From positions 1-64,000 of the forward strand of contig JADZEX010000041.1 of assembly GCA_020850355.1 (NCBI GenBank): a DNA stretch of 64,000 nt. Direction: 5' to 3'. This document shows, piece after piece, positions 1 through 64,000 of the stretch (within the stretch, counting starts at the first letter, position 1; each line of letters begins with the position of its first letter). Both the position numbers and the translations under genes were made by a program. The notes beneath the pieces are model-generated. The model was not told where the DNA came from, searched no databases, and saw nothing but the letters and a program-made list of their open reading frames with translations. The DNA is from Fimbriimonadaceae bacterium. Lineage in GTDB: Bacteria; Armatimonadota; UBA10988.

Positions 1-396
1 CAGCAGAACAGCAAGGGCTGGTGGGGCGAGGGCGAGTTCAAGGCCTTCCTGGACGGCGACGGCGACTACCCGACCATCTGCGGCACCGGCACCGAGGACT
101 ACTTCGGCGGCGCCTGGGGCTTCGGGGCCACCTTCAGCGCACCCTATCTGGGCTACCCGCTCGGCAACTGCGACGGCCGGCCCGGCAACCGGCACGGCCT
201 GTACCGCTTCCACATCCTCGACCCGATCCGCTTCGAGAGCGACTTGCGGTTGACGATGCAGGCCATCGGCTGGCGCAGCGAAGGACGCTACCTGCCGCTG
301 CAGGACGACCTCGCCTCGGTCGCCTACTGGTATCAGGCCGAGCCCCACGCACCCTTCCCGGTGCTTGGCAGCCGCGACGACCTGGAAGTGATCTGA
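1..396 (+). CDS. DUF2961 / GH172-type glycoside hydrolase, C-terminal part
   Basis: The frame is open from base 1 and ends with TGA at 394-396, so only the last 131 residues are in the window. It contains the signature stretch GTGTEDYFGGAWGF followed by YLGYPLG and RHGLYRFHILDPIRF, which are characteristic of DUF2961 proteins (glycoside hydrolase family 172, which includes difructose-anhydride and arabinofuranoside enzymes). The family folds as a double jelly roll and most members are about 350-400 residues long, so roughly two thirds lies upstream. The substrate cannot be told from this fragment. It is convergent with the SDR gene across a strong hairpin. Confidence 0.85.
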   Translation, partial: QQNSKGWWGEGEFKAFLDGDGDYPTICGTGTEDYFGGAWGFGATFSAPYLGYPLGNCDGRPGNRHGLYRFHILDPIRFESDLRLTMQAIGWRSEGRYLPLQDDLASVAYWYQAEPHAPFPVLGSRDDLEVI

Positions 397-404
397 GCCC
401 GGAC

Positions 405-430
405 GGGGCGGGATCCCGCGATCCCGCCCC
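405..430. terminator. Bidirectional hairpin between convergent genes
   Basis: A perfect 11-bp inverted repeat (GGGGCGGGATC at 405-415 and its complement at 420-430) encloses a 4-base loop. It lies 8 bases after the stop of the DUF2961 gene and 7 bases beyond the stop of the opposing SDR gene. There is no T-tract on either side, so intrinsic termination is inferred from placement and stem strength only. Confidence 0.6.
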
Positions 431-437
431 ACCCGCC

Positions 438-1175
438 TCAACAGATCCGCATCGTCAACCCGCCGTCGACGGTCACCGTCTCACCGGTGAGGTACTGGTT
501 GTCGACCATCGCCAGCACCATTTGGGCGATGTCCTCGGGCTGTCCCTCACGGTGCAGCGGAATGCGGTTGGTGACGTTGTGCTCGTACGCCTCCGGGCTC
601 ATCGCCGCATGGAAGTCGGTGCGGATGATGCCGGGGCAGATGGCGTTGACGCGAATCCCCTCGTCGGCCAGCTCCCAGGCCAGGCAGCGCGTGAACTGGT
701 GCAGCGTCGCCTTGACACAGCCGTAGACGATCATCTTCGGCAGGCCGCGTAGTCCGGCCACCGAGCCGGTGTTGATGATCACCTTCTGCTGGCCCTGCCG
801 CAGCAGCGGCAAGGTCGCCCGGCAAACGTGGAAGGCACCCTTGACATGGGTGTCGAAGCAGCGGTCCCACTGTTCCTCGGTCAGCTCCTCGAGCTTCCCC
901 GGCTGCCCGTAGCCAGCGTTGTTGAAGACCACGTCAAGCCGGCCCCAGGCGTCGGCGACGGTGCCCACGAAGCGCTTCACCTCGTCGCCGCAGCCGACAT
1001 CGCCGGGCAGTAGCAGCACCTCGGGCGAGCCCGCTTCACGGCACAGCCGGGCAGCTTCCGCGGCGCCGTCGGCGTTGCCCAGATAGTTCAGCCCGAGCCG
1101 CGCCCCACGGGCCGCGAAAGCCAGCGCCGTGGCCCGGCCAATCCCGCGGGCGCCACCGGTGATCAGAACATCCAT
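438..1175 (-). CDS. SDR family NAD(P)-dependent oxidoreductase
   Basis: The 245-residue protein is a classical short-chain dehydrogenase/reductase. It has the cofactor motif TGGARGIG near the N-terminus, NNAG in the middle, the catalytic serine in NTGSVAG, the YxxxK pair as YGCVK, and the PG turn in ICPGIIRTDF. The C-terminal TGETVTVDGG is also typical. The start ATG at 1175 is preceded by GGAGG seven to eight bases upstream; a longer frame running to 1262 lacks family similarity at its N-terminus. The family oxidises or reduces sugars, polyols or ketoacids in the cytoplasm. The position beside a glycosidase suggests a carbohydrate substrate, which is inference. Confidence 0.88.
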   Translation of the reverse strand: MDVLITGGARGIGRATALAFAARGARLGLNYLGNADGAAEAARLCREAGSPEVLLLPGDVGCGDEVKRFVGTVADAWGRLDVVFNNAGYGQPGKLEELTEEQWDRCFDTHVKGAFHVCRATLPLLRQGQQKVIINTGSVAGLRGLPKMIVYGCVKATLHQFTRCLAWELADEGIRVNAICPGIIRTDFHAAMSPEAYEHNVTNRIPLHREGQPEDIAQMVLAMVDNQYLTGETVTVDGGLTMRIC

Positions 1176-1255
1176 TGGATCGGTGCCTCCGGGCCAGACC
1201 ATAGCCACCACGCGGCCCCGCGTCAATCGCACCCGCGGCCGCCACGAGCCCGGCC

Positions 1256-1284
1256 TTGACAAGCGCCGCGCCCCGCCCTATCCT
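1256..1284 (+). promoter_or_regulatory. Strong sigma70-like promoter
   Basis: TTGACA at 1256-1261 and TATCCT at 1279-1284 are separated by 17 bases. The -35 is a perfect match and the spacing is optimal. The predicted start of transcription falls at about 1290-1292, immediately before the ATG at 1293, so the first message would be leaderless or nearly so. Confidence 0.7.
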
Positions 1285-1292
1285 AGTTGATA

Positions 1293-1643
1293 ATGCAGTT
1301 GCAGTTTTCATTGGTTGCGAGGCGCCCGGCCGCGACCGCCTTGTTGGCGGTCTGGGCGACGCTGCATCTGGTGCTCCTGCCGCTGCACGGTCGGCTGCAC
1401 CGCGACGACTGCGCCAACGACCGCTGCGGCCGCAACGCCGCCGGCCCGACGCTGCGTGCCGCCAGCGGCGACAGCGGCTGGTGTGTGGTGTGCGTCAGCA
1501 CGGCCCTGCCCGCTCTGGTCAGCGGCCCCTGGGCCGAGACGGGCGATCGCCTGACTCCGGTGGTCCCCCTGGCCGCCGTGGATGGCCCGCTGCCGGCGCG
1601 CCAGGCGGGTCACCTGATCCGCGGTCCGCCAACCTGCTCCTGA
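1293..1643 (+). CDS. Small Cys-containing membrane protein, unknown
   Basis: This 116-residue protein has two hydrophobic stretches (about residues 12-31 and 60-77) separated by a hydrophilic loop with DDCANDRC, and then WCVVC at the start of the second stretch. It ends with RGPPTCS. The paired cysteines and histidines recall small DUF2946-like membrane proteins that are often near metal-handling genes, but the match is by eye and weak. Codons have the high third-position GC of real genes here. There is no Shine-Dalgarno sequence: the ATG lies 8 bases after a strong -10 box. It precedes a pseudopilin gene by 70 bases and may be co-transcribed with it. Confidence 0.6.
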
Positions 1644-1713
1644 ACACTCTGCCCCTCGGCGCAGCGCTACCCGCCGCTCGCGTGAGGGTTGGCACACGTT
1701 ACAGGAGACCTCC

Positions 1714-2325
1714 ATGATTCGCGTCCGTCGCCCGCGGCTGGCTGCCGCATTCACCTTGATCGAGTTGCTGGTGGTGATTGCCATCATCGCCATCTTGGCC
1801 GCGATTCTGTTCCCGGTGTTCGCCAAGGCCCGTGAAAAGGCCCGCCAGACGAGCTGCCTCAGCAACACCCGGCAGATCGGCACTGCCTTCACGATGTATG
1901 TGCAGGATTGTGACGAGACCTTCCCGCAGGTCGAGGATCACCTCACCGGCGCACACCGCGACTGGTTCCCTTTGTTGGTTCCGTATTCCAAGAACGGCCA
2001 GATGTTCAAGTGCCCGTCACTGCGCGATGCCACCGGCTTGGAAACCGACTACGTGGTCAACGGCTTCGCGGTCCATGGCCTGGGCCTGGCGCAGGTGCAG
2101 TCGCCGGCCGAGTTCATCACCAACTCCGAGCGGCTGGCCGGAGTTGCCGAAGAGGACTACCACCCTTGGGACCCGTGGGACGAGTTTGAGGAGCACATCG
2201 AGGGAGCGCGCCACAACGACGGCTCCAACTACACCTTTGTCGACGGGCACGCCAAGTGGCTGAAGTGGCAGGCCACCATCCAGCCGAAGTTCCTGCACAA
2301 TCCGGACAACCTGCCCGAGCCGTAA
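1714..2325 (+). CDS. Type II secretion-like pseudopilin, H-X9-DG family
   Basis: The 203-residue protein starts with a short basic leader and then [17 protein letters not shown], the prepilin N-methylation signal and hydrophobic helix. Cleavage is expected before the Phe of FTLIE with E at mature position 5. The helix is followed by [20 protein letters not shown], standard for the large paralogous pseudopilin families of Armatimonadota, Planctomycetota and Lentisphaerota. Near the end, His, nine residues, then Asp-Gly (within [15 protein letters not shown]) is the H-X9-DG motif. The RBS AGGAGA lies just before the ATG. These proteins are membrane anchored, processed by a prepilin peptidase and exposed outside; their individual roles are unknown. 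Confidence 0.92.
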
Positions 2326-2354
2326 GCGGCAGGGATCGGCGCCAGCGCGGCCAA

Positions 2355-2379
2355 CGGGCAGCCCACCCCCTGCTGCCCG
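2355..2379 (+). other. Intergenic hairpin before the next start
   Basis: CGGGCAGC (2355-2362) pairs perfectly with GCTGCCCG (2372-2379) across a 9-base C-rich loop. The hairpin sits between the pseudopilin stop and the CGGAGG ribosome-binding site of the next gene, and its last base overlaps that site. It could attenuate transcription or partly mask translation. There is no T-tract. Confidence 0.35.
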
Positions 2380-2388
2380 GAGGCCGTG

Positions 2389-4233
2389 ATGGCGTTCGAT
2401 CCGAGTTGGTTGGAGCGGCGCGACGACCCGCTCCGCATGGTGGCTCGCGGCGCCGACGGTGAGCCGGACGTCGAACCGGTCTGGGCGGCGCTGCCGCCGC
2501 TGGTGGGGCCCACCTTCCTCGGCGGTCGCGAGCTGGCGGTCAAACCGCAGGTCGAGCCGGACGGTCGGATCGCCGGCCTGTTGGAAGAGCCGTTGGAGGT
2601 GGCGCCGGGTGACCTGGTGGCCTGGGGCGATACCGTGCCGGCGGCGGTCATGGTGGCGGGGCGGACGCCCTACGGCATTCAGTTGCAGCGCTCGCTGCTG
2701 GCCCTGCCCGACCCGGCGGGCTGCGCCATCTGGTGCCTCGACAGCGGGCCGCGGACGCACTGCCGGGTGCATCGGGGCGGGGCCTGGACGGACGCTTCGC
2801 CGCAGGCCTTCGACGCTGCCGCCGAGACCGTCTTACGGCAGCAGGCGGCCGAGCTGGAGACCGCCGCCGAGGTCAACCTCCCACCGCTCTACCGGGCCGC
2901 CTGGCGGGTCAGCCTGTTGCGCGGCCTGAACACCTTCGTCGGACCGCAGCCGAAGTACGGCTGGGGCTGGTACGAGGGCCGTGAACACGACAGCTTCCCG
3001 CCGGTGATCCTGTCGCTCGGCCACGCCCTGATTGACGCGGGCCTGCTGACCACCGCGCAGGACCTCTGCGGCCATTGGCTGGCAACCCGCATCACCGCCG
3101 CTGGGGAGATCGACTACTACGGCCCGAGCCTGGCCGAGGCGGGGATGCTGCTTGACCTGGCGGTGCGCCTGGCCCGCGCCGGCCGCGATGCGCCCTGGTG
3201 GGCGGCGGTGCAGCCCCCGCTGCGCTGCCTGGCCGACCGGCTGGTGGCGCGGTTCACGGTCCACGGCGGTCCGTTGCCCGGCATCGCCGAGGCCGACGAC
3301 CACGCCGACCCAGCCGCCGCCAGGGCCATCTACTACAGCAACAACCTGTGGGCCGCCCGCGGCCTGCTGACCTTGGCGCATCTGCTCGGCGAGGCCGGCC
3401 AGGATTACGCCACCTGTGGCCAGCGCTGGCGACAGGAGACGCAACTGCTGCTGGCGGCCGACACGGTCACCGCGGCCGACGGCGAGCTGCGGGTGGCCTA
3501 TGTCGCGGGGCGGCACGACTGGCCGGCCCACCTGACGGCCAGCCGCGAGGGCAGCTACGCCAACTACCGCTGCTACCCCGAGATGCTCAGCTCGCGGCTG
3601 CTGACGCCCGCCCAGGCCACCGCCGTTTTCCGGCAGCGCCAGACCTGCGGCGGCGAGTTCTGCGGCACCACGCGCTTCGAGCGCCAGCTCGACGACTGGC
3701 CAGCGGCCGAGGTCGGTCTGGCGCAGCTCGATTTCGACTGCGTCGAGGCGGTGCAGCGATTGCTGGTCGGCCACCTGGCCCTGCATCACGCCCTGGGCCA
3801 TTTCACGGCCTACGAGCAGGTCGCCATCGTACCCGGCGAGGATGGCCTGCGCCGCCCGGTCGCCGGATACTGTCTGCCGGTGCAACTGGTCGCGCCGCGG
3901 CTGCTCCGCAATCTGCTGGTCCACGAAGCGGCCGACGCCCTGTGGCTCAACCGCGCCGGCTTCCGCCGCTGGCTGCCGGACGGCTACGGCGTCAGCGGCA
4001 CGGCCACCCGCTGGGGCCGGGTGGCCTTCGGATTGCAGTGGGATGGCAGCGGGCTGACCGGCTGGATCGACGCCACGGATCTGCAGCGCGAGGTGCCCAT
4101 CCGACTGCGCTTGCGGCGACCGGACGGGCGGCCGGTGGAACGGCTGGAGGTCAACGGCCGGCCGGTCGAGCTGCACGACCAGAGCGCCGCGCTGCCGCGC
4201 GAGCTCGGCCAGGTGCAGTTCCGCGCTTCCTGA
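2389..4233 (+). CDS. Six-hairpin (alpha/alpha)6 glycosidase-like protein
   Basis: The 614-residue protein begins MAFDPSWLERRDDP. An N-terminal beta-rich region of about 170 residues is followed by a helical repeat region with aromatic and acidic patches such as YGWGWYEGREHDSFP, EIDYYGPSLAEAGMLL and RAIYYSNNLWAARGLL, resembling the (alpha/alpha)6 barrels of amylo-glucosidase or trehalase-like enzymes. A small beta domain ends the protein. No signal peptide is seen, so it is probably cytoplasmic. GTG at 2386 is also in frame, but CGGAGG is better spaced for ATG 2389. I cannot assign a CAZy family or name the catalytic acid and base. Confidence 0.75.
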   Translation: MAFDPSWLERRDDPLRMVARGADGEPDVEPVWAALPPLVGPTFLGGRELAVKPQVEPDGRIAGLLEEPLEVAPGDLVAWGDTVPAAVMVAGRTPYGIQLQRSLLALPDPAGCAIWCLDSGPRTHCRVHRGGAWTDASPQAFDAAAETVLRQQAAELETAAEVNLPPLYRAAWRVSLLRGLNTFVGPQPKYGWGWYEGREHDSFPPVILSLGHALIDAGLLTTAQDLCGHWLATRITAAGEIDYYGPSLAEAGMLLDLAVRLARAGRDAPWWAAVQPPLRCLADRLVARFTVHGGPLPGIAEADDHADPAAARAIYYSNNLWAARGLLTLAHLLGEAGQDYATCGQRWRQETQLLLAADTVTAADGELRVAYVAGRHDWPAHLTASREGSYANYRCYPEMLSSRLLTPAQATAVFRQRQTCGGEFCGTTRFERQLDDWPAAEVGLAQLDFDCVEAVQRLLVGHLALHHALGHFTAYEQVAIVPGEDGLRRPVAGYCLPVQLVAPRLLRNLLVHEAADALWLNRAGFRRWLPDGYGVSGTATRWGRVAFGLQWDGSGLTGWIDATDLQREVPIRLRLRRPDGRPVERLEVNGRPVELHDQSAALPRELGQVQFRAS

Positions 4234-4254
4234 CCTGCCGCGGAGCGGACCGAC

Positions 4255-4677
4255 TCAGACCTCGCGCCAACCGAGTTGGAGGGCCCGCACCGCCAGATCG
4301 AGACGCTCCAGGCGGACCGGCTTGCGCAGCACGAGCCGCGCCGTGGTGTGCGGGCCGAGGGTCGTTTCGGGATGGTCCAGCCAGCCGGTCAGCAGTGCCA
4401 GCGGCAGATCCGGGTAGTGCTGCCGCAACCGGCGGGTGAAGGGCTCACCGTCGTAGCAGGTCAGCCCGACCTCGGCCAGGACCACCCCGACGGGCCGCTC
4501 GGCGAGGCAGGCCAGCGCCGCTTCAGCGCTCGAACAGTACCAGGCCCGGTGCCCCAGGGAGCCCAGCCCCTCGGCGACCACCCCGCCCACCAAGGGGTGG
4601 TAGTCGACAATCAGCACCCCCGGCGTAGCCGGATCGACCGAAACCTCGCGACGCTGCCCAGCCACGATTGGTGGCAT
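4255..4677 (-). CDS. Stand-alone receiver protein with altered phospho-site
   Basis: The 140-residue protein is a single CheY-like domain with no output domain. VLIVDYHPLV (residues 21-30) matches beta-1, with Asp25 kept but the second acidic residue replaced by Tyr26. The position of the phosphorylated Asp is Glu69 in VVLAEVGL. Thr97 and Lys119 (LRKP) are conserved. A Glu at the acceptor position cannot be phosphorylated in the usual way and may mimic the active state. It is convergent with the glycosidase-like gene 21 bases away and lies 87 bases downstream of mfd on the same strand. Its partner is unknown. Confidence 0.8.
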   Translation of the reverse strand: MPPIVAGQRREVSVDPATPGVLIVDYHPLVGGVVAEGLGSLGHRAWYCSSAEAALACLAERPVGVVLAEVGLTCYDGEPFTRRLRQHYPDLPLALLTGWLDHPETTLGPHTTARLVLRKPVRLERLDLAVRALQLGWREV

Positions 4678-4691
4678 GCTTGACCTCGGGG

Positions 4692-4708
4692 TCCGAACGC
4701 CGTTCGGA
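4692..4708. repeat. Inverted repeat upstream of the receiver gene
   Basis: TCCGAACG, one base, CGTTCGGA: a perfect 8-bp inverted repeat whose core is CGAAC-N3-GTTCG. It lies 14 bases upstream of the receiver start codon and downstream of mfd. A related core occurs upstream of the M55 peptidase gene at 45860-45872. It may be an operator or an RNA hairpin. Confidence 0.4.
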
Positions 4709-4764
4709 GGCTGGACCCGTAGCCTGCTGTCCCTGCAAGTTGGGTGCCAACGGCAATAGTTTCG

Positions 4765-7700
4765 TCACTTCCGCTTCGTCGGCCGTTCACCCCGGGCGGG
4801 TTTGGCGGCGGCCAACGCAGCAGCGACCTTGCCGCCCGCCGCCGCGCCCAGATCGGCGCGTGCCGCGAGGGTCATCCGGACCATCACCTCGGCTGCATCG
4901 AGCATGTCCCAGGTGCGTGGTTCTTTGAGGTCACCGGTCAGCCCTTCACGGGTGAGCTGCAGCTTCGGCGACCCTTTCGCCGCCTCGCGCTGCACGCCGC
5001 GGGCGAAGACCCGCAGTTCGGCCGGCTCGAGGTGATGGTGTTCGTCGAACTCGACCACCAGGTGGCGCGCACCGGCCAGCCGCACCAGCTTCACGCCGGC
5101 GCCGTCGCAGCGCATCCGCAGCCGCAGCACGCGGGTCAGGTTGGTGACTGCTGACGGTGGCCGGCCGAAGCGGTCGCGGATCTCGTTTTCGAGGTCCAGC
5201 ACCTGCTCCTCGCTGCGACACAGCGAGAGGCGGCGATACAGGTCGATCCGCTGTTGCTCATCGCGGACGTAGAGCGGCGGCAGGTTCGCCTGCAGTGGCA
5301 GCTCGACATCGCTGACCAACTGGATCGGCTCATCGCCCGGATCGCCCGACAGCGTGCGCAGCGCTTCCTGCAGCATCTGGGTGTAGAACTCGTAACCGAC
5401 TTCTTCGGCGAAGCCGGCCTGTTCGACCCCCAGCAGGTTGCCCGAGCCCCGGATCTCGAGGTCGCGCAGCGCGATCGAGAACCCCGATCCGAGCTCGCTG
5501 AACTCGGTGATGGCCTCCAGGCGGCGGGTCGCCTCGGGGGTCAGCTCGCGGTGGCGCTGGTGCATCAGCCAGGCGTAAGCCTGCCGCTCCCGCCGGCCGA
5601 CGCGGCCGATCAACTGGTACAACTGCGCCAGACCGAACTGGTCGCAGTCGTCCACCAGAATCGTGTTGGCGTTCGGAATGTCCAGCCCGCTCTCGATGAT
5701 GCTGGTGCAGACCAGCACGTCGTAGAGGCCGGAGTACATCTCGACCATCACCTCTTCCAGCTCGTCCTCGTGCATCTGCCCGTGCGCCACCGCGACGCGG
5801 GCGTGGGGCACCAGGTTCTCGATCTTGCGCGCGACGCCCTCGATGCTGCGGACGCGGTTGTGCAGGAAGTAGACCTGCCCGTCGCGGTCGAGCTCTCGGA
5901 GGATGGCGTCCTTGATGCGCTCGTCAACTCGCTCGACGACCTGGGTGATCACCGGCAGCCGGCCCTGCGGCGGCTCCTGCAACAGACTCAGGTCGCGCAC
6001 CCCGATCATCGCCGCGTTGAGCGTCCGCGGGATCGGGGTGGCGGTCATCGTCAGCACATCGACATTCAGCCGCAGCCGCTTGATGGCGTCCTTGTGACGC
6101 ACCCCGAAGCGCTGCTCCTCGTCGATCACCAGCAGGCCCAGCCGCGGCAGCTCGATGTCGGCCGAGAGCAGCCGGTGGGTGCCGATCAGGATGTCGACCT
6201 CCCCGGCGCGCGCCCGCTGGACCACCTCGGCCTGCTCCTTGCGGCTGCGGAAGCGGCTCAGCACTTCGATCACGCAGCCGTACTGCTCCAGCCGTTCGCA
6301 GAAGGTGGCGTGGTGCTGCTGCGCCAACACGGTGGTCGGCACCAGCACGGCCACCTGCCGCCGATCCTGCACCGCTTTGAAGGCCGCCCGCACGGCCACC
6401 TCGGTTTTGCCAAAGCCGACATCGCCGCAGATCAGGCGGTCCATCGTGCGGACCGCTTCCATGTCGCGCTTGATGGCCTCCAAGGCCTTCAACTGGTCGC
6501 CGGTTTCCTCGTAGATGAAGGCCGCTTCCATATCCATCATCGCGGCGTTGTCGGGGCTGAAGCCGTGCCCCTCAGCTTGGGATCGCCGCGCGTAGAGCTC
6601 CAGCAGATCGCGCGCCACGGCTTCGGCCTTCTTGCGGGCCTTGGCGCTGGTGCGGCGCCAGCGGTTGTCGCCGAGGCCGTTCAGCTCCGGCTCAAACCCG
6701 TCGGGGCCGAGGTACTTGTGGATCCGGTCCAGCTCGGTGACCGGCACGAACAGCCGGTCGGCCCCGGCGTAGTCGAGCTGCAGGTAGTCCCGCGAGACGC
6801 CGCGCACCTGGCGGGTGATCAGGCCCTGGTAGACGCCGACGCCGAAGTGGATGTGGACGACCTTCTCGCCGACCGCCAGCTCGGTGAGCGACGCCAACGC
6901 GGTGCTGCCGCGGTGGGCGACAGTCCGGCCGGCGCGGGTGCGGACCCGTCGCCAGCCAAACACCTCGTGGTCGGTGAGCACCGCCAGTTGCAGGGCCGGC
7001 ACCGTGAAGCCGGCCGACAGACGGCGGTCGAGAATGGCCGCGTTCCCCGGCCGGGGCAGCTCGTCCGGCTCACAGACCAGCACGTCGCCGACCCCGTGGC
7101 TGGTCAGGATCTGCCGCATCCGGCCGCCCTGGTGGGTCGTCACCAGGAGCCGGTAGCCCTCGTCCTGCCAGCCCTGCACCTGCCGGATCGCCTGGTCGAG
7201 GTGCCCTTCGCAGGACGGGGTGGCGAGCACCTCGAAGGCCTGGGCAGTCGGGGGCGCCCCGTCGTGGTGAAACTGCACGCTGGGGTGGTCGTGCCAGAGC
7301 GGCCGCTGCGGGTCGTAGGCCACGTAGAGCGGCGCCGGCAGGGCCACCACGGAGCCGGTGTTGAGCTTCGTGCGGTAGACTTCCTCGACCTCAGAAGCCA
7401 ACTCGGCGGCTCGCGCCGCGACCGCGGCAGGGTCGTCAACCACCACCAGACTGCGCGGCGGCAGGTAGTCGAGAACCGTGGCGACCTCGTCGTAGAGGAA
7501 TGGCAGGTAATGGTCGCTGCCGTCGAAGGGCTCCTCGTCCTGCAGCTTGCGGACGTCGCCGGTGACCTTCTCCTTCAGCCGGTTCGCCTCCAGCGAGCGG
7601 CCGGCGGCGTGCAGCCGGGCGACCTGCGATTCCAAAGACCGCGAGATCGCCGCAATGGTCGCCGCGCTCAGCGCTTGAGTCCGGACGCTCTCCCGCGAGA

Positions 7701-8388
7701 CCGTCACGGTGAAGCGCTCCTGCGGCGTGGTCGAGCGCTGCGTGTTGACGTCGAAGTAGCGCAGCGACTCGATCTCGTCGCCCCAGAACTCGACCCGCAG
7801 CGGCTGCGGGGCGGTCAGCGGGTAGACATCGACGATGCCGCCACGCCGGGCGCACTGCCCCGGCATCAGCACCGGGTCGTGCTGCCCGTAGCCGAGCTCG
7901 GCCAGCCGCTCGAGCAGGGCTTCCGGGGCAATCTGCAGGCCGACTTCCAGTTGCAGGTCGCTGCCTGCCATGGCCGAGGCGGGAATCGTGCGGTGCAGAA
8001 CCGCCGAGAGCGGCGCCACCACCACCACCGGATCCCCGCGCAGCAGCGCCTCCATCGCATCGAGCCGCAGGCCGACCAGTTGTCGGTCGACCGCCAGGTC
8101 GCTGTAGAGCAAGGTCGGCAGCGAGGGGAACAGGCGCAGCGCGGTGGCCTGCTCTTCCTCGGCCGGTCGCAGCGCGGTGTGGAGGTCGTCGTACCAGGCC
8201 TCGGCCGCTTTGGTGGAGGCGCAGATCACCAGCACGGTGCGGTGCAACCGCTCGAACAGCCAGGCTGTCAGCAGCGCCCGCGAGGAGCCGCTGAGACCGG
8301 TCAGGTCCCGCGACTCGCCGGCGCGGGTCGCCACCAAGGTCTCCTCGAAACCCGGCAGGCGGGCCAGCAGGTCGAGCAACGCGCGCAT
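4765..8388 (-). CDS. mfd: Transcription-repair coupling factor Mfd
   Basis: The 1207-residue protein displaces RNA polymerase stalled at DNA lesions and recruits UvrA. The N-terminal third is UvrB-like. The RNA-polymerase interaction (CarD-like) domain begins around residue 500 with VGEKVVHIHFGVGVYQG. The SF2 translocase follows: Walker A GDVGFGKTE at about 654-662, the DEEQ box at about 752, TATPIPRTL, and QLIGRVGR at about 922. The C-terminal TRCF domain and a Lys-rich tail complete it. The start at 8388 gives the usual LLxxLxxLPGFEE-type N-terminus and has GGGAG upstream; the frame is open to 8487. It is divergent from aspartate kinase and may be co-transcribed with the receiver gene. Confidence 0.97.
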   Translation of the reverse strand: MRALLDLLARLPGFEETLVATRAGESRDLTGLSGSSRALLTAWLFERLHRTVLVICASTKAAEAWYDDLHTALRPAEEEQATALRLFPSLPTLLYSDLAVDRQLVGLRLDAMEALLRGDPVVVVAPLSAVLHRTIPASAMAGSDLQLEVGLQIAPEALLERLAELGYGQHDPVLMPGQCARRGGIVDVYPLTAPQPLRVEFWGDEIESLRYFDVNTQRSTTPQERFTVTVSRESVRTQALSAATIAAISRSLESQVARLHAAGRSLEANRLKEKVTGDVRKLQDEEPFDGSDHYLPFLYDEVATVLDYLPPRSLVVVDDPAAVAARAAELASEVEEVYRTKLNTGSVVALPAPLYVAYDPQRPLWHDHPSVQFHHDGAPPTAQAFEVLATPSCEGHLDQAIRQVQGWQDEGYRLLVTTHQGGRMRQILTSHGVGDVLVCEPDELPRPGNAAILDRRLSAGFTVPALQLAVLTDHEVFGWRRVRTRAGRTVAHRGSTALASLTELAVGEKVVHIHFGVGVYQGLITRQVRGVSRDYLQLDYAGADRLFVPVTELDRIHKYLGPDGFEPELNGLGDNRWRRTSAKARKKAEAVARDLLELYARRSQAEGHGFSPDNAAMMDMEAAFIYEETGDQLKALEAIKRDMEAVRTMDRLICGDVGFGKTEVAVRAAFKAVQDRRQVAVLVPTTVLAQQHHATFCERLEQYGCVIEVLSRFRSRKEQAEVVQRARAGEVDILIGTHRLLSADIELPRLGLLVIDEEQRFGVRHKDAIKRLRLNVDVLTMTATPIPRTLNAAMIGVRDLSLLQEPPQGRLPVITQVVERVDERIKDAILRELDRDGQVYFLHNRVRSIEGVARKIENLVPHARVAVAHGQMHEDELEEVMVEMYSGLYDVLVCTSIIESGLDIPNANTILVDDCDQFGLAQLYQLIGRVGRRERQAYAWLMHQRHRELTPEATRRLEAITEFSELGSGFSIALRDLEIRGSGNLLGVEQAGFAEEVGYEFYTQMLQEALRTLSGDPGDEPIQLVSDVELPLQANLPPLYVRDEQQRIDLYRRLSLCRSEEQVLDLENEIRDRFGRPPSAVTNLTRVLRLRMRCDGAGVKLVRLAGARHLVVEFDEHHHLEPAELRVFARGVQREAAKGSPKLQLTREGLTGDLKEPRTWDMLDAAEVMVRMTLAARADLGAAAGGKVAAALAAAKPARGERPTKRK

Positions 8389-8458
8389 CGGTCGAAGCTC
8401 CCAAAACAACGACGCCGTCGCAACCGATGCGACGGGGTGATCCAGCCAAGCTGCCGGC

Positions 8459-8487
8459 ATGGTAGCACGCCGGCGGCGGATCGTCAC
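8459..8487 (-). promoter_or_regulatory. Candidate mfd promoter
   Basis: On the minus strand GTGACG (complement of 8482-8487) and TACCAT (complement of 8459-8464) are 17 bases apart. Transcription would start near 8452, giving a leader of about 60 bases. The -35 box lies two bases from the -35 box of the divergent lysC promoter. Confidence 0.4.
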
Positions 8488-8489
8488 GG

Positions 8490-8518
8490 TTGACGACGGT
8501 CGACCGCAGCGCTACCCT
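8490..8518 (+). promoter_or_regulatory. Candidate lysC promoter
   Basis: TTGACG at 8490-8495 and TACCCT at 8513-8518 are separated by 17 bases. Transcription would start near 8525, 27 bases before the chosen GTG start. Confidence 0.5.
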
Positions 8519-8551
8519 GACCGGATGTCCGGAGCCGCTGGAGGGCGCCAC

Positions 8552-9877
8552 GTGGGAGAGCGAATCGTCTGCAAGTTCGGGGGGACGTCGGTGGCCGAGG
8601 CCGCCGTGGTGCGGCAGGTCGAGCAGATCGTCCGGGCCGATCCGCGGCGCCGCTATGTCGTGGTCTCGGCGCCGGGGAAGCGCTTCAAAGACGACCAGAA
8701 GATCACCGACCTGCTGCTACTGACCCACAAGCTGGCCGACGCCGGGGTCGACTTCGCCTCGACCTACGACATGATCGCTGATCGTTTCCGCGCCCTGGCC
8801 AACGACCTGGGGGTGCCCGGCGCGGCCGACCGCGCGCTGGCCGACCTGGCGACGCAGTTACGCGCCGGCGCGACCGAAGACTGGGTGGCCAGCCGCGGCG
8901 AGCACATCAGCGCCGTGGTGCTGGCGGCGGCCTTCGGAGCCACCTTTGTCGAGACGGCGGAGCATCTCGGGATCGACCGCCGCGGGCTGCCCACCCAGGA
9001 CTCCTACCAGAAGCTCGGCGCGGCGCTGGCGGGCGACGGTCTGTTCGTGATTCCGGGCTTCTACGGTCGCGGGCCCGACGGGCAGGTGAAGGTCTTCAGC
9101 CGCGGGGGCAGCGACATTTCGGGTGCCGTCGTGGCCCGCGCGGTCGGCGCGGCGGTCTATGAAAACTGGACGGACGTCCCGGGCTTCATGATGGCCGACC
9201 CGCGCATCGTCGGCAACCCGCGGCCGATGGCCGAAGTGACCTACGCCGAGCTGCGCGAACTGGCGTACATGGGGGCCTCGGTGCTGCATGAGGAGGCGGT
9301 CTTCCCGGTGCGTGAAGCAGGCATTCCGATCAACATCCGCAACACCCACGACCCGGCCGCGCCCGGGACCCGGATCACCGCCACCCGCGACTGGGGCAAC
9401 CGCGCGGTAGTCGGCATCGCCGGGCGCAAGGGCTTCAGCGTCCTGTTCATCAACAAGAACCTGATGAACAAGGAGGTCGGCTTCGGTCGCAAGGTGCTGG
9501 AGATTCTGGCGAGTCACCAGATCAGCTACGAGCACACCCCGACCGGCATCGACTCGATGAGCGTGGTGGTCGAGACCGCGCCGCTGCGCGAGCACGCCGA
9601 CGCGATCTGCGACGAGGTGCGCGACCTGCTGCGGCCCGACGAGGTCGAGATCAGCCACGACCTGGCGCTGATCAACGTCGTCGGTCTGGGCATGTCGCAC
9701 CAGCCGGGGATCGCCGCGCGGTGCTTCGCGGCGCTCGGTGAGGCACGGGTCAATGTCCGCATGATCAGCCAGGGCATCGGCGAGCTGAGCATCATCATCG
9801 GCGTCACCGAGGCGGACTTCGAGGCGGCGGTGCAGGCGCTTTACCTGGCCTTTGAGAGCCATCCCAGCCCGCAGTAG
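8552..9877 (+). CDS. lysC: Aspartate kinase
   Basis: The 441-residue protein catalyses ATP-dependent phosphorylation of L-aspartate, the first step toward lysine, threonine and methionine. The kinase motif CKFGGTSVAEA is at the N-terminus, followed by VVSAPGKR, SRGEHISA, FSRGGSDISGA and ENWTDVPGFMMADPR. Two ACT domains occupy the C-terminal 140 residues (VVGIAGRKGFSVLF and LINVVGLGMSHQPGIA), implying allosteric feedback by an end product. GTG 8552 is chosen because GGAGGG lies 6 bases upstream; ATG 8525 is also in frame but has no ribosome-binding site. It stands alone, without other lysine genes nearby. Confidence 0.95.
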   Translation: MGERIVCKFGGTSVAEAAVVRQVEQIVRADPRRRYVVVSAPGKRFKDDQKITDLLLLTHKLADAGVDFASTYDMIADRFRALANDLGVPGAADRALADLATQLRAGATEDWVASRGEHISAVVLAAAFGATFVETAEHLGIDRRGLPTQDSYQKLGAALAGDGLFVIPGFYGRGPDGQVKVFSRGGSDISGAVVARAVGAAVYENWTDVPGFMMADPRIVGNPRPMAEVTYAELRELAYMGASVLHEEAVFPVREAGIPINIRNTHDPAAPGTRITATRDWGNRAVVGIAGRKGFSVLFINKNLMNKEVGFGRKVLEILASHQISYEHTPTGIDSMSVVVETAPLREHADAICDEVRDLLRPDEVEISHDLALINVVGLGMSHQPGIAARCFAALGEARVNVRMISQGIGELSIIIGVTEADFEAAVQALYLAFESHPSPQ

Positions 9878-9951
9878 CCCGCCTGGCCGCAACCCGAGTG
9901 TCACCTAACGGGATCCCAGGGCGATGCCGGCGAGGTATGCTACCAGTCGAC

Positions 9952-12495
9952 ATGCGAGGCCGACACGTCGTCTCCGGATCCCGAGCGCCGTCGCGAGGCG
10001 CCAGCGCAGCGCTGGCGAGCGCCGCCGCGTCGGTGATCCCGGAAGCCGCTCTGGAAGCGGCCCGGCAAGACTACGTGCTGCGCGCCCTGCGACCCACGGC
10101 GCTGCTGCTGGCGGTGCTCTACACCGGTCTCGGGGCGGCCCACCTGGTGGTCCTGCCGGCCAGCGTGGCGAGCACCATGGCCCCCCTGGCCTGGTCTTCG
10201 GCAGCGGTCTGCCTGGGCGTCAACCTGCTGCTCCGGCGACACGTCCTGGCGCCGGCCTGGGCCCATCCGGCGGCGGCGCTGCTGCTGGCCGTCGTGCTGG
10301 CCAACTGCGTGGTCCACCTCGGTCTGGAGGGCAACCCGCAACTGACCGACAACTACGGGCTGCTGCTGCTCGGCGCGGCCTGCCTGCTGCTCAGCTACCG
10401 CTGGCTGAGCGCCGTGCTGCTGACCACCTTGCTGAGCTGGGGCGCAGTGGCGGTGACCCAGGGCGGCGGCGATGACTGGACCCACGCAGGCTTCTCGCTG
10501 CTGGTCACGGTGCTGCTGAGCTGGCTGGTGCATACCGTGCGGTTCGTCTCGCACAGCCGGCTGGAACGCCAACGGCTGGAACTGCAGTTGACCAACCAGC
10601 GCCTCGCCGAGGCGGTCGACCGGAGTCGCGAGCTGGCCGCGCGCGCCGAGGCGGCGAACCAGGCCAAGGTGGCCTTCCTGGCCAACATGTCGCACGAGAC
10701 GCGGACCCCGCTGAACGCCATCATGTCGTTGACCAACCTGCTGCTGGAGTCGCGCTTGAACCCGGCGCAACACGAGTCCGCGGAGCACATTCGAGGCGCC
10801 GCCGAGAGTCTGCTGGGGATCCTCGACGACGTGCTCGACTTCGCGCAGTTGGAGTCCGGCGGGCTGACGCTGCAGCCGACCGAGTGCGACCTCCGCGAGG
10901 TCGTCGAAGCGGCCTTCGAGGACGTCGCCCGGCGCAGCGAGGCGCGCGGTCTGGAGCTGAGCTGCCACCTGGCGGCCGAGCTGCCGTGGCGGGTGAGCAC
11001 CGATGTCGCCCGGCTGCGGCAGGTGCTGACCCAGTTGCTGGGCAACGCCCTGAAGTTCACGCCGAGCGGTGCAGTGCAACTGCAGGGCACCGTCAAGAGC
11101 ACCGCCGGCGACCGCGCCAACCTGCGCTGCATGGTGATCGACACCGGCGTCGGGATCCCCGCCGAGGCGCAGCAGCGGCTGTTCGAGTTCTTCTCGCAGG
11201 CCGACAACTCCAGCCGCCGCCGCTACGGTGGGGCCGGCCTGGGGTTGGCCATCGCCCACCGCGTGGTCACCCTGCTGGGCGGCGCGATCGGCTTCGACAG
11301 CGAGGTCGGCCGCGGCAGCTCGTTCTGGTTCGAGGTGCCCCTGGTGGTGGTGCCAACGGCCGCCCCGGCCGCGACGCCCGGCGGGCGCGCGCTGGTCGTG
11401 GAAGACCACGGCCCGGCCGCCACCGAGCTGGTCGCCCGCCTGGCGCAGCTCGGCTGGCAGGCCGAGGCCGTCAGCTCGGTGGCCAGCGCTCAGCAGCGCC
11501 TCGCGACGCAGGCCTTCGACGCCTGGTTGGTCGACAGCACGCTGCCCGACGGTGCTGGCCTGGCCCTGCTGCAAACACCCGCGGCCCACCCCGCCGCCCG
11601 GCGGATTCTGCTCGGCGCGCAGGACCAGCAGACGCCCGCCGTGCTGGCTGCGGCGGCCGACGGGATCGGCTTCCTCAGCAAGCCGCTCCGCCAGTCGCGG
11701 CTGCAGATCGCCCTGGAGCATGACCCGGCCGACTGGCAACCGGCGGCGATCGAGGTCAGCAACCGCGCTGGCCCGTGGGTCCTGGTGGTCGACGACAACA
11801 CCGTCAACCAGATCGTCACCCAACGCCTGGCCGAGCGCTTCGGCTACCGGGTGGCGGTTGCCAGCAATGGCCTGGCGGCGCTGCAGCAGCTCCGGCAGCA
11901 GTCCTTCGCGGCGGTGCTGATGGACTGCCAGATGCCCGAGATGGATGGCTACGAGGCAACCTCGCGGATCCGGACCGAGGGACTCCGGGATCTGCCGATC
12001 ATCGCCCTGACCGCCCATGCGATGGCCGGCGAGGAGCAGCGCTGCCGCGAGGCGGGGATGGACGACTACCTGACCAAGCCGGTCAGCGCCGAACAGCTCC
12101 ACCGTTGCCTGCACCGCTGGGCACCACTGCCGATGCCGAACACCACCCCAGGGCTGCTCGACGATGACCTGATCGGCGAGTTGCGGCTGCTGGAGACCAG
12201 CTCGCCGGGCTTCCTGGCCAGCCTGATCGAGCGCTTTCTGACGCAGTGGGATAACGGCATCGAGGACCTGCGAGCTGCCCTCGATTTGGGCGAGTTTGAT
12301 TCCGGGTGCCAACTGGCCCACAAACTGAAGGGCTCGGCCGCAGCCCTGGCAGCCTCCAGCCTGGCCGAGATGTGCGGCGAACTAGAAGAACTATTGCGCG
12401 CTAACCGTGTCGACAACGCCTGGACCTTGCTGGACCAAATGGACCGTCACCAGAACGAGGTGGCGGCGGCTCTGCAGAATCTCGTTGGCGGATAG
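9952..12495 (+). CDS. Hybrid sensor histidine kinase, two receivers and HPt
   Basis: The N-terminal 200 residues hold about six hydrophobic segments (from RPTALLLAVLYTGLG to FSLLVTVLLSWLVHTV) with no recognisable periplasmic sensor domain. A HisKA domain follows with His248 in NMSHETRTPLNAI, then HATPase (N-box GNALKFTP, G1 DTGVGIP, G2 GGAGLGLAIAH). The first receiver (RALVVEDHG, VDSTLPDGAG) is divergent; the second is canonical with Asp658 in MDCQMPEMDGYE. An HPt domain ends the protein with His790 in AHKLKGSA. This is a BarA/ArcB-type phosphorelay. The start is uncertain: ATG 9937 and ATG 9952 are both in frame without a well-spaced ribosome site. It ends 3 bases before the diguanylate cyclase gene. 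Confidence 0.93.
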   Translation: MRGRHVVSGSRAPSRGASAALASAAASVIPEAALEAARQDYVLRALRPTALLLAVLYTGLGAAHLVVLPASVASTMAPLAWSSAAVCLGVNLLLRRHVLAPAWAHPAAALLLAVVLANCVVHLGLEGNPQLTDNYGLLLLGAACLLLSYRWLSAVLLTTLLSWGAVAVTQGGGDDWTHAGFSLLVTVLLSWLVHTVRFVSHSRLERQRLELQLTNQRLAEAVDRSRELAARAEAANQAKVAFLANMSHETRTPLNAIMSLTNLLLESRLNPAQHESAEHIRGAAESLLGILDDVLDFAQLESGGLTLQPTECDLREVVEAAFEDVARRSEARGLELSCHLAAELPWRVSTDVARLRQVLTQLLGNALKFTPSGAVQLQGTVKSTAGDRANLRCMVIDTGVGIPAEAQQRLFEFFSQADNSSRRRYGGAGLGLAIAHRVVTLLGGAIGFDSEVGRGSSFWFEVPLVVVPTAAPAATPGGRALVVEDHGPAATELVARLAQLGWQAEAVSSVASAQQRLATQAFDAWLVDSTLPDGAGLALLQTPAAHPAARRILLGAQDQQTPAVLAAAADGIGFLSKPLRQSRLQIALEHDPADWQPAAIEVSNRAGPWVLVVDDNTVNQIVTQRLAERFGYRVAVASNGLAALQQLRQQSFAAVLMDCQMPEMDGYEATSRIRTEGLRDLPIIALTAHAMAGEEQRCREAGMDDYLTKPVSAEQLHRCLHRWAPLPMPNTTPGLLDDDLIGELRLLETSSPGFLASLIERFLTQWDNGIEDLRAALDLGEFDSGCQLAHKLKGSAAALAASSLAEMCGELEELLRANRVDNAWTLLDQMDRHQNEVAAALQNLVGG

Positions 12496-12498
12496 CTG

Positions 12499-13443
12499 AT
12501 GCGCATACTGGTAGCCGAAGACGACGGAATCTCACGGACGCTGCTGGTGCGGTCGCTCGAAAAGCTCGGACACACCGTGACCGCGGCCGAGGATGGCGAG
12601 GTGGCCTGGCAACGGTTCGGCGAAGGCGACTTCGAGGCGATTGTCAGCGACTGGATGATGCCCGGCACCGACGGGCTGGAGCTTTGCCGCCGCGTCCGAG
12701 CCGCGACCGATCGGCCCTACACCTACTTCATGTTGCTGACGGCCCTGGACGCCACCTCGCATCTTGTCAGCGGGATGGAGGCCGGCGCCGACGACTACCT
12801 CACGAAGCCCCTCAACCGCGACGCCCTCAGCGCGCGGCTGATCGCCGCCGAGCGGATCATCGGGCTGCATCGTCAGTTGACCGAACAGAACATCGCCCTC
12901 GCGGCGCTCAACTCGGAGCTCTACAACGAAGGCCGCATGGACGCCCTGACGCGGGTTGGCAACCGGCTCCGCATGAACGAGGATCTGGCGGCCGTCCACG
13001 ACCGCGTGAATCGCTACGGTCACCGCTACTGTGTCGCGCTCTGCGACATCGACTACTTCAAGCGCTACAACGACTCCTGCGGGCACCAGGCCGGCGACGA
13101 GGCGCTGCGGGCCGTCGCGACCAGTCTGGCGCAGCAGTCGCGGGTCAGCGACGCGGTCTACCGCTACGGTGGCGAGGAGTTTCTGGTGGTGCTGCCGGAG
13201 CAGACCGTCGAGACCGCCGAGATCGCGATGGAGCGCATGCGGCACGCCATCGAGGCGCTGCAGATTGCGCACCCGGGCCGGGAGCCGGCTGGGGTGGTCA
13301 CTATCTCCTGCGGCCTGGCGGAGCACTCGCAGGGGCTGGCGCAGACCTATGAGGAACTGCTGCGCCGCGCGGATGTGGCGCTCTATGAGGCCAAGCAGGG
13401 CGGCCGCAACCAGGTCGTGGTCGCCGGGGCGACGGTCCCGTGA
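12499..13443 (+). CDS. PleD-like response regulator diguanylate cyclase
   Basis: The 314-residue protein has an N-terminal receiver (E7-D8-D9, phospho-acceptor Asp51 in VSDWMMPGTDG, Thr81, Lys103) joined by a helical linker to a GGDEF domain. The active site is GGEEF at 224-228. RVSD at 215-218, five residues upstream, is the RxxD inhibitory site, so product inhibition by c-di-GMP is expected. CDIDYFKRYND supplies the metal-binding Asp. It should make c-di-GMP from GTP when phosphorylated. The gene lies 3 bases after the hybrid kinase, whose HPt domain is the obvious phosphodonor, and overlaps the next gene by 4 bases. Confidence 0.93.
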   Translation: MRILVAEDDGISRTLLVRSLEKLGHTVTAAEDGEVAWQRFGEGDFEAIVSDWMMPGTDGLELCRRVRAATDRPYTYFMLLTALDATSHLVSGMEAGADDYLTKPLNRDALSARLIAAERIIGLHRQLTEQNIALAALNSELYNEGRMDALTRVGNRLRMNEDLAAVHDRVNRYGHRYCVALCDIDYFKRYNDSCGHQAGDEALRAVATSLAQQSRVSDAVYRYGGEEFLVVLPEQTVETAEIAMERMRHAIEALQIAHPGREPAGVVTISCGLAEHSQGLAQTYEELLRRADVALYEAKQGGRNQVVVAGATVP

Positions 13444-14267
13444 TCCGGAGCACCTTCGTACACCTGCCGCGGATCGGCGAGTCCACCGAGGCCGCGCTCT
13501 GGGCGCAAGGGGTGACCACCTGGCAGGCGCTGCCGGCCGCCACTCTGGCGCCGCGGCAGCGCTGGCTGGCCGACGCGCTGCTGGGCTCGGCCGAAGCTCT
13601 GGCCGACCGCGACTGGTCGCACTTCCGCAAGATCTTGCACGGCCGTCACGCCTGGCGCTGGTTCCACGAACTGCGCGACCGCGCGGTCTACCTCGACATC
13701 GAAACCACCGGCGGGCCGCCGTCGCACCACTGCATCACGGTCGTGGCCTGCTACGACGGCACCGCGCCAACCGTCTTCGTGCGCGACCAGAACCTGCACG
13801 AGCTGCCGGCCTACCTCAGCGAGTACGACCTGCTGGTGACCTACAACGGCAGCACCTTCGACGTGCCGCACCTGCGGGTTCATTACCCGCACCTGCGGCT
13901 GCCGCCGGTGCACCTCGATCTGCGCTGGCCGCTGCACCGGCTGGGGCTGCGCGGCGGCCTGAAGCGGGCTGAGCGGCTGGCCGGCCTGGCGCGCGACGAG
14001 GACCTGCAGGGCGTCGATGGGCTGCTCGCCATCGCGCTCTGGGACCGCCACCGCCGCGGCGACGACCGCGCCTTGCCAACGCTGCTGCGCTATGCCGCCG
14101 AGGATGTCTTGGGGCTGGAACCGCTGGCGGCGTTCGTCTACAATCAGGAAGTCGCCGCGCGACCGGTGCCGGTCGCAGCGCTGCCGGCGCCGCCCCGCCG
14201 GGCCACCGACTGGCCCTACTCCCTGGAGTTGATCTGGGAGCTGCAGGCGGCCCAGGAGAACCAGTGA
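13440..14267 (+). CDS. YprB-like RNase H-fold exonuclease domain protein
   Basis: The 275-residue protein begins with a helix-hairpin-like segment (FVHLPRIGESTEAALWAQG) as in YprB-type proteins. A DEDD exonuclease domain follows: D and E in YLDIETTG, the second Asp in TYNGSTFDVPHL, and a late Asp in YAAEDVLGLE. These are the metal ligands of the RNase H-like superfamily (PF13482). The usual role is 3'-to-5' processing of single-stranded nucleic acid, but the substrate of this group is not known. The GTG start at 13440 overlaps the preceding stop (GTGA), implying translational coupling to the c-di-GMP gene. Confidence 0.85.
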   Translation: MIRSTFVHLPRIGESTEAALWAQGVTTWQALPAATLAPRQRWLADALLGSAEALADRDWSHFRKILHGRHAWRWFHELRDRAVYLDIETTGGPPSHHCITVVACYDGTAPTVFVRDQNLHELPAYLSEYDLLVTYNGSTFDVPHLRVHYPHLRLPPVHLDLRWPLHRLGLRGGLKRAERLAGLARDEDLQGVDGLLAIALWDRHRRGDDRALPTLLRYAAEDVLGLEPLAAFVYNQEVAARPVPVAALPAPPRRATDWPYSLELIWELQAAQENQ

Positions 14268-15379
14268 TGATGCGGACCCGCTCGCGGCTCTGGTGGAGCT
14301 TGGTGCTGCTGTCCGGCGCGGCCTGCGCGCAGCAGCCGGCCGAGCTGCGGCTGACGCTGCCGCCGGCCATCTACACGGTCGTCGGCCAGCCGCTCGGGGT
14401 GTGGTTCGACAATGTCGTGCTAACGCCGACGCCGGAGGCCTGCCGCTTCGAGGTGAGTTGCCCCGTCGGCAGTAGCGACGCGCGGCGCTGGCTGGCCACC
14501 CCAACCGCGGAGCAAGTTGGCGAACACCCCTGGCGGCTCCGTGTTCTCGACGCCGCGGGCGCCGAGGTGGCCAGCGGCCAGTCCCGGCTGTTCGTCGGGC
14601 CGGCCGACCGCGGCGCGGGCCGGGCCCTGAAGCTGCTGGTGATCGGCGACAGCCTGACCAACGCCACCACCTACGTCAACGAGCTGGCCCGCCTGCTGAG
14701 CCTGCCCGGCAACCCGAGTTGGACGATGCTGGGCAGCAACAAGGTGAGCTGGGCGGCGCCGGGAGTGGTTCACGAGGGCTACGGCGGCTGGACCTGGCAG
14801 CGCTTTGCGACGCACTGGGAGCCGGCCCCGGACCCGGCCCAACGCAAGTTCAGCAGCCCCTTCGTGTTCCTCGACGCGGCCGGTCAGCCGAAGCTGGATG
14901 TCGGTCGTTACTTCGCGGAGAAGTGCGGCGGGCAGGTGCCCGATGTGATCACCGTGCTGCTGGGCATCAACGACTGCTTCGGCGCCAATCCCGAGAGCCA
15001 GGAGGCGATGGACCAGAGCATCGACCGGATGTTCAGCCACGCCGACACGTTCGTCGCCGCCTTGCGCGCTGCCGCACCGCAGGCCGTGATCGGCCTTGGG
15101 CTGACGACGCCGCCGAACGCCCGTGAGGCCGGGTTCCAGGCGAACTACCAGGGCCGCTACACGCGCTGGGGCTGGAAGCGGATCCAGCACCGGTTGGTGC
15201 AGCGCCAACTGGCGAAGTACGCCGGGCAGGAGGCGCAGGGCCTCTGGCTGGTGCCGACCGAGCTGAACCTCGATCCGGTCGACGGTTACCCCGACAACAA
15301 CGGCGTGCATCCGAACGCCGTCGGCTACCAGCAGATCGGCAACAGCTTCTACGCCTGGCTGAAGCACACCCTGCGTTAA
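14267..15379 (+). CDS. Secreted SGNH/GDSL hydrolase with N-terminal beta domain
   Basis: The 370-residue protein carries a signal peptide (RTRSRLWWSLVLLSGAACA) with likely cleavage after ACA. An Ig-like beta region covers about residues 25-120. The SGNH domain follows: GDSLTN (nucleophile Ser), a conserved Gly in VVHEGYGGW, GINDC for the block III Asn, and NGVHPN with the catalytic His. The residue normally Asp three before the His reads Asn. The family deacylates polysaccharides or lipids. ATG 14267 overlaps the preceding stop by one base and has AGGAG 8 bases upstream. It ends in a 4-base convergent overlap with the broken lyase gene. Confidence 0.85.
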   Translation: MMRTRSRLWWSLVLLSGAACAQQPAELRLTLPPAIYTVVGQPLGVWFDNVVLTPTPEACRFEVSCPVGSSDARRWLATPTAEQVGEHPWRLRVLDAAGAEVASGQSRLFVGPADRGAGRALKLLVIGDSLTNATTYVNELARLLSLPGNPSWTMLGSNKVSWAAPGVVHEGYGGWTWQRFATHWEPAPDPAQRKFSSPFVFLDAAGQPKLDVGRYFAEKCGGQVPDVITVLLGINDCFGANPESQEAMDQSIDRMFSHADTFVAALRAAAPQAVIGLGLTTPPNAREAGFQANYQGRYTRWGWKRIQHRLVQRQLAKYAGQEAQGLWLVPTELNLDPVDGYPDNNGVHPNAVGYQQIGNSFYAWLKHTLR

Positions 15380-15795
15380 GCAGGCGGCAGGTCCCAGGCG
15401 GCCACGCGGCCCTGTTCGCCGCCCGCCACGACCCGGCCGGCGAGGCGTTCGAGGCACGTCACGCCCTCGCCCAGCTCGCCCCGCCAGAGCTCCTGGCCGG
15501 CTGCGTCGAGCGCTACCACCTGCCCGTCGCTGGTGCCCGCCAGCAGGTGGCCGCGCTCCAGCAGCAGATCGGTCACGGCAGACCCGAGCCGGCGCGCCCA
15601 GCGGGCCTGACCGGCCTGGTTGAGCAGGTAGACGTAGCCCGTCCCCGAGGCCAGCGCGACCTCCGGGCGGCCGTCGCCGTCCAGATCGCCGCAGCGGATC
15701 CGGTGCGCCGGATAGCCGTGGTTGTCGAACCGCCAGCGCACCGCTCCCGTCAAGTCGCCGCACACCAGGTCGCCGGTCGACGAGCCCGCCACCAG
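15376..15795 (-). pseudogene. C-terminal FG-GAP fragment cut off by amber codon
   Basis: This stretch continues, in the same frame, the large secreted lyase gene after its TAG codon at 15796-15798. It encodes about 139 residues with two or more beta-propeller-type repeats: GDLDGDGRPEVALASG, VYLLNQAGQARWARRL, GTSDGQVVALDAAGQELW and GGEQGRVAAWDL. The last repeat before the stop ends DLDGDGRH and the first residues after it are LVAGSSTGDL, so the amber codon falls inside one repeat unit. A GTG at 15790-15792 could start a separate short protein, but it has no function on its own. Confidence 0.75.
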
Positions 15796-18700
15796 CTAGT
15801 GGCGCCCGTCACCGTCCAGGTCGGCAGTGTCGAAGGCGACGTCGCCAATGGAGGTGTAGACGCTCCCCTTGCGCGGCTGCCCGTCGAGCCCCAGCACGTG
15901 CAGCCGGCCGTACTTGTCACCGATCAGGATCTCGGGCCTGCCGTCGCCGTCGAGGTCGCGGGCCACCAGGTCCATCGCCCCGTGGTAGGCCGCCAGCCGG
16001 CGCCAGAGCTTGTTGAGCTGCGGGTCCAGGCCCCAGCTCTCCATGCTGCCGAGGGTGGTCACCAACAGGTTGTCGACGCCGTCGCCGTCGCTGTCAACCG
16101 GCCGGGTCAGGTAGACCGGCCAGGGCCGCTCGCCGTGGTCGGCGCTGAAGTAGATCCCCGTGGTCTGCTGCTTCCGCTGCAGATCGCCACTGGGATGCAG
16201 CAGATACAGCCAGGTGTCGGCGCTGGAGACCAGCACCGCGGGCGGGTCGGTGGCGCTGAAGCGGGCCGTCGCCACATCGCGCACGGCGCCGCCGGTGAGG
16301 TAGCTCCAGCGCACGGCGCCGCCGGCATCCAGGCGGTGCGCCCGCAGCCCGGCCGCGGCCAGCAGAGCTGGCGCACCGTCCAGCCCGCGACTGCGCAGGC
16401 GCCGCACCGGTCCGCCGCCGGGCAGCGCCGTCTGCCAGGCGGGCGCGCGGCCGGGCGGGCGCGCAGCCGCCGCCGCGGCGGGCGGCCGGGTGGCCGCCGT
16501 GGGCAGCTCGATCCGGGTGGGCCAATCGGTCAACGGCACCCGCACGGTGCCGGCCGGGTGGCGACTGGTCGCCCCGCCCGCCGTCCACTCGAACGCCACC
16601 GGGCTGCTGAGCAGGACCTCGCGCGCGGTCAGGTCGACCGTCCAGCCGACCGCCGGGGCGGCCCGCAGCTCACGGTCGCCGAGCCGCAGGCTGGTGCCCT
16701 GCAGCAGCTCGAGGCGCGCCGGACGCACCACCCAACCAGCGGCCTGCAAGTCGAGGTCGCCGACCCGACTTGGCTGACAGCCGAGCAGCGCCGCGTCGGC
16801 GCCCTGTTCGAGGCGGTAGACACCAGGACTGACCGGCCGCAGCCGCGGCGTGGCTGGCGCCTGGGCGTCACCGACCTGCAGCAGCGAGGCGAAAACCCGC
16901 CGCTCGCCCGGCTGCAGCCGGGCCGCCAGCCGCTGGTGGAGCACGCTGACCGGCACGCTGATGCCCTGCCGGACATGGTTGGTGACGAAGCTCGCCACGG
17001 GCACCGCCGGGTCGATGCTGAAGCGCGCCCGCTGGTGGGCGTCGGCCTCGGGATTCGCCGGCGGCCGCACCTCCGTCGCCGGCAGCACCACCGGCGCGGC
17101 GCCCTCGCGGCGGAACTCGAAGCGGTCGATCCGCACCGCCGGGCGCTCCCGCAGCGTCACCTGCACGCGGTGCGGCCCGGCGCCCTGCAGCCGTACCCGA
17201 GCCGTCGGCCGCGAACCATCCCAACTGCCGCGCGCCGCCCCGTACTCGCCCTGCGGCACGTGGGAGTCGGTGGGCGGGCCATCGTCGAGCTGCACCCAGA
17301 GCGAGTCACTGCTGCCGTCAACGGCTTGCGAGACCACTGCCAGCGTGTAGTCGCCAGGCGGCAGGGCGACGTCGAAGACCACCTTGGAGTTGGACTCGCC
17401 CAACAGCAGCACCCGCTTGCCCGGCGCGGCGGGGTCGTCGATCAGCGTCAGGCCGCCCGGCCGGGCTCGGTTGCCGAGGCCAGCGGTGAAGCGGCCGTCC
17501 GCCGCGACCTGCTGGTCGCCCCGGTCGATGGTCTTCCAGGTCAGTTCCAAGTCGTAGTTGCCGGCCTGCCGCGCGGTGACGGCGTCCTCGACCAAGAACC
17601 AGTCACCACGCTGCCAGAGGATCCGGCGCTCCCAGTCGACGCCGTTGTAGCCGCGCACGACGCTGGCGGTGTAGGCGTGGCCGGCGGTCTGGGTCGCCAC
17701 GCGCAGCGCCGCCAGGCTGGGCACCAGCTCGGCGCAGCGCCCCTCGCGCAGCACGCTCAGCATGGCATGCTCGGTAGTGTTGCGGGTCAGGTAGTCGTGG
17801 TCCAGCAGCCACCGCTCGCCGCCCTGCACGAACGTGATGATGGCGTTGGTGTCGTAATGCAGGTGCTTCCCGCGGCCCAGGCCGTCGAGCTGCAGGTACT
17901 GCGCCCCCGGCTCCCAACTCTCGCGGAAGGTGACCTTGTCGAAGGCCTCGGCGACGGTCACCTCAGCGGGCACCAACCGCTCGCTGTAGACCGGGCGTTG
18001 CTGGGTGTCGGTGTACACCAACGGGTCGAGCGGCGCCGTCCAGAGGCCGGTCAGGCGGTCACCGAGGGCGGGCACCACGTCCTGCCAGAACGGGTTCCGC
18101 CAGCTCGGCGCGACGCGCTGCAGCAGTCCCAGGTAGAGCGGATCACGGGTCGCCCAGAAGGCGGTCGGCAAGACCGCGGTGGCCAGATTCGGCGCCACCG
18201 AGTAGCCGCTGTCGCCAAATCCTGAGGGCCACTGCCGGTCGTCGCCGCACTGCACCGCGTAATCGGCATACCGGCGCAGGTGGCCACTCTCCAAGAACCG
18301 CAGCTCCCCCTCGGCCAGCGCGAACTCGATCACGTGGCCGATGGTGTGGACGAAGTAGCCGTCGGCGTCCTCCATCGGCTTCCAGGCCCGCGCCTGCGCC
18401 GTGAAACCCAGCCGCGCCTTGCGGAGCCACTCCTGAGCCTCGGGCAGGTCGCTGTAACGGCTGAAGTAGCGACCGCCGTAGTAGATGCCGAGCAGCGGGA
18501 AGGTGGTGTGGTTCCAGGTGATCCCGAACTGCTCGTCGATCTCCTGGTACTGATAGCTGTTGCGCGGTAGGTTGCGGCACCACTGCAGCATCGTCTGAAC
18601 GTACCGCGGCCGCTGTGCGAGGGGGATCAGCGGGCAGTCGTCGAAAGCGTCCCAGGCGGCCATGATGGCCCCGCTGGTAGTCTCCTCGGGCCATGGGATG

Positions 18701-19362
18701 TGGCGCTGCGGGTCCTTGGCGTAGACCGCGGCGATGGTTTCCAGCGCAGCCAGGGCGACCGTCGCGTAGGCCTCGTCACCAGTCTTCAGGTAGCTCTCGG
18801 CGTGCTCGCGAAAGGCGGTCAGGCTGGGCGCCGGCGGGCTGCCCAGGAGCTTCGCACGGGCCGCCTCATTGAGCCGGCGGCCGGGCTCGACAAGCTGCTG
18901 GTAGGGCAGCCGACAGGCCGGGCCGGTGCCCTGCAAGAGGCTGCTGAAGCGCTGGCACGCCGCGGGCAGGTCAGCCGGTCGGCTGGCGCCGAGGACGATC
19001 ACATCGACCCCGCCGCCCCACGGGTAGGGGTCCCGCACAGCGTGGAGCGTGTAGCCACCCGGTCCGGGATGCTGGGCGTCCTCGAAGGTGTAGTGGTTCC
19101 AGTACAGCCGCGTCAGCAACTCGTTGTCGAGCATGCTCCCGAGGGCGATCACGGTCGCCTGCCCGAGCGGCGCGGCGGCCAGCGTGGCGACCACCGCCGG
19201 TCGGACGCCGAGACGGGGCTGCAAGGCCGCGGCCAACTGCTGCGCGGCCGTGCCCGCCGCCGGCCCCGCCAGGATCACCGGCGGGCGGTCGTTGACCCAC
19301 AGGGCGGTGCTCTCGAGCGGGGGCGGCGGACCAGCCAGCAGCAGGGCGACCAGCAGCAGCAT
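15796..19362 (-). CDS. Secreted heparinase II/III-like lyase with FG-GAP repeats (truncated)
   Basis: The 1188-residue product starts with a signal peptide (MLLLVALLLAG). After a beta-rich region, an alpha-toroid domain (about residues 175-450) and an anti-parallel beta-sheet domain follow. Typical motifs are FGITWNHTTFPLLG, DGYFVHTIGHVIEF, LGRGKHLHYDTNAIITF and QGGERWLLDHDYL; the Tyr and His residues there are candidates for lyase catalysis. From about residue 1020 come FG-GAP/propeller repeats with Ca-binding-like DLDGDGRPEI. The frame stops at TAG 15796-15798 within a repeat and then continues. The likely role is beta-elimination of a uronate-containing polysaccharide outside the cell. The ATG has GGAGAG upstream and lies 24 bases after the GT39 gene. 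Confidence 0.78.
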   Translation of the reverse strand: MLLLVALLLAGPPPPLESTALWVNDRPPVILAGPAAGTAAQQLAAALQPRLGVRPAVVATLAAAPLGQATVIALGSMLDNELLTRLYWNHYTFEDAQHPGPGGYTLHAVRDPYPWGGGVDVIVLGASRPADLPAACQRFSSLLQGTGPACRLPYQQLVEPGRRLNEAARAKLLGSPPAPSLTAFREHAESYLKTGDEAYATVALAALETIAAVYAKDPQRHIPWPEETTSGAIMAAWDAFDDCPLIPLAQRPRYVQTMLQWCRNLPRNSYQYQEIDEQFGITWNHTTFPLLGIYYGGRYFSRYSDLPEAQEWLRKARLGFTAQARAWKPMEDADGYFVHTIGHVIEFALAEGELRFLESGHLRRYADYAVQCGDDRQWPSGFGDSGYSVAPNLATAVLPTAFWATRDPLYLGLLQRVAPSWRNPFWQDVVPALGDRLTGLWTAPLDPLVYTDTQQRPVYSERLVPAEVTVAEAFDKVTFRESWEPGAQYLQLDGLGRGKHLHYDTNAIITFVQGGERWLLDHDYLTRNTTEHAMLSVLREGRCAELVPSLAALRVATQTAGHAYTASVVRGYNGVDWERRILWQRGDWFLVEDAVTARQAGNYDLELTWKTIDRGDQQVAADGRFTAGLGNRARPGGLTLIDDPAAPGKRVLLLGESNSKVVFDVALPPGDYTLAVVSQAVDGSSDSLWVQLDDGPPTDSHVPQGEYGAARGSWDGSRPTARVRLQGAGPHRVQVTLRERPAVRIDRFEFRREGAAPVVLPATEVRPPANPEADAHQRARFSIDPAVPVASFVTNHVRQGISVPVSVLHQRLAARLQPGERRVFASLLQVGDAQAPATPRLRPVSPGVYRLEQGADAALLGCQPSRVGDLDLQAAGWVVRPARLELLQGTSLRLGDRELRAAPAVGWTVDLTAREVLLSSPVAFEWTAGGATSRHPAGTVRVPLTDWPTRIELPTAATRPPAAAAAARPPGRAPAWQTALPGGGPVRRLRSRGLDGAPALLAAAGLRAHRLDAGGAVRWSYLTGGAVRDVATARFSATDPPAVLVSSADTWLYLLHPSGDLQRKQQTTGIYFSADHGERPWPVYLTRPVDSDGDGVDNLLVTTLGSMESWGLDPQLNKLWRRLAAYHGAMDLVARDLDGDGRPEILIGDKYGRLHVLGLDGQPRKGSVYTSIGDVAFDTADLDGDGRH

Positions 19363-19386
19363 GGACTCTCTCCGCCCAACGCTTCG

Positions 19387-20859
19387 TCAGCGCGGCAGGG
19401 GATCCTGTGCCGGCGGCAGCAGCGTCAACCAGACCGTCGCGGACGGTGCCCCCGGCAGGTGCCAGGGCACCTCCAGCCGCTCGGCCGTCGACATCTCCGG
19501 GAAGCGTTGCCGCCAGGCGGCGATCCGCTCCGGCGGCTGGTCGGGCCGGAAGCGGCGCGGCGGCGGGTCACCGAACCAGAGCAAGGCGCCGCCCTGCTGG
19601 CGGAAGGTCGCATCGTCGGTCCACGGCGCGGTGCGCGGTTCCAGGTCGCCATAGGCGGTGGCCCGGCTCGGACCGTAGAGCGCGACGCAAAAGGTCAGGT
19701 AGCCGACCCCGCCGACCTGCGGCAGCGGGGTACCGTAGCGTTGCCGCCAGGCCTGCTCGACCTGCCGCGCCAGCTCCTGCCCGGCAAACAGCGTCCGGAC
19801 CAGCGGCTGGCCCAGGCGAGGCGCGACCTGATCGCGGGCGATCAGCCCCACCGCGAAGCAGCCGAGGGCAATCACGCAACGCCAGCGGACGTGCCAGCAG
19901 GCGCGCGACGTCGGCTCGCGGCCCCAGCCGGCCAGCAGCAGCAAGGGCCACGGCAGCAGCAGCGGTGCGCCCCACCGGAACTTCAGCGCCAGGCCGGCAG
20001 CTCCCGCCAGCACCGTCAACACCCACGGTCCGACGGCAGCCCAGAGCAGCAGCGTCGGCAGCGGGCGCCGGCGGCGTCCCAGCAGCGGCTGCAGAATGAA
20101 CCAGACCGGTAGCGCCAAGGTGAGCTGGGTCAGGCAGAACAGCAGCAGGTCGCCCCAGGCCTGCGCGGCAGCGGCGCTGGCCCCGCGGTCGGCGACATAG
20201 CGGAGGGTCACCCAGTCGTGCTGTTGGGCCCACCGCAGATGCGGCGCGAAGAGCAGCAGGCACAGCCCGACGGCGACCCACGGACCCGGCGTCCGCCAGC
20301 AGGCCCGCCCGGCGGCGGTGGTCAGCAGCCAGCCGAGCAGACTCAGCAGCAGCAGGGCCATGGTGTACTTGCTGAGGAGCCCTAGCCCGCCCACCAGCCC
20401 GGCCAGCAGCCACCAGCGCAGTTGCCCGCGCTGTGCCCCCAGGCAGACCGCCAGCAGGACCACCGGCCAGGCCGCCAGCAGGAAGCTGTCATGGTTCAGC
20501 TCCGGCGCCCGCAGCGTGAGGTACAGCAGACCCTCACCGGCGCCAGCCGCGAGCGCTGCGCTGACCGGGTCGAGCCACTCCCGGCCGAGCCGCCAGAGGG
20601 CCCAGAAGATCGGCAGCAGCAGCACCTGGGCCCACAGAAAGGTGCTCCAGACACCGAGCTGATCGACGCTCCAGGTGGTGACCCAGACCGGCAACGGGGG
20701 ATGCTTCCAGTAGCCCCAGGCGGGGTGGCGCCCCCAGGCGACGTGTTGCAGGACATCCAGCGGCGCGTTCGGCTCGCTCCACAGCGGCAGCAGCCCGAAC
20801 ACCAGCACCTGCAGCAGCACCAGCCGCCGCAGCCACCGCCCGGCCGCTTCAGCCGACAT
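19387..20859 (-). CDS. GT39-type membrane glycosyltransferase
   Basis: The 490-residue polytopic protein has about ten hydrophobic helices. The first loop reads LDVLQHVAWG then GYWKHPPLPVW, which matches the polyprenyl-phosphate-sugar transferases of the ArnT/PMT superfamily (GT39/GT83), where an acidic residue in the first loop and the HPPL motif are conserved. The C-terminal 120 residues are a soluble extracytoplasmic domain. These enzymes move sugars from lipid carriers onto proteins, lipids or glycans at the outer face of the inner membrane. It sits 18 bases after an SGNH gene and 24 bases before the lyase gene, all on the minus strand. Confidence 0.85.
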   Translation of the reverse strand: MSAEAAGRWLRRLVLLQVLVFGLLPLWSEPNAPLDVLQHVAWGRHPAWGYWKHPPLPVWVTTWSVDQLGVWSTFLWAQVLLLPIFWALWRLGREWLDPVSAALAAGAGEGLLYLTLRAPELNHDSFLLAAWPVVLLAVCLGAQRGQLRWWLLAGLVGGLGLLSKYTMALLLLSLLGWLLTTAAGRACWRTPGPWVAVGLCLLLFAPHLRWAQQHDWVTLRYVADRGASAAAAQAWGDLLLFCLTQLTLALPVWFILQPLLGRRRRPLPTLLLWAAVGPWVLTVLAGAAGLALKFRWGAPLLLPWPLLLLAGWGREPTSRACWHVRWRCVIALGCFAVGLIARDQVAPRLGQPLVRTLFAGQELARQVEQAWRQRYGTPLPQVGGVGYLTFCVALYGPSRATAYGDLEPRTAPWTDDATFRQQGGALLWFGDPPPRRFRPDQPPERIAAWRQRFPEMSTAERLEVPWHLPGAPSATVWLTLLPPAQDPLPR

Positions 20860-20877
20860 CGACAGCGTCCCGCAAGA

Positions 20878-21519
20878 TCAGAACCCTACGGCCTGCAGCA
20901 CCGCGTTGGCGATCACCAGGTGGCCGTGGGCATTCGGGTGGACCGGCTCGCCGCACCAGTGAGCCGGCGGGAAGTGGCGCAAGACCCGCAGCCAAGCCTC
21001 CTGCGTCTTGACGTGGACGGCCTGGTAGTCGACCGCCAGCCGGGCCACGACCTCCAGGTAGCCTTCCAGGCGGTGCAGCACCTCGGCCTCCAAGTTGTCC
21101 TGACCGTGCTGCAGGCTCATGTAGAACGGCTCGATCAACACCAACCGGTGTCCGGCGGCGCGGCACTGGTCCAGAATGGCGCGGTAGCGCGGTTCGTACT
21201 CCCGCGGTGGCAGCTCCTTGACCTGGTTCAGCGTGCGGTGCAGGTCGTTGATGCCGATCATGATGGTCACCCAGCTCGGCTGGTGATCCAGCACGTCAGC
21301 CTGCCAACGCCCCTGCAAATCGTCGACGCAGTGGCCGCTAATCCCGGTGTTGACCCACCGGATCTGCCGTTCGGGGTAGCGGGCGGTGACCAGATCGATG
21401 ATCTGCCGGACGTAGCCGCCGCCGTAGGGCGAGTTGTTGGGATCGCGCCGGCCGCAGTCGGTGATGCTATCACCAGTCAGCAGCACGGTCTGGCCGTCCT
21501 GCCACAGGAAGTCTGCCAT
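20878..21519 (-). CDS. SGNH/GDSL hydrolase, cytoplasmic
   Basis: The 213-residue protein is a compact SGNH esterase without a signal peptide. Block I is GDSIT with Ser18, block II NTGISGH, block III GIND with Asn91, and block V EPVHPNAHGH with His194. The residue three before the His is Glu191 instead of the usual Asp, so the triad may use Glu. Close relatives are generally annotated as rhamnogalacturonan-acetylesterase-like or lysophospholipase-like; the real substrate is unknown. GAGG lies a few bases before the ATG. It is preceded by RidA with a 23-base gap and followed by the GT39 gene. Confidence 0.88.
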   Translation of the reverse strand: MADFLWQDGQTVLLTGDSITDCGRRDPNNSPYGGGYVRQIIDLVTARYPERQIRWVNTGISGHCVDDLQGRWQADVLDHQPSWVTIMIGINDLHRTLNQVKELPPREYEPRYRAILDQCRAAGHRLVLIEPFYMSLQHGQDNLEAEVLHRLEGYLEVVARLAVDYQAVHVKTQEAWLRVLRHFPPAHWCGEPVHPNAHGHLVIANAVLQAVGF

Positions 21520-21542
21520 GCGGTGCCTCGCTTCGGCGGCGT

Positions 21543-21983
21543 TCAGGCCACTTCGACAATCAGTTCGAGCTCCACCGCCGAGTTGAGCGGGAGCTGGTAG
21601 ACGCCAATCGCCGAGCGGGCGTGGTAGCCAACTTCCGGGCCGAACAGCTCGTTCAGCAGATCGGTGGCGCCGTGCATCACGGTCGGCGTGTCGCAGAAGC
21701 CCGCGGCGCAGTTCACGAAGCCGAGCATCTTGACGACCCGGGTCACCTGGTCCAGGCTGTCGAGCTCCTCCAGCAGACTGCCAAGCGTGGCGAGCAGCGC
21801 CCCGCGGGCCGCCTGGTAGCCTTCCTCGACCGTCAGGTCGGAGCCGATCTTGCCCTGCTCCGGCGAGACATTGCCCGAGCTGAAGACCAGGTTGCCGCTC
21901 CGCACGGCCTTCGCAATCTTGCCCCGCGCCCCGGGCCGCGGAATGCTCAAGCCCAGCTCTGCCAGTTTCGCGTCGACGCCCAT
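21543..21983 (-). CDS. RidA family protein
   Basis: The 146-residue protein belongs to the YjgF/YER057c/UK114 family. Members hydrolyse reactive enamine or imine intermediates from PLP enzymes. The start VDAKLAELGLSIP and the region GNLVFSSGNVSPEQGKIGSD match the longer RidA subgroup. The usual catalytic Arg region reads HARSAIGVYQLPLNSAVELE. ATG 21983 matches the family N-terminus and has AGGAG 10 bases upstream; an in-frame ATG twelve codons earlier (near 22019) is possible. It is divergent from the MFS gene and leads the minus-strand group RidA-SGNH-GT39-lyase. Confidence 0.92.
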   Translation of the reverse strand: MGVDAKLAELGLSIPRPGARGKIAKAVRSGNLVFSSGNVSPEQGKIGSDLTVEEGYQAARGALLATLGSLLEELDSLDQVTRVVKMLGFVNCAAGFCDTPTVMHGATDLLNELFGPEVGYHARSAIGVYQLPLNSAVELELIVEVA

Positions 21984-22079
21984 CCGGTTCGGACTCCTGG
22001 AGTGGACCTTCGCGGCCATCGCCCCGAATCCTCCGGAGGAGCCGACGGGCCGGCCCCGAAGCTGCCGGCGAGGTGGTCG

Positions 22080-23270
22080 ATGGCCGAGGCGCGGCGCCAA
22101 CGTCTGAACCCGACGGTGCTCTGGCTGTCGGTGGGCTTCTTCTTTCTGTTCGCTGGCGCGGCGCAGCAGCAGTTCCAGTCGCCCTTCTTCAAGCAGGCCC
22201 TGGGCTGGTCGCCCAGTCACCGGGCCGCCGTCTTGGCGGTGGTCTACCTCAGTTTCGGCCTCTCCCGGCTGCGGATCGGCGCACTGATCAACCGGATCGG
22301 CGAGCAGCCGACGCTGCTGCTGGGCTCGCTCACCTACGCCCTGTTTTGCTTCACGGTCTACAGCCTGCCGCCCTACCCTCTGCTGCTGCTGGCGGCGGTG
22401 CTGTGGGGCGTCGGCGCCGCGGCCAACTGGGGGACCAGCGCGGTGATGGTCCTTAATGCCAGCCAGGACGCCCGCTACGGCGGCACCAGCGGCGTCTTCA
22501 TGGGCCTCACCAAGATCGGCTTCGCCGCGGGCATCCTGGTCCTGGCGCGGGTCTTCTCGGTCGCCACCGCCCACGGCGGGCCGCTCGCCGGACGGGCCGT
22601 CTGGCTGGTCGCCGGACTGCTCTCGTTGCTGGGCGTCGCCTTGCTGACGCTGGTGCCGTCGCGCCAGGTGCGCTTCGACCCGCCGTCGTTCGCGGCGCAG
22701 TGGGCCGTGATGCGCTCGCGGCGGGGCAGCGCCGCGAGCCTCTTCCTGTTCCTCGGCGGCTTCGGCTTCGGATCGATGCTGGGCGTCCTCAGCGACAAGC
22801 TCTCGCAGGCCCTGACCGGTGGCAACGGACTCTACCTGGCGGCCTTCTTCGCCGTCGCCGGGTGCTTCGTGAACCTGGTCGGTGGCCCGCTGAGCGACCG
22901 CATCGGCCGGCCGCGCACCCTGCAGGTGACCTTCCTGTTGGCGGCCGGCGGCCTGTTCGGTGCCTGGGGCAGCCCGGACAGCACCGCCGCCCTGGCGGTT
23001 TGCGCGCTGTTCCTGGGGCTGCAGGCCGGGCTGGTGCCGACCCTGGCGATGGCGATGGTCGGTGACCTGGTTGGCTCCGCCGGCCGCCAGAACGCCTACG
23101 CCGCGCTGTTCTTCTGGCGCGACCTCGGCGTGGCGGCCGGCCTGCTGTTGCCCCAGAAGGTCCACGAAGCCAGCCAGCTCAGCGATGCGCTGCTGGCCAC
23201 CGCGCTGCTGACGCTGGTCTGCGCCGTGCTCAGCGCGCGGTTGGCACGGCAAGCGGAAGGCGGCCGCTGA
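22080..23270 (+). CDS. MFS transporter
   Basis: The 396-residue protein has about twelve hydrophobic segments, starting at TVLWLSVGFFFLFAG. Between the two halves is a hydrophilic region (QVRFDPPSFAAQWAVMRSRR). GGPLSDRIGRPRTL is the major-facilitator loop motif in the second half; the equivalent in the first half reads SRLRIGALINRIGEQP. Substrate is not recognisable; the following isomerase-like gene suggests a sugar or sugar acid. ATG 22080 has GAGGTGG upstream. The stop overlaps the start of the next small gene (ATGA). Confidence 0.88.
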   Translation: MAEARRQRLNPTVLWLSVGFFFLFAGAAQQQFQSPFFKQALGWSPSHRAAVLAVVYLSFGLSRLRIGALINRIGEQPTLLLGSLTYALFCFTVYSLPPYPLLLLAAVLWGVGAAANWGTSAVMVLNASQDARYGGTSGVFMGLTKIGFAAGILVLARVFSVATAHGGPLAGRAVWLVAGLLSLLGVALLTLVPSRQVRFDPPSFAAQWAVMRSRRGSAASLFLFLGGFGFGSMLGVLSDKLSQALTGGNGLYLAAFFAVAGCFVNLVGGPLSDRIGRPRTLQVTFLLAAGGLFGAWGSPDSTAALAVCALFLGLQAGLVPTLAMAMVGDLVGSAGRQNAYAALFFWRDLGVAAGLLLPQKVHEASQLSDALLATALLTLVCAVLSARLARQAEGGR

Positions 23271-23566
23271 TGCCACCGCCACCGCTCTGGCGCGTCGCCC
23301 TGGCGCGGGCCAGCCAACTGGTCACGGTGCCGCTCCTGGCCCTGCTATTGGTGATCCTGCCGCTGACGCAGTATGCCGATGCCGCAGTCTGCCGGCGGCC
23401 GCTGCGCGACCCGTGGTGGCCGTTGGCGAAGCTGCTGCAGGCGGGCGCGCTCTGCATTCACACCGCGGCGCGGTGGATCGGAGAGGAGATCCCCCCGCCA
23501 GCAACCAACTTGCCTGACAAGGACCTGGGCCATGAAACTCGCGCTGCTGTCGTTCGACATCGCTAA
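23270..23566 (+). CDS. Small membrane-anchored protein, unknown
   Basis: A 98-residue frame starts at ATG 23270, overlapping the stop of the MFS gene by one base. It contains one clear hydrophobic helix (LVTVPLLALLLVILPL) and a hydrophilic Trp- and Pro-containing tail. Third codon positions are GC-rich until about 23500 and less so in the last 35 bases, where it overlaps the next gene. The overlap geometry and codon use support a real gene; no family is recognised. Confidence 0.5.
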   Translation: MPPPPLWRVALARASQLVTVPLLALLLVILPLTQYADAAVCRRPLRDPWWPLAKLLQAGALCIHTAARWIGEEIPPPATNLPDKDLGHETRAAVVRHR

Positions 23567-24302
23567 GGGCTACGACCTGCCGACGCTCCTGAAGGTCGGC
23601 CGCGCCTCCGGCTTCAGTGCCGTCGAGCTGCGGATGCAGCTCGGGCATTCTCACGGCGTCGACCTGCACCTGGACGCCGATGGCCGGCGTGCCGTGCGTG
23701 ACCAATGCGACGACGCGCTGCTGGAGATCTGCGGGATCGGCGTCTCCAACCGCTTCGAGTACCCCGACCCGCGGAAGCGCCAGGAGAGCATCGACGAGGT
23801 CAAGCGCTACATCGAACTGGCGGCCGACCTGGATGCCTACCGCGTCCGCGTGTTCGGCAACGACATGCCGAAGGACCCCAGCGTCTCGCGCCAGGACGTC
23901 CTCGAGTACGTCGCCGACAGCCTCACCGAGCTGGCCGAGTTCGCCGCGCCGCTCGGTATCGAGGTCAACCTCGAGATGCACGGCCAGTTCAACTGGTGGC
24001 GCTACGCGCTGCGGGTGGTCCAGGCCGTCGACCTGCCGAACGTCGGCATCGTCTACAACTGCGACCCGCGCGACGTCGTCGGCGGGTCCGTCAGCGAGAC
24101 CTTCAGCCAGGTCGCCGAGTTCGTGCATCACGTCCATATGCACGAACTGGACGCCGCCGACTACCCCTATCGGGAGTTCCTGGACGCCCTGGAACTCAGC
24201 GGCTACCAGGGCTACATGTCGGCGGAGATCCGCGCCAGCAGCGACCCCGACCGGGTACTCGGCTACTACGGCGCCCTCTACCGGGCACTCCGCGCGCGCT
24301 GA
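23532..24302 (+). CDS. Sugar phosphate isomerase/epimerase-like TIM barrel
   Basis: The 256-residue protein is of the xylose-isomerase-like TIM-barrel family (AP endonuclease 2 superfamily). Recognisable strands include KLALLSFDIAKGYDL, FSAVELRMQLGHSHGVDL, YRVRVFGNDMP, IEVNLEMHGQFN and VHHVHMHELD; Glu, His, Asp and Glu residues at strand ends (LEMH, YNCDPRD, HMHEL, SAEIR) are probable metal ligands. Members interconvert keto sugars or open inositol-type rings. AAGGA precedes ATG 23532. It follows the MFS transporter gene, which suggests uptake then isomerisation of the same sugar, by inference. Confidence 0.87.
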   Translation: MKLALLSFDIAKGYDLPTLLKVGRASGFSAVELRMQLGHSHGVDLHLDADGRRAVRDQCDDALLEICGIGVSNRFEYPDPRKRQESIDEVKRYIELAADLDAYRVRVFGNDMPKDPSVSRQDVLEYVADSLTELAEFAAPLGIEVNLEMHGQFNWWRYALRVVQAVDLPNVGIVYNCDPRDVVGGSVSETFSQVAEFVHHVHMHELDAADYPYREFLDALELSGYQGYMSAEIRASSDPDRVLGYYGALYRALRAR

Positions 24303-24305
24303 GCC

Positions 24306-25055
24306 TCAGCCGTCCCAGCCGTCATCAACCGTCGCGGCGCCCCAGGCGGCGAGCATGCCGTCCTGCCAGCGCGCGGTGCGGGCCAACAGGCTGACGCCGG
24401 CCGCACGCGCCGCGTCGAAGGCCGCCGCAAACTCCGGGTCGCGCTCGCGGTGCGGCCCGATGCAGCGCGCGTCGGGCCGCTGGATCATGAACAGCACGGC
24501 GGCGCGGTGCCCCGCGGCGGCGAGCGCAGTCAGCTCCCGCAGGTGCCGCGCGCCGCGGCTGGTGGGTGCATCGGGAAACCGGCCGCGGCCGTCTTCGACC
24601 AGCGTGCAGGACTTGACCTCGACCCAGGTCGGGCCGGCCGGTCCGCTGAGCCGGTAATCCAGCCGACTGCCGCCCACGGTCACCTCGGCCGCGACCCGGG
24701 TGACCGGCCCCAGCTCGTCGATGGCGCCGGCGCGCAGCAGCACGCCGGCCAGGCGGCCGCCCAGGCGGTTGTCGAGGCAGACCCAGCAGCCGCGGTACCA
24801 ACAGGCCAGCAGGTCGAACCCGGTGCGGCGCTGCGGCCCGCTGACGGCGCGTACCTGGACCAGCCGGCCGGGGGTCATGAACTCGCGCATCCGCCCCGGA
24901 TTCGGGACATGCGCCGCGACGCAACGGCCGTCGACGAGCTCGACGTGCGCCAGGTAGCGGTTCGGCCGGTCGACCAACCGAGCGTCCAGCACGGGGCCGT
25001 CGACGGCCACGGCGAGGGGGGCCGCGCTGGCCGCACCCTCGCCGTGGTCTGGCAT
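24306..25055 (-). CDS. sfsA: DNA/RNA nuclease SfsA
   Basis: The 249-residue protein matches SfsA throughout: RPNRYLAHVELVDGRCVAAHVPNPGRM in pieces, then RLDYRLSG, TWVEVKSCTLVEDGRGRFPDAPTSRG and HLRELTALAAAGHRAAVLF. The Asp of the RLDY segment and EVK form the PD-(D/E)XK nuclease-like metal site. It was named for a sugar fermentation phenotype in E. coli and later described as a nuclease. ATG 25055 is 10 bases after the glmS stop, so the two are likely one transcript. It is convergent with the isomerase gene, with 3 bases between stops. Confidence 0.93.
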   Translation of the reverse strand: MPDHGEGAASAAPLAVAVDGPVLDARLVDRPNRYLAHVELVDGRCVAAHVPNPGRMREFMTPGRLVQVRAVSGPQRRTGFDLLACWYRGCWVCLDNRLGGRLAGVLLRAGAIDELGPVTRVAAEVTVGGSRLDYRLSGPAGPTWVEVKSCTLVEDGRGRFPDAPTSRGARHLRELTALAAAGHRAAVLFMIQRPDARCIGPHRERDPEFAAAFDAARAAGVSLLARTARWQDGMLAAWGAATVDDGWDG

Positions 25056-25065
25056 CGCCGACGCT

Positions 25066-26904
<1,839 letters not shown>

Positions 26905-26962
26905 GGTGGGGGTTCCTTTCGCGACCGCGGCGGCCTCACGGGCCGTCCGGCAACGGTCTCCG

Positions 26963-26992
26963 AGGATACACCCGAGCAGCGCGCCCTGTCAA
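26963..26992 (-). promoter_or_regulatory. glmS promoter
   Basis: On the minus strand TTGACA (complement of 26987-26992) and TATCCT (complement of 26963-26968) are 18 bases apart. Transcription would begin near 26956. The same two hexamers occur in the promoter at 1256-1284. Confidence 0.65.
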
Positions 26993-27085
26993 CGTGGCCT
27001 AGCCACACCATGAGGCGCAACAGGAGCCCGTCACGGGCTGTCGAAAGGACTGTCGAAGCGACGTCGAATCAAGGCTGACCGCTGG

Positions 27086-27115
27086 TTGACGCCCGGCGGG
27101 CAGTCCGAGTAGAAT
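27086..27115 (+). promoter_or_regulatory. Promoter of the FlgD-domain protein gene
   Basis: TTGACG at 27086-27091 and TAGAAT at 27110-27115 are separated by 18 bases. The start would be near 27121, giving a leader of about 39 bases that contains the GAGGAG ribosome site at 27145-27150. It is divergent from the glmS promoter about 95 bases away. Confidence 0.6.
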
Positions 27116-27159
27116 GCGTCAGCCGCGCTTGCGGCGCGCGACACGAGGAGTGTGTGGCG

Positions 27160-28941
27160 ATGCTGGGTCGCGAAGTCCAAAGGTCGGGCGGGCGTGCCGG
27201 CCTGCGCGCGCTGCTGGTGCTGCTGCTGGTCGGGGGCTCGGCTCAGGCGCAGGCCGGGCTGATCAACCGGGCGCAGTCCACAGTGGTCCTCTCGGGCAAC
27301 CGTCTCGCGGCGGACAACACGGCGGTCCTGCAGATCTTCGTGACGCTGCTGGACAGCAACGCCGACCCCGTGATGAACATCCCGGGCAGCAACTTCCGGG
27401 TGACCTCCACCACCGACATCGGCCTGACCACGGTGATGGAGAACTCCAACAACATCGGGCTCAGCCGTGGCACGCTGCGCTGTAGCCGACCCGGCACGGG
27501 CAGCCTGCGCGTGGAGGTGCTCGACCCGGGGCTCAACCAGTTTGTGCTGCTGCGCGATCCGCTGACCGACGCGCAGCCCTTGGCAATCACCGCGCTGCCG
27601 ATCTTCGACCTGCTGCTGCAGCCGGGTCTGAACCTGGTGACCAGCCCGCTGACGGTCGATGATCCGGCGGCCCAGACAGTCTGGGCTCCGACCGCGCCGA
27701 TCCGTGTGGCGCGCTACTTGCCGCAAACCAACCGCTACGTCGGCTTTCAGATCACCCAACCCGATACCGCCTTCGATGTCACCATCGGGCGGGCCTGGTG
27801 GGTCCAGGTCAACGCCCTGACCCGCGTCCGGCTGGCTGGCGTGGCCTGGCCGAGCAGCGGCAACCCGGCGCTCGACGCCACCTACAGCTACCCGGTACGG
27901 CTCTCGGGCTACGACTGGACACTGGCCGGCATTCCGGCGGTGACGGCTCTGGAGTGGGACGAAGACGCGCTGCAGGTGACGGTCAACGACCTAGTGCTGG
28001 GTACCCTCGGTGACGCCGACGAGTTCGTGTCGCCGTACGGCTGGATTTGGAACGCCGGCCAGCAGCAGGCGCAACTGGTGATCGACAGCAGTTACGGCAT
28101 CCGGGGCTCGACCGACACAATCCCCGCCGGGTCGGGTTTCTGGCTGCACAAGGGCACCTCGACCCTCGGCACCGGGCAGGTCTCGCTGGTCTTCAACACC
28201 CGCACCATGGCGCGGAGCCAGCAGCTCCCGGCCAGCGGCTGGTCGCTCAACTTGCAGGCGACCAGCGCCGGGCAGCCGACCGCCACCGCGGTGGTCGGCG
28301 TGCACAGCCGCCTCGGCCGCGCCCTCGACATCGCGCCGGCGCCGTTCCCGAGCGCTGACGGCCTGCGCCTGGCGGTGCTCGACACCACCGGCCGACCGCT
28401 GGCCGGGCGGCTCGATCCCATCCTGGCGGGTGGGGGCAGCTGGCGCCTGCAGGTCTCCACCAGCGGTGTCGCCAGTCCGGTCACGCTGAGCTGGCCCGAC
28501 GCCGGCCGGGTGCTGCCCGACCACACCCGCGCCGTGCTGACCGACCTCACCACCGGCCAGGCTGTCTCGCTGCGCAGTGGCGCGGCGCTGAGCTTCACGC
28601 CGGCCGCCGATGGCACGCGGGACTTCGCCTTGCAGGTGACGCCTGACACCGGGCAGCGGCTGACCGTCGGGCTGCAGGCTGGTGCCAGTCGCGGCCGGGC
28701 CATCAGCGCCACGCTCACGCTCAACGCGCCGGCGCGGGTGACCGTGCGGGTGCTCGGGCTCAGCGGGCGGGTCGTCAAGGTCTGGAACGTGCAGGCGCCG
28801 GCGGGCGTTAGCAGCATCGCCTGGGACGGGCTCGACAGCGCCGGGCGGCGGGCCCCGGCCGGGACTTACCGGCTCGAGGTCGTCGCCATCGACAGCGTTG
28901 GTGAGGCCGCCACGGCCAGCACGGTGCTGCCGGTACGCTAA
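27160..28941 (+). CDS. Secreted protein with C-terminal FlgD-like Ig domain
   Basis: The 593-residue protein has a signal peptide (LRALLVLLLVGGSAQAQA). The N-terminal 110 residues resemble a bacterial Ig-like fold. The middle is a repeated beta-rich region with phrases such as NLVTSPLTVDDP, SGYDWTLAGIPAVT and GSGFWLHKG, as in cell-surface proteins that report numeric texts. The last 75 residues (RVTVRVLGLSGRVVKVWN, WDGLDSAGRRAPAGTYRLEV) are an FlgD-like Ig domain, common at the end of secreted proteins in Armatimonadota and Fibrobacterota-type genomes. ATG 27160 is 9 bases after GAGGAG; GTG 27154 is too close. Function is unknown, probably surface-located. A strong terminator follows. Confidence 0.75.
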   Translation: MLGREVQRSGGRAGLRALLVLLLVGGSAQAQAGLINRAQSTVVLSGNRLAADNTAVLQIFVTLLDSNADPVMNIPGSNFRVTSTTDIGLTTVMENSNNIGLSRGTLRCSRPGTGSLRVEVLDPGLNQFVLLRDPLTDAQPLAITALPIFDLLLQPGLNLVTSPLTVDDPAAQTVWAPTAPIRVARYLPQTNRYVGFQITQPDTAFDVTIGRAWWVQVNALTRVRLAGVAWPSSGNPALDATYSYPVRLSGYDWTLAGIPAVTALEWDEDALQVTVNDLVLGTLGDADEFVSPYGWIWNAGQQQAQLVIDSSYGIRGSTDTIPAGSGFWLHKGTSTLGTGQVSLVFNTRTMARSQQLPASGWSLNLQATSAGQPTATAVVGVHSRLGRALDIAPAPFPSADGLRLAVLDTTGRPLAGRLDPILAGGGSWRLQVSTSGVASPVTLSWPDAGRVLPDHTRAVLTDLTTGQAVSLRSGAALSFTPAADGTRDFALQVTPDTGQRLTVGLQAGASRGRAISATLTLNAPARVTVRVLGLSGRVVKVWNVQAPAGVSSIAWDGLDSAGRRAPAGTYRLEVVAIDSVGEAATASTVLPVR

Positions 28942-28959
28942 CCGCCGTCACGAATCAAA

Positions 28960-28989
28960 ACGGGCCGCGACCGTCCGGTCGCGGCCCGT
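28960..28989. terminator. Bidirectional intrinsic terminator
   Basis: A perfect 13-bp stem (28960-28972 with 28977-28989) closes a GTCC tetraloop. On the plus strand it is followed by TTGCTTT; on the minus strand the AAAA at 28957-28960 becomes a T-run. It serves both the FlgD-domain gene and the opposing oxidoreductase gene. Confidence 0.8.
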
Positions 28990-29008
28990 TGCTTTGGGGT
29001 CGGCCAAC

Positions 29009-29989
29009 CTACAGGCTGATCATCTGTCCCGACCGGCAGCTCTCGTAGGCGGCCCAGATCACCTGCAGCGAGGCCATCGCCGCCGCGGCGTTGGTGCGCG
29101 GGGTGGCACCGCTGGCCAGGCAGTCGACGAAGTGCGCGATCTGGCGGGTCATCGCCGGTTGCTCAGCGGCCGGCGGGTCCCACAGGACGGTCGTCTCGCG
29201 GTTGGCATAGGCCAGCAGCTTGCTGCCGGCGACCTCCAGGAAGCCGTCGCTGCACCAGGCCCGCAGCGTCGGGATGGCGTGGGTGTGGCGCAGCGCCCAG
29301 CTCGAGGTGTGGTGGCCCAACGCCCCCGAGGCGAACTCCAGGAGCAGCTGCGCGGTGCCCTCGCCCTCCATCCAGGTGGCGTTGACGTTGTTGCCGAGCA
29401 TCGCCACGCGGCGCACCGGGCCGGCGCAGTCGAGCATCAGGTCGATCGTGTGGCAGCCGTGGCTGAACATCACCCCGCCGCCGAGCTGGTCGCGCCGGGC
29501 GGCCCAGGGCAGCGCCTCCGCCGTGACGCAGGCCTCGACCGAGCTGGCGATTTGGATCAGCTCGCCGTAAGTCCCGGCCGTCAGGACCTCCTTCAGCCGT
29601 TCGAACGCTGGCGCGTAGCGCAGCACGTAGGCCACCATCAGCGTCTTGCCGGCCGCCGCCGCCAGGGCCAGCAACTCGTCGCACTCGGCCGGCTGGTTGG
29701 CCAGGGGCTTTTCGACCAGCACGTGGCAGCCCGCCTGCAGCGCGGCGCGGGCGGCCGGATAGTGCAGGTGGTGCGGCGTGCAGATGTCGACCGCGTCGAC
29801 GTCGCCCAACAGGCCGTCGTAACTGCTGACCGCCCGAGCGCCCAGCGCCGCCGCGCGCTCGGTCGCCGCGGCCTGGTTCGGGTCACAGCACCAGACCACC
29901 TGCGCGCGGTCGGCGACCGCCTGGTAACCGCTCGCGTGCGACCGCGAGATACCGCCGCAGCCGATCAGACCGACCCGTAGCTTGCCCAC
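29009..29989 (-). CDS. Gfo/Idh/MocA family oxidoreductase
   Basis: The 326-residue protein has an N-terminal Rossmann fold with VGLIGCGGISRSH and the hallmark EKPLANQPAE after the dinucleotide domain. The C-terminal alpha/beta domain contains GGGVMFSHGCHTIDLML with the His of the GxxxDxxxH-type motif. The family oxidises or reduces sugars and inositols with NAD(P). GTG 29989 is chosen because AGGAG lies 7 bases upstream; an earlier GTG at 30004 is part of the same sequence but has no ribosome site. It is divergent from the DUF5107-TPR gene across a palindrome-rich 104-base gap. Confidence 0.9.
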   Translation of the reverse strand: MGKLRVGLIGCGGISRSHASGYQAVADRAQVVWCCDPNQAAATERAAALGARAVSSYDGLLGDVDAVDICTPHHLHYPAARAALQAGCHVLVEKPLANQPAECDELLALAAAAGKTLMVAYVLRYAPAFERLKEVLTAGTYGELIQIASSVEACVTAEALPWAARRDQLGGGVMFSHGCHTIDLMLDCAGPVRRVAMLGNNVNATWMEGEGTAQLLLEFASGALGHHTSSWALRHTHAIPTLRAWCSDGFLEVAGSKLLAYANRETTVLWDPPAAEQPAMTRQIAHFVDCLASGATPRTNAAAAMASLQVIWAAYESCRSGQMISL

Positions 29990-30017
29990 ATCCGGACTCC
30001 TCACTGCCGCCGGCTGC

Positions 30018-30063
30018 GTTCGGCGGGCGGCCGCCGAACCCTGCGCAGGGGTCGGCCGGCGAC
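30018..30063. repeat. Cluster of palindromes in a divergent intergenic region
   Basis: Three inverted repeats lie end to end. GTTCGGCGG (30018-30026) pairs with its complement at 30031-30039 over a GCGG loop. CCCTGCGCAGGG (30039-30050) is a perfect 12-base palindrome. GTCG and CGAC flank GCCGG at 30051-30063. They occupy most of the space between the two divergent starts and could be operators or a folded leader of the plus-strand gene. Confidence 0.5.
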
Positions 30064-30093
30064 CGGCGAACGGGCCGCTGCCAGAGAGTTGCG

Positions 30094-33072
30094 ATGTCTG
30101 CCGTCGAGATCCGCCAGACCACCCTCACGCTGCCCGCCTACGCGCCGGGTCCCCTCGATCCCGAGCCGCCGCTGCTGCCCGGATTCGGCCCGCGCGGGCT
30201 GCCGATCTATCCTTACCCGACGATCGAGAGCTACGCCACCAGCGCTGCGCCGCGCTCGCTGCGCGCGGTGGTGTTGGAGAACCAGTACCTCCGGCTGACC
30301 TTCCTGCCCGAACTGAACGCCCGCCTCTGGAGTATCTACGACAAGCTGGCCAGGGTTGAGGTGCTCTACGCCAACCCGCAGCTCAAGCCGGGCCTGGTCG
30401 GCCTGCGCGGGGTCTGGCACGCCACCGGGCTGGAGGTCAACTTCCCCGGCTCGCACACCGTCACCACCGCCGACGAGGTGCCGCACGAGGTGATCCGCGG
30501 ACCCGGCGGCGCGGCGACCTTCGTGGCCTGGGACGTCGAAGCGGTCAGTGGCCTGTCCTGGCGCTGTGCCACGACGTTGGCCGCCGAGACCGCCGCGGTC
30601 GACATGGTGACCGACCTGGCCAACCCGGGCGAACTGCCGGCCCGCTACTACTTCTGGGTCAATGCCGCCTTCCCCATCAAGCCCGGCAGCCGCTACGTCT
30701 TCCCGCCGTCGACGCAGCGCATCTTCTTGGAGGGCGGCGAGCACCCCGGCGAGCTGGGTTACCTCGACTACCCGCAGCACGAAGGCGTCGACGTGAGCGT
30801 CTTCGAGAACCTGCGCCACCACGCCGCGCACTTCGCGACGACGCCCGACGAGGGCTTCTTTGGCCTGCACCATCCCAGCGACGACACCGGTGTGGCGCAT
30901 GTCGCCGACCCTCACCTGGTCTGTGGTCGCAAGATCTGGAGCTGGGGCTTCGCGCCCGACGGGCAGGTCTGGCACGACGCCCTGACCGACACCGGCGGGC
31001 CCTACTGCGAGGTCCAAAGCGGTCCGCTGCGCTCGCAGATCGAGTACCGCAGCATCGCGCCGGGGCAGGTCATCACGCAGCGCGAACGGTGGATCCCGCT
31101 GCGCGGCCTGGGCGGCCTGTCCTGGGCCACGAACCAGGTGGCGGCAAGCTGGCGGTACGACGGCGACCAGTTGTTGGTGCGGCTGCTGGCGCCGACGGTC
31201 TTGCCCGGTGCCGTGGTCGGGCTGGGCGACCAGACCGCCGTCCTCGACCTGGGGCCCGCCGCGGTTGAGGTGAGCCTGCCGGCGGCGACCGACGCCGCGG
31301 CGCTGACGGTGCAGCACGCCGCGCGCCGGCTGCTGCGCGCCCCGCTGCGGCAGCCTCGCCAACGGGAGTGGCCGCGACTGCGCGCCGCACGGGTCACCGC
31401 CGGACAGCGCGGTCGCTACCTGGAGTGGCAAGGCCGCTGGGAAGAGGCCTGGCGGGCCTATCGCGACGGGGCCGAAGAGGAGGCGCCCGCCGCTGCTGGC
31501 CTGGCGCGCCAGGCGCTGCTGCGGGCCGACGCTGCCGCGGCGACGCAGTGGGCGGTGCGAGCCGTCAACCTGGACTGGCAGCAGCCCGAGGCGTTGCTGA
31601 CGCTGGCTCTGGCGGCGCGGCTGGAGGGCGATCCCGACGTCCTGCGGTGGTCCGCCGAACAACTGCTGACCGTGCCGGCCGGCCGCGCCGACGGGCTGTT
31701 GCTGCTGACCGACCTGGCGCTGGCCGAGGGCGATTGGGAGCTGGCCGCGGCACGGGCGGAGCAGTTGCAGACCGAGCGGGCCGACCTGCGGGCGACCGGC
31801 CGGGCGGCCCACGCCGCCCGGCGGGGAGGCTGGGGCGAGGCCTGGTGGGCCGCTGCGCCAGCGTTGCTGCCGTGGCACCTCGACCCGCTGCTGGCGGCGG
31901 AGGCGGCGCTCTGCGGCCGGCCGGTGCGCCTCACGGCGGCGGCCCAACTGCGCGCCGCCGGCTTGCTGCGGCAGTTCGGCGATCCTGACGCGGCGGCCCG
32001 GGTGCTGCGCTGGGACGCGGCCCCCAGCCCCGGGACACCGACCGCGCTGCTGGCCTGCGCGGCGGCCTGGGTGCGCGGCGAGGCCTCGCCGCCGGAGGTC
32101 GTCTGGGAGGTTGGCAACTGCGCCGGCCCGCTGGCCATCACGGTGTTGCGGCACTGCCTGGAGCAAGACGCCAGCGACGAGGCGGCGCGCTACCACCTGG
32201 CCAACGCCCTGGCGGCGCTGGGCGGCTGGGAGGAAGCCGCGACGCACTGGGCCGCCGCCAGCGACGGCCCGTGGGCGCCCGAGGCGTTGCGCAATCTGGG
32301 GCTCTGGGCCTGGCAGATCGGGCAAGACCGCGCCGCCGCCGAGGCGTTCTATCGCCAGGCGGTGGCGGCCGGGGGCACGCCACGCACGGTCGAAGAGCGC
32401 GACCGGCTGCTGGCCGAACTGGGCCGCCACGCGGAGCGGCCGGCGCTGCTGCTGGCCGCCCTGGGGCGCTTTCCCAGCGACCCGCGGCTGCCCCTGCGGC
32501 TGGCCGCCGCCGAACTGGAGGCGGGCGATCCGCAGGCCTGTCTGCGCCGCTTGACCGGCGCCGGATTCCAGCTCTACGAGGGCGGGTACCTGCCCCAGGC
32601 CCTCTGGACGCGGGCCCACCGGCGGCTGGCCGAGGCGGCGCTGACCAGCGATCCGGCGACTGCCGCGCAGCACTACGCCGAGGCAGCCCGGTACCCGGCC
32701 GAGTTGGGTGTGGGGGCACCGGCCGAGCAGCGGCACAGCGAGCTCTGGTTCCGCTGCGGCGAAGCCTGGCAGGCCGCCGGCCGCCCCGCCGAGGCGCAGG
32801 CCGCCTGGCAACAGGGCGCCGATCCGGGCTTCCGCCACGCCCCCCACCCGCTGCCCGCGGCGGAGCTGATTCCGGAGCTGCCCGCCCGCGGGGTCTCGGC
32901 CGGCCGGATCCATCTGCGGCTCTGGCAGGCGCTCTGCCTGCACCGCCTCGGCCGCCGCACGGAGCTGCAGACGGTGCTGCAACGGACCGCCGCGGAGCTC
33001 CGCGAACGGCAAGGTGCCGAGACCTGGCAGGCGGCCCTGGAGGCGGTGGCCAGCGGCCGGGTCTGGGACTAG
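30094..33072 (+). CDS. DUF5107 and TPR domain protein
   Basis: The 992-residue protein begins with a beta-rich DUF5107 domain (about residues 1-330), recognised by LENQYLRLTFLPELNARLWSIYDK in pieces, EVNFPGSHTV, RYYFWVNAAF and EGVDVSVFENLRHH. The fold resembles galactose-mutarotase-type sugar binding. The remaining 650 residues are Ala-rich helical pairs with TPR spacing (WEEAWRAYRDGAEEEAP, AARYHLANALAALGGWEEAATHW). There is no signal peptide. The family is frequent in glycan-degrading bacteria next to sugar oxidoreductases, as here. An enzymatic role for the N-terminal domain is plausible but unproven. Confidence 0.85.
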   Translation: MSAVEIRQTTLTLPAYAPGPLDPEPPLLPGFGPRGLPIYPYPTIESYATSAAPRSLRAVVLENQYLRLTFLPELNARLWSIYDKLARVEVLYANPQLKPGLVGLRGVWHATGLEVNFPGSHTVTTADEVPHEVIRGPGGAATFVAWDVEAVSGLSWRCATTLAAETAAVDMVTDLANPGELPARYYFWVNAAFPIKPGSRYVFPPSTQRIFLEGGEHPGELGYLDYPQHEGVDVSVFENLRHHAAHFATTPDEGFFGLHHPSDDTGVAHVADPHLVCGRKIWSWGFAPDGQVWHDALTDTGGPYCEVQSGPLRSQIEYRSIAPGQVITQRERWIPLRGLGGLSWATNQVAASWRYDGDQLLVRLLAPTVLPGAVVGLGDQTAVLDLGPAAVEVSLPAATDAAALTVQHAARRLLRAPLRQPRQREWPRLRAARVTAGQRGRYLEWQGRWEEAWRAYRDGAEEEAPAAAGLARQALLRADAAAATQWAVRAVNLDWQQPEALLTLALAARLEGDPDVLRWSAEQLLTVPAGRADGLLLLTDLALAEGDWELAAARAEQLQTERADLRATGRAAHAARRGGWGEAWWAAAPALLPWHLDPLLAAEAALCGRPVRLTAAAQLRAAGLLRQFGDPDAAARVLRWDAAPSPGTPTALLACAAAWVRGEASPPEVVWEVGNCAGPLAITVLRHCLEQDASDEAARYHLANALAALGGWEEAATHWAAASDGPWAPEALRNLGLWAWQIGQDRAAAEAFYRQAVAAGGTPRTVEERDRLLAELGRHAERPALLLAALGRFPSDPRLPLRLAAAELEAGDPQACLRRLTGAGFQLYEGGYLPQALWTRAHRRLAEAALTSDPATAAQHYAEAARYPAELGVGAPAEQRHSELWFRCGEAWQAAGRPAEAQAAWQQGADPGFRHAPHPLPAAELIPELPARGVSAGRIHLRLWQALCLHRLGRRTELQTVLQRTAAELRERQGAETWQAALEAVASGRVWD

Positions 33073-33268
33073 CCAGCGCCACTCCGGCGGGCGGGAGCTG
33101 GCTGCTGTGGCGGCTCAGCCCGCGCTCGCTATCCAAGGCAGCATCGTGCGCCAGGCTGAGCGAGGCGTCGCTGATCTGGCGCGGCAGCAGTTCTGGCTCG
33201 CCGGGCAGCAGATAGCCGGCGGCGCGCGCCCGCAGCGGGCGTTCGATGACCTCGTGGATTCGTATCCG

Positions 33269-35065
33269 TCAAGGCAGCGGCGCGGCGGCGATCCACTCCG
33301 ACAGCGGGCCGACGGCCGGCGTCGTGGCCTCGGGCGAGGGACTCCAACGGATCACCAGCCGCAATCGTTCCACCGGGCCGGCCGGCCGGGCCACCAGGCG
33401 CGACCAGCCCTCGTTGCTGGCCTGCGGCGGGGGCTGCACCGCGGAAGTCACCTCCCAGGTCGCGGTGGCCGGTTCCAGGATGTCGCCGTAGAGCGTGGCC
33501 GCGCCTTTCGTCAGCACCACCCGTCGCCCGTCGACAACCGCCGTGGCCGTGGTCAGGGCGCCCCACTCGACGGTCACCGGCTCGGCCGCCGTCAACTCGT
33601 CGACCACCAGCACATCGCGCCGGTCAAGCAGCGCGAAGCCGCGTCGGACCTCGCGACACAGCGGGTAGGCCGCGCTGAGATCGACCACCCCGTAGGCGCG
33701 CTGCGGCGTGCTGCCGAACGCCACGGTCGGGGCCTTGGCGCGCGGCGGCTGGTTGGCACCATTGATCAGCAGCGTGTTCTGGCCCACCGTCATCAGGCGA
33801 TAGTAGGTCCAGCGCTGGCTGCCGAAGTAGCCCGGCAGATTGTAGTTGTCGGGCCCCGGATCGTCCAGGAAGCGCTGCCCGCCGGCTTCGAGCACGAAGC
33901 TGCCGAGGTCGAGATGACTGTGGTTGGCAGCGTTGTCGCCACCCTTGAAGGCCACCCAGGTGGCCTCGCGACTGAGCCAGTCGCCCCGCAAGAAGGTCAC
34001 GTCGACGCCCCGGAAGGTGCGGTCGAGCGGGTAGCCGCCGGCCTGCGGATCGGACCCAGGTGGTTGCAGCCAGACCAGGTCCAGGGCGTGCCGACCGCCG
34101 AGCCGGCGCTGCTCCCAGGCGTAGGCCGGCTTCTGGTACCGCTGCGCCAGCCACAGCAACTCCTCGGACTCCCCAGTCCCGGCGTGGGCGTCGGCGTAGT
34201 TGAAAGTCACCCCCGTGGGGCCGCAGAAGTACATTCGGAAGTCACCCGCCTGGTCCAGGCCCGGCAGTTCGGACAGGCCGAAGTCGGTGCCCAGGGCGGT
34301 CTGCAGGGCGGCCAGGCAGTAGACCGTGTAGCGCGTGGCGTAGTGCCAGTAGCCCGGTCCTTCGTCCCAGCCGCCGTCGGGCGCGTAGCTCCGCAGCGCG
34401 CGCGGCAGGTTGGCGACCGCGGCGCTGAGGATCTCGGCGGCCAGCGCGGGCTCCTCGTCGGCGATGGCCAGCGCGGCGATGGCGTTGCCGCCGTTGCAGA
34501 CCTGGTTCCAGTTGTGCGACACCGCGGCCCACCAGGCCTTGTTGCGGTAGGCCTCGGCCGCTACCTGCAGGCCGTTGCGCAGCCAGCCCTCCCGGATCGC
34601 CTGCCGATCCTCGCCCAACAGCGGCTGCAGCCAGTCCCAGCCGATCCCGAAGGCGTGGTTCAGTTCGGCCGTGTCCAAGAAGTGGGAGGGGTTCCACTTG
34701 ACCCACCGCGCCGCGGCCCGCAGCTCGGCAACCGCCCGCCGGCCGACAGCCTCGTGGCCGTCGAGACGGTAGATCAGACCGAGGGTGTAGATCCGATCGA
34801 GCACGCTGCGCGAGGCCGCCAGCAGGCGTGGCCCGACGATCTTGAACTCCGTCGGCGGCAGCTCGAGCAGCTTCGCCGCGGCGGCGCGCTGCCGCTCGAG
34901 CCACTCCTTGGCGACGGCGTCGGACCGCGTCAACTCCCGCAGCCGGGGCAGGTCGGAGTCGAGCAAGATCAGCCGCGGGTGCCCCGCCCGCAAGGTCGCC
35001 AGGAGGTCGGCCGGGGCCGGCGCCAGGACGCTGGAGAACAGGGACAGCGACGTCAACAGGCTCAT
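33269..35065 (-). CDS. Heparinase II/III family protein, secreted
   Basis: The 598-residue protein has a short signal peptide (MSLLTSLSLFSSVLAPAPA). The alpha-toroid domain spans about residues 30-330 with ELNHAFGIGWDW, AVSHNWNQVCNGG and PDGGWDEGPGYWHYATRY. The beta-sandwich half contains KGGDNAANHSHLDLGSF and QRFLDDPGPDNYN. Asn-Trp-Asn, Tyr in GYWHYATRY and the HSHLD His pair match the catalytic centre of alginate or heparin-type lyases (PL15/PL17/PL21 clan). It probably cleaves acidic polysaccharides by beta-elimination. ATG 35065 has AGGAG 8 bases upstream; the longer frame to 35134 overlaps the DUF6785 gene. It follows that gene by 19 bases. Confidence 0.88.
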   Translation of the reverse strand: MSLLTSLSLFSSVLAPAPADLLATLRAGHPRLILLDSDLPRLRELTRSDAVAKEWLERQRAAAAKLLELPPTEFKIVGPRLLAASRSVLDRIYTLGLIYRLDGHEAVGRRAVAELRAAARWVKWNPSHFLDTAELNHAFGIGWDWLQPLLGEDRQAIREGWLRNGLQVAAEAYRNKAWWAAVSHNWNQVCNGGNAIAALAIADEEPALAAEILSAAVANLPRALRSYAPDGGWDEGPGYWHYATRYTVYCLAALQTALGTDFGLSELPGLDQAGDFRMYFCGPTGVTFNYADAHAGTGESEELLWLAQRYQKPAYAWEQRRLGGRHALDLVWLQPPGSDPQAGGYPLDRTFRGVDVTFLRGDWLSREATWVAFKGGDNAANHSHLDLGSFVLEAGGQRFLDDPGPDNYNLPGYFGSQRWTYYRLMTVGQNTLLINGANQPPRAKAPTVAFGSTPQRAYGVVDLSAAYPLCREVRRGFALLDRRDVLVVDELTAAEPVTVEWGALTTATAVVDGRRVVLTKGAATLYGDILEPATATWEVTSAVQPPPQASNEGWSRLVARPAGPVERLRLVIRWSPSPEATTPAVGPLSEWIAAAPLP

Positions 35066-35084
35066 CAGATCGTCTCCTGCGGTC

Positions 35085-37019
35085 TCAGCCGCCGCGCATC
35101 TCGCCAGGCCAGAAGTCGTAAGGGTGGAAGCCACCGAAGATGCCCGCCAGGTTCCAGCAGCTCCCGATCAGGAAGTCGCCCAGGACCAGGCCCAGGAAGA
35201 ACGGGATCCAGCGCCGGTAGAGCGGCAGACCGCCGAACCGTAGCATCGCCGCCTTCAGGCCGCTGGCCAGGATCAGTGGCATCCAGAGCTGCTCGATGCC
35301 CCAACTGCCGGCGATGGCGTAGGCCAGAGGATGCAGCGGCCAGCCGATCAGGCGCACCCGCACGGCGCCGATGGCCAACGCCACGGCGAAGCCGCCGACG
35401 GTCGCCAGGGCGCTGCTGGGATCGGGGCGGCGCGGCTGCTGCAGCCAACTCGCCAACTGGTTGTAGGCTTGCACCCCGAACTGGGTGCCCCACTGGTTGA
35501 CCCGCGCCGACTCACTGCCGTAGTGATAGTAGAAGTGCGGTCCAAGCAGCATCACCAGCCACGGCGCCACCAACGCCGCGACGACCATCGCCGCGGTCAG
35601 CGGGCGATGCGCCTGCTGGGTGTCGGCGACCATCTTGTAGCCCTCAAGCTGGTGCGGCATCGGGTGGCTGGCCCAGACCCGGTTGAACCAGAAGAAGGTC
35701 GTGAAGCCGACCAGCGTGGCTGGCGTGAAGGTCTGCGGCGAAGCCAGCCGGGTGAAGGTCTCCAGCGGGTTCATGTGGTGCATGTCGTGGGTCGGGAAAC
35801 CCATCTCGGCGCGGATCCGGGTGATCATCACTGCCAGCGCAAACCAGACACCAAAGAAGAGCAGGGCGACGCCCCACCCCAGCCCGACCTGGGTGCCGAA
35901 CCAGGACAGCCAGACGATTCCGGCCAGGGCCCCCCAGACGGCCCAGCGGTACTCGCGCCCGTCGGCGTCAGTGGTCCGCCAGAGGGCCAGCCCGCTGCCC
36001 AGAGCCGTGGCGAAGTGGCGGCGGCCGACCCACAGGCCCATCACCAGAATCGCCAGGTAGGCGCCGAACGACTGGTCGTCGGTCCAGGGGTAGCCCCCAG
36101 CGCGGCTCCAGCCAAACTGCTCCCCGAGCACCCGCTGGGCCAGCAGCAGGCCGTAGAACAGCCAGCACGAGACGCTCAAGTCGAGTGGCATCAGAAAGGC
36201 AATGCCAATCGCCCACGGGTAGATCGCCCAGCGCATCCCCCGCAGGCAGGTGAACGGTTTGGCGGCGAACCAGCTCGCCATGCTGTAGCGGCCGACCGGC
36301 GGCGAGGGCACCGCCGGCAGCAGGTGGTGGATCCCGGCCATCAGCCCGAGCAACGCCGACAGCGCCACGCCGGCCCAGAACAGCCGCTGCCGCAGCAGGC
36401 TGTGCGGCTGCTGGATCAGCGCCAGCGGGAGCTGCAGCACCGGGTAGCTGAGCCGTTCGTGCTCGATCCAGCGGCGGCGCAGGATCAGGTTCAGGCAGAG
36501 CATCGTCAGCAACAGCACGCTGGCGAAGGGACACCAGACCAGCGCCGGACGCAACCAGCCGCGCAGGTGGACGGCGGTCCAGAGCGTGCTGTTGCCGAGG
36601 TAGAAGTCGTTGTAGACCGCCGGGTCGTCGATCAGCGCCCAGTCGGGCAGCCGGTCCAAGAACAGGCTGGCCCATTTGTTCTCGGGCGACGCGAAGCGGT
36701 AGGGATGCGCCAGCAGCGTCAGCAGGATGCCCATGAAGTTGTGGCTCATCAGGGCGCCCTGCAGCGAGAGCATCAGGTAGACGGTGATCAGCTCGCCCGG
36801 CCGCAGTGCCCAGCGGGGCAGCAGGCGCTGCAGCAGCAGGTTGGCCAAGGTCAGGACGAACAGGATGGCGACGGCGTTGAAGAACGGCGCGGCGTAGGTC
36901 GCGAAGCAGTAGAAGACGACCTCGACGTGCCAGTTCCAGGCCACCAGCAACGGCATCAGCGCGAGGCCGATCAGGATCGCTCGGCCCGGTCGCCAGGGCT
37001 GTTCGTGCGCGTCGCTCAC
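35085..37019 (-). CDS. DUF6785/DUF6784 family polytopic membrane protein
   Basis: The 644-residue protein has about fourteen membrane helices beginning at RAILIGLALMPLLVAWNWHVE. Characteristic segments are PGELITVYLMLSLQGALMSH, RRRWIEHERLSYPVLQLPLA and ITRIRAEMGFPTHDMHHMNP. The family (DUF6785 then DUF6784) is common in Armatimonadota, Lentisphaerota and Planctomycetota and looks distantly like OPT oligopeptide transporters; the EHERLSYP segment is similar to OPT proteins. Transport of breakdown products is inference. It lies 19 bases before the heparinase gene and 61 bases after the tandem hydrolase, all on the minus strand. Confidence 0.87.
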   Translation of the reverse strand: MSDAHEQPWRPGRAILIGLALMPLLVAWNWHVEVVFYCFATYAAPFFNAVAILFVLTLANLLLQRLLPRWALRPGELITVYLMLSLQGALMSHNFMGILLTLLAHPYRFASPENKWASLFLDRLPDWALIDDPAVYNDFYLGNSTLWTAVHLRGWLRPALVWCPFASVLLLTMLCLNLILRRRWIEHERLSYPVLQLPLALIQQPHSLLRQRLFWAGVALSALLGLMAGIHHLLPAVPSPPVGRYSMASWFAAKPFTCLRGMRWAIYPWAIGIAFLMPLDLSVSCWLFYGLLLAQRVLGEQFGWSRAGGYPWTDDQSFGAYLAILVMGLWVGRRHFATALGSGLALWRTTDADGREYRWAVWGALAGIVWLSWFGTQVGLGWGVALLFFGVWFALAVMITRIRAEMGFPTHDMHHMNPLETFTRLASPQTFTPATLVGFTTFFWFNRVWASHPMPHQLEGYKMVADTQQAHRPLTAAMVVAALVAPWLVMLLGPHFYYHYGSESARVNQWGTQFGVQAYNQLASWLQQPRRPDPSSALATVGGFAVALAIGAVRVRLIGWPLHPLAYAIAGSWGIEQLWMPLILASGLKAAMLRFGGLPLYRRWIPFFLGLVLGDFLIGSCWNLAGIFGGFHPYDFWPGEMRGG

Positions 37020-37080
37020 GCGGCGGACCTCCGCTGCGCTGGTTCACCACCCGACCGGCGACTTCCTGCGGCCGCCAGGC

Positions 37081-39216
37081 TCAGCGCGCCGGGCCCAGCC
37101 ACTGCCGCAAGAAGGCGCGCGTGCCTTGCAAGAAGATCGCGTGGGGGCCGTCGGTCCACTCGATGCTCGCTCGGCCGCCCAGCTTCAGCAGCGACCAGCG
37201 GCGGTAGGCCCGGCCCCACTCGTGGCCGACCCACTCGTCGAGCCCGACCCCGTCGTGGTGGCCGCGTTCGACCATGAACGGCCGCGGGCAGATCAACCAG
37301 GCCATCTCAGCGTAGTTGAACGTCGGGCCGAGGTCGAACTCGAACATCTCCCACTCGCGGGTGTAGAGGTAGCTGCCCGGCTGATCGACCGCGGCGCACT
37401 TCCGCAACCACTCGTTGAAGTCCGCCGAGCAGATGCTCAGGCAGTACTGGGTCAACACGGCGGGGACCCGCATCGCCGTCTTGCCGCCGTAGCTGATGCC
37501 GTAGAAGGCGATCTTCTCGGGCACCACAAAGGGCTGCTCCGCCAGCCAGCGCAAGATGGCGTCGTGCTGCGCGATGATGAATGAGAAGAGGCTCAGCCCG
37601 AGCGGATTGGCCTGGCGCTGCAGCGTGCGGAAGTGGTCGTAGAAGAGGTACGGATTCTGCGGTGCGAAGACGACGTAGCCCTCCTCGGCGGCCAGCCGGT
37701 GGCCCCAGGCGTGGTAAGCGTCGGCCGGGTCGGGGTAGGCGCCGTTCTCGCAGCGGCCTTCCAGCCCGTGCTGGCAGACCACCACCGGTCGTCGCTCGCC
37801 CGGCTGCAAGTCGCGCGGCAGCACCAACATGCCGTAGGCCGCGACATCCGGGGCGACTTCCAGCACGACCTGCCAGATCCGGCACTCGGCCGTCTCGCGG
37901 ACGAGGCGGCTACGCGGGCTGAGCGGTCCTGGCTCGTCGGGCAGCCGGCCGATCAGGTCGCGGTGGAAGCGCTCACGGTAGCCGGCCGTGCTGGTCTCCC
38001 AGGTGGCCACACTGCTAGGGTCGGCGGCGGCCCAGAACTGCTCGCGCTCGTCGCGGGCAGCCCGGACCAGCCGCTGGGTGTGCTCGATCCAGGTGTCGAC
38101 CAGCCGCTGCTGCAGTTCGTCCGCGGGTTGCGGCGCCACCTCGGCGACCAGCGGCGGAGCGGCCTGCCAGGCCAGTCCGAGCGCCGCGGCGAAGGGCTCT
38201 TGGGCAGCGGCGACGGCGGCCAGCAGGCGCGGCTCCGGGCCGGCCGACCAGCGCTGCTGCAGGCGGCTGAACTCGGCGGCCACCGCCGCGGCGGGCGGCG
38301 GGCGGAGGTCGCCCGGGGTGTGGCCTTGGGTCGTGTCGCTGGGCACCGGCCCGGTCAGCGTGGGGTACTCGGCGGCCACCAGCAGCAGGGTCCGGGGCGC
38401 CACCAGCGCGGCCACTTCGGCGTCGCCCCAGGCCGTCAGCAAGCGCCAGACGTTGCGGTCGATCGGCTGCTGCCAGAGCGTCTCGCGTGGTTCGAAGGCA
38501 CCCGCCACGACCGTTGCCTGCACCCGCTCGTCGAGCGCCGCGGTCCACAGTGCCAACAGGCCGCCCTCGCCCTGGCCCCACAGCCCGGCTGGCAGGCCGC
38601 TGCCGCAGGCGCCGAGGGCGGCCCGGACGGTGTCGATCTCGAAGCCGATCAGGTGCCGCCCCAGCTCGAAGGCGGCGCGGTAGATGAACTCGCGACTGCT
38701 GATCGCAAAGGCCCGCCGGCCCGGCCAGCCGGCGTGGTCGATCGCCCGGCTGACCAGCCGCGGCAACAAGACCTGGCAGCCGCTGGCGGCCAGCCCGCCG
38801 GCGGTCTCGCCCAGCGGCCCGGCCAACCACTCCTCCGGCGCGGTGGCGCAGTCGCCGAGCAGCACGACCGTGGCCCGCGGCGCCGTCGGCGGGGTCAGCA
38901 GCAGGCCGTCGGCCTCGACTCCGCGGTAGACTTCCCAGCGCGCGGCCCGGACCTCAACGGCGTCGCCGGCCCACAGCAAGCGCTGGTCGACCCGCAGCCG
39001 TGACGCCGCGAGCGGGGTGGCTGTGCCCAGCAGCTTCGCCAGCTCGGCGCGTTGTTGCGCCGGCGGTGAGGCTGGACGGAGGTCGCGCTGGCTGGCGGCC
39101 GTCGCGGTGGCGCGGTCAAGGTAACGGTGCAGCCCGTCGACCAGCCAACGGGCGAGGTCCCCGGTCAGCTCAAGCGGCGCGGTCTGGGGCAGGACTTCCG
39201 GCAGGTGCGCGGCCAT
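37081..39216 (-). CDS. Tandem alpha/beta-hydrolase domain protein
   Basis: The 711-residue protein carries two alpha/beta-hydrolase-like halves. In the first, the nucleophile elbow reads GQGEGG, so the Ser of GxSxG is Gly and the half is probably inactive. In the second, the elbow is YGISYGGKTAMR with an intact Ser, an HGLEGR oxyanion segment, and DGPH for the late His. This matches large acetyl-xylan-esterase or dienelactone-hydrolase-like proteins. No signal peptide is seen. ATG 39216 is preceded by GGAG about 6 bases upstream; the frame extends to 39405 without family resemblance. It probably removes ester groups from sugar substrates. Confidence 0.82.
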   Translation of the reverse strand: MAAHLPEVLPQTAPLELTGDLARWLVDGLHRYLDRATATAASQRDLRPASPPAQQRAELAKLLGTATPLAASRLRVDQRLLWAGDAVEVRAARWEVYRGVEADGLLLTPPTAPRATVVLLGDCATAPEEWLAGPLGETAGGLAASGCQVLLPRLVSRAIDHAGWPGRRAFAISSREFIYRAAFELGRHLIGFEIDTVRAALGACGSGLPAGLWGQGEGGLLALWTAALDERVQATVVAGAFEPRETLWQQPIDRNVWRLLTAWGDAEVAALVAPRTLLLVAAEYPTLTGPVPSDTTQGHTPGDLRPPPAAAVAAEFSRLQQRWSAGPEPRLLAAVAAAQEPFAAALGLAWQAAPPLVAEVAPQPADELQQRLVDTWIEHTQRLVRAARDEREQFWAAADPSSVATWETSTAGYRERFHRDLIGRLPDEPGPLSPRSRLVRETAECRIWQVVLEVAPDVAAYGMLVLPRDLQPGERRPVVVCQHGLEGRCENGAYPDPADAYHAWGHRLAAEEGYVVFAPQNPYLFYDHFRTLQRQANPLGLSLFSFIIAQHDAILRWLAEQPFVVPEKIAFYGISYGGKTAMRVPAVLTQYCLSICSADFNEWLRKCAAVDQPGSYLYTREWEMFEFDLGPTFNYAEMAWLICPRPFMVERGHHDGVGLDEWVGHEWGRAYRRWSLLKLGGRASIEWTDGPHAIFLQGTRAFLRQWLGPAR

Positions 39217-39248
39217 CGCAAGCTCCGGCCGCTCCGATTGGCAGTGGA

Positions 39249-40109
39249 CTACCAGTTCCCTTCCCGCACCAGCCGCTCCTGAATGTCGATCAGCTCCTGC
39301 GGCAGCCGCAGGCGGGGCGTGCCGTCGTCGTCGCGACTGACCCCGATGTGCAGCGTCTGCTGCGGCCCGACATAGAATAGGCCGGAGTCGATGGGGTACG
39401 GCCAATCGCGATGGCAGCGCTCGGCCAGCGCCAGCAGGGCGCGCAGGCGCGTCAGGCCGGCCTTGTTCCAGGGCGCGAAGCTCAGCACATCACGCGCCGG
39501 CACCGCCACCAGGGCGCCGCACTCGGCCAGGTCCGGCACCAGGTCGTCCAGAATCAGCAACCGCGAGGAGTCGAAGCCGTCGTCACCGTCGAGCGCCCAG
39601 TGCTGCGGCTCCATTTGCTGCACGGTGGTCAACTCGGTCTGCCGCCGCAGGTTATCGAGCGCCGTCTGCAGCAGCAGTTCGCCGCCGTTGCCCCAGGCCT
39701 CGAGCTGCGGGCGGGTGATGTACTGCAGCCCGCCGTCGAAGCGCGCCGCCATGGTCAGCAGCAGCACCTCGCCGAAGGGGTGCGCGACCGCCTCGCGACA
39801 GCGCTGTTGCAGCGCCGCGGCGCTCCGCCGGCCGTGCACGACGGGCCAGATCAGCGGTTGCCAGACGTCCCAGTCGGGGTCCGCAGCCCGCCGCGCGGCG
39901 CCGGTCTCGACGACCAGCTCGGCGACCGCCTCGCTCCAGGCCGCCGGGGACTCCCCCAGCAGGACCGCCTGCAGCGAGTCCCAGGCGAAGTTCAGCTCAA
40001 ACTCCTGCCAGCCGACGGTCACCTCATCGGCGCTGCCGGCCAGGGCCACGGCGCCGACGGCGGTCAAGGCGTGCTGCAAGGCCAGCGCCAACGGGTTGGC
40101 GGCATCCAT
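39249..40109 (-). CDS. DUF1444-like (YtpQ-type) protein
   Basis: The 286-residue protein is soluble and acidic. LQYITRPQLEAWG, LLLQTALDNLRRQT, RLLILDDLVPDLAECGALVAV and VPARDVLSFAPW are similar in order and sequence to DUF1444 proteins such as Bacillus YtpQ, whose function is unknown. The assignment is by memory of motifs and could be wrong. ATG 40109 is 4 bases after the stop of the SEC-C protein gene, so the two form an operon. The 3' end is 32 bases before the tandem hydrolase start. Confidence 0.6.
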   Translation of the reverse strand: MDAANPLALALQHALTAVGAVALAGSADEVTVGWQEFELNFAWDSLQAVLLGESPAAWSEAVAELVVETGAARRAADPDWDVWQPLIWPVVHGRRSAAALQQRCREAVAHPFGEVLLLTMAARFDGGLQYITRPQLEAWGNGGELLLQTALDNLRRQTELTTVQQMEPQHWALDGDDGFDSSRLLILDDLVPDLAECGALVAVPARDVLSFAPWNKAGLTRLRALLALAERCHRDWPYPIDSGLFYVGPQQTLHIGVSRDDDGTPRLRLPQELIDIQERLVREGNW

Positions 40110-40113
40110 CGGA

Positions 40114-40710
40114 CTAGCCCGCGGCGGCGTCTTGCCGCAGGTGGCAGTGCTTGTACTTCTTGCCTGAGCCACACCAGCAAGGCTCGTTGCGGCCGGGCAG
40201 GTCTTTCGTCACGACGGTTGGATTGAGCAGCTCGGCGCGTCGGACCACACTCTGCTGCTCCGTGGGCAGCGCGCCGATCTGCGCGTCGAGCAGGCTCTCG
40301 AACTCGTCGCCGACGGCCTTGCGGACCAGGCCGACCGCGGCGGCGGCGACCGCCAACTGCTCGCCGTCCTGGGCGGCGGCGGCGATCACTTCAACCTGCA
40401 GCGCTTCGGCCAGGGCGGTTGGCCAGTCGTCCAACCGGCGCGCCGCGTTGGCCGCGTTGCCGTGCGGGGTGGCCCGCTCCTCGGCAGTCGCCGTGTCCGG
40501 CACCGTGGCGGCGGCTTCCTGATACTTCGCCAAAGCGTCGGCCCACTCCTCAAGATCGCTGTGGACCGTGCCGAGATTGTTGAGGACGATCGCCGCGGCC
40601 AGCGCGTCGTCGTTGGCGCGAGCTTCGGCGAGTTCCTTATCGAGGGCGGTGATCCGCGCCGCGAGGTCTTTCTTGCGGCCATCCTCGGTCGGGGTTCGGC
40701 GCCAACGCAT
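40114..40710 (-). CDS. SEC-C motif protein with TPR-like helices
   Basis: The 198-residue protein begins with a basic, coiled-coil segment (KKDLAARITALDKELAEA) and TPR-like helix pairs (AAIVLNNLGTVHSDLEEWADAL). It ends with the SEC-C zinc motif: GRNEPCWCGSGKKYKHCH, with Cys-x-Cys and Cys-His as ligands. The same motif ends SecA and serves in SecB and ribosome contacts, but it also occurs in many unrelated proteins, so a role in protein export is not implied. It heads a two-gene operon with the DUF1444-like protein. Confidence 0.85.
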   Translation of the reverse strand: MRWRRTPTEDGRKKDLAARITALDKELAEARANDDALAAAIVLNNLGTVHSDLEEWADALAKYQEAAATVPDTATAEERATPHGNAANAARRLDDWPTALAEALQVEVIAAAAQDGEQLAVAAAAVGLVRKAVGDEFESLLDAQIGALPTEQQSVVRRAELLNPTVVTKDLPGRNEPCWCGSGKKYKHCHLRQDAAAG

Positions 40711-40778
40711 CGTCTGCTCCTGGGGTTCGGCGGCCTATTGTACCACGGGCGCCCCCAGGCGCCAGGGCGCCGGCAGCG

Positions 40779-40807
40779 TTGACCGGCGGGCCTGATGATG
40801 ATACTGT
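40779..40807 (+). promoter_or_regulatory. Promoter of the D-lyxose isomerase operon
   Basis: TTGACC at 40779-40784 and TACTGT at 40802-40807 are 17 bases apart. Transcription would begin near 40814, a few bases before GGGAG at 40819-40823, so the leader is very short. Confidence 0.55.
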
Positions 40808-40829
40808 CGCCGCGTGGCGGGAGATGGCT

Positions 40830-41510
40830 GTGCAGCGCTCGCAGATCAATGCCCTGATGCGCGAGGCGGAAGAGTTCTTCGCGGCTCACCGGTTTGCGCT
40901 GCCACTGTGGGCCGCTTGGTCGCCAGCCGACTGGGCGGCCGCCGGGCCGGAGGCGGCCGAGGTGCGCCGGCACCAGCTCGGCTGGGACATCACGGACTTT
41001 GGGCTGGGCGACTTCGAGCGCTGTGGCCTGCTGCTGTTCACCATTCGCAACGGCAAACTGGGTGATCCGCGCTCGCAGAAGCCCTACGCCGAGAAGATCA
41101 TGATCGTGCGCGAGCGGCAGTTGACGCCGCTGCACTTTCACTGGCAGAAGATCGAGGACATCATCAACCGCGGCGGCGGCGAGCTGGTGATCGAACTATA
41201 CAACTCCGAGGCCACAGAGGCCAAGGCTGCCACGCCCGTCACCGTCAGCATCGACGGCGTCACGCAGACCGTCCCGGCAGGCGGACAGGTCCGCCTGCGG
41301 CCGGGCCAGAGCATCACGCTGCCGCCGCGGCTGTACCATGCGTTCTGGGGTGAGGGTGGCCAGGTGCTGGTGGGCGAGGTCTCGGCCGTCAACGACGACG
41401 CTGGCGACAACCGCTTCCACGACCCACTCGGCCGCTTCCCGGCGATCATCGAGGACGAGCCGCCGCGGCATCTGCTATGCACGGAGTATCCGCCGCATCC
41501 GGGGGACTAG
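40830..41510 (+). CDS. D-lyxose/D-mannose ketol-isomerase
   Basis: The 226-residue cupin enzyme interconverts D-lyxose and D-xylulose, and often D-mannose and D-fructose. The central motif TPLHFHWQKIEDIINRGGG holds two of the metal-binding His and a Glu, and LPPRLYHAFWGEGG supplies the third His. GTG 40830 gives MQRSQINALMREAEEFF, the usual family N-terminus, and has GGGAG 6 bases upstream; ATG 40824 directly abuts the ribosome site. The gene is followed one base later by the DUF4397 protein gene, in one transcript. Confidence 0.92.
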   Translation: MQRSQINALMREAEEFFAAHRFALPLWAAWSPADWAAAGPEAAEVRRHQLGWDITDFGLGDFERCGLLLFTIRNGKLGDPRSQKPYAEKIMIVRERQLTPLHFHWQKIEDIINRGGGELVIELYNSEATEAKAATPVTVSIDGVTQTVPAGGQVRLRPGQSITLPPRLYHAFWGEGGQVLVGEVSAVNDDAGDNRFHDPLGRFPAIIEDEPPRHLLCTEYPPHPGD

Positions 41511-41511
41511 C

Positions 41512-42768
41512 TTGAAGCGTGCCGTCTGGCTGGTTGGTGTGCTGCTGGCCTGCCGCCTGGTGGTGGCAGCCGACGCGCCACCCACCTGCCGGGCGCTGCT
41601 CGCTGCCCCGGCGACCGGACCGCTGACCCTGCTGCTGGACGGCACGCCGGTCGCCCTCGGCGCTTACGGCGAGCTGACCGCCTGGGCCGCCGTGGCGCCT
41701 GGGCCGCACAACCTGAAGCTGCTGGGCGGCACGCCGCAGCAGCTCTGGGACGACCGCGAGACGACCTTCGAGAGCGGCCAGCGGATCACCCTGCTGGTCG
41801 CCCCACAGCCACCCGGCGCCGTGCTGCTGCGGCTGCTGGAGCCGGCCCTGCCAACCGCCGAGGCCGGCCGCCTGCGGGTCGTCAACCTGCTCGCCGAGAC
41901 CGGCGCCGTCGACGTGCTGGCCCTCGGGCAGGTGCCCTTCGCGACGCTCGGCCCGCGGCAGGTCTCGCGCAGTGTGGAGCCCACCGCGGCCGAACGGTAC
42001 GCCCTGCGGCCAGCCGGCGGCGGCATGCCCTGGTTGACCACCGACGTGCTGCGCGTCGGCGCGCGGCAGACGGTTACCTTGTTCGCCATCGGCCAGCCTG
42101 GCGCCAGCGGCGAGGCGGCCGCGCGCTGGGTGGTCGACACGCAGCCCTGGCCCGCGTCCGCCGTCGCGCCGCCGGCCGCGCCCGAGCCGATCCGGCCGCC
42201 ACCGCCAGCCACCCGCCTGCGCGTGCTGCACGCCGCCGCCGGCAGCGCGCCGCGCAGCGGCACCTTGGGCGGCCGGCCGCTGTTCCGCGACCTGGCTTAC
42301 GGTCAGGTGACACCCTACTTGCCGCTCTCACCCGGCGCGCCGGAGCTGCTGGTCAGCGGCGATCCGCCGGCCGCGCAGGCGCTCGGGCTGCAGGAGGGTG
42401 GCAGCTACACGCTGCTCCTGGTCGGCGAACCGCGGCGCCTGCTGAGCTGGCTGTTCCGCGATGAACCGCCGGCCGACCCGGCCACGGCGCAGGTCCGCGT
42501 GGTGCAGTGTTGTCGGCAGCCGGCGACGGTCGACCTGCTCGCCGGGGACACGGTGCTGGAGGCCGGCCTAAGTTACCTGCAGTACGGCCCCTACCGCCCG
42601 TTGCCGGCGACCACCCGGCGGCTGGCCTTGCGGCCGAGCGGCCAGGACGTGATCCTGCAGACTCTGCCGCTGGTCCCGGCGGCGGGCCGCAGCTACACCG
42701 TGTTGGTCTGCGGCGCCTGGGCCGAACCAGCCACGGCGCCGACCTTGCGGCTGCTGGAGGATGGGTAA
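41512..42768 (+). CDS. Secreted DUF4397 repeat protein
   Basis: The 418-residue protein starts with a signal peptide (KRAVWLVGVLLACRLVVAADA). Three to four DUF4397-like beta domains follow; each begins with a phrase such as LRVVNLLAETGAVDVLALG, LRVLHAAAGSAPRSGTLGG or VRVVQCCRQPATVDLLAGD. DUF4397 resembles Ig-like wall-associated modules, and function is unknown. The start is TTG 41512, one base after the previous stop, with GGGGGA upstream; no ATG gives a signal peptide. It precedes the SpoIIE phosphatase gene by 6 bases. Confidence 0.75.
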   Translation: MKRAVWLVGVLLACRLVVAADAPPTCRALLAAPATGPLTLLLDGTPVALGAYGELTAWAAVAPGPHNLKLLGGTPQQLWDDRETTFESGQRITLLVAPQPPGAVLLRLLEPALPTAEAGRLRVVNLLAETGAVDVLALGQVPFATLGPRQVSRSVEPTAAERYALRPAGGGMPWLTTDVLRVGARQTVTLFAIGQPGASGEAAARWVVDTQPWPASAVAPPAAPEPIRPPPPATRLRVLHAAAGSAPRSGTLGGRPLFRDLAYGQVTPYLPLSPGAPELLVSGDPPAAQALGLQEGGSYTLLLVGEPRRLLSWLFRDEPPADPATAQVRVVQCCRQPATVDLLAGDTVLEAGLSYLQYGPYRPLPATTRRLALRPSGQDVILQTLPLVPAAGRSYTVLVCGAWAEPATAPTLRLLEDG

Positions 42769-42774
42769 CACACC

Positions 42775-45051
42775 GTGGACCGTGCCCTCCGCCTGGCCTG
42801 GTTTGCCTGTGCCGTGACCCTGGCGCTGGTCGCCTTCGTCGCCGCGACGGCCTACAGCACCGCGCGCGACAAGCTGGCGGACTCCTTCGCCGACGCGCAG
42901 TACCTGACCAGCTTGGAGACGGCGCGCCACCTCAAGAACAAGTACGACGCCGCCGGCCTGGGGCTGCGGCTGCTGGCGCAGGAGCGCGCCGCGCGCGGGA
43001 CCGCCGAGGGCGCCTGGCTGGCGGGCAGCCCGCAGACCGCCCTGCTCCGCGTGCTGCTCGACGATGCGCCGCTGACCTACCTCCGGCTGGACCGCGACGG
43101 CCGGCCCTTGGAGCGCCACCCGGCCAGCGGCGAGCTGCCCCCGCGCGAGTTCCTGGCGGTCAGCTTCACGCGCAGCATCGCCCGGCAGCGGCCGGTGCCG
43201 GTGGTCTACCGTACCGCCAGCGGCGCGGCCCGCCTGGTGATGGTCCTGCCGGTCGAGCCGCAGCCCGGCCGCCGCACCGCCGGGCTGGCGCTGTTGCTCG
43301 ACCTCGCGCCGTTCTTGCGGCCGGTGGTACGCGATCAGCAAGTCGATTCCCACCTGCTGGTGATCGATCCGGCCAGCCTGGTGGTGCAGTCAGCCACGCT
43401 GCCGGTGCCCGAGCGGGCCCGGCTGACCGAGCTGATCCGCGTCGACAGCCAGGCCCTGCTGGACGGCATCAAGGCCGGCAAGGGCGGCAAGGAGCACAAC
43501 GCGCTGAGCCGGCCGGAACTCGGCCTGGGGCCGCCCCAACCGGTGCTGCTGGGCCTGCAGGGGCTCGATCTGGGCGGTGAGGATTTCTGCATCGCCGCGG
43601 TCGCCGCGCGCAAACCGCTGGTCGAGGGCTTCCTGGCGCTGATCCTGCGCTGGATGCTGCTGATCGGCACCGTCGTGGTCCTCGGAATGGCCAGCTTCGT
43701 CGGCCTGGTGACCCGCTCCAAGGCCTCGGTTGAGCAAGAGCAGCGGCGCAGCGAGGAACGGCACTCGCTGCTCAAGATCAGCCAGTCGCTGCTCAGCGAG
43801 CGCAGCCTGCAAGAGGTCCTGACCCGCATCAGTGACGAGGCGGTGGCGCTCTTCCGCGCCGAAGGCGCCACCATCGCGCTGGTCGACGAGGAGACCGACG
43901 AGATCGTCTTCCACTATGTCTCCTCCCGGCGGCAGGAGGTCGTGGCGCAGTTGCAGGGGCTGCGGCTGAAGAAGGACCAGGGCCTGCTCGGGTGGGTCGT
44001 CTCGACCGGCCAGGCGGTGGTCGTCAACGAAGCCAAGAAGGACCGACGCGTCACCAAGAGCGTGGATGAGAAGACGGGCGGCCAGACGCAGTCGCTACTC
44101 TGCGCGCCGTTGGTGAACCAGAAGGGCGAGTGCTTCGGCGCGGTGGAGCTGGTCAACAACCTCGACACACCGTTCCAGGATTCCGACCTAGTGCTGCTCC
44201 GCTCGCTGGCCGTGACCGCCTCGGCGGCGGTCGAGCGGGCGGTCTTCCTGGAGCGCGAGGCGGCCCAGCAGCGGCTCCAGCGCGAGATGGAGATCGCCCG
44301 CACGGTGCAGCAGGGGCTGTTGCCGCGCAGCTTCCCGAAGCTGCCGGGGCTGACCGTGGCCGGCCACAGCGACCCGGCCCGCGAGGTTGGCGGCGACTTC
44401 TACGACTTCATTCCGGTCGGCGACCATCACCTCGGCCTGGTGATCGCCGACGTCGCCGACAAGGGCCTTGGCGCGGCGATGTTCATGGTGATGTGCCGCA
44501 GCCTGCTCTACAGTTGCGCCCACCGCGAGCTGAGCCCGGCCAAGGTGCTCGAAGAGCTGAACAGCCGGATCCTCGAGGTCAGCAGCTCCGACCTCTTCGT
44601 GACCGTCTTCTACGGTCTGCTGGACGTCCGCAGCCGGCGCCTGACCTACACCAATGGCGGCCACAACCCGCCGCTGCTCTACCGCTTCGGCAGCGGGGTG
44701 CTGAGCCAGGTCAAGCTGCCGGGCATGGCGCTCGGCGTGCTGGAGCCGCTCGGGCTGGACGAGGCGACCATCGATCTGGCGGTTGGTGACCGGCTGGTGC
44801 TCTACACCGACGGCGTGACCGACGCCATCAACCCGCGCCTGGAGCAGTTCGGCACCGACCGCCTGGCTGCGGTGGTGGCCGCCAACGGCGACCACGACGC
44901 CGCTGCCACCGTCGCCGCGGTGCGCACCGCCGTGGAGACCCATGTCGAGGGCGAGCCGCAGTTCGACGACATCACGCTGGCCGTGTTGCAGGTGACCACG
45001 CAGCCCGGTGAGACCATCGACTGGCTGGCCGAAGTCCGCGCCCGCGGGTAG
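42775..45051 (+). CDS. Membrane PP2C (SpoIIE/RsbU-type) phosphatase with GAF domain
   Basis: The 758-residue protein has a first membrane helix at about 7-27, an extracytoplasmic sensor region of about 250 residues, and a second helix near 290-310 (ILRWMLLIGTVVVLGMASFV). A short coiled coil leads to a GAF domain (about 335-490). The PP2C domain shows EVGGDFYDFIP, VIADVADKGLGAAMFM, YTDGVTD and FDDITLAVL, with the metal-binding Asp residues conserved. Such proteins dephosphorylate anti-sigma-factor antagonists in partner-switching pathways. No anti-sigma pair is in the window. The GTG start has only a weak ribosome site, so translation may be coupled to the DUF4397 gene. Confidence 0.92.
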   Translation: MDRALRLAWFACAVTLALVAFVAATAYSTARDKLADSFADAQYLTSLETARHLKNKYDAAGLGLRLLAQERAARGTAEGAWLAGSPQTALLRVLLDDAPLTYLRLDRDGRPLERHPASGELPPREFLAVSFTRSIARQRPVPVVYRTASGAARLVMVLPVEPQPGRRTAGLALLLDLAPFLRPVVRDQQVDSHLLVIDPASLVVQSATLPVPERARLTELIRVDSQALLDGIKAGKGGKEHNALSRPELGLGPPQPVLLGLQGLDLGGEDFCIAAVAARKPLVEGFLALILRWMLLIGTVVVLGMASFVGLVTRSKASVEQEQRRSEERHSLLKISQSLLSERSLQEVLTRISDEAVALFRAEGATIALVDEETDEIVFHYVSSRRQEVVAQLQGLRLKKDQGLLGWVVSTGQAVVVNEAKKDRRVTKSVDEKTGGQTQSLLCAPLVNQKGECFGAVELVNNLDTPFQDSDLVLLRSLAVTASAAVERAVFLEREAAQQRLQREMEIARTVQQGLLPRSFPKLPGLTVAGHSDPAREVGGDFYDFIPVGDHHLGLVIADVADKGLGAAMFMVMCRSLLYSCAHRELSPAKVLEELNSRILEVSSSDLFVTVFYGLLDVRSRRLTYTNGGHNPPLLYRFGSGVLSQVKLPGMALGVLEPLGLDEATIDLAVGDRLVLYTDGVTDAINPRLEQFGTDRLAAVVAANGDHDAAATVAAVRTAVETHVEGEPQFDDITLAVLQVTTQPGETIDWLAEVRARG

Positions 45052-45060
45052 GCCAACCGC

Positions 45061-45849
45061 TCAGCGCAGGATCGCGAAGAAGTCGTCGACGGTCCACTCG
45101 ATGGTCTGCTCGTCGAGTTGCTTGACCGCCGGGCTCTTGGCCAGCCAGCCGGCGATGGAGCAGCCCGGCAGCATCCGCGCCGTGAAGGTGTAGGGTCCGG
45201 GCTGCCGGTAGGGCGCAATGCTCGCCCGGCGCTCGACGGCCGCCGCGCAGCCGGACTCAATCTCCGCCAGGACCTGCGCCCGCGGCCGATGCAGGGCCAG
45301 TTCCACACCCAGCCCGAGCTTGGTGGGGACCGTGACGATGTCCGGGATCAAGGCGCTCGCCTCGGCGCAGGCGCGGTCGTCGCCGCTCAGGAAGATGGTC
45401 GGGAAGCCGAGCAGCCCGGCCTGCAGGGCGTGCCAGCCGAACTCGCCGATGGGCTCGCCGTTGATCCGGTAGAACTCGACGGTCTTGGACGAGAAGGTGT
45501 GGCAGAGCGGGGCGCAGGGCGTGCCGGCCATGGCGTGCTGGCCGACGAACAGCAGCGCGTCGAACCCGCCGTCGAGGCCGTAGGGCGAGCGCAGGCCGAC
45601 GCCGTGGGCCAACAGGCTGACCCGTTCATCGAGACTCGGCTCGTCGATGCCCCCACTGCCATGACCGTCCAGCACGACGATGTCGGCGGCGGGGTCGGCG
45701 GCCAGGAGGCCTGCCACGGCGGCGTTGACCTCGGCGGTCAGGAACTGCGCCGCCTGCCGTTTGGCCGGCGTCCAGTCCGCGACGCGCGTCTGCTCCCAAC
45801 GGTTGACACCCCAGGGGCCCTCCAAGTCAGTCAGCACGTAGTACCGCAC
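45061..45849 (-). CDS. M55 family D-aminopeptidase-like protein
   Basis: The 262-residue protein matches the DppA family of zinc D-aminopeptidases. TDLEGPWGV gives the first Asp and Glu metal ligands, LDGHGSGG and GQHAMAG the two His ligands, and INGEPIGEFGWHAL the Glu. FLSGDDRAC is also typical. Members release N-terminal D-residues and often work in peptidoglycan turnover. GTG 45849 is chosen because GGAGAG lies 6-7 bases upstream; upstream ATG codons do not fit the family N-terminus. The gene is flanked by opposite-strand neighbours on both sides. Confidence 0.9.
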   Translation of the reverse strand: MRYYVLTDLEGPWGVNRWEQTRVADWTPAKRQAAQFLTAEVNAAVAGLLAADPAADIVVLDGHGSGGIDEPSLDERVSLLAHGVGLRSPYGLDGGFDALLFVGQHAMAGTPCAPLCHTFSSKTVEFYRINGEPIGEFGWHALQAGLLGFPTIFLSGDDRACAEASALIPDIVTVPTKLGLGVELALHRPRAQVLAEIESGCAAAVERRASIAPYRQPGPYTFTARMLPGCSIAGWLAKSPAVKQLDEQTIEWTVDDFFAILR

Positions 45850-45859
45850 GGCGGCTCTC

Positions 45860-45872
45860 CGAACGGTGTTCG
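45860..45872. repeat. Inverted repeat upstream of the M55 gene
   Basis: CGAAC-ggt-GTTCG lies 10 bases upstream of the GTG start of the M55 peptidase. The same CGAAC-N3-GTTCG core is found upstream of the receiver gene at 4694-4706. A second short palindrome, CTGCCGGCAG, is at 45896-45905. Confidence 0.35.
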
Positions 45873-45993
45873 CTTCGGCTGCTGGAGCGCGCTTCCTGCC
45901 GGCAGCAGAAATGCAACGGGACGGTAACCGATCCTTGGGTGCGCTGGCTGCACACCGGGCCGACATCAAGGGTAAGAGCCGGCGGAGAAGGTG

Positions 45994-46974
45994 ATGCGGT
46001 CAGCGGCCAGGCGAGCCTATCTGAAGTACCCGCTGCTGGCACTGCTGGGCACGGTCGCGGCGACGGTAACCTGGTGGCCCCTCCGGCACCCGGCGGCCGC
46101 CCCCGTGGCCGCTGCCCTGGCCGCCGCGCCCACGGCGGTCTGCGGCGCCTGGCTGCCGTCGGGCGGCCTCGCCCTGGCCACCGCCGACGGCCAACTGCAG
46201 CTCCACCGCGGCACCCAGCACCGGCTGCTGGAACAGCCACTCGGGCCGCTCAGCAAGTTGGTCGCCAGCCCCGCCGGTGATCGGCTGCTGCTGCTCAGTC
46301 AGGGCGGCCAGGCCGCGCTGCTGGAGCTGCCCGGCGGCTTGCTGCAGGTGCTCGAAACGCCCGGCGGCGAGCTGGCCGACGGGGCCTTCTCGCCCGACGG
46401 GGCCTACCTCACCCTGGCCACCGCCACGGGCGAGCTGGCGCTCTGGCAGACCTGCGACGGCCTGCTGACGACCGTCGGCAACACCTTCAGCGAGGACCGC
46501 GCGGCGCTCCGCGCCGTCGGCTTCAGCCCCGGCGGCGACTTCCTGGCAGCCGTCACCGCCACCGGCTGGTGGCAGCTCTGGCAGGTCGAGCCGGCCGCCG
46601 ATCTACCGCCCGGGCTGACCCAACTGGTCGACCGTCCCGTCTCGTTGGTCGGCGGCCTGAATGCCCTCGCCTGGGATACTACCGGTGATCACCTGCTGGT
46701 GGGCGGCGACGACGGCTGCCTGCGGCGTTACCGCCTCGCGGACGGCCAGCTCGAGGCGACCTGTGTGGTCGGCACTCCGGTCCGCGCCTTGAGCTTCGAC
46801 GCCACCAGCGGCGCCGTGCTGGCTGGCGGGCTCGACGGCACCCTGGCGCGCTGGGCCGCCGATGGCCAGGTCCAACGCTGGCGCGACGTCGGCGACTTGT
46901 CCTGGCTGCTGGCCCTGCCCGGCGCCAGCGCCGCCGTGGCGGCCAGTCCCCCACGCCTGCTCAAGCTGCGCTGA
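45994..46974 (+). CDS. Membrane-anchored WD40-like propeller protein
   Basis: The 326-residue protein has an N-terminal membrane helix (YLKYPLLALLGTVAATVTWW), then Ala-rich linker and five to six WD40-like blades: FSPDGAYLTLATATGELALW, FSPGGDFLAAVTATGWWQLW, WDTTGDHLLVGGDDGCLRRY and FDATSGAVLAGGLDGTLARW. No enzymatic motif is present; it may be a scaffold at the cell envelope. ATG 45994 has GGAGAAG upstream; GTG 45991 overlaps it. Its last 14 bases overlap the end of the opposing decarboxylase gene. Confidence 0.78.
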   Translation: MRSAARRAYLKYPLLALLGTVAATVTWWPLRHPAAAPVAAALAAAPTAVCGAWLPSGGLALATADGQLQLHRGTQHRLLEQPLGPLSKLVASPAGDRLLLLSQGGQAALLELPGGLLQVLETPGGELADGAFSPDGAYLTLATATGELALWQTCDGLLTTVGNTFSEDRAALRAVGFSPGGDFLAAVTATGWWQLWQVEPAADLPPGLTQLVDRPVSLVGGLNALAWDTTGDHLLVGGDDGCLRRYRLADGQLEATCVVGTPVRALSFDATSGAVLAGGLDGTLARWAADGQVQRWRDVGDLSWLLALPGASAAVAASPPRLLKLR

Positions 46975-48406
46975 CCGCCTGCGCCACGGAGCGCACCGTG
47001 TCAAGCAGCTCGGCCAGATCGGCCAGGCTGGTGAACGGGTTGATGATGGTGACCCGCAGATGCAGCCCGCTGGGCAACTGTGTCTGCACCAGGTAGAACC
47101 GCCCCGACTCCAGGATCCGCCGGCGGATGGTCGCCTGCAGCGCGTCGAGGTCGGTCGCCCCGGGCGGCGTGTGGCGGAAGCAGACGATGTTGCACTGCGG
47201 CTCGACCGGTACCTCAAAGTCGGTCTGTTGGCGCAGCAGGGCGGCGAACTGCGCGCCGAGTTCGAACCGGGCCGCCACATGGTCGGCAAAGAGCGCCTCG
47301 CCGTACGTTGCCAGCGCGACGTAGAGCGGCACCGCCATCATCGGCCGGGTACACTCCAGGGTCCGCCCGCAGAGGTTGTACCACTCGTCGCGCGGGTCGC
47401 GGCGGTGCAGCAGGTAGCTGGCCTCCTGCGCGAAGCACTCGAACGAGCGGCGCCCTTCGCGGAACAGCACGGCGGTGCAGAGCGCCGGCAGGAGCATCAT
47501 TTTGTGCGCGTCCCAGACCACCGAGTCGGCGCGCTCAATCCCGCGCAGCAGCGCCGCGTGGCGGGTGCTGAGGCAGGCCGGCGCGCCGTGCGCGCCGTCG
47601 ACGTGCAGCCACAAGTCGTGCGCCGTGCAGAAGTCGGCGATGGGCTCCAACGGGTCGAACGCGCCGGTCGCGGTGGAACAAGAGCTGGCGACCACCGCAA
47701 TCGGGCGCCGCCCGCTGGCGACGGCGGCGGCGTAGGCAGTCGGCAGGGCAGCCGGGTCGAGCCGGTAGCGGGCATCGACCGGCACGGCCACGGCCCCGGC
47801 GGCGCCGAGGCCCATCACCTGCAGCGCGCGGGCCACCGAGTAGTGCGCCTGCGCCCCGACCAGCACCGCCGGCAGCGGACCGCCGGCGACGCCATCGTGC
47901 CAGACATCATGGCCCGATTTGGCCTGGCGAGCCGCCAGCAGACCCGTCAGGTTGCCCAGTGAACCGCCCGAGACAAACACCCCGTCGACACCCTCGCCCC
48001 AACCCAGCCGGGCGCCCATCCAGCGGGCCAGCAGGCGCTCCAGAGCGGTCGCCACCGGGCCCATTTCGTAGACCGCCGTGGCGCTGTTCAGGAGGCTGCA
48101 GACGAGCTGACTGAGCGCCGCCTGGGGCAGCGCCGGGGTCACCTGGTGTCCGACGTAGTGCGGGTGCTGCAGGTGATTCGACTCGGCGATCACGGCGCCG
48201 AGCAGCGCCTCCGGATCGGCCCCGCCAGCGAACGACCGCGACCACCGGGCGACCTGCTCGTCAGGCTCGCGCCACGGCAGCACGGCGCTCTCGGGACGGG
48301 CCTGTTGCGCTGTCAGATGCTCGGCCAGGTGGTCGACCAGGCGATGCCCCAGCGCGCGGAAGGCCGCCGGGTCGAAGGCCGCCGCCAGAGCGGGTGGTAC
48401 GTCCAT
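46961..48406 (-). CDS. PLP-dependent group II amino acid decarboxylase
   Basis: The 481-residue protein belongs to the aromatic-L-amino-acid/glutamate/diaminobutyrate decarboxylase family. HPHYVGHQVTPALPQAALSQ and NSATAVYEMGPVATALE form the substrate and dimer region. GGSLGNLTGLLAAR binds phosphate, the His in AHYSVARA stacks on the PLP ring, and the Asp in LHVDGAHG contacts the ring nitrogen. The catalytic Lys is in VWDAHKMMLLP. The substrate is not determined; tyrosine, glutamate and diaminobutyrate are all possible. GGGAG lies before ATG 48406. It is the last gene of a three-gene minus-strand operon, 10 bases after the CBM9-like gene. Confidence 0.88.
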   Translation of the reverse strand: MDVPPALAAAFDPAAFRALGHRLVDHLAEHLTAQQARPESAVLPWREPDEQVARWSRSFAGGADPEALLGAVIAESNHLQHPHYVGHQVTPALPQAALSQLVCSLLNSATAVYEMGPVATALERLLARWMGARLGWGEGVDGVFVSGGSLGNLTGLLAARQAKSGHDVWHDGVAGGPLPAVLVGAQAHYSVARALQVMGLGAAGAVAVPVDARYRLDPAALPTAYAAAVASGRRPIAVVASSCSTATGAFDPLEPIADFCTAHDLWLHVDGAHGAPACLSTRHAALLRGIERADSVVWDAHKMMLLPALCTAVLFREGRRSFECFAQEASYLLHRRDPRDEWYNLCGRTLECTRPMMAVPLYVALATYGEALFADHVAARFELGAQFAALLRQQTDFEVPVEPQCNIVCFRHTPPGATDLDALQATIRRRILESGRFYLVQTQLPSGLHLRVTIINPFTSLADLAELLDTVRSVAQAVSAA

Positions 48407-48416
48407 CGCGTGCTCC

Positions 48417-49163
48417 CTACGGGGCGCCGTCGAAGATCAGCGTGCCGAAGCGCGCCGGGGCGTGCGGGTCGGGACTGCGGCGGCCGGAGTGCGACCAGAG
48501 GCACAGCGCACGGTCCGGCGCGGTGCCATTCCAGCGACAGAGCTGGGCCCGCCAGCGGTCGCCCGGGCGGGGGGTGTAGCTGGTCAGCAGGTCGCTGAAG
48601 TTGCGCAGCGGAATGGCCACTTCGAGCTGGAACCCGCGGTCCTGGTCCCCGCGCTGGTTGAGGGTGCCGTCCAGCCGGGTCTGCAGCCAGTAGCCGCTGG
48701 CGTTCCAACGCGTGAACAGATTGGCCCCGCTGACGACGCAGTAGTCGTACATCACGGCGCGGCAGTTCATCTCGAAACCGACGTAGCAGAGCGGCTTGGC
48801 CGGGTTCGGCTGGACGAAGATCTCGCAGCAGTCGTCCTGGTAGGTTGGATCGTCGGTGGTCTGATGGATCGCCGTCAGGTCGTGGTCGACGCAGTCGTAG
48901 GCGACGTACATGAAGACGTCATCCCACATCAGTCGCACCACCGTGGCGTCGCGCGGACCGGTCTGGGTGTCCCACCAGTAGGTCAGGTTGACTGGAGTCG
49001 CGCCCTCCCACTCGCCGGGGCTGAGGCTGCCATCGATCGCCGGCGGGCGGGCCGCGCGGGCCACGTGCAGCTCGGGCAGCGGCGGCACCTGGTCGGCTGG
49101 CAGATCCTGCGCCACGGCGGCGCAGGTGGTGAGCCCGACAAACCAGACCAGCAACGTGCGCAT
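48417..49163 (-). CDS. Secreted CBM9-like domain protein
   Basis: The 248-residue protein has a signal peptide (RTLLVWFVGLTTCAAVA). A single carbohydrate-binding family-9-like domain follows: PAIDGSLSPGEWEGATPVNL, VVRLMWDDVFMYVAYDC, DCCEIFVQPNP and FQLEVAIPLRNF are in the usual order. Such domains bind reducing ends of sugars or are heme- or cofactor-binding relatives. It has no attached catalytic domain. A strong ribosome site (GGAGGAGG) precedes ATG 49163, which overlaps the cyclodeaminase stop by one base (TGATG). Confidence 0.85.
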   Translation of the reverse strand: MRTLLVWFVGLTTCAAVAQDLPADQVPPLPELHVARAARPPAIDGSLSPGEWEGATPVNLTYWWDTQTGPRDATVVRLMWDDVFMYVAYDCVDHDLTAIHQTTDDPTYQDDCCEIFVQPNPAKPLCYVGFEMNCRAVMYDYCVVSGANLFTRWNASGYWLQTRLDGTLNQRGDQDRGFQLEVAIPLRNFSDLLTSYTPRPGDRWRAQLCRWNGTAPDRALCLWSHSGRRSPDPHAPARFGTLIFDGAP

Positions 49164-49783
49164 CAGGTGCCTCCTCCCAGGCGGGCGGCAACCACTCCGT
49201 AGAGCGCCTCGGCCGCCGCCACGCGGTCGCCGAGGGCCGCTTCCAGCCGGGCCCGGTGATTCGCCGCGCGGTGCGGATCGGCATCCGCGCGGAGGTTGAT
49301 GTAGACATTCAGCGCGGCCGAGCGCAGCGCCGCGGCGGCCAACAGAGCGGCCATCCCCGCGTCGCTGACGGCCAGCGTCGAGCCCTTCTCGACGATCACC
49401 GGCACCAGGTCGATCACCGCCGCGGCGGCTTCGGCGATCCGCAGCGGGACCTCCGTCGCCGGGCCCAAGGCGGCCTGCAGCACGGCCTCGCGTTGGGGGG
49501 CGCCCGGCGGCACACGGTAGGCCGCGGCGAGTTGCTCGAACGCGTCGACGTCGGCCTGGATCTGCTCCTGCAGCGTCGCCCGGAGGGTCTCACAGCGCTC
49601 TCGGACAGCGCGCAACTCGGCTTCCCAAGCGGCATACTTCTTCTTGCCGATGGTCAGGCAACAGACCATCGTGCCGAGTCCGGCGGCCAGTGCGCCGGTC
49701 ACGGCAGCCACCGATCCGCCCCCTGGCGTCGGATCGGCCGAGGCCAGGCGGGCGAGGAACTCGTCGAGCGAAAGATTGACCAC
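49163..49783 (-). CDS. Cyclodeaminase/cyclohydrolase family protein
   Basis: The 206-residue helical protein is of the FTCD_C family, which includes formimidoyl-tetrahydrofolate cyclodeaminase and FchA methenyl-THF cyclohydrolase. SLDEFLARLASADPTPGGGS starts the protein, with the conserved PxPGGGSV turn. GALAAGLGTMVC and VSDAGMAALLAAAALRSAALNVY follow. A stand-alone protein of this length is more like FchA, a C1-folate enzyme. GTG 49783 is chosen because GGGAG is 6 bases upstream. It opens an operon with the CBM9-like and decarboxylase genes. Confidence 0.87.
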   Translation of the reverse strand: MVNLSLDEFLARLASADPTPGGGSVAAVTGALAAGLGTMVCCLTIGKKKYAAWEAELRAVRERCETLRATLQEQIQADVDAFEQLAAAYRVPPGAPQREAVLQAALGPATEVPLRIAEAAAAVIDLVPVIVEKGSTLAVSDAGMAALLAAAALRSAALNVYINLRADADPHRAANHRARLEAALGDRVAAAEALYGVVAARLGGGT

Positions 49784-49804
49784 AGGCGGCTCCCGGCAGA
49801 TACT
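49776..49804 (+). promoter_or_regulatory. Candidate pgi promoter
   Basis: TTGACC at 49776-49781 and GATACT at 49799-49804 are 17 bases apart on the plus strand. Its -35 overlaps the first codons of the opposing cyclodeaminase gene. Transcription would start near 49811, about 80 bases before pgi. Confidence 0.45.
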
Positions 49805-49890
49805 GTGAGGGTTCGCAGCGGGCGGCGGGGGACCTCCCGACGCGCGACACCCCACCCTGTCGGACCGCCAGGGGCGATCTGGAGAGAGCG

Positions 49891-51363
49891 ATGGCCGTCG
49901 AGCTGGAGTTCGATTACAGCAATCTGATGGGCAGCAATGTCGGTCTGCAACACGGTCTCCAAGAAGCCGAAATCGCCGCGTTGCAGCCGCTCGTGGACCG
50001 CATCCACAAGCAACTGGCCGACGACATCGACGAGCAGTGCCGCCACCGCGAGCTCGGCTTCTGGGATCTGCCGCACACCATGCGCGAGGAGCTTCCCAGC
50101 CTGCAGGCGGCGGCGGAGCAGTTCAAAGGGCTGGCCGACGCGCACCTGATCCTGGGCATTGGCGGCAGCTACCTCGGCGCGCGGATGCTCTTCGACGGCC
50201 TCTGCCACCGGTACTGGAACGAGCTGCCGGCGGACCGCCGCGGCGGCTGGCCGCGGATCTACTTCGAAGGCAACGGCGTCGACAACGACAGTTTTGCCGA
50301 CCTGCTGGACCGCCTCGGCGACCAGCCGCTGACCGTCCATGTGGTCTCCAAGTCGGGCGAGACCCTGGAGACCGGCCTGGCCTTCCGCGCCGTGCGGCAA
50401 CGGCTCGGCGACCAGGTCAAGGGCTGGGCCTTCACGACCGGCGACGACACCCGGGTCGACCGCTTCTGCCGCTCGCTCGACCTGCCCAACCTGCAGGTCT
50501 TCAGGCTGCCCGACAATGTTGGCGGGCGGGACAGCGTGCTGACCCCGGTCGGCCTGTTCCCGGCCGCGATGATGGGCCTCCAGCTCGACCAGTTGCTCGA
50601 CGGCGCGCACCAAATGCGCGACTGCTGCCACGCCAACAGCCACATCACCCGCAATCCGGCCTACCTCTACGCCGGACTGCAGCACCTCAGCGAGCTGGCC
50701 GGTCGCAACATCTCGGTGATGGCGGTCTGGTCCAAGGCGTTGGAGAGCTTCGGGCTGTGGTACGACCAGCTCTCGGCGGAAAGCCTCGGCAAAGAGGGCC
50801 GCGGTCGGACGCCGCTGACCGCCGTCTGCACCCGTGAACTGCACAGCCGGGGGCAGCAGCACCAGGCCGGCAGCCGCGACAAAGTGATCACCAACCTCTT
50901 CGTCCGCGAGCCGAACCGTGAGAAGGTCCGCACCGAGGACGATCCCGGCGACGACGCCGAACGTGCTATCTACGCCAGCGAGCGGATACCGACCGCCGAG
51001 GAGCAGGGCCGCACCGACGGCTACTTCTTCGCCGCCGGGCGGTCCTTCGCGGCGGTCAACGAGTTCGCCTTCATGGCCACCGACAGCGCCTACGCCAAGG
51101 ACCAGCGGCCGGGCCTCAGCCTGACTGTGCCGCGGCTCGACGAAGAGCACCTCGGCGCGCTGATCTTCCTGTTCGAGCTGGCCACCGTGGTGGAGGGCCG
51201 GTTGATGGCGATCAACCCGCTCAACCAGCCGGGGGTACAGGCCTACAAGGACTTCCTCACCGGCCTGCTCGGCAAGCCCGGCCTGGAGGCCTACCGCGAT
51301 GAGTGCCTGGCGCTCCGGGCGGCCACCAAGGGTTATGTCCTGAACGTCGGCAGCGACATCTGA
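49891..51363 (+). CDS. pgi: Glucose-6-phosphate isomerase
   Basis: The 490-residue protein interconverts glucose-6-phosphate and fructose-6-phosphate. [13 protein letters not shown] opens the first sugar-phosphate domain, [16 protein letters not shown] is the phosphate-binding SIS motif, and the late [23 protein letters not shown] and [13 protein letters not shown] segments complete the conserved signatures. The length fits the bacterial family. GGAGAGAG lies just before the ATG. proS follows 16 bases later, so the two may be co-transcribed. Confidence 0.95.
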
Positions 51364-51379
51364 AACGAGGCTCCCCACG

Positions 51380-52870
51380 ATGGCCACCGCGAAGCGTGAC
51401 GAGAAGGCAATCTGCCCCCGCGCCGAGGACTACGCCCGCTGGTATACGGACCTGGTGCTGCGCTCCGAGCTGGCCGACTACAGCCCGGTCGCCGGCTGCA
51501 TGGTGATCCGGCCGAACGGCTACGGCCTCTGGGAGAAGATGCGCGACGCCTTGGACGGCATGTTCAAGGAGACCGGCCACCGCAACGCCTACTTCCCGAT
51601 GTTCATCCCGGTTGAGTTCCTGGCCAAAGAGGCGCAGCACGTCGAAGGCTTCGCGATGGAGTGCGGGGTGGTCACCCACTCCGGGTTGGAGGCCGATCCG
51701 GAGAACGGTGGCCTGCGTCCGAAGAGGGCCCTGGACTCCCCGCTGGTGCTGCGGCCGACCAGCGAGACGATCATCTGGCACATGTACGGCCAGTGGATCA
51801 ACTCCTACCGCGACCTGCCCATCCTGATCAACCAGTGGGCGAATGTGGTGCGCTGGGAAATGCGCACGCGGCTGTTCCTGCGGACCCGCGAGTTCCTCTG
51901 GCAGGAAGGCCATACGGCCCACGCCACCGCCGCCGAGGCGGTCGCCGAGGCGACGACGATCTTGGAGGTCTACCGCCGCTTTGCCGAGGAGTACATGGCG
52001 GTGCCGGTGCTGACGGGGCTGAAGACCGAGGCTGAGAAGTTCGCCGGGGCGGTCGACACCTACACGCTGGAAGCCCTGACTCAGGACGGCCGGGCGATTC
52101 AGGCCGGGACCTCGCACTACCTCGGCCAGAACTTCGCGAAGGCCTTCGACGTCACGTTCCAGACCGCCGAGAACACCCGCGACTTCGTCTACGCCACGTC
52201 CTGGGGCGTCAGCACACGGCTGATCGGGGCACTGGTGATGTGCCACAGCGACGACAAGGGCCTGGTCCTGCCGCCGCGGCTGGCGACCAACCAGGTGGTG
52301 GTCGTGCCGATCGGCCGCAAGGACGAAGAGAAGGCCCTCGTGGCGCCGGTCGTCGAGCGGTTGCGCGCCGAGCTGAAGCCGTTCGACGTAATCGTCGACA
52401 GCGACGACTCCAAGTCGCCCGGCTTCAAGTTCGCCGAGTGGGAGCTGCGTGGCATCCCGCTGCGGATCGAGTGTGGCCGGCGTGACGTCGAGGCCGGGCA
52501 ACTGACCTTGGCGCGGCGGGACACCGGTGAGAAGAAGACCATCCCGCTGGCCGGCGACGTGGCCGCGGCCATCCGCGGCGAGCTGGACGTGATGCAGCAG
52601 GCGATGTTCCAGCGGGCACTCGACTTCCGGGCCGCCAACACCCGCACGGTCGAGACCTATGACGAGTTCAAAGAGGCGCTGGGCCCCGAAGGCGGTGCGG
52701 GTTTCCTGCTGGCGCATTGGGATGGCACCACTGCCACCGAGAAGCGGATCCAGGAAGAAACCAACGCCACGATCCGCTGCCTGCCCGACCAGTTCCCCGC
52801 AGAGCCGGGTCGGTGCATCGTGACGGGCGAGCCGTCGGCCCGGCGGGTGGTCTTCGCGCGGTCATACTGA
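51380..52870 (+). CDS. proS: Prolyl-tRNA synthetase, archaeal/eukaryotic type
   Basis: The 496-residue enzyme charges tRNA-Pro. It is of the short type without the bacterial editing domain: class II motif 2 ([20 protein letters not shown]), motif 3 ([20 protein letters not shown]) and the anticodon-binding domain ([13 protein letters not shown]). The protein ends in Tyr after FARS, and the C-terminal extension with [11 protein letters not shown] and [14 protein letters not shown] is typical of the archaeal-like form, which ends in Tyr. ATG 51380 is 16 bases after the pgi stop. Confidence 0.96.
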
Positions 52871-52886
52871 CGTCCCGAGGGGACCG

Positions 52887-52916
52887 TAGACAGCCGCGCG
52901 GGCGATGCCGTACACT
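52887..52916 (+). promoter_or_regulatory. Candidate promoter of the Uma2 gene
   Basis: TAGACA at 52887-52892 and TACACT at 52911-52916 are 18 bases apart. The start would be near 52922, with GGAGGG just before the ATG at 52934. Confidence 0.45.
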
Positions 52917-52933
52917 GGCGGCGGAGGGTCGCG

Positions 52934-53479
52934 ATGGCCATCGGGACCGGCGTCACTGTCGAGGAGTTCGCCCAGTTGCCGTCGGACCTGCGCGCCGAGC
53001 TGGTGGCGGGGGAGATCGTCACAATGCCACCCGCAGGGTACGACCACGGGGCTCTCAATGGCGAGTTGGCGATGGCCCTGGGTGCGGTCATCCGGCAGCA
53101 TCGGCTGGGGCAACTGCTGACGTCGGAGACGGGGTTCCGACTGGCCGACGCCACGGTCCGCTGCCCCGACCTGGCCTTCGTCAGCGCCCAGCGAGTCCCA
53201 CCCGCGAGTCGCCGTGGCTTCGCCGAGGTAGTGCCCGACCTCGTCGTCGAGGTCGTCTCGCCGAGCGACCCGCGAGCCGCCGCGGTCGACCGGGCGCTGC
53301 TCTGGCTGACGGCCGGCTGCCGCGTGGTTTGGCTGGTCTGGCCGGCCTCGCGCAGCGTCGACGTCTACCGCGCTGCCGACGATGTCAGCAGTCTGTCGGG
53401 CAGCGACGCCCTGACCTGCCCCGACCTCTTGCCGGGCTTCGCGCTGCCTCTCACCGAGCTGTTCGGAGTGCTGGACTGA
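52934..53479 (+). CDS. Uma2 family (DUF820) putative endonuclease
   Basis: The 181-residue protein has the typical Uma2 order: VTVEEFAQLPSDLRAELVAG, EIVTMPPAGYDHG, TGFRLADATVRCPDLAFVS and VVPDLVVEVVSPSDP, then VVWLVWPASRSVDVYR. The PD of CPDLAF and E of VEVVSPSD belong to a PD-(D/E)XK fold. These proteins are widely multiplied in cyanobacteria and other bacteria; true nuclease activity has rarely been shown. It stands 15 bases before the PhoPQ-related gene. Confidence 0.9.
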   Translation: MAIGTGVTVEEFAQLPSDLRAELVAGEIVTMPPAGYDHGALNGELAMALGAVIRQHRLGQLLTSETGFRLADATVRCPDLAFVSAQRVPPASRRGFAEVVPDLVVEVVSPSDPRAAAVDRALLWLTAGCRVVWLVWPASRSVDVYRAADDVSSLSGSDALTCPDLLPGFALPLTELFGVLD

Positions 53480-53494
53480 CCCACGGAGGGCCCC

Positions 53495-54757
53495 ATGCGC
53501 CGCATCTGCTACCTGCTGCCGTTGCTCCTGCTGGCTCCGGTCACTGCCGATGTGGTGAGCTACTGCGCCGCGCCCGACGCCTGTTACCGTTGGTCGGTCG
53601 ACAGCCAGCCGAGCCCGGGGATCACGACTCTCAAGCTGACCTCGCAGCGTTGGCAGGGGATCGAGTGGCAGCACACGGTGACCATCGTGCGGCCGAACAC
53701 GCCCACGGCGCCCGACCTCTGCGTCTTGCTGATCACCGGCGGCGACTACGAGGCGGGGGCGCAGGAGATGATGGCGGCGCGGCTGCTGGCCAACCTCCAC
53801 GGCCTGACCTTCGCGGTGCTCTGGGACATTCCCAACCAGCCGCTCTGGAACATGCGCGAGGACGACCTGATCGCCCATACCTTCGTGAAGTTCCTGGAGA
53901 CCAAGGACGACACCTGGCCGCTGCTGTTTGCGATGACGAAGTCGGCGGTGCGGGCGATGGACGCCCTGCAGGCCTGGTCGCAGCGCGATCTGAGGGCGCC
54001 GTTCAAGCGCTTCATCACCACCGGCGCCTCGAAGCGCGGCTGGACCACCTGGTTCAGCGGCGTGGTTGACCCGCGCGTCGTGGCCATCATGCCGATGGTC
54101 TACGACAACCTCAACCTGACCGCGCAGATGCCCCACCAACTGGCGACCTGGGGCCACTACTCGCCGCAGATTGAGGACTACACCCGGCGCGGGCTGCAGG
54201 CCAAGCTGGCGGCGCCGGAGGGAGCGCAGCTTGGGCAGATGGTCGACCCCTTCACCTACCGGCAGCGGGTTGACGAGCCGAAGCTGCTGATCGGCGGGAC
54301 CAACGACGCCTACTGGACCGTCGACGCGCTCAACCTCTACCGCGACCAACTGGTCGGCGAGGTCAACCAGCTCTACGTCCCGAACTCTGGCCACGGCCTG
54401 GCGGACATGCAACGTGTGCTGCACGCGGCGACCGGCTTCAGCAAGCTGGTGGCCACCGGCCGGCCGCGGCCGCAATGGACTTGGACGCACCACACCACCG
54501 CGGCCGCGGCCGAGATTATGGTCACCGCCGCGGAGGCGCAGAAGGTCGACGTCTGGGCCGCCAGCGTCGCCGGCGCCGCCTTCGACAAGGCGCAGTGGGC
54601 CACCGTGCGCACCACTCGCGACGGGCAGGTTTGGCGCGCCAGCGTGCCGCGGCCGGCCGACCGGCACCTGGCGGTCTTCGCCGAGGCGACCTTCCGGGTC
54701 GACGGCCAGCCCTTCCCGCTGTCGACCACCATCAACCTGGTCGGCCCGGGGCAGTAA
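53495..54757 (+). CDS. PhoPQ-regulated pathogenicity-related family esterase, secreted
   Basis: The 420-residue protein has a signal peptide (RRICYLLPLLLLAPVTA). It is an alpha/beta hydrolase of the PhoPQ_related family (PqaA-type). The nucleophile is the Ser of TTGASKRGWTTW, the Asp is in GGTNDAYW, and the His in VPNSGHGL. A C-terminal beta domain (about 330-420) is typical. The name comes from a Salmonella gene; in other bacteria it is a secreted esterase of unknown substrate and does not imply pathogenicity. GGAGGG precedes ATG 53495. Confidence 0.9.
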   Translation: MRRICYLLPLLLLAPVTADVVSYCAAPDACYRWSVDSQPSPGITTLKLTSQRWQGIEWQHTVTIVRPNTPTAPDLCVLLITGGDYEAGAQEMMAARLLANLHGLTFAVLWDIPNQPLWNMREDDLIAHTFVKFLETKDDTWPLLFAMTKSAVRAMDALQAWSQRDLRAPFKRFITTGASKRGWTTWFSGVVDPRVVAIMPMVYDNLNLTAQMPHQLATWGHYSPQIEDYTRRGLQAKLAAPEGAQLGQMVDPFTYRQRVDEPKLLIGGTNDAYWTVDALNLYRDQLVGEVNQLYVPNSGHGLADMQRVLHAATGFSKLVATGRPRPQWTWTHHTTAAAAEIMVTAAEAQKVDVWAASVAGAAFDKAQWATVRTTRDGQVWRASVPRPADRHLAVFAEATFRVDGQPFPLSTTINLVGPGQ

Positions 54758-54763
54758 CGCGAC

Positions 54764-54810
54764 GCGGGGGGTGGGCGCGGCGCCAGCCGACCGGCTGCCG
54801 GCTCCCCCGC
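54764..54810. terminator. Compound hairpin between esterase and sdh operon
   Basis: GCGGGGG at 54764-54770 can pair with CCCCCGC at 54804-54810, enclosing a second hairpin (CAGCCG at 54784-54789 with CGGCTG at 54792-54797). It follows the PhoPQ-related gene by 6 bases and could end that transcript. There is no long T-tract. Confidence 0.4.
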
Positions 54811-54818
54811 GGTGGGCT

Positions 54819-54846
54819 TTGCGTTGCGCTGTTCCTGTGGTAGCCT
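54819..54846 (+). promoter_or_regulatory. Weak candidate sdhC promoter
   Basis: TTGCGT at 54819-54824 and TAGCCT at 54841-54846 are 16 bases apart. The match to consensus is modest. Transcription would begin near 54853, 32 bases before sdhC. Confidence 0.3.
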
Positions 54847-54884
54847 GCGAACCGCGCAACACGTGAGGGAGGCGGGAGGCGCTG

Positions 54885-55601
54885 ATGACCAAAGCTTGTT
54901 GGATCTGGCGCACCACCATCGGCAAGAAGGCCGCGATGGCGGTGACCGGGGTGATGCTGCTCGGCTTCCTGGTGGGTCACCTGCTGGGCAACCTGAAGGT
55001 CTTCCTGGGGCCCGAGGCGTTCAACCATTACGCCGTCGGGCTGCGGCACTTGGGCGATCCGTTCCTGCCGGAGCGGGCCGCGTTGCTCGTGATGCGGCTC
55101 GGCCTGATCGCCGCGGCCGTGCTGCACGTGGTGGCCGTATTCCAGCTCCGGGCGGTCAGTGCGGCGGCGCGGCCGGTGGCTTACACCAAGGGCCACAAGC
55201 TGAACTTCACGCCGGCCAGCAGCGCGATGTTCTGGGGCGGTCTGACCCTGGCGGCCTCCATCCTGGCACACCTCGCACACCTCACCTGGGGCACCCTGCA
55301 CCAGGACTTCCGGCACGAGGTGGTGCTCAACGGCATCACCTATCCCTACGCCGACGCCTACCACAACCTGGTGAGCGGGTTCCAGGTGCCGTGGGTCGCC
55401 GCGCTCTACCTGCTGGCGCAGATTCCGTTGGCGATGCACCTCTACCACGGCCTCTGGAGCGCCTGTCAGACGCTCGGCCTGAACCACCCGAAGTACAACC
55501 ACTGGCGCCGGCCGGCGGCGGCCGTGGTGGCCATCGGCATCGCCGGTGGCTACTGCCTGATCCCGCTGGCGGTGCTCACCGGGCTGGTCACTCTGAACTG
55601 A
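54885..55601 (+). CDS. sdhC: Succinate dehydrogenase cytochrome b subunit
   Basis: The 238-residue protein is a single-subunit di-heme cytochrome b of the type-B succinate:quinone oxidoreductases. Five hydrophobic helices start at [20 protein letters not shown]. Candidate heme-axial histidines are in [24 protein letters not shown] and [10 protein letters not shown]. It anchors SdhA and SdhB and usually works with menaquinone. GGGAGG lies before ATG 54885. It heads the sdhCAB operon with a 16-base gap to sdhA. Confidence 0.94.
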
Positions 55602-55617
55602 CGAGGCGAGGCCAATC

Positions 55618-57531
55618 ATGTTGCTGGATGCCAAGATTCCGGGCGGGCCACTGGCGTCGAAGTGGTCCGAGCACATTCTTCACAGCAAGCTGGTCAACCC
55701 GGCCAACAAGCGCAAGTACCACGTGCTGGTGGTCGGCAGCGGCCTGGCTGGCGCCTCGGCCGCGGCGACCTTGGCCGAGCTGGGCTACCAGGTGAGCTGC
55801 TTCTGCTTCCAGGACTCCCCGCGCCGGGCGCATAGCATCGCCGCCCAGGGCGGCATCAACGCCGCCAAGAACTACCCGAACGACGGCGACAGCGTGGCGC
55901 GGCTGTTCTACGACACCATCAAGGGTGGCGACTTCCGCAGCCGCGAGGCCAACGTGCATCGCCTGGCCGAGGTCAGCAGCAACATCATTGACCAGTGCGT
56001 CGCCCAGGGCGTGCCGTTCGCCCGCGAGTACAGCGGGTTGCTCGACAATCGCAGCTTTGGCGGCGCGCCGGTCAGCCGCACCTTCTACGCCCGCGGGCAG
56101 ACCGGTCAGCAGTTGCTGCTGGGGGCCTACCAGGCGCTGTCCCGGCAGATCGGCCTGGGCACGGTCAAGATGCACCCGCGGACCGAACTGCTCGACCTGA
56201 TTGTAGTCGACGGGGCCTGCCGCGGCATCGTCGTGCGCGATCTGGTGAGTGGCCAAATCAGCAGTCACCTCGGCGACGCCGTGGTGCTGGGCACCGGCGG
56301 CTACAGCAACGTCTTCTATCTGTCCACCAACGCGCTGGGCTGCAACACCACAGCCATCTGGCGAGCCCACCGCCGCGGCGCGGGGTTCGCCAACCCGTGT
56401 TACACGCAGATCCACCCGACCTGCATCCCGCAGAGCGGCGACTACCAGTCGAAGCTCACCTTGATGAGCGAGTCGCTGCGCAACGACGGCCGGATCTGGG
56501 TCCCCCGCACGCCCGGCGACCGGCGTAACCCGGCCAACATCCCCGACGGCGAGCGCGACTACTACCTCGAGCGGCTCTATCCCAGTTTTGGCAACCTCTG
56601 CCCGCGCGACATCGCCAGCCGGCGGGCCAAGGAGCAGGTCGACAGCGGCCGCGGCGTCGGCGAACTGAGCAACGGCGTCTACCTCGACTTCAGCGAGGCC
56701 ATCGGCCGGCTGGGCCAGCCAACCATCCAGGCCCGGTACGGCAACCTGTTCGACATGTACGCCCGGATCACCGGCGAGGACCCCTACCGGGTGCCGATGC
56801 GGATCTACCCCGCGCCGCACTACACGATGGGTGGGTTGTGGGTCGACTACAACCTGATGAGCACCATTCCCGGCCTGCACGTGGTCGGCGAAGCCAACTT
56901 CAGCGACCACGGCGCCAATCGCCTCGGCGCCAGCGCCCTGATGCAGGGACTCGCCGACGGCTACTTCGTGCTGCCGGTGACCATCGGCAACTACCTCGCC
57001 GGGCCACGGCCCGCGCCGCTGGCCGCCGATGCCGCGGCGGTGCGGGCGGTCGAGGACGAGGTCCGGCAGCGGGTCAGCAAGCTGGTCGACAACGACGGCG
57101 ACCTCTCGCCGACCCACTTCCATCGCGAGCTTGGGCGGATCGTTTGGAACTACTGCGGCATGGGCCGCAACGCCGCCGGGCTGCGCACCGCCCTAGACCA
57201 GATCCCCGTCCTGCGTGAGGAGTTCCACGCCCGGGTGCGCGTGCCGGGCAGTGGCGAAAGCCTCAACCAGGCGCTGGAGCGGGCGGGTCGGGTGGCCGAC
57301 TACTTCGAACTGGCCGAACTGCTCTGCCGCGACGCGCTGGAGCGCGAGGAGTCCTGCGGCGGGCACTTCCGGGAGGAGCATCAGACCGAGGAGGGCGAAG
57401 CCCGGCGCGACGATGTCAACTTCGCCCATGTGGCGGTTTGGGAGTGGACCGGTGCCAGCGGCCAGCAGCGTCGCCACACCGAACCGCTTGCCTACGAAGC
57501 CGTCGAGCTGACCCAGCGGAGCTACAAGTGA
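55618..57531 (+). CDS. sdhA: Succinate dehydrogenase flavoprotein subunit
   Basis: The 637-residue subunit oxidises succinate or reduces fumarate using covalent FAD. The dinucleotide-binding GSGLAG is at about 40-45, and His72 in [13 protein letters not shown] is the FAD attachment site. The substrate-site Arg is in [15 protein letters not shown], and PAPHYTMGG carries the conserved His. The N-terminus ([20 protein letters not shown]) is the Bacteroidota/type-B form of the subunit. It overlaps sdhB by one base. Confidence 0.96.
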
Positions 57532-58286
57532 TGAACCTCATCCTGCATGTCTGGCGCCAGGCGTCGCCGACCGCTCGGGGGCGTTTCGAGACCTACACCG
57601 CCAACGACGTCAACGAGGAGATGTCGTTCCTGGAGATGCTGGATGTGGTCAACGAGCAGTTGATCGCCAACAACCAGGAGCCGATTGCCTTCGAGCACGA
57701 CTGCCGGGAGGGCATCTGCGGCTCCTGTGGCGTGGTGGTCAACGGCGAGCCCCACGGCCCGCACCGTGGCGGGGCCACCTGTCAGCTCCACCTGCGGCAC
57801 TTCAAGTCTGGCGACGAGATCTGGATCGAGCCGTTCCGCGCGAAGGCCTTCCCGGTGCTCAAAGACCTGATTGTCGACCGCGGCGCGCTGGACCGAATCA
57901 TCCAGGCTGGCGGCTACGTCTCAGTGCGCACCGGCAGCGCTCCCGACGCCAATGCCGTGCTGGTGCCGAAGCAGTATGCCGAGCAGGCGATGAACGCGGC
58001 CGAGTGCATCGGCTGCGGCGCCTGTGTCGCGGCCTGCCCCAACGCGGCGGCGATGCTCTTCACGGCGGCCAAGGTCAGCCACCTGGCGCTGCTGCCCCAG
58101 GGCCAGCCCGAGCGGACCCAACGCGTCGAGGGCATGGTCGCCCGTGTGAACGCCGAGGCCTTTGGCCATTGCACCAACCACGGTGCCTGTGAGGCCGCCT
58201 GCCCAAAGGGCATCAGCGTCGACTTCATCGCCCGCCTCAACCGCGAGCTCCTGAAAGCCGCCGTGCTGCCGCCGCAGGAGCCGTAG
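57531..58286 (+). CDS. sdhB: Succinate dehydrogenase iron-sulfur subunit
   Basis: The 251-residue protein carries three clusters. The [2Fe-2S] ligands are Cys58, Cys63, Cys66 and Cys84 ([10 protein letters not shown]). The [4Fe-4S] and [3Fe-4S] clusters use Cys159, 162, 165 and 169 ([12 protein letters not shown]) and Cys214, 220 and 224. It passes electrons from SdhA to the quinone site in SdhC. ATG 57531 overlaps the sdhA stop by one base and has GGAG 9 bases upstream; GTG 57528 overlaps it. It ends the operon and is convergent with the sulfotransferase. Confidence 0.95.
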
Positions 58287-58317
58287 GGCGGCCCAGGGTC
58301 GACGGCGGCACCTCACC

Positions 58318-59031
58318 TCACCCCGGCAACGGGTACAGAGCCTCCCGTGGGAAGATCGGGAAGTCGCACGGCTCGGTCGCCGTGCGCCAGCGGCCGACGG
58401 CGTCGGGACGGACCTCGATCCGGGCCAGCGGGAAGCCGAGGAACTCCTCCAACCGTGTCAGGGTCGCTTCCTGATGTAGCACGAAGTCCTCGAACCGCAC
58501 ATCCACGCTGTGCTCCGGGCGCGGCGTGGCGCGCATCAGTTCGTACTGGTAGCGCCAACTGATCGCCCGCCGCTGCAGCAGGTCGGCGGTTGGAGTGTAG
58601 GGCACGCCGAAGTCGGCCAGGTCGTCGGTGAGGTGCGCGCCGAGGATGCTGTCACGCGGGTCGCGGATCCAGTAGATGGCGTGCAGGCTGGGGTAGAGCC
58701 GGCGGATCCAGGGCAGGATCAGCGTGGTCTCGGGCAGCTTCCAGCCGCGGCGTGGCGCGGTGGAGGTGAGCACCGAGGCGAGGTAGCTTTCGACCAGGCG
58801 GGTGAACGCCGGATCGATGGGCATCGTGTGCAGCGCGCTGAAGTCCCACTCGACTCCGCCGCGATGGACGACATGCCGGGACATCACGCGGCAGGCCTCG
58901 TAGAGGTCTTGCGCTGGGATCAGGTCGCCGGAGACGTTGAGCGGGGCGCCCATGTCGACGCCACTGGCGGTGAGGGTGTGACTCATCGCCCGGGTGCCGC
59001 TATGGCCGCGGCCGATGATGGTGATCAGCAT
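58318..59031 (-). CDS. Sulfotransferase family protein
   Basis: The 237-residue cytoplasmic protein is of the PAPS-dependent sulfotransferase superfamily. IIGRGHSGTRAM is the 5'-phosphosulfate P-loop-like motif. AIYWIRDPRDSILG matches the 3'-phosphate-binding strand, with Arg and Ser contacts. RFEDFVLHQEATLTRLEEFLGF is the usual C-terminal helix region. The acceptor (sugar, lipid or small molecule) is unknown. It starts 9 bases after cysNC, so it is co-transcribed with PAPS synthesis. Confidence 0.88.
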   Translation of the reverse strand: MLITIIGRGHSGTRAMSHTLTASGVDMGAPLNVSGDLIPAQDLYEACRVMSRHVVHRGGVEWDFSALHTMPIDPAFTRLVESYLASVLTSTAPRRGWKLPETTLILPWIRRLYPSLHAIYWIRDPRDSILGAHLTDDLADFGVPYTPTADLLQRRAISWRYQYELMRATPRPEHSVDVRFEDFVLHQEATLTRLEEFLGFPLARIEVRPDAVGRWRTATEPCDFPIFPREALYPLPG

Positions 59032-59040
59032 GGCTGTTTC

Positions 59041-60912
59041 CTAGTGCGGCGCCGCGAAGGCCCCGCGGGCGCGGAGGTGGCTCCAGGCCTGGTCGACCAG
59101 TTCGCTGACGGTGAACTGGTCCGAGTTGAGGCAGAGATCGGCGGCCACGGGCGCCTCGTAGGGCGCTGAGACGCCGGTGAACTCCGGGATCTGCCCGGCG
59201 CGGGCCTTGACGTAGAGCCCTTTCGGATCGCGCCGCTCGCACTCTTCGAGCGGTGCGGCGACCCAGGTCTCGACGAAGCGGTCGGCGCCGATCACCTGCC
59301 GGGCCATGGCGCGGTCGGCAAGGTAGGGCGAGATGAAGGCGGTGATCACCAGCAGGCCGGCCTCGTTGAAGAGGCGCGCGACTTCGGCGATGCGGCGGAT
59401 GTTCTCGCTGCGGTCGGCTGGCGAGAAGCCCAGGTCGCGGTTCAGGCCGTGCCGGATGTTGTCGCCGTCAAGCACGATGCAGGGCTGGCCCTGCGCCACC
59501 AGGCGGTCCTCCAGCGCGTAGGCGACGGTCGACTTGCCGCTGCCGCTGAGGCCGGTCAGCCAGAGTGTGAAGGGCTGCTGGCCAAGCATCCGGGCGCGGT
59601 CGTCGGGGGTCACGCGGCCGCTGTGCAAAGTCAGGTTGGCGGCGCGATGGGCCGGGTCGGGCCAGTCTTCGATCAGCCCCGCGGCGGCGGTGGCGTTGGT
59701 GTCGGGGTCGATCAGGATGAACCCGCCGGTGCGCCGCTGCGCGGCGTAACGATCGGCGCAGATCGGGCGCAGCAGCCGCAGATGCACCAGCCCGATGTCG
59801 TTGAGCTGCAGGCTGGCGGCCGGTTGCTGCGCCAACGTGCCGGGGTCGAGCCGGTGGCGCACCACGGTCACGCGGCCCCGCACCGTGGTGGTGGTGTGCT
59901 TCAGCAGGTAGCTGCGCCCGACCTGCAGCGGTCGTTCGTCCAGCCAGACGAGGGTGGCATCCAGCTCGTCGGTGACGGTGGCGGGGGCCGCCGGGTCGCT
60001 GAGCAGATTGCCCCGCGCGATGTCCAGTTCGTCGTGCAGTCGCACCACCACGGCCTGCCCGGCGACCGCCTCGGCGGCTGGCTGACCGGCCACCAGCAGA
60101 TCGCGCACGGTGGTCTGCTGGCCCAGCGGTTGGACGGCCACGCAGTCGCCCGGGCGGAGGCTGCCGGCCTCCAGCGTGCCGGCGTAGCCGCGGTAGTCGG
60201 AGGTCGGGCGGACCACCAACTGCACCGGCAGCCGCACCGGCTGGGCGGGCACCGGCGGCGGCTCGACGGTCTCCAGGTAGTGCAGCAGCGTCGGCCCGGT
60301 GAACCAGGCCAGTTGGGCACTGGCGGTGACCACGTTGTCGCCCTGCAGCGCCGAGACCGGCAGAGCGTCGAACGCCGGTACACCGAGCCCGGCGGCGTAC
60401 TGCCGCAGCTCGGTCTCGATCGCCGCGAAGAGGTCGGCCGACCAGCCCACCTGGTCCATCTTGTTGATCGCCGCGACGATCTGTCGGATGCCCAGCCGCG
60501 CGGCCAGGGAGGCGTGGCGGTAGGTCTGCGGCTGCACGCCGCGCGCGGCGTCGATCAGCAGCACCGCCAGGTCGGCCGTGCTGGCACCGGTGACCATGTT
60601 GCGGGTGAACATCTCATGGCCCGGCGTGTCGGCCAAGATGAACCGCCGGCGCGGCGTGGCGAAGTGGCGGTAGGCGACATCGATGGTGATCCGCTGCTCG
60701 CGCTCGGCGCGCAGACCGTCGGTCAGCAGCGCCAGGTCGACCTGCGGCTCACCGGCCTGCCGCGCGGCCTGGCGCAACGACTCGAGCTGGTCCAGCGGGA
60801 CCGCCTGGCAGTCGTGCAACAGCCGCCCGAGGAGGGTCGATTTGCCGTCGTCGACGCTGCCGACGATCACCAGTCGCAGCAGGCCGCTGGGGGCCACGGT
60901 GGCAGCATCCAT
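59041..60912 (-). CDS. cysNC: Bifunctional sulfate adenylyltransferase GTPase subunit / APS kinase
   Basis: The 623-residue fusion makes PAPS with CysD. Residues 1-430 are the CysN GTPase: VGSVDDGKSTLLGRLLHD (P-loop), ADTPGHEMFTRNM and AINKMDQVGW, then two beta-barrels. The C-terminal 180 residues are APS kinase (CysC): GLSGSGKSTVAYALEDRL, LDGDNIRHGLNRDLGFSP, FISPYLADR and GLYVKARAGQIPEFTG. All the nucleotide motifs are intact. Its ATG overlaps the cysD stop by one base. No PAPS reductase is present, so the product is more likely used for sulfation. Confidence 0.95.
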   Translation of the reverse strand: MDAATVAPSGLLRLVIVGSVDDGKSTLLGRLLHDCQAVPLDQLESLRQAARQAGEPQVDLALLTDGLRAEREQRITIDVAYRHFATPRRRFILADTPGHEMFTRNMVTGASTADLAVLLIDAARGVQPQTYRHASLAARLGIRQIVAAINKMDQVGWSADLFAAIETELRQYAAGLGVPAFDALPVSALQGDNVVTASAQLAWFTGPTLLHYLETVEPPPVPAQPVRLPVQLVVRPTSDYRGYAGTLEAGSLRPGDCVAVQPLGQQTTVRDLLVAGQPAAEAVAGQAVVVRLHDELDIARGNLLSDPAAPATVTDELDATLVWLDERPLQVGRSYLLKHTTTTVRGRVTVVRHRLDPGTLAQQPAASLQLNDIGLVHLRLLRPICADRYAAQRRTGGFILIDPDTNATAAAGLIEDWPDPAHRAANLTLHSGRVTPDDRARMLGQQPFTLWLTGLSGSGKSTVAYALEDRLVAQGQPCIVLDGDNIRHGLNRDLGFSPADRSENIRRIAEVARLFNEAGLLVITAFISPYLADRAMARQVIGADRFVETWVAAPLEECERRDPKGLYVKARAGQIPEFTGVSAPYEAPVAADLCLNSDQFTVSELVDQAWSHLRARGAFAAPH

Positions 60913-61847
60913 CAGAAGTAGCCCTCGCGCTTCTTGCGCTCCATCGAGGCGTCCTGGTCATGGTCGATGACGCGGGTGATCCGCTCGCTGTAGCGCGAGT
61001 CTTGCAGCTCCGCCAGGATGGCGTCGACCGTCGTGGCGGCCGACTCGATCATCCCGGTGCAGGGATGGCAGCCCAGCGTCCGACAGCGGCAGGTGACCGT
61101 CTGCGGCAGCTCACCGTCCAGCAGGCGGCTGTTGGGGTAGACCGGAATCAACTGCCCGGCCCGCCGCACCACGAGCCGCGGCTGCGCAAAGTAGAGTGGC
61201 ACGACGGCGATCTGCTCGCGCTGGATGTAGCGCCAGATGTCGAGCTCGGTCCAGTTGCTAAGCGGGAAGATCCGCGCGCTCTCACCAGGTTGCAGGCGGC
61301 CGTTGTAGAGATTCCAGAGCTCCGGACGCTGACCGCGCGGCTCCCACTGGCCGAACTGGTCACGCAGGCTAATCACCCGCTCCTTGGCCCGCGAGCGCTC
61401 CTCCTCGCGGCGCGCCCCGCCCAACGCGGCGTCCCAGCCGCCGGCGGCCAGGGCCTGCAGCAGGGCTTGCGTCTTGAGCGCCCCGCAGCAGCGCACGGTG
61501 CCCAGGTCCCACGGATTGGCGCCGTCGGCGATCGCGGCCTCGTGGCGCGAGACGATCAGCTCGGCGCCGATGGCGGCGCAGCAACGGTCGCGCCAGGCGG
61601 TCATCTCGGGGAACTTGAAGCCGGTGTCGACGTGCAGCAGCGGGAACGGCAGGCGCCCCGGCGCGAAGGCCTGCTGCGCCAGCCGGAGCAGCACCGAGGA
61701 GTCCTTGCCGATGCTGTAGAGCATCACCGGCCGCTCGAACTCGGCGACCACCTCCCGCAGGATGTGAATGCTCTCGGCCTCCAACCGCTTCAGGGCGTCC
61801 GCCGTCCAGCGCTCGGTTGGCGCCGCCGCCACCGCCAGGCTTGCCAT
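60912..61847 (-). CDS. cysD: Sulfate adenylyltransferase subunit 2
   Basis: The 311-residue subunit forms adenylyl sulfate from ATP and sulfate, driven by CysN GTP hydrolysis. The PP-loop is [45 protein letters not shown] and [12 protein letters not shown] are the family signatures, and the end [10 protein letters not shown] is standard. ATG 61847 has AGGAG 7 bases upstream; the open frame extends to 62174 without resemblance. It heads the cysD-cysNC-sulfotransferase operon and is divergent from an AraC regulator. Confidence 0.95.
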
Positions 61848-61904
61848 GGGTCCGCTCCTGCCCGCAGCATACCGCGTCAGGCGCCCGAGCCGCGCGCAGG
61901 ATCT

Positions 61905-61935
61905 GGACAGCTTGCAGCACAATCCGGCCAGCTTG
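61905..61935. promoter_or_regulatory. Candidate AraC operator: 21-bp spaced direct repeat
   Basis: GGACAGCTTG at 61905-61914 and GGCCAGCTTG at 61926-61935 match at 9 of 10 bases with a period of exactly 21 bp, two helical turns. AraC-family dimers typically contact half-sites spaced like this. A second direct repeat, GGCAGCCCGG at 61943-61952 and 61978-61987, lies next to it and flanks the -35 of the AraC gene promoter. Confidence 0.5.
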
Positions 61936-61971
61936 ACGCCGCGGCAGCCCGGCCTGCGGTGCGAGTTCTTC

Positions 61972-62000
61972 TTGACAGGCAGCCCGGAAGGTCGTAGGAC
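61972..62000 (+). promoter_or_regulatory. Promoter of the AraC regulator gene
   Basis: TTGACA at 61972-61977 and TAGGAC at 61995-62000 are separated by 17 bases. The -35 is perfect but the -10 is poor, as expected for an activated or autoregulated promoter. Confidence 0.5.
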
Positions 62001-62034
62001 TGGGCCAGGGAGCCGTGCCGTGTTGGGCGAGGTG

Positions 62035-62919
62035 ATGGACATTGCGGTGGTGCGTCGCGAGGCGGTCTTCACCGATCCGCGGCTGCCGCTGGCGGTCAAA
62101 CGGGTCCACGAACATGCCGCCATCCGGGTGCATCGCCACGAGTTCACCGAGCTGGTGGTGGTGCTGCGCGGCACCGGGGTCCATGAGTCGCCGGGCGGGG
62201 CCTATCCGATGCAGGCCGGCGACGCTTTCGTGATCCACAGTGGACAGACCCACGGCTATCAGGCGACGGCTGGTCTGGACCTGGTCAACGTACTCTTCGA
62301 CCTCGCCGACCTGGCGGTCCCGCTGGCCGACATTGGACACCTCCCGGGCTTCCACATGCTGTTCACCCTGGAGCCGCTCTACCGCGAGCGCGACCGCTTC
62401 GCCAGCCGACTGCGCCTCGACCCCGAGAGCCTGGCGCGGGTCACGGCGTTGTTGGGGCGGATGGAACTGGAGCTGACCCAGCAGCGGGCCGGGGCCAGCT
62501 TCGCGGCGCTGGCGCACTTCATGCTGCTGGTGGCCGACCTGAGTCGCGCTTTCGGTGAGGCGCCGGACGCGGCGGCGCAACGGCTGCACCAGCTCGGGCG
62601 GGCGATCAGCCACCTCGAACACCATTTCGCCGAGGCCTGTAGCCTGGACGACCTGGCGCAGGTGGCCTGCATGTCGCGCCGCAACCTCTCCCGGCAGTTC
62701 CGCGCGGCGTTGGGGTGTACGCCCGTCGAGTACCTCCACCGCCTGCGCATCCGGCGCGCCGTCGAGCTGCTGGAGGATCCCGCTCGGACGGTTGGCGAAG
62801 TCGCCTGGGAGGTCGGTTTCCGCGACCCCAACTACTTCGCGCGGCAGTTCCGCGCCGTGCTGGGACAGAGCCCGAGTGCCTACCTGCAACGCCGCGCCGG
62901 CCTCTCAGCCGAGCGGTAG
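62035..62919 (+). CDS. AraC family transcriptional regulator
   Basis: The 294-residue protein has an N-terminal cupin sensor domain (about 1-140: [35 protein letters not shown]) and two C-terminal helix-turn-helix motifs ([20 protein letters not shown] and [21 protein letters not shown]). The sensor resembles those of sugar-responsive regulators (RhaS, MelR types). GTG 62020 in frame has a better ribosome site (AGGGAG, 7 bases), so the true start may lie five codons upstream. It is divergent from cysD, with a candidate operator between them. Its last 15 bases overlap the opposing ATPase gene. Confidence 0.9.
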
Positions 62920-63684
62920 CGCAAAGCAAGGCTGGCCCTCGTCGTCGGTCTCGGCCACCAGGTGGCCGGTCGCGGTGAGGCCGTCGCAGACGTCGCGCAG
63001 GGCCTGCTCGTCGAGCAGTAACAGCTCGCTGAGGTCACGGACCGTGGCCCGCCGGGCGGTGCGGAAGACCGCCAGCACGCGGGTCCCGGTGGCGGTCAGG
63101 GCGGCCAGGGCTGGGGCCTCGGAGAGGGGTCCCAGACCGCTGCCGGTGCGCCGCAGAGCCAGGCTGCCGGGCACCCCGCCCTCGCGCTTGCGGACCTGCA
63201 ACCGCAGCTCGCCCGGCAGTGGCTGCGGCAGCAGATCGAGCACCACCGTCGCGACCGGCGCCGCCCAGCGGCTGTCGGTCGCCAGCACGACAATCGCCGC
63301 GGGTGTGGCGGCGGCCAGCCGGGCAAGCTGATCGGCGGCCTGGCGCTCGTGGCCGACCAACAGGCCGTAGCCGGCCAGGTCGTCGACCACCAGCAACGCC
63401 CCGGGGACCAGCGCCAGGTGCCAGGTCGAGTCGGCGCAGAGCTCGCGGCAGGAGCCCAGCGGCTGGTGGCGGCGGGCAAAGGACTCGGCCGGGCCCTTCA
63501 GCGCCAGGGCGTAGTGGCCGGCGGCACCCGCCGCGCGGCAAGCCTGGAGCCCCAGCAGGCTCTTGCCGCTGCCGCTGGCGCCGGCCAAGATGGTCAGGTC
63601 GCCGACCGGGTAGCCCCCGTCGAGCAAGCCGTCCAGCAGCCGCAGGCCGCTGCTGACGGTGTCCGCCGACTGCCCCTCGCGCAC
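62905..63684 (-). CDS. RecA-like ATPase with C-terminal winged helix
   Basis: The 259-residue protein starts VREGQSADTVSSGLRLLDGL. Walker A is GASGSGKS at residues 35-42, Walker B LLVVDD at 97-102. SSGLRLLDGLLDGGYPVGDLT is the region where RadA and KaiC proteins have their GxxxLDxxLGGG lead-in. A C-terminal winged helix (ATVRDLSELLLLDEQALRDV) may bind DNA or act as a switch. It has no RadA zinc finger or Lon-like domain. The GTG has GGAGGG 8 bases upstream and is 5 bases after the gcvPB stop. The function is not known. Confidence 0.7.
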   Translation of the reverse strand: MREGQSADTVSSGLRLLDGLLDGGYPVGDLTILAGASGSGKSLLGLQACRAAGAAGHYALALKGPAESFARRHQPLGSCRELCADSTWHLALVPGALLVVDDLAGYGLLVGHERQAADQLARLAAATPAAIVVLATDSRWAAPVATVVLDLLPQPLPGELRLQVRKREGGVPGSLALRRTGSGLGPLSEAPALAALTATGTRVLAVFRTARRATVRDLSELLLLDEQALRDVCDGLTATGHLVAETDDEGQPCFALPLG

Positions 63685-63689
63685 GGCCC

Positions 63690-64000
63690 CTACCCTCCTG
63701 TGGCGCGCCACCGCAAATCGAGCTGCCGGGCAGCGCGCACCTCGTCGAGCCGCTTGACCGGCGCGGTATGCGGCGCCGCGTGGACAAACTCGGGGTTGAC
63801 CCGGATCTCCTCGGCGATCTGCAGCATCGCCGCAGCGAAGGCGTCGAGGGTCTCCTTGGTTTCGGTCTCGACCGGCTCGATCAACATGCACTCCTCCACC
63901 ACCAGCGGCCAGTAGATCGTCGGCGGGTGGAACCCGAAGTCGATCAGCCGCTTGGCGATGTCCAGGGTGCTCGAACCGGCGGCCTTCTGGCGCCGTCCCG
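63690..64000 (-). CDS. gcvPB: Glycine dehydrogenase subunit 2, C-terminal part
   Basis: The frame enters from the right edge; the last 102 residues are present. [40 protein letters not shown] and [18 protein letters not shown] are near-invariant in GcvPB, the PLP-binding half of the split glycine decarboxylase P-protein. The complex converts glycine to CO2, ammonia and a methylene group on tetrahydrofolate. The gene ends with TAG at 63690-63692, 5 bases before the RecA-like ATPase gene. Confidence 0.93.

What the first reader, a model, noticed from the sequence alone, without database searches (positions are those of the whole stretch)
15790..15800. In-frame amber codon inside a large secreted lyase
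The minus-strand gene 15796-19362 reaches TAG at 15796-15798 within an FG-GAP repeat (DLDGDGRH before, LVAGSS after). The same frame runs on for 139 codons of the same repeat type. Nothing shifts frame. It is either a recent nonsense mutation, an assembly error, or programmed readthrough giving short and long forms of an extracellular enzyme.
Basis: partly seen in the sequence, partly recalled or inferred. Interest (0 to 1): 0.6.

Follow-up and report, generated by a model that had tools for sequence, protein, structure and literature searches.

The report
Ordinary nonsense codon in a gene
A large secreted protein gene in an uncultured Armatimonadota genome carries one in-frame TAG where its relatives mostly have glutamate, which looks like an ordinary nonsense mutation or an assembly error and not like a special decoding signal.

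Summary
The minus-strand frame 19362→15376 is open except for one TAG (15798-15796), and 139 in-frame codons follow to TAA. The downstream part belongs to the same protein. In 33 relatives covering the TAG column the residue is E in 26, S in 5, N and V once each, and never a stop. Relatives whose contigs reach far enough continue for about 130-160 residues. Of 25 downstream columns invariant in five relatives, the window keeps 24. The modelled C-terminus is an eight-bladed propeller, and the TAG removes about 3.5 blades.

Readthrough or recoding is not supported. No homologue conserves the stop. TAG ends about 28% of genes here. There is no CUA-anticodon tRNA, no PylS and no unusual RNA fold. 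RF1 was not found in this assembly, but its operon neighbour DUF1385 is missing too and both are present in relatives, so a gap is likelier than loss.

In 1.73 Mb of this genome I found three more interrupted genes, one of them the only secD. All three ambers sit in Glu columns, and all four lesions fit G:C→T:A changes: a mild hint of consensus error or biased mutation. Reads would settle it. Interest is low.

The parts
15376..19362 (-). Full-length frame of the gene (1328 codons plus TAA), interrupted by one TAG; homologous to uninterrupted ORFs of about 1360-1650 codons in other MAGs
15796..15798 (-). In-frame TAG (residue 1189); the homologous column is E in 26 of 33 relatives, S in 5, N in 1, V in 1, stop in 0
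15796..19362 (-). Product predicted by the standard code: 1188 residues, signal-peptide-like N-terminus (MLLLVALLLAGPPPP), unassigned N-terminal region and the first part of the propeller
   Evidence: signal peptide read by eye
15376..15795 (-). Continuation of the same frame: 139 codons of propeller plus TAA; hits PF25292 and PQQ_2; 24 of 25 columns invariant in relatives are kept
15376..16437 (-). C-terminal beta-propeller (about residues 976-1328), modelled as an eight-bladed propeller (pLDDT 88, pTM 0.87); the TAG falls in a strand, 19 strands precede that strand and 14 are lost counting it
15790..15792 (-). GTG two codons after the TAG: the only possible restart near the stop; no clear Shine-Dalgarno seen and no signal peptide would follow
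   Evidence: inference
14264..15379 (+). Convergent GDSL-lipase-like gene whose end overlaps the end of the full-length frame by 4 bases

Best explanation
The TAG is a recent single-base nonsense substitution in a gene that was intact until recently. The ancestral codon was most likely GAG (Glu). Translation would stop at residue 1188 and give a secreted protein lacking about 3.5 of 8 propeller blades, probably misfolded or degraded. Shown: the stop, the homologous continuation, the Glu column, the absence of any other damage. Inferred: the ancestral codon, recency, loss of function, and that the base is real and not a consensus error.
For: Relatives in several phyla have an uninterrupted ORF with E (26/33), S, N or V at the column and 128-161 residues after it where contigs reach. 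The window's downstream part is undamaged: no shift, no second stop, 24/25 relatives-invariant columns kept against 149/178 upstream, and similar identity on both sides. TAG is a normal terminator: 33 of 111 genes in 184 kb, 229 of 835 in 1.33 Mb, 309 of 1090 in 1.73 Mb. Loss of one copy should be tolerable: at least two paralogues (26-30% identity) exist in the same genome. Other MAG copies of this family are also broken, by apparent frame changes.
Against: The only secD found in the same assembly carries the same kind of lesion, which is unexpected for true mutations and favours a shared technical cause. All three ambers lie at Glu columns, p about 0.003-0.018 under simple mutation models; this is three events and a post-hoc test.
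Confidence: 0.55

Rival explanations
1. Consensus or assembly error: the organism has a sense codon there, and a G-to-T error entered the assembled sequence, for example from low local coverage, strain mixture or oxidised guanine in the library.
For: The single secD is interrupted by an amber in the same assembly. All four interruptions found fit G:C→T:A, a class of error attributed mostly to guanine oxidation during acoustic shearing (PMC5521083). The flanking protein is fully preserved.
Against: Such errors are normally minority variants and the contig is 200 kb long. The interruption rate (4 in 1090 genes) is not different from the same-family genome G001 (1 in 454; Fisher p=1.0). SecDF loss is viable in some bacteria (PMC4118872, abstract shown).
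Confidence: 0.37
2. Programmed or genome-wide leaky UAG readthrough (possibly inserting Glu) gives a short and a long form; the apparent lack of RF1 would favour it.
For: RF1 (TIGR00019) is below cut-off in this assembly while all family and order relatives have it. Three ambers sit at Glu columns and one is in secD.
Against: TAG terminates about 28% of genes and only 3 sense-like TAGs were found in 1.73 Mb. No CUA tRNA among 44 tRNAs and no PylS. DUF1385, adjacent to prfA in the relatives inspected, is missing as well, so both probably lie in one gap of a 95%-complete assembly. No conserved stop in relatives and no unusual fold (z -1.04). Known bacterial stop reassignments listed in PMC8629427 are all of UGA.
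Confidence: 0.05
3. The gene has been split into two cistrons, with translation restarting at GTG 15792 just after the TAG.
For: A GTG lies two codons after the stop and the downstream frame is well preserved.
Against: The cut falls inside a beta strand of the propeller. The second piece would have no signal peptide while the first is exported. No clear Shine-Dalgarno was seen, and no relative is split at this place.
Confidence: 0.03

Closest known systems
Single-base nonsense pseudogenes and MAG consensus errors in bacterial genomes
   Same: One stop in an otherwise intact, conserved frame; homologues uninterrupted; no supporting decoding machinery
   Different: Nothing found that differs, apart from the mild G:C→T:A pattern across the four interrupted genes
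Large secreted proteins of Armatimonadota, Planctomycetota, Verrucomicrobiota and related MAGs with a C-terminal FG-GAP / lambda-carrageenase-type (PF25292) propeller
   Same: Full-length homology (up to 53% identity in the best segment) and the same C-terminal end
   Different: The window copy alone has a stop in the conserved Glu column
Programmed stop-codon readthrough and pyrrolysine or suppressor-tRNA decoding of UAG
   Same: In-frame UAG followed by conserved coding sequence
   Different: No conserved stop, suppressor tRNA, PylS or structured context

Membership tests
Nonsense-mutated gene (recent) | Homologues read through the position with a sense codon | tested here: met
   33 of 33 covering loci have a residue there
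Nonsense-mutated gene (recent) | Downstream part still recognisable and aligned in the same frame | tested here: met
   24/25 invariant columns kept, similar identity on both sides
Nonsense-mutated gene (recent) | The stop is present in the real genome (reads) | not testable with these tools
   No reads and no second assembly of the species available
Programmed readthrough | Stop conserved in relatives | tested here: not met
   0 of 33
Programmed readthrough | Stimulatory context or RNA structure | tested here: not met
   Fold z-score -1.04; the following base C is also the commonest after terminal TAGs, 101 of 229
UAG recoding (suppressor tRNA or pyrrolysine) | Cognate CUA tRNA or PylS | tested here: not met
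   44 tRNAs, none CUA; no PylS; assembly 95% complete
UAG recoding (suppressor tRNA or pyrrolysine) | TAG depleted as a terminator and frequent inside genes | tested here: not met
   309 of 1090 genes end in TAG; 3 convincing in-frame TAGs in 1.73 Mb
UAG recoding (suppressor tRNA or pyrrolysine) | RF1 absent or altered | tested here: inconclusive
   prfA not found, but the neighbouring DUF1385 gene is missing too
   No Pfam, NCBIfam or PDB profile match over the N-terminal ~950 residues
Lambda-carrageenase-type beta-propeller (PF25292) | Match above the curated cut-off | tested here: met
   63.6 bits against a cut-off of 26.8; fold matches eight-bladed propellers

The most novel reading that the evidence does not exclude
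This Armatimonadota lineage really lacks RF1 and tolerates inefficient UAG termination, so that ambers at former Glu codons (this gene, an FGE-like gene, secD) are suppressed well enough to persist.
Probability: 0.03. Interest if true: 0.8.

Novelty: already known. Interest (0 to 1): 0.12.

Why it matters
By itself it matters little: it is one broken or mis-assembled copy of a multi-copy secreted protein family. It is a useful caution that an in-frame stop followed by conserved sequence in a MAG is not evidence for readthrough. If the RF1 absence were real it would be important, but the missing neighbouring gene points to an assembly gap.

Tried and rejected
(1) Genome-wide amber reassignment: rejected on terminator usage, tRNA set, PylS search and the rarity of in-frame TAGs. 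(2) Real loss of RF1: the first RF1 search looked like a loss, but the only good hit is RF2 (SPF motif) and DUF1385, beside prfA in G001, G003 and G004, is also missing from this assembly while found in all six relatives searched; prmC is present but not next to a prfA. (3) Stimulatory RNA structure: z -1.04. (4) Restart at GTG 15792: would split a propeller and leave an unexported fragment. (5) Finding the same species elsewhere: the first genome-contig scan returned nothing and the second returned only other lineages, so no allele-level comparison was possible. (7) Several codon-score candidates were dismissed by reading them as neighbouring genes in the same frame (for example NuoD/NuoE, alaS and the next gene, a PIN-domain gene).

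Full report
What is there. The minus-strand ORF 15796-19362 has 1188 codons and ends in TAG at 15798-15796; the same frame continues 139 codons to a TAA at 15378-15376. Because the genome is 71% GC, a random 139-codon open stretch is not rare (about 0.115), so the open frame alone proves nothing. The downstream piece alone hits PF25292, the lambda-carrageenase propeller family, at 2e-14, and the full frame ends 4 bases inside the end of the convergent GDSL-like gene.

Where it comes from. The window is the first 64 kb of a 199,940-base contig (C42) in a 6.67-Mb, 117-contig assembly that is 95.3% complete.

Relatives. A search of 60 related genomes found full-length, uninterrupted homologues at 35-44% identity. 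A second scan of GTDB species genomes gave 41 loci from Armatimonadota, Planctomycetota, Verrucomicrobiota, Lentisphaerae, Kiritimatiellota and others, the best at 50-53% identity. In the 33 loci that cover the TAG column the residue is E (26), S (5), N (1) or V (1); none has a stop, and where the contig reaches far enough 128-161 residues follow. One of these, L273, aligns poorly there because its own frame is broken. The window protein keeps 24 of 25 downstream columns that are invariant in five relatives, against 149 of 178 upstream, and identity is similar on both sides. There is no sign of decay after the stop.

The domain. An AlphaFold2 model of the last 379 residues (pLDDT 88, pTM 0.87) fits designed eight-bladed propellers best by TM-score (up to 0.87 by target). 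The TAG lies in a strand; 19 strands come before that strand and 14 are lost counting it, so a product ending there would lack about 3.5 blades.

Is UAG special in this genome? No. TAG ends 229 of 835 genes in 1.33 Mb and 309 of 1090 in 1.73 Mb (own codon-score gene caller), and neighbouring gene pairs such as alaS and the next gene show it terminating normally. ARAGORN finds no CUA anticodon on the 44 tRNAs located with Rfam, and PylS is absent. RF1 did not reach its cut-off in this assembly; the hit found carries the RF2 motif SPF. RF1 is over the cut-off in 55 of 61 genomes, including the family and order relatives. The DUF1385 gene next to prfA in G001, G003 and G004 (named from its sequence by eye) is also missing here, although it is found in all six relatives searched. 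One missing segment explains both; real loss is possible but less likely.

Other interrupted genes. Codon-score screens and tblastn in 1.73 Mb found four convincing interruptions: this gene; an FGE-like gene at C42:84955-85437 whose TAG replaces the near-invariant Glu of the motif RLPxEAEWE; secD at C31:95391-96626, the only copy found, with Glu in the column in two of the close relatives; and a cellulase-like gene with TAA at C42:170729. The ancestral Tyr of the last is my inference from the motif; the two homologues aligned do not show Tyr. A possible fifth (C31:86836, before a receiver domain) is uncertain. The control genome G001 gave one in 0.72 Mb; the rates do not differ (Fisher p=1.0). 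Three of three ambers at Glu columns has p about 0.003-0.018 under simple models, a post-hoc test on few events. It suggests G:C→T:A changes, which are the class produced by guanine oxidation during library shearing (PMC5521083) but also a known mutation class (own knowledge).

Conclusion. The finding is a real feature of the assembled sequence and an ordinary one: a nonsense codon at a conserved Glu column of a multi-copy secreted protein. I put 0.55 on a true recent mutation, 0.37 on a consensus error and 0.08 on readthrough or a split gene. PMC8629427 warns of the same trap: in-frame stops in pseudogenes can mimic recoding, and the bacterial stop reassignments it lists are all of UGA.

Noticed in passing
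Whole genome G000; G001 locus L107:8950-11078: prfA (RF1) and its neighbour DUF1385 are both missing from this 95%-complete assembly although the relatives searched have them; prmC is present near a contig end (C85:33860-34606).
   Followed up: partly
G000 contig C31:95391-96626 (L174 and locus L215): The only secD found in the assembly is interrupted by an in-frame TAG; the frame continues for 414 codons and relatives are uninterrupted.
   Followed up: partly
G000 contig C42:84955-85437 (in L082): An FGE/sulfatase-modifying-factor-like gene has a TAG in place of the near-invariant Glu of RLPxEAEWE and continues for 141 codons.
   Followed up: partly
G000 contig C42:169760-170731 (in L086): A cellulase-like gene is interrupted by TAA before IVARWGWDDNLFCWELWNE and continues for 442 codons.
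   Followed up: partly
G000 contig C31:86836-87624: A TAG directly precedes a receiver domain that has no usual start codon for 33 codons; a fifth interrupted gene or an unusual start.
   Followed up: no
L269, L273, L283, L285, L292: Other MAG copies of the same secreted protein family are broken by apparent frame changes, so damaged copies are common in this family or in these assemblies.
   Followed up: partly
L255-L258 against the window gene: The closest full-length homologues (49-51% identity) are in Verrucomicrobia, Lentisphaerae and unnamed MAGs and not in most Armatimonadota relatives (about 30-43%), which may reflect horizontal transfer of this gene.
   Followed up: no
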